Shown here piece by piece: positions 1-13,377 of a DNA stretch of 13,377 bases; position 1 is the stretch's first letter; each line of letters opens with the position of its first letter. The stretch spans positions 1 through 13,377 of the forward strand of contig JACPHL010000162.1 of the NCBI GenBank assembly GCA_016188625.1. Reading direction: 5' to 3'. The notes beneath the pieces were generated by a model. The model was not told the origin of the DNA and ran no database searches. It was given only the letters and a program-made list of their open reading frames with translations. This DNA comes from Candidatus Rokuibacteriota bacterium. GTDB lineage: Bacteria; Methylomirabilota; Methylomirabilia; Rokubacteriales; JACPHL01. The position numbers were made by a program, and so were the translations under genes.

Positions 1-13
1 GGACCGCACATCG

Positions 14-27
14 GGGACCGCGGTCCC
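14..27. repeat. perfect 14-bp palindrome
   Basis: GGGACCGCGGTCCC reads identically on both strands. It lies in the gene-free first 294 bases. It could be a regulator site or chance in very GC-rich DNA; nothing next to it decides which. Confidence 0.3.
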
Positions 28-203
28 GCTCCCTCGCCCCGGGCTCGGGCCGCTCCGCCGCGCTGAGTCCGCCTGCGGCTCGGCCGGAATGTCGCCCTCG
101 AGGGCCCCCCGCCCGGCCTGGGCGCAGGTTCGTGACTCTCGGCTGGCGGATGGACGGTCCGCTCCGAGCGCCGGCCATCTCGGGGGGGAGGCAGGCCCCG
201 AAG

Positions 204-253
204 CCTTTCGCCAGCGGCGAAGCCGGACTGGCGAAAAAGGTGGGCTTTGCCCA
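204..253. repeat. inverted repeats in the gene-free leader region
   Basis: TTTCGCCAG (206-214) is matched by CTGGCGAAA (228-236), a perfect 9-bp stem with a 13-base loop. It is followed at 241-253 by a small hairpin, TGGGC-TTT-GCCCA. No U-tract follows on either strand, so a classic rho-independent terminator is not supported. The rest of 1-294 contains open GC-rich frames but no recognisable protein or RNA gene. The cluster lies just upstream of the GC hairpin repeat at 261-288 and may belong to the same mosaic intergenic element. Confidence 0.4.
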
Positions 254-260
254 GGGCCGT

Positions 261-292
261 CGGACGGGGGGGCGAAGCCCCCCCTCCGAGTT
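261..292. repeat. GC hairpin repeat, copy 1
   Basis: CGGA, one bulged base, seven G, C-GAA-G, seven C, then TCCG form a near-perfect hairpin (261-288). It is followed by AGTT. A second copy with the same arms and the same TCCGAGTT flank lies at 5993-6022. The repeat begins only a few bases past the stop codon of the minus-strand zinc-ribbon gene, so it may end or stabilise that transcript. Neither strand carries a proper U-tract. REP-like dispersed hairpins are the closest known category. Confidence 0.6.
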
Positions 293-294
293 AT

Positions 295-447
295 TTAGGG
301 GTCGGAGCAGTCGCGGGTGTAGCCGCAGTGGGGGCAGATCAGCTTGCAATGGATCTCGCGCATGGGGGTCCCGCAGACCCAGCAGGGGTGGGGCTCCGGC
401 TCCCGGGTCCGCGCCGCCGCATGTGCTATAATGACTTTCCGATCCAT
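295..447 (-). CDS. small zinc-ribbon protein (50 aa)
   Basis: This short minus-strand gene encodes 50 residues with two CxxC knuckles: CWVCG at about residues 22-26 and CPHCG at 38-42. Between and after them are HCKLIC (33-38) and a C-terminal RDCSDP. Two CxxC pairs are what a zinc ribbon needs to bind one Zn(II); extra cysteines at 34 and 47 are also present. The start is an ATG preceded by GGGAGG with a 4-base gap, a strong ribosome-binding site. A stop codon and the GC hairpin repeat follow at once. I believe proteins with an HCKL-CP-CG-RDCSDP ending are widespread as hypothetical proteins in environmental bacteria, but no function is known to me. The gene is divergent from the C39-like lipoprotein, whose promoter lies inside its first codons. 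Confidence 0.75.
   Translation of the reverse strand: MDRKVIIAHAAARTREPEPHPCWVCGTPMREIHCKLICPHCGYTRDCSDP
424..432 (+). promoter_or_regulatory. extended -10 promoter for the 470-3979 operon
   Basis: TGCTATAAT is a perfect extended -10 element (TGnTATAAT) in very GC-rich surroundings. No good -35 box is visible, which an extended -10 can tolerate. Transcription would start near 439 and give a leader of about 30 bases before the ATG at 470. The element lies within the N-terminal codons of the minus-strand zinc-ribbon gene. Confidence 0.55.
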
Positions 448-469
448 TGCGCCTCCCATTCTATGGCCG

Positions 470-1024
470 ATGCTGTGGCGGAAGCAACTCCTCTTGATCG
501 CCTTCTTGCTCGCCGGCTGCCAGCCCCTGACCTTCGAGGCGATCCGGGCTGACCTCGCGGCCGGCCACGGCCACTACATCGAGCGTGTCCCCTTCATCCC
601 CCAGGAGGAGTACTACTGCGGGCCGGCCTCGCTCGCCATGGTCCTCCGCTACTGGGGGGTGGAGGCTGACCAGGACGAGATCGCCAGCGAGGTCTTCCTC
701 AAGTCCATCCGGGGGACCCTGAACTTCGACCTGGAGTTCTACGCCCGGCGGCGGGGCCTGCACGCGCGGAGCTTTCAGGGGACCCTCGAGGGGGTGAAGG
801 CCGAGCTCCGCCGGAACCACCCCCTGATCGTCTTCCAGGACCTCGGCCTCGGGCCTTACTCCATCCCCCACTTCGCCGTCCTCATCGGCTACGACGAGCG
901 CCGGGAGGTGGTGGTCCTCCACTCCGGGACCACGGCCAACCGCGTCCTCCCCTACGACGAGTTCCTCCGCACCTGGGAGCGCCGACAGCGGTGGACCCTC
1001 CTCATCACCCCGGCGCCCTCGTGA
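470..1024 (+). CDS. C39-like cysteine peptidase lipoprotein (PA2778-like)
   Basis: The predicted product has 184 residues. A lipoprotein signal peptide has a basic start, a hydrophobic core and the lipobox LAGC, giving lipidated Cys17. The mature part matches the papain-like C39 fold. PQEEYYCGPASLAMVLRYWG holds the oxyanion Gln45 and nucleophile Cys50, and PHFAVLIGYD holds the likely catalytic His134. Instead of the usual Asp-Pro after the His, the sequence has LHSG, the form I associate with PA2778-type peptidases. Longer frames reach back to 431 or 344, but the signal peptide and the promoter at 424-432 favour 470. No clear Shine-Dalgarno is seen. It probably cleaves or binds periplasmic peptides; substrate unknown. 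The gene leads an operon, 19 bases before the deaminase. Confidence 0.8.
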   Translation: MLWRKQLLLIAFLLAGCQPLTFEAIRADLAAGHGHYIERVPFIPQEEYYCGPASLAMVLRYWGVEADQDEIASEVFLKSIRGTLNFDLEFYARRRGLHARSFQGTLEGVKAELRRNHPLIVFQDLGLGPYSIPHFAVLIGYDERREVVVLHSGTTANRVLPYDEFLRTWERRQRWTLLITPAPS

Positions 1025-1043
1025 GCCGGCCCGCGCCCTGCTG

Positions 1044-2810
1044 ATGCCCGCCCTGCCGCTCCCCGCGGCCGAGCGGGCCCGTCTCCTCCGCGTGGCCCTC
1101 GGCGCAGCCCCGCCGGATCTCCTGCTCGCGGGCGGCCGGGTCGTCAACGTCTACACCGGCGAGGTCCTCGCCTGGGACGTGGCCGTCGCCGGGGAGCGGA
1201 TCGCCGCCGTCGGCTCCGACCTCGGGGCGACGGCCGGGCCGGGGACCCGGGTCCTCGACGTCGCCGGGAAGGTCCTGGTCCCGGGGTTCATCGACGGCCA
1301 TACCCATCTTGACAACATCCTGACCGTCCCCGAGCTGCTCCGGGTGGCCGTCCCGCGGGGCCTGACCGCCTTCGTCAGCGAGATGGCCCAGATCACCTCG
1401 GCCCTGGGGCTTCCCGGGGCGCGCTGGTTCGTGGAGGGCCTCCGGGACCAGCCGATCCACTGCTTCGCCACCGCCCCGGTCATCACGTTCCTCACCACCG
1501 AGGTCGTCGAGGGGGCGCCGGCGATCGACGAGGGGGAGATGGCCGCCCTGCTCGAGGACCCGCACGTCCTCGGGCTCGGCGAGGTCTACTGGCATCGCCT
1601 CCTCGAGCGCCCCGAGCGCCTGCTCCCCCTCATCGAGCGCGCGCGGGCCCTGGGCAAGAGCGTGGAGGGGCACTCGGCCGGCGCGCGCGGGGCGAAGCTC
1701 TGCGCCTTCTCGGCCGCCGGGGTGGGGTCCTGCCACGAGCCGATCACGGCGGGGGAGGCCCTGGAGCGGCTCAGGCTCGGGCTGCACGTCCTGATCCGCG
1801 ACGGATCGGTCCGGCAGGACCTCGAGGCGGTCGCGGCGGTGAAGGACGAGGAGGTCTCCCTCCGGCGGGCCACGCTGGCCTCGGACGGGATCTGGCCCGT
1901 GGAGCTGGTGGAGCGCGGCTACATGGACGCCATCGTCCAGAAGGCCATCGATCTCGGCATCCCCCCCGTGACCGCCTACCAGATGGCGAGCCTCAACGCG
2001 GCCGAGCACTACGGGCTCGACGGCGACCTCGGCGGGATCGCCCCCGGCCGGTCCGCCGACATCCTCGCCGTCCCGGACCTCCGCGAGGTCCGGCCGGAGC
2101 TGGTGGTGGCGCGGGGGCGGGTGGTGGCCCGCGAGGGGCGCCTCCTGGTCGAGCCCCGCCCGCTCCCCCGGCCGCCCGCGGTGTCCGACGGGCTCCGCCT
2201 CGGCCCGATCTCGGCCGACACCTTCCGCCTCCCCGCGCGCGGCCGGACCGCGCGGGTCCGGGTGATCCGGATCGCCGGTGACATCCTGACCGCCGAGGAC
2301 GAGGCCACCGTCCCCGTGCGCGACGGGAGGATCGAGGCGGATCCCGGCGCCGACCTCCTCCTGGCCGCGGCCCTCGCCCGGCGGGGCTCGGGGATGCGGG
2401 CCGTGGTGCTGCTCCGGGGCCTCGGCCTCCGCGCCGGGGCCCTGGCCTCTACCTTCTCCTTCGACACCGCCGACCTCGTGGTCGTGGGGACCACGCCCGA
2501 GGCCATGGCCGGCGCGGTCCGGCACCTGATCGCCTTGGAAGGCGGGGTCGTAGCCGTGGATGACGCGGGGACGGCGCTGGCGGCCGTCCCCCTCCCGCTG
2601 GGCGGGGTCGCCTCGCCGGCCCCCGTGGAGGAGCTGGCCCGCGGCCTCCAGGCGATCGAGCGGGCGGCGCGGGGACTCGGCTGCCGGGTCGCCCGCCCCC
2701 TGCTCACCCTGATCACCCTCACCTTCCAGGCGATCCCCGCCCTCCGGCTCACCCCGCGAGGGCTCCTCGAGGTCAAGACGCAGCGGTTCCTGGATCTCCT
2801 GGTTTCATGA
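1044..2810 (+). CDS. ade: adenine deaminase-like amidohydrolase (divergent)
   Basis: The 588-residue length equals that of classical Ade. The family converts adenine to hypoxanthine and ammonia in purine salvage. The N-terminal part shows the amidohydrolase metal motif PGFIDGHTH (His86, His88), GLGE with Glu180, EGHSAG with His210, His231 in SCHE, and Asp281 in LASDG. The GLHVLIRDGS stretch (246-255) matches the Ade signature. The C-terminal Ade domain is present (about 400-588, with PLPLGG and LRLTPRGL), but two usually conserved spots differ. The family's HDSHN-like motif reads FDTAD (473-477), and the His-rich stretch before it reads ARRGSGM. The residues expected for metal binding are kept, so the enzyme is probably active, but the substrate may not be adenine. 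It overlaps the MFS gene by ATGA, which suggests coupled translation. Confidence 0.82.
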   Translation: MPALPLPAAERARLLRVALGAAPPDLLLAGGRVVNVYTGEVLAWDVAVAGERIAAVGSDLGATAGPGTRVLDVAGKVLVPGFIDGHTHLDNILTVPELLRVAVPRGLTAFVSEMAQITSALGLPGARWFVEGLRDQPIHCFATAPVITFLTTEVVEGAPAIDEGEMAALLEDPHVLGLGEVYWHRLLERPERLLPLIERARALGKSVEGHSAGARGAKLCAFSAAGVGSCHEPITAGEALERLRLGLHVLIRDGSVRQDLEAVAAVKDEEVSLRRATLASDGIWPVELVERGYMDAIVQKAIDLGIPPVTAYQMASLNAAEHYGLDGDLGGIAPGRSADILAVPDLREVRPELVVARGRVVAREGRLLVEPRPLPRPPAVSDGLRLGPISADTFRLPARGRTARVRVIRIAGDILTAEDEATVPVRDGRIEADPGADLLLAAALARRGSGMRAVVLLRGLGLRAGALASTFSFDTADLVVVGTTPEAMAGAVRHLIALEGGVVAVDDAGTALAAVPLPLGGVASPAPVEELARGLQAIERAARGLGCRVARPLLTLITLTFQAIPALRLTPRGLLEVKTQRFLDLLVS

Positions 2811-3979
2811 GGGACCTCCCGGGGATCCTCGCCCCCGGCTTCCTCCGCGCCACGCTCGCGAACTTCCTCTTCTTCTCGAACCTCTCCGCCTTTTACCTCC
2901 TCCCCCTCCACCTCAAGGGGCTCGGGGCCACCGAGTCCCAGGTCGGTCTCGTCATGGGGGCCTACAGCGCCACCGCCATCCTCTGCCAGCCGCTCGTGGG
3001 CGGCGCGGTGGATCGCCTCGGCCGCCGCCCGTTCCTCCTCACCGGCGCGGTGCTGGCCGGGATCGCCTCGGCCGCCTTCGCCCTGCTCCCCGGGGTGTTC
3101 GCCGTCTTCCCGCTCCTCCGGCTCCTCCAGGGGCTCGGCTACTCGGCCTTCTACGTCGCCACCTTCACCCTCGTGGCCGACCTCGCGCCCGCCGCGCGGC
3201 GGGGGCAGACCCTCGGGCTCTTCGGGACCTCCGGCCTGGTCGCCACCGCGGTGGCGCCGGCCCTCGGGGAGCCCGTGCTTCGCCTGCTGGGCTTCCGGGT
3301 CTTCGCGCTCTCGGCGACGGCCGTGGCCATCGGCGCCGTGCTGGTCGCCCTCCGGCTGGCGGAGCCGCCGCGGGCCCTGCTCCCCGCCTCCGCCGGACTC
3401 CGGGGCGTGCTCCGGGGGATCGCCGAGGCGCCGCGCCTCCCGATGGCGCTCGCCTTCGCCTTCGGGCTGGGTCTCGGGGTGGTCTTCACCTTCCTCCCGA
3501 CCTACGCCGAGGAGGTGGGCGTCCGTCGGCTCGGCCTGTTCTTCCTCGCCTACGGAACGGCGGCCCTCTCGGTGCGGACCTTCGGGGGGCAGCTCATCGA
3601 CACCCTCGGTCGGCGCCCGATCATCCTCCCCGCCCTCCTCCTGCAGGCCCTGGGGGCGGGGCGCCTGGCGCTCCTGGGCCTCCTCGTCGGCCCGGGCGGG
3701 CTGCCGGCCCTGCCGTTCCTCGTCCTCATCGGCGGGAGCGCGGGGGCGGCGCACGGGTTCCTCTACCCGGCCCTCACCGCCCTCATCATGGACGTGACCG
3801 CCCCGGAGGGGCGGGGCCGGGCGCTGGGGGTCTTCAGCGCCTTCGTCCTGGCCGGCCACGCCTTCGGGGCGATGGCCTTCGGCCCCGTCGCCCACGCCCT
3901 CGGCCACGGCCCCATGTTCGCCCTCCTCGCCGGGGTGCTGCTCGTCGCCTTCGCCGCGGCCTTCCGGTTGGCGCGCTAG
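2807..3979 (+). CDS. MFS transporter
   Basis: A 390-residue, strongly hydrophobic protein consistent with 12 transmembrane helices of the major facilitator superfamily. The loop 2-3 signature appears as GGAVDRLGRRPFLLTG (65-80), and its pseudo-repeat in the second half reads GGQLIDTLGRRP (260-271). The charged intracellular linker is around 185-210. The ATG overlaps the stop of the adenine deaminase-like gene as ATGA. This tight coupling suggests it moves the deaminase substrate or product (a purine or related base), or an unrelated compound; the sequence alone does not tell. No substrate-specific motif was recognised. Confidence 0.85.
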   Translation: MRDLPGILAPGFLRATLANFLFFSNLSAFYLLPLHLKGLGATESQVGLVMGAYSATAILCQPLVGGAVDRLGRRPFLLTGAVLAGIASAAFALLPGVFAVFPLLRLLQGLGYSAFYVATFTLVADLAPAARRGQTLGLFGTSGLVATAVAPALGEPVLRLLGFRVFALSATAVAIGAVLVALRLAEPPRALLPASAGLRGVLRGIAEAPRLPMALAFAFGLGLGVVFTFLPTYAEEVGVRRLGLFFLAYGTAALSVRTFGGQLIDTLGRRPIILPALLLQALGAGRLALLGLLVGPGGLPALPFLVLIGGSAGAAHGFLYPALTALIMDVTAPEGRGRALGVFSAFVLAGHAFGAMAFGPVAHALGHGPMFALLAGVLLVAFAAAFRLAR

Positions 3980-3983
3980 CGGG

Positions 3984-3991
3984 TGTATACT
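3984..3991 (+). promoter_or_regulatory. -10 promoter element for the nuclease operon
   Basis: TGTATACT lies 5 bases after the MFS stop codon. A start near 3998 would give a leader of about 26 bases holding GGGAGG (4011-4016), 7 bases before the ATG at 4024. No convincing -35 is visible. Its flanks resemble the -10 regions at 424 and 7681. Confidence 0.45.
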
Positions 3992-4023
3992 GACTCCACG
4001 ATCCGTCCGGGGGAGGTTCGGTC

Positions 4024-4563
4024 ATGACGGGCAGGTGGCGCATGACGGGGGCGGGGGTGCTCATCGCGGTGGCGCTTCTCCTCGCCGGGGCGAAGGAGCA
4101 GGGGACCGGGGAGGGACAGCCCCCGGCCCCCTCGGGGCCTCAGGAGGCCGAGGTGGTGGGGGTGGTCCTGGATCGCCAGACCCAGCAGCCGATGGTGGTG
4201 CTCCAGGGGAAGCGCGACAAGCGGCACCTGGCCATGGTCATCGGCTTCTTCGAGGCGAACGGGATCGCCATCCCCCTGCAGGGGGTGACGCCGCCCCGTC
4301 CGCTCACCTACGACCTCCTCCTCACCCTGCTCGGGAACCTCAAGACCAGCCTGAAGCGCGTCATCATCACCGACCTCCGGGACGACATCTACTACGCGAC
4401 GCTCTTCCTGGACGCCCAGGGACGCGAGCTCTCGGTGGACTCCCGGCCCTCCGACGCCATCGCCCTCGCCCTCCGGGCCAGGGTCCCGATCCTGATCGAG
4501 GACCGGGTGTTCGACAAGGCGGACCGGCTGGTCCCGAAGCCCGGTCCGAGCCCGCACTTCTAG
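4024..4563 (+). CDS. exported bifunctional nuclease family protein (DUF151/BFN)
   Basis: A 179-residue protein. An N-terminal hydrophobic stretch (about 8-22) ending LLLAGA looks like a signal peptide or anchor. It has no lipobox Cys. A low-complexity linker rich in Gly, Pro and Glu follows. From about residue 42 the sequence is a full BFN domain: EVVGVVLDRQTQQPMVVL, then a helix around AMVIGFFEANG, then LTYDLL, VIITDLRDDIYYATLFL and the family hallmark SRPSDAIALALR. Members of PF02577 have been reported as DNase/RNase or regulatory proteins; most are cytoplasmic, so the export signal is notable. An internal ATG (4042) is an alternative start, but GGGAGG supports 4024. The AAA ATPase gene follows 28 bases later. 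Confidence 0.85.
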   Translation: MTGRWRMTGAGVLIAVALLLAGAKEQGTGEGQPPAPSGPQEAEVVGVVLDRQTQQPMVVLQGKRDKRHLAMVIGFFEANGIAIPLQGVTPPRPLTYDLLLTLLGNLKTSLKRVIITDLRDDIYYATLFLDAQGRELSVDSRPSDAIALALRARVPILIEDRVFDKADRLVPKPGPSPHF

Positions 4564-4591
4564 GAAGGGGCCGATCGCGACGAGGCGCGCC

Positions 4592-5518
4592 GTGAAGGGA
4601 GAGGAGTGGGCCGTCCAGCGCCGGCTAGACGACTTCCTCGGGGGGCTCGAGGCCAAGTTCGGCGCGCTGCGCGGCCGGATCGAGGTGGTCCCCAGCCCCG
4701 GGGTCGCCTTCGAGGAGATCGGCGGGCTCGAGCAGTCCAAGGCCGAGATTCGCGGGCTCTCCTCGGCGCTGCGGGTCCCGGACCTCTACCGGGAGTGGGG
4801 GATCACCCCGTCGCGAGGGGCCCTCCTCTACGGCCCTCCCGGCACGGGCAAGACCCTCCTCGCCAAGGCCCTGGCCACCGCCGCCGGGGCGCTCTTCTAC
4901 CACCTCAAGCTCCTCAACCTCACCTCCAAGATCGGCCCCGCCACCGCCGAGGTCGTGCAGGGGGTCTTCGGCGTGGCGACCGCCGAGGGGAAGGGCGTGG
5001 TCTTCCTGGACGAGGCCGACGCCCTGAGCCTCGAGCACGTCCTCCCCCCCGACCGGGCGCGGGAGGTCTCCATGCAGCTCATCGGCGGGCTGGTCGAGCT
5101 GCTCGACGGCCTCAGGGAGTTCCCGAACCTCATGATCCTGGCGGCGACGAATCGTCCCGACGCCATCGACCCGGCCCTGATCGCCCCGGGGCGCCTGGAC
5201 CGGATCATCGAGGTCCCCCTCCCCGAGGGGCCGGCCCTCCGGGAGATCATCGAGATCCATCGGGTGAGGGCGGAGGTGCTGGCCGGCCGCCCGCTCTTCG
5301 AGCCGCTCGACTTCGACGCGATCCTCCCGCGGGTCGCGGGGATGAGCGGGGGCGAGGTGGCCGAGGTGGTGCGCCGGGCCCTGGAGGGGAAGGTCCAGTT
5401 GGCCGGGGCCGAGCAGGCCGCGGGGCCCGTCACCACCCGCGACCTCCTCCTGGCGGTGGACGCCCTGCGGCGCGTCCGCGACGTCGTGGAGAAGATCCGC
5501 TACGGCCAGTACCTCTGA
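4592..5518 (+). CDS. small AAA+ ATPase with C-terminal GQYL
   Basis: A single AAA+ module of 308 residues. Walker A is GPPGTGKT (81-88), Walker B VVFLDEAD (136-143), sensor 1 Asn187 in AATNRPD, and the arginine-finger region APGRLDR (198-204). The helical lid carries GMSGGEVAEVV (250-260). The closest fold relatives are proteasomal ATPases, FtsH and Cdc48-type ATPases. There is only a short N-terminal extension of about 40 residues, with no OB domain, long coiled coil or membrane segment. The usual aromatic pore-loop residue is replaced (SKIG, 112-115). The C-terminus IRYGQYL resembles the proteasome-docking tail of Mpa/ARC. The start is GTG, the only sensible one upstream of the conserved part. 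It lies in an operon between the nuclease and the thioesterase. The partner is unknown. Confidence 0.85.
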   Translation: MKGEEWAVQRRLDDFLGGLEAKFGALRGRIEVVPSPGVAFEEIGGLEQSKAEIRGLSSALRVPDLYREWGITPSRGALLYGPPGTGKTLLAKALATAAGALFYHLKLLNLTSKIGPATAEVVQGVFGVATAEGKGVVFLDEADALSLEHVLPPDRAREVSMQLIGGLVELLDGLREFPNLMILAATNRPDAIDPALIAPGRLDRIIEVPLPEGPALREIIEIHRVRAEVLAGRPLFEPLDFDAILPRVAGMSGGEVAEVVRRALEGKVQLAGAEQAAGPVTTRDLLLAVDALRRVRDVVEKIRYGQYL

Positions 5519-5958
5519 TGGGGCGGGGGGAGGGGGCGGCGAGCGGGGCGGAGACCACGGTCCGGGTCCGCTACAAGGACACGGATGCCATGGGGATCTG
5601 CTACTACGGCAACTACCTGACCTACTTCGAGGTCGGGCGCGTCGAGTATCTCCGGCAGAAGGGGCTCCCCATGTCCTGGGTGGACCAGCGGCTCCACCTG
5701 CCGGTCGTCGAGGCCTCTGTCAAGTACCACCGGCCCGCGCGGCTGGACGACCTGCTCGTGGTCCGGGCGTGGATCGGCGCCAAGCGGCGGGCGAGCTTCG
5801 AGTTCCGCTACGAGATCCGCCACGCCGAGACGCAGGCGCTCGTCGCCTCCGGCCACACCCTGCACGCCTGCCAGGAGGTTATGACGGGGAAGATGGTGGG
5901 GATCCCGGAGTGGCTCGACGAGCGGCTGACGGAGGACACGGCCGCCCCGGCGGGCTGA
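5518..5958 (+). CDS. YbgC/FadM-type acyl-CoA thioesterase (hotdog fold)
   Basis: The 146-residue length is typical of the 4-hydroxybenzoyl-CoA thioesterase/YbgC family. The signature YKDTDAMGICYYGNYLTYFE lies at about 19-38, and its second Asp (Asp23) is the expected catalytic residue. RLDDLLVV (about 74-81) fits the family, which hydrolyses acyl-CoA thioesters in the cytosol. The ATG shares its first base with the stop of the AAA ATPase (TGATG), indicating coupled translation. The first 13 residues are not conserved and could be trimmed if a later start is used, but no better start codon is evident. The GC hairpin repeat downstream may end this operon. Confidence 0.88.
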   Translation: MGRGEGAASGAETTVRVRYKDTDAMGICYYGNYLTYFEVGRVEYLRQKGLPMSWVDQRLHLPVVEASVKYHRPARLDDLLVVRAWIGAKRRASFEFRYEIRHAETQALVASGHTLHACQEVMTGKMVGIPEWLDERLTEDTAAPAG

Positions 5959-5992
5959 GCGCATCTCCGAGTCAGCTTCTGGGGGGAGGTTT

Positions 5993-6022
5993 CGGAAGGG
6001 GGGCGGAGCCCCCCTCCGAGTT
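5993..6022. repeat. GC hairpin repeat, copy 2
   Basis: CGGA, one base, six G, C-GGA-G, six C, then TCCG make a hairpin (5993-6018), followed by AGTTT. Arms and flanks match the copy at 261-292; only the loop triplet and arm length differ by a base. It lies between the thioesterase stop and the selenoprotein promoter. It could end the upstream operon, but only three U residues follow. The outer motif CTCCGAGT also occurs just upstream, at 5965-5972. Confidence 0.6.
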
Positions 6023-6024
6023 TC

Positions 6025-6033
6025 TGCTATAGT
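6025..6033 (+). promoter_or_regulatory. extended -10 element before the selenoprotein gene
   Basis: TGCTATAGT is one base away from the extended -10 consensus. Its end is 6 bases before the ATG at 6040, so transcription would begin at or next to the start codon, giving a leaderless mRNA. GGAGG sits between the two, but only one base from the ATG, too close for normal Shine-Dalgarno use. Confidence 0.45.
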
Positions 6034-6039
6034 GGAGGC

Positions 6040-6393
6040 ATGACGCCGGCGGTCCTCTACAACCGGCCCGGCTGACCCACCTGCCTCGGGGCGAGGGAGT
6101 TTCTCTCGGCACGCGGCATCGAGTTCGTGGAGCGCTCCGTGGAGGCGGCCCCGGTGGGGAAGGAGGAGACCGCCGGCCTCGCCCGGCGGGCCTGGGAGCT
6201 CTACGTGAAACACGGCCAGGAGGTCCTGCACTTCGAGGCGGGACGGAACCCGATCACCGATGCCGAGATCCTGGCCTACCTCGTCCACGATGACGGCCAG
6301 TTGCGCGTCCCGGTGCTCGTGCGCGGGGGACTCCTGGTGCGGGGCTATACCGAGGAGCTCTACGCGCGGGTCTTCGGGGGGGAGGGGCGATGA
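6040..6393 (+). CDS. glutaredoxin/ArsC-like selenoprotein (UxxC)
   Basis: Reading the in-frame TGA at 6073-6075 as selenocysteine gives a 117-residue thioredoxin-fold protein. It begins MTPAVLYNRPGUPTCLGARE, with Sec12 and Cys15 exactly where glutaredoxin-like proteins have CPxC after a beta strand. FLSARGIEFVERSV matches the second helix and strand of the glutaredoxin/ArsC fold. RVPVLV carries the expected cis-Pro (91), and LLVRGYTEEL fits the ArsC-like ending. The same frame continues without a stop to 6393. A SECIS-like hairpin follows the TGA (6092-6108). A reader ignoring Sec would call only a GTG-started fragment from 6127. Expected role: thiol/selenol redox reaction in the cytosol, perhaps reducing a disulfide, peroxide or oxyanion; substrate unknown. 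Its stop overlaps the next start (ATGA). The alternative is a Cys-to-stop pseudogene, less likely given the placement. Confidence 0.82.
6073..6075 (+). other. in-frame UGA, predicted selenocysteine codon
   Basis: The codon sits at position 12 of the frame, between RPG and PTC, where Cys is expected. Conserved coding sequence lies on both sides. TGA is an ordinary stop in several neighbouring genes (for example 1024, 5518, 8737), so it is not reassigned in this genome as a whole. Confidence 0.8.
6092..6108 (+). promoter_or_regulatory. candidate bacterial SECIS hairpin
   Basis: CGAGGGA (6092-6098) pairs with UCUCUCG (6102-6108), seven pairs including one G-U, around an apical loop GUU (6099-6101). 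The loop starts 23 bases after the UGA and begins with G. This agrees with the bacterial SECIS model: short loop, G in the first two loop positions, loop about 16-37 bases from UGA. A competing hairpin, CCUCG-GGG-CGAGG (6084-6096), is possible. Found by hand, not by folding software. Confidence 0.6.
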
Positions 6394-6668
6394 TCCCAGA
6401 GGCGGTCATGGAGGAATACCGGGAGGGCTTCGACACGAGCCTCTCGCCTTCCCTGGAGACCCTGGCCCGGAGGCGGATGGAGTACTTCAGAAAGGTGAGC
6501 GGCGACACCCGCCTGTCTACCGCCGACCGGGTGCTGCTCCTCACGCATACCGACGCCGTCCTCCTCTACAGCCTCCTCTCCTTCGACGCCTCCTCCAAGG
6601 AGAACGCCAAGAAGTACATGAACGCCGTGGCCTCCACGGTCCTGGAGCTCATCGACGAGCGGGAGTGA
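6390..6668 (+). CDS. hypothetical helical protein coupled to the selenoprotein
   Basis: I do not recognise this 92-residue protein. It is rich in charged and Leu/Ala residues with predicted helices throughout, no signal peptide, no membrane segment and no Cys. Visible stretches include MEEYREGFDTSLS (7-19), RRMEYFRKVSG (28-38), a hydrophobic core around VLLLTHTDAVLLYSLLSF, and KENAKKYMNAVAS near the end. The ATG overlaps the stop of the selenoprotein gene (ATGA), so translation is probably coupled and the two may act together. If Sec decoding failed, ribosomes would not reach this start from upstream, so expression could depend on selenium. Codon use resembles that of its neighbours. Clearly a coding frame; function unknown. 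Confidence 0.75.
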   Translation: MIPEAVMEEYREGFDTSLSPSLETLARRRMEYFRKVSGDTRLSTADRVLLLTHTDAVLLYSLLSFDASSKENAKKYMNAVASTVLELIDERE

Positions 6669-6753
6669 CCCGCCCGCCCCGCCTCCCTCGCGCTGTCCTT
6701 TCGTCGCTGACCCGCCTGCGGGGGATCGCACGGACAGGCCGGCTCGCCGCGGC

Positions 6754-7599
6754 TCAACAGCCCCCGATGTGGACGGGCGAGGCGAGGGTCCGGGCGTAGG
6801 CCAGATATCGCTTGAAGACCAGCACGTGGAAGTGCGCCTGCTGGAGCTCCTCGATGGCGTAGAGCCACCCCTGGCGGCTGAGGCGGTCGAGGACCAGGCG
6901 TACCCAGAGGATCTCGCGGTCGGTGAGGGGCTGCCTGGAGAGGTCCACCGCCGCGCCGGTGAGGTGGGTGGAGCGGATCCGACCGTCGGCCGGCGCCGCG
7001 TTGTGGTTCCAGGTGGCGAGGGCGCGCTGGATATCGACGGTCCGCGCCAGGCTCGTGACCTTGAGGCGCGTCCCGAATAGGCCGTGGAGCCCCCCGGCGA
7101 GCTGCTCGATGAAGCGCTTCGTCCAGGGGCGCGTCACCCGGAGCCAATCGGGGACCCCCGCGACCCAGTAGGTGCGGGTCTCCTCGGGGAGGCGCACCAG
7201 CAGGCCGGCCCGGACGAAGCGCCGCAGCATGCGGCGATCCCGGAGGCGGGAGAGGCCCTGCCGGTCCGCCGCCATGTTCTCCCGGCGGAGGTGGCCCGGC
7301 CTCGCGGTGAGGGCGACGGTGTCCGGCGGGAGCCTGCCCCGGGAGAGGTCGGGGAGCGCGGGGAGGGTCAGGGTCCGCCCGACCCGGAGGACGGCGTTCG
7401 GGCGGATCCCGTTGAGCCGGGCCAGCTCCCTCGCCGTGGTGCCGTGGCGCGCCGCCAGCGCCGACAGGGTGTCGCCTGGCCTGATCCGGTGGCACCACTG
7501 AGGCGATGCCGCCGCGGGCACGCCCTGGACCAGCACGAGCACCGCCAGGAGGACGATCGCGAGCGCGCGACCGCGCGCGGCCTTCCTCGCACAACCCAC
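6754..7599 (-). CDS. secreted LysM and DUF5715 (M15-like) protein
   Basis: With the GTG start chosen here the protein has 281 residues. A basic start and hydrophobic core (about 11-31, ending PAAAS) form a signal peptide. A LysM peptidoglycan-binding domain follows (about 36-80), with HRIRPGDTLSALAARHGTT and a LNGI motif. The C-terminal part (about 140-265) matches DUF5715. STHLTGAAVDLS has His212 and Asp219, and EELQQAHFHV has Glu250/251 and His256/258. These mirror the zinc ligands and catalytic acid of M15 D,D-carboxypeptidases (SxHxxGxAxD and HxH). Probable role: binding and trimming cell-wall peptides in the periplasm. GGAG lies 7 bases before the GTG; a TTG at 7635 would add 12 residues. 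The gene is convergent with the 6390-6668 gene and divergent from the ABC operon. Confidence 0.82.
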   Translation of the reverse strand: MGCARKAARGRALAIVLLAVLVLVQGVPAAASPQWCHRIRPGDTLSALAARHGTTARELARLNGIRPNAVLRVGRTLTLPALPDLSRGRLPPDTVALTARPGHLRRENMAADRQGLSRLRDRRMLRRFVRAGLLVRLPEETRTYWVAGVPDWLRVTRPWTKRFIEQLAGGLHGLFGTRLKVTSLARTVDIQRALATWNHNAAPADGRIRSTHLTGAAVDLSRQPLTDREILWVRLVLDRLSRQGWLYAIEELQQAHFHVLVFKRYLAYARTLASPVHIGGC

Positions 7600-7680
7600 G
7601 GGGCCACTCCAGCACAGGGGGCGCCGGCGAGTCAAGTTTTCGGCCCCCCGGGGCGTCGCCGCCGGTCTCCGGCCGGGTGG

Positions 7681-7688
7681 TGTATAAT
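7681..7688 (+). promoter_or_regulatory. -10 promoter element for the gld-like ABC operon
   Basis: TGTATAAT contains a perfect TATAAT hexamer, AT-rich in GC-rich DNA. It is preceded by GTGG and followed by GAATTGC. Transcription from about 7695 would give a leader of about 84 bases before the GTG at 7779. No clear -35 is visible. Confidence 0.5.
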
Positions 7689-7778
7689 GAATTGCAGGTC
7701 TCAGGCGAGCACCGCGCGTCCGCGAACCCCCATGGCCAGCCGGCCTAACGAGCGTTCATCCCGCGAGATCGTCCACCC

Positions 7779-8733
<955 letters not shown>

Positions 8734-8737
<4 letters not shown>

Positions 8738-9507
8738 GGGTCTGGTCGATCTTCAAGAAGGAGGTGCGCCTCTACTTCGTCTCGCCGATCGCCTACGTGG
8801 TCTTCGCCATCTTCGCGCTCGTCTCTGGGGCGTTCTTCTACGGGTATCTGATCGATTACGCCTTCTACTCCATGCGTGCCGCCATGAGCCCGATGCTGGC
8901 CGGCGACCTCAACATCACCGAGGGGGTGATGCGGCCCCTGCTTCAACACGTGATCGCCGTGATCATGCTGTTCGTGCTGCCTCTCCTCACCATGCGCCTC
9001 TTCGCCGAGGAGAAGAAGGTCGGGACCATCGAGCTCCTCCTCACCTATCCGGTCCGCGACGGGGAGGTCCTCCTCGGGAAGTACCTGGCCGCCCTCGCCC
9101 TCTTCCTCGGGATGCTCGTGCTCACGCTCTGCTATCCGATCCTCGTCGGGTCGATGGCGCGCCTGGAGTGGGGGCCGCTCCTGTCGGGCTACCTCGGTCT
9201 CGTCCTCCAGGGGGCGGCCTTCCTCGCGGCCGGGGTCCTGATCTCCTCCCTGACCGAGAACCAGGTCGTGGCCGCGGTCGCCACCTTCGGGATCCTCCTC
9301 CTCCTCTGGGTCGCCCCGTCCCTGGTCGCCAATTTCGTGGGGTCCGAGCTGGCGCGGATCCTCGCCCATCTGTCGATGCTGGAGCAGTTCGAGGGCTTCG
9401 CCAAGGGCGTCATCGACACCAAGGCCGTGGTGTACTACCTGAACTTCACGCTCCTCTGCCTCTTCCTGACGCTGCGGTCGCTGGAGTCCAAGCGGTGGAG
9501 GGGCTGA
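8734..9507 (+). CDS. gldF: GldF-type ABC-2 permease
   Basis: A 257-residue inner-membrane protein with about six hydrophobic segments (near 18-40, 69-90, 117-139, 150-172, 176-200, 231-249). The N-terminal KKEVRLYFVSPIAYVV and the cytoplasmic loop RLFAEEKKVGTIELLLTYPV (88-107) are typical of the GldF/ABC-2 permease family. Together with the ATPase and the GldG-like protein it would form an exporter. In Bacteroidetes this complex is linked to gliding, but homologues are common in non-gliding bacteria and their cargo is unknown. The ATG overlaps the ATPase stop (ATGA), and its stop overlaps the next start (TGATG). Confidence 0.88.
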
Positions 9508-11066
9508 TGCGACGGCTTCCGGGCGCGGCCCTCGCCCTGGGCGCGGCCCTGCTCGTCGCGGGCGGCGCGCTCTGGCTCGTCCGCCCGGAGTGGGGGGTCG
9601 CCCGCGCGGCCGCCCTGGGCCTCGGCGGGGTCCTGGCGCTCTTCGCCGTCTACGCGGGCTTTCACCGGATCCGGGCCTTCTTCGGCCGTCGCGCGGCGCG
9701 GTACGGCTTCAACGTGGCCGTGATGATCCTCCTCGTCCTGGGGATCATCGCCCTGGTGGAGGCGGTCTCGTACCGGCACCACTGGCGGTTCGACCTGACC
9801 GAGAACCGCCGGCACAGCCTCTCCCCCCAGACCTTCCGGCTGCTCAAGGCCCTGGCCGCGCCCGTGAGCGCCACGGCCTTCTTCCGCCCCGACCAGTCCG
9901 GGAGGCGGGCGGCCGAGGACCTCCTCAAGCAGTACGCCGCCCGCTCCGACGGGAAGCTCGCCTGGCAGGTGGTGGACCCCGACCGCAACCCCCTCCTCGC
10001 CCAGCGCTACGGGGTCGAGGCCTACGGGACCGTGGTCCTCGAGGCCCGGCTGACGAAGGACCAGGTCAAGGAGGAGAAGGTCCTCGATGTCACCGAGGAG
10101 AAGCTGACGAACGCCCTGATCCGGGTCACCCGCGAGGGGCGGCGGGTGGTCTACTTCACGAAGGGGCACGGGGAGCGGGACCTCGCCTCGACCGAGCGGG
10201 ACGGTCTCAGCGAGGTCAAGGCGACCGTCGAGAAGGCCAACTACGAGGTCAAGGAGCTCCTCCTGGCCCGCGACCTCAAGGTCCCGGACGACGCGGCCGT
10301 CCTGGTCATCCCCGGGCCCCAGAAGGACCTCCTTCCCCAGGAGCTCGCGGCCGTCGAGGCCTTCGTCGCCCGGGCGGGGAAGGTCCTCGTCCTCCTCGAC
10401 CCCTTCCAGGCCCCCGGCCTCGTCCCGTTCCTGGCGCAGTACGGGATCCAGCTCGGCAACGACGTCATCATCGACCTGTCGCCGGGGGGGCGGCTGATGG
10501 GGGCCGGGCCCGAGGTCCCGGTGGTGGGGCAGTACGAGGGGCACCCGATCACCCAGGGCTTCCGGTTCGCCACCCTCTTCCCCCTCGCCCGCACCGTCGG
10601 GATCCTGGAGCCGCCGCCGCCGGGCGTCACCGCGCAGACCCTGGCCCGGACCTCCTCGGAGAGCTGGGCCGAGACCAGCCGGGCGCAGCTGGACCGGGGC
10701 CAGGTCAAGCCGGACCCGGAGGACCAACGGGGGCCGCTCCCGATCGCCGCGGTGGCCACCGTCGAGGCCGAGGCCGGCGAGCGGGCGGGCGCCCGCGCGC
10801 GGGTGGTGGTCTACGGCGATTCGGATTTCGTCTCGAACAGCTTCCTCCACCTCTCGGGGAACCGGGACCTCTTCCTCAACACCCTGTCGTGGCTGGCCGA
10901 GGAGGAGGACCTCATCGCGATCCGGCCCCGGGAGGCCCGCGCCACCCCGCTCTTCCTCACCGCGGCCCAGACCCGCCTGGTCTTCTGGCTCCCCGTGGTG
11001 GTCGTGCCCGGGGCGGTGGCGGTCAGCGGGATCTGGGTCGTCGTCCGGCGGCGACGTGCGCGGTAG
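9507..11066 (+). CDS. gldG: GldG-type ABC exporter auxiliary protein
   Basis: The product has 519 residues. Membrane segments are visible near 7-25, 32-50 and 69-88, then a large extracytoplasmic domain, and a C-terminal membrane segment (about 490-512) followed by RRRRAR. RFDLTENRRHSLSPQT (94-109) is the diagnostic start of the GldG/ABC_transp_aux domain (PF09822). Further family features are YFTKGHGERDL in the middle and VVVYGDSDFVSNSF near the end. The start at 9507 is chosen because GGAGGGG precedes it and it overlaps the permease stop by one base; the open frame extends further upstream but only as a shadow of gldF. It carries two extra N-terminal hydrophobic segments before the canonical one. 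Confidence 0.88.
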   Translation: MRRLPGAALALGAALLVAGGALWLVRPEWGVARAAALGLGGVLALFAVYAGFHRIRAFFGRRAARYGFNVAVMILLVLGIIALVEAVSYRHHWRFDLTENRRHSLSPQTFRLLKALAAPVSATAFFRPDQSGRRAAEDLLKQYAARSDGKLAWQVVDPDRNPLLAQRYGVEAYGTVVLEARLTKDQVKEEKVLDVTEEKLTNALIRVTREGRRVVYFTKGHGERDLASTERDGLSEVKATVEKANYEVKELLLARDLKVPDDAAVLVIPGPQKDLLPQELAAVEAFVARAGKVLVLLDPFQAPGLVPFLAQYGIQLGNDVIIDLSPGGRLMGAGPEVPVVGQYEGHPITQGFRFATLFPLARTVGILEPPPPGVTAQTLARTSSESWAETSRAQLDRGQVKPDPEDQRGPLPIAAVATVEAEAGERAGARARVVVYGDSDFVSNSFLHLSGNRDLFLNTLSWLAEEEDLIAIRPREARATPLFLTAAQTRLVFWLPVVVVPGAVAVSGIWVVVRRRRAR

Positions 11067-11099
11067 CGGGTCGGCGAGGGGGCGGCGGGAGGCGGCGTG

Positions 11100-12851
11100 A
11101 TGCGCGCCCGGACGACGGTGATCCTGGCCATCCTCTTCGCCGCGCTGGCGGCCTTCTACTACGTCTATGAGGTCCGCCTCGGGCCCGACCGCGAGCGGGC
11201 CGAAGCCGAGCGCCACCGCCTCTTCGCCCTGGAGGCCAAGGACGTCGAGGAGCTGCTCCTCCGGCGCGGCGGCGAGATGATCCGGCTCAGGCGCGAGGGG
11301 GAGGAGTGGCGCCTGATCGAGCCGGTCCGGGCCCGCACCGAGCCGGGGGTTGTGGAGGGGATCGTCTCCTCCCTCGCCTCCGCCCGCATCGAGCGCGAGG
11401 TCGAGGCGAACCCGACCTCCGTGGCCGAGTTCGGCCTCGATCCCCCCGCCGTGGAGATCACCCTCCGGGCCAAGGGGGAGGAGCGCGGCCTCCGCCTCGG
11501 GGCCAAGAGCCCGACGGGGGTCTGGGTCTACGCCCAGGAGCGCGGGCGGCCGGCGGTGTTCCTCCTCTCCGACTTCATCCTGCGCGATGCCCGGAAGACG
11601 CCCGAGGAGCTGCGGGACAAGACGGTGCTGGCCTTCGAAGTCCAGGACGTCACCGCCCTGGAGATCAGGACCCGGGGCCGGGTGCTGCGGGCCGAGGAGC
11701 GCGCGGGGGAGGGGTGGCGGCTCGCCCGGCCGCTCGAGGTCCGGGCGGATCAGGGCCGGATCCGGGAGTTCCTCGACACGCTGAAGGCCGCCCGGATCAA
11801 GGCCTTCGTCGAGGAGGCCCCGGCGGCCGTGGCCCGCTACGGGCTCGCGGAGCCCCTCCGGGTGACCCTCTGGCTCGGCCGGGAGACGGCGCGAACCGCC
11901 AAGACCCTCCTCCTCGGGCGGGCGGACCAGGCGCGAGGGGGGATCTACGCCCAGCGCGAGGGGGAGCCGGCCGTCTTCCTGGTCGGGGAGGAGCTCCCCG
12001 GGGCCGTCCCCCTGACCGTGACGGCCCTTCGCGACAAGACCGTGGTGGACTACGACCGCGGGAAGCTCGGCAAGGTGGCGATCGAGAGCCCCAAGGGGCG
12101 GGTGGTTCTGGTCAAGGAGGGGCCGGGATGGCGACTGACCGAGCCCCTGGCGGCCGAGGCCGATGACCGCGCGGTCTCGGACCTCCTCTCCGCGCTCGGG
12201 GACCTCCGGGCCAAGGAGTTCCTGGCCGAGGCGCCCCGGGGCCTGGCTCGGTACGGGCTCGACCGGCCCGAGGTGCGGGTGAGTCTCTGGGAGCAGGAGG
12301 CGGAGGCCCCGGTGCGTCTGCTCCTCGCCCCAGCCCGGGACCGCAAGGGGATGGCCTACGCCGCCGTCGCGGGGCGAGGGCCTATTACCCTGGTGGAGGC
12401 CGAGGCCCTCCGGGTCCTCGCCCGCTCCCCCCACGACCTCAGGGACCGCTCGCTGTTCGGGACCCTCGACCCCCGCGCGGTCAGGTCGATCCGCCTCACG
12501 CTCGGCGAGACGCGGGTGGTCCTGGAACGGCGCGGGGAAGAGGAGTGGCGGATGCTCGAGCCGCGCCGGGCCAGGGCCCGGGCCTCGCGCGTCAACGACC
12601 TCCTCTGGACCCTCCAGGGCCTCCGGTGGCGCGCCACCGCCGAGGGGGAACCGGCCCGTCTCGGCCTGGAGCCCCCGCGCCTCGCCGTGTCGCTCCTCGG
12701 GAGCGACGGGCAGGAGCTGGGCGCGCTTCACGTCGGGCGCGTCGAGGAGGGCGAGGCCTACGTGCAGGTCCCGGGACGGTCGGAGCTCTACGTGGTCGAG
12801 ACCAAGGCCCTCGGGGATCTCCCCGAGGGTCCCGACGACCTCGCCCCCTGA
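11100..12851 (+). CDS. DUF4340 protein with four tandem repeats
   Basis: A 583-residue protein with one N-terminal membrane anchor (about 7-24) and a long extracytoplasmic region. Four repeats of about 137 residues are visible. Each has a W-R-[LM] core followed by E/A-P: Trp70 (EEWRLIEPV), Trp206 (EGWRLARPL), Trp344 (PGWRLTEPL) and Trp483 (EEWRMLEP). Each continues with a helix and [YFL]GL-x-x-P. LRDK or LRDR closes the first three units (171, 310, 447). DUF4340 proteins regularly follow gldA/F/G-type genes and probably act with the exporter at the cell surface. An in-frame GTG directly before the ATG would add one residue; GGAGG lies 7 bases before the ATG. A 30-base gap separates it from the GldG-like gene. 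Confidence 0.87.
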   Translation: MRARTTVILAILFAALAAFYYVYEVRLGPDRERAEAERHRLFALEAKDVEELLLRRGGEMIRLRREGEEWRLIEPVRARTEPGVVEGIVSSLASARIEREVEANPTSVAEFGLDPPAVEITLRAKGEERGLRLGAKSPTGVWVYAQERGRPAVFLLSDFILRDARKTPEELRDKTVLAFEVQDVTALEIRTRGRVLRAEERAGEGWRLARPLEVRADQGRIREFLDTLKAARIKAFVEEAPAAVARYGLAEPLRVTLWLGRETARTAKTLLLGRADQARGGIYAQREGEPAVFLVGEELPGAVPLTVTALRDKTVVDYDRGKLGKVAIESPKGRVVLVKEGPGWRLTEPLAAEADDRAVSDLLSALGDLRAKEFLAEAPRGLARYGLDRPEVRVSLWEQEAEAPVRLLLAPARDRKGMAYAAVAGRGPITLVEAEALRVLARSPHDLRDRSLFGTLDPRAVRSIRLTLGETRVVLERRGEEEWRMLEPRRARARASRVNDLLWTLQGLRWRATAEGEPARLGLEPPRLAVSLLGSDGQELGALHVGRVEEGEAYVQVPGRSELYVVETKALGDLPEGPDDLAP

Positions 12852-12867
12852 TTCGTGGGAGGCCACC

Positions 12868-13377
12868 ATGGCGGCGCTCTACCTGAAGCAGATGGAGCTG
12901 GGCCCGATGCAGAACTATGTCTACCTGGTGGGGGATCCGGAGACCCGGGAGTGCGTGGTGGTGGACCCCGCCTGGGAGCTCGACACCATCGTCCAGACGG
13001 CTGAGGCCGATGGGATGACGGTCACCGGGGTGCTGGTGACCCACACCCACCCCGATCACGTCGGCGGCCACCTCTTCGGGACCGACATCCCGGGCGTGGC
13101 GGATCTCCTCGAGCGGGTTCCGGCGAAGGTCTACGTCCACAAAGCCGAGCGGGAGTTCCTGAAGGGGTTCGGCTCGGACCTCCGGGCGGTCGAGGGCGGG
13201 GAGGGGCTCCAGGTCGGGCGGCTCACGATCACCTTCCTCCACACCCCCGGCCACACCCCCGGCTCCCAGTGCTTCTATGTGGACGGTCGCCTCATCTCCG
13301 GGGACACCCTGTTCATCAGCTCCTGCAGCCGGACCGACCTGCCCGGCGGCGACCCGAGCGAGATGTACAGGAGCCTC
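12868..13377 (+). CDS. metallo-beta-lactamase-fold hydrolase, glyoxalase II-like (partial, 3' cut off)
   Basis: The open frame runs off the window after 170 residues with no stop. GGGAGG lies 5 bases before the ATG. The metal motif THTHPDHVGG (58-67) supplies His59, His61, Asp63 and His64. HTPGHTPGS (125-133) supplies the next His (129), and SGDTLF (144-149) the bridging Asp146. The following RTDLPGGDPSEMYRSL is typical of glyoxalase II/ETHE1-like hydrolases, so a thioester or persulfide-type substrate is plausible. The usual Gly before RTD is Ser here. No signal peptide is seen, so a cytosolic location is expected. It starts 16 bases after the DUF4340 stop, on the same strand, perhaps in the same transcript. 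Confidence 0.88.
   Translation, partial: MAALYLKQMELGPMQNYVYLVGDPETRECVVVDPAWELDTIVQTAEADGMTVTGVLVTHTHPDHVGGHLFGTDIPGVADLLERVPAKVYVHKAEREFLKGFGSDLRAVEGGEGLQVGRLTITFLHTPGHTPGSQCFYVDGRLISGDTLFISSCSRTDLPGGDPSEMYRSL

Follow-up and report, generated by a model that had tools for sequence, protein, structure and literature searches.

The locus considered here raises the question of whether a TGA codon lying in frame near the beginning of a short open reading frame ends a protein or specifies selenocysteine (Sec). The reading frame is located on the forward strand of a stretch of 13,377 nucleotides (the window), which is contig C292 of a 2.6-Mb Rokuibacteriota MAG that is 84% complete. When positions 6040-6393, stop codon included, are translated with TGA read as Sec, the result is a protein of 117 residues (MTPAVLYNRPGUPTCLGAREFLSARG...LRVPVLVRGGLLVRGYTEELYARVFGGEGR), whose gene has a single internal TGA at 6073-6075, corresponding to codon 12, and a terminal TGA at 6391-6393. 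A first-pass annotation of this DNA had described a frame opening at ATG 6040 and interrupted only by the TGA at 6073, with the motif RPG-U-PTC and fold-preserving residues further downstream, and each of these statements was exact upon translation. It had also anticipated that ordinary gene calling would shorten the protein to about 88 residues, which is the case, as a standard ORF listing of the window holds only an 88-aa GTG ORF (6127-6393) at this locus. In the read-through protein, Sec12 would open the motif U-P-T-C, in which the TGC at 6082-6084 encodes Cys15, the second residue of UxxC and the presumed resolving cysteine. Further downstream, the CCG at 6310-6312 encodes Pro91 of RVPVLV, which is invariant in alignments A1 and A2 and, judging from the fold family, is expected to be the cis-proline of the thioredoxin fold.

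Evidence that the TGA is read through comes from relatives of the protein. Of the 95 genomes of the phylum, 79 had a match to the read-through sequence, and among the 30 best full-length matches, the window included, 28 have TGA at exactly codon 12, in all cases followed by P-(T/A/S)-C, with Cys15 present in 28/28 Sec forms. The remaining two, L045 and L046, have Cys at codon 12 in an altered motif, CDCPxS, and Ser at the position of Cys15. TGA was found again in five more distant genomes (L084-L088), and the IMG/VR contig L069 has TGC at codon 12 in the motif CPAC. Conservation in the relatives continues on both sides of the TGA, including the upstream residues LYN, and given this, along with the breadth of the matches and the recurrence of the TGA, the frame is not due to chance. 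In-frame TGA therefore stands where homologues have Sec or Cys (28 TGA and two Cys forms, with Cys also in L069), which is the pattern by which bacterial selenoproteins are recognised, and the homologues with Cys or Sec at position 12 that the first-pass annotation had proposed looking for exist in both kinds. Those relatives that have named records are MAGs of Rokuibacteriota/Rokubacteria and Methylomirabilota, and a scan of 84,980 species genomes for related loci returned Rokuibacteriota/Methylomirabilota only, although such a scan, which uses short peptide patterns, is no proof of restriction to the phylum. No relatives of the selenoprotein were found in the plasmid collection searched.

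The machinery needed to decode UGA as Sec is encoded in the same genome, where profile searches detected SelB (380.7 bits, cut-off 242), and the SelB contig also carries SelA (600 bits) and a tRNA-Sec (selC) with the anticodon TCA (UCA). SelD (395.7 bits) is located on another contig and itself has an in-frame TGA, in the motif GAGUACK. All four of selA, selB, selC and selD, for which the first-pass annotation had proposed checking the genome, are thus found. An Rfam scan of the window returned nothing at gathering score.

A SECIS hairpin is predicted downstream of the TGA at 6091-6109, with a 7-bp stem (6092-6098/6102-6108) and the loop GUU (6099-6101), and its consensus, GYGAGRGA-GNN-YCTCTCG, is present in 28/28 Sec genes, 15 nt past the TGA (window 6091-6108). 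Bacterial SECIS elements have been delimited by a loop of 3-9 nt, a stem of 4-16 bp, a G within the first two loop positions, a UGA spacing of 16-37 nt and an energy of -7.5 kcal/mol or lower (PMC13188914). The predicted hairpin of the window, sought at the suggestion of the first-pass annotation, lies within all of these published constraints (PMC13188914), with G as the first loop position, 23 nt from TGA to loop, and an energy of -8.4 to -10.7 kcal/mol for the hairpin folded by itself. The whole 58 nt from the TGA folds no better than shuffled sequences; the isolated hairpin folds better. A pair-count test for covariation found no pair of the SECIS stem changed on both sides, because the stem is nearly invariant, and for this reason synonymous codon choice was tested instead. 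Within the hairpin, Arg is encoded by AGR in 28/28 genes, whereas AGR makes up 6% of the Arg codons in the remainder of these genes; Leu is encoded by CTC in 28/28 (58% elsewhere), Ser by TCG in 28/28 (25%), Ala by GCG in 26/26 (54%) and Glu by GAG in 28/28 (84%). The joint probability of these codons is ~10^-67 if rows are treated as independent and ~10^-19 if the count is reduced to eight lineages, both values being rough since the rows are related. By this computation the SECIS is under strong synonymous constraint. In the window's own genome, the hairpin pattern occurs in the selenoprotein gene only.

It could be argued that translation truly stops at the TGA, or that this codon is a sequencing error or the result of decay, in which case the gene would yield either no product or the 88-aa protein that starts at GTG 6127, and plain gene calling does yield this ORF. 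However, the same TGA recurs in 27 other genomes and is therefore not a sequencing error, which the first-pass annotation had named as a refuting condition, and the protein upstream of it (LYN) is conserved. Homologues have Cys rather than Trp at this position, the SECIS is conserved, and the Sec machinery is complete. TGA also terminates ordinary genes of the window and thus has not been reassigned. Sequencing error, pseudogene and code reassignment are ruled out by the orthologues, and a codon that simply ends translation here is hardly credible. The first-pass annotation had inferred a real selenoprotein, and given the conserved TGA, the exchange of Sec and Cys, the SECIS and the machinery, the locus is almost certainly a real and conserved selenoprotein gene, with Sec inserted at codon 12, that plain gene calling truncates.

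Loss of Sec appears to have taken different forms among the relatives. In L045 and L046, the stretch corresponding to the hairpin is encoded with GCC, CGC/CGG and CTG, and no hairpin is left, whereas in L069 the Cys codon TGC precedes an intact hairpin, GCGAGGGAGTTCCTCTCGC, that looks like a SECIS relic. Remnant SECIS structures downstream of Cys codons have already been described (PMC1794560). In the tree, the L045/L046 and L069 Cys forms lie at different places among the Sec forms, and so Cys has probably taken the place of Sec on two or more occasions. Although Cys15 is absent from L045 and L046, another Cys occurs two residues earlier (CDC), pointing to a rearranged active site; both genomes bearing them (G057 and G040) still have a tRNA-Sec above cut-off. 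The L069 gene (2995-3294 of IMGVR_UViG_3300044799_000457), as a Cys form with a SECIS, is consistent with a recent change from Sec to Cys.

The best curated family for all 30 members is NCBIfam NF041106, ArsC family (seleno)protein (ArsC_rel_Se_1), with a lowest E-value among the 30 of 8.4e-16; the window protein, at 54.6 bits, scores below the membership cut-off of 85. True NF041106 members, scoring 136-139 bits, coexist in the phylum, and a branch with 100/100 support separates five NF041106-type proteins from 35 window-type proteins of the phylum. The window clade is therefore a neighbouring subfamily and, by the curated rule, not a member of NF041106. The two are alike in length class, in fold family and in having Sec as the first residue of an N-terminal UxxC, but they differ in the motif itself (GUPTC in the window clade, GUxSC/GUxTC in NF041106) and in the C-terminal half, where the window clade has HEDGxLRVPVL...RGYTEELY and NF041106 has GPTGxLRAPTL...LLVGF. 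In a published account, NF041106 appears under the name 'Arsenate reductase-like protein, UxxC' (PMC13188914). ArsC-like selenoproteins were reported in 2006 (PMC1794560) and 2008 (PMC2398784), the latter distinguishing 'Arsenate reductase 1' (UxxS) from 'Arsenate reductase 2' (cd03032, UxxC). These groups resemble the window protein as Sec-containing ArsC/Spx-like proteins, the second of them with UxxC, a likeness drawn from their published descriptions. As reports of ArsC-like selenoproteins with UxxC or UxxS go back to 2006-2008, the kind is already known, and the window clade is a genuine and apparently so far unnamed subfamily of it. No detailed account of selenoproteins of Rokubacteria/Methylomirabilota was found in the literature searched, which did not extend to Deng et al. 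2026 or Haft and Tolstoy 2025; the groundwater survey of Deng et al. 2026 may already list this subfamily.

Several other families match the protein over part of its length. Glutaredoxin (PF00462) is matched at 32.6 bits, above its gathering score of 22.9, over residues 5-45 only, and the N-terminal half with U/CxxC is likewise what matches NF041212 (UXX-star) and TIGR02196 (YruB-like). Models of the UXX-star and YruB type span 70-74 positions, as opposed to 117 aa for the window protein, in whose predicted structure a helix and additional strands are inserted ahead of the cis-Pro strand, an arrangement shared with ArsC and Spx. The ArsC family PF03960 gives a sub-threshold match across residues 8-109 (14.7 bits, cut-off 24). 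Two more probable selenoproteins are encoded in the window's genome, L082 (G000:C9) and L083 (G000:C264), both of them 78-aa glutaredoxin-like proteins with the motif GUASC and a hairpin after the TGA; they are related to the UXX-star/YruB families, scoring under those cut-offs. Another ArsC-like Sec candidate of the phylum, L089 (G063:C219), is of a third kind, with the motif PTUTSC, and exceeds the Spx/MgsR cut-off of TIGR01617 (89.7 vs 75 bits).

Structure prediction places the protein in the same region of fold space. An AlphaFold2 model built from 23 sequences (pLDDT 93.4, pTM 0.87) sets Sec12 immediately before a helix (13-24) and Pro91 immediately before a strand (92-95). Foldseek returned 6gho (E 2.7e-6) among the nearest solved structures, which are Spx and ArsC-related, and VIA aligned 91 residues with 3gfk at an rmsd of 2.9 (Z 10.2). 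Across nearly its full length, the protein is closest among solved folds to Spx and YffB/ArsC-related proteins (3gfk, 1rw1, 2m46), which are ~18-28% identical to it and have Cys where the window protein has Sec; the window protein scores under the curated Spx/ArsC cut-offs. The sequence profiles agree with this placement, and the model supports an Spx/ArsC-like fold of the glutaredoxin-type thioredoxin class. The glutaredoxin/ArsC-like fold named in the first-pass annotation is borne out by the Pfam Glutaredoxin match (E 9e-8) and by the closeness of the model to Spx/ArsC-family structures.

From these features, a mechanism can be proposed in which ribosomes starting at ATG 6040 would reach UGA as codon 12, where SelB with Sec-tRNA(UCA) would bind the hairpin at 6091-6109 and Sec would be inserted, yielding a 117-aa Spx/ArsC-like protein with a U-P-T-C active site. 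In this protein, Sec12 may act as the nucleophile on a disulfide or another electrophile, Cys15 may resolve the intermediate by forming a selenylsulfide, from which a thiol reductant may regenerate the enzyme. That the gene encodes a functional selenoprotein with SECIS-directed Sec12 acting as a selenol-based thiol/disulfide oxidoreductase is, taken as a whole, probable. This statement draws on the computed frame, conserved TGA, Sec/Cys exchange, constrained SECIS, machinery and predicted fold, and its oxidoreductase component, which rests on the motif and the fold, is likely to about the same degree or slightly less.

Other roles have to be weighed for a protein of this fold. Spx has the same fold and a CxxC motif, yet it is a regulator. 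By analogy, the selenoprotein might be an Spx-like redox-sensing regulator whose UxxC serves as a switch for RNA polymerase binding, and the closest solved structures are indeed Spx, several of them complexed with the RNA polymerase alpha C-terminal domain (including 3gfk). However, the protein misses the cut-offs of both TIGR01617 (Spx/MgsR; 29.7 vs 75 bits) and the Spx model NF002459 (19.5 vs 123 bits), and ArsC-related reductases are nearly as good structural matches, so that the fold does not decide between these roles and a regulator of this type seems unlikely. The ArsC-like fold, along with the sub-threshold PF03960 match and the ArsC name carried by the nearest curated model, could instead point to reduction of arsenate or another metalloid oxyanion. 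This is more doubtful still, as TIGR00014 (true ArsC) is absent among the matches of the window protein at E values up to 0.1 and no arsenic-resistance gene was seen among the annotated neighbours in the window. Because the curated Spx and ArsC models were both missed, these two roles are less likely than that of an oxidoreductase.

Context around the gene offers little guidance as to function. Neighbours in the window and those of the relatives have only generic ABC-transporter ATPase matches in common, at several loci; none of the other window neighbours was found beside relatives, and the context therefore provides no functional clue. In eight Rokubacteria relatives, the selenoprotein gene is immediately followed downstream by one for a conserved 113-aa ChrR-type cupin (Cupin_7, PF12973, 74.6 bits), which overlaps the selenoprotein stop codon in most of these loci and is otherwise close to it (L048 5348; L049 4349-4690; L050 5339-5680; L052 5376; L053 3568; L058 3557-3898; L066 5357-5698; L068 2966). 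The window has no cupin at this place and instead has an unrelated 92-aa ORF (6390-6668), whose ATG overlaps the selenoprotein stop (ATGA) and for which no Pfam or NCBIfam match and no homologue beside other selenoprotein genes were found. In cluster c10 (four loci), a glutaredoxin-looking protein is encoded near the selenoprotein gene (L048 8498-8920); it lacks the usual active-site Cys (KVLLYTMEGNADGEAALAFF...VVPTVVIDGRVFFGF) and has no Pfam match. Elsewhere in the window, 1044-2807 encodes an adenine-deaminase-like amidohydrolase that scores 325.7 bits, under the equivalog cut-off of 472.5, and may therefore have a different substrate.

Upstream, the sequence TATAGT at 6028-6033, 6 nt before the ATG, was noted by eye as a possible -10 element that would imply a near-leaderless start, and similar TACAAT/TATACT boxes are seen by eye near the start codon in several relatives. 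A consensus promoter scan reported no promoter upstream of the selenoprotein gene, and for this reason TATAGT is a weak candidate. Directly upstream of the gene, at 6001-6020, lies a repeat, GGGCGGAGCCCCCCTCCGAG, that is dispersed in the genome (137 copies within 2 mismatches, vs 3 for a reversed control pattern). Conservation extends upstream in many of the copies (CGGAAGGG...), while downstream the sequence differs; the repeat looks like a putative intergenic palindromic repeat or terminator.

A broader reading can be offered tentatively, with the balance tilting slightly against it, in which the clade would be an unnamed Methylomirabilota subfamily that has its own near-invariant SECIS, has exchanged Sec for Cys at least twice (with a SECIS relic in L069 and loss of the element in L045/L046), and has a function that no characterised ArsC, Spx or glutaredoxin performs, accompanied in some lineages by the ChrR-type cupin directly downstream. 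According to a 2026 review, a groundwater survey recovered a MAG of this uncultured phylum with 63 predicted selenoprotein genes (Deng et al. 2026, cited in PMC13188914). The selenoprotein gene described here is a missed gene with good computational support, whose 88-aa call loses the active site and whose product would not be named by the best curated model. Its series of orthologues, in which some Cys forms retain a SECIS relic and others do not, provides material for studying the loss of Sec and also serves to define SECIS elements in this phylum.
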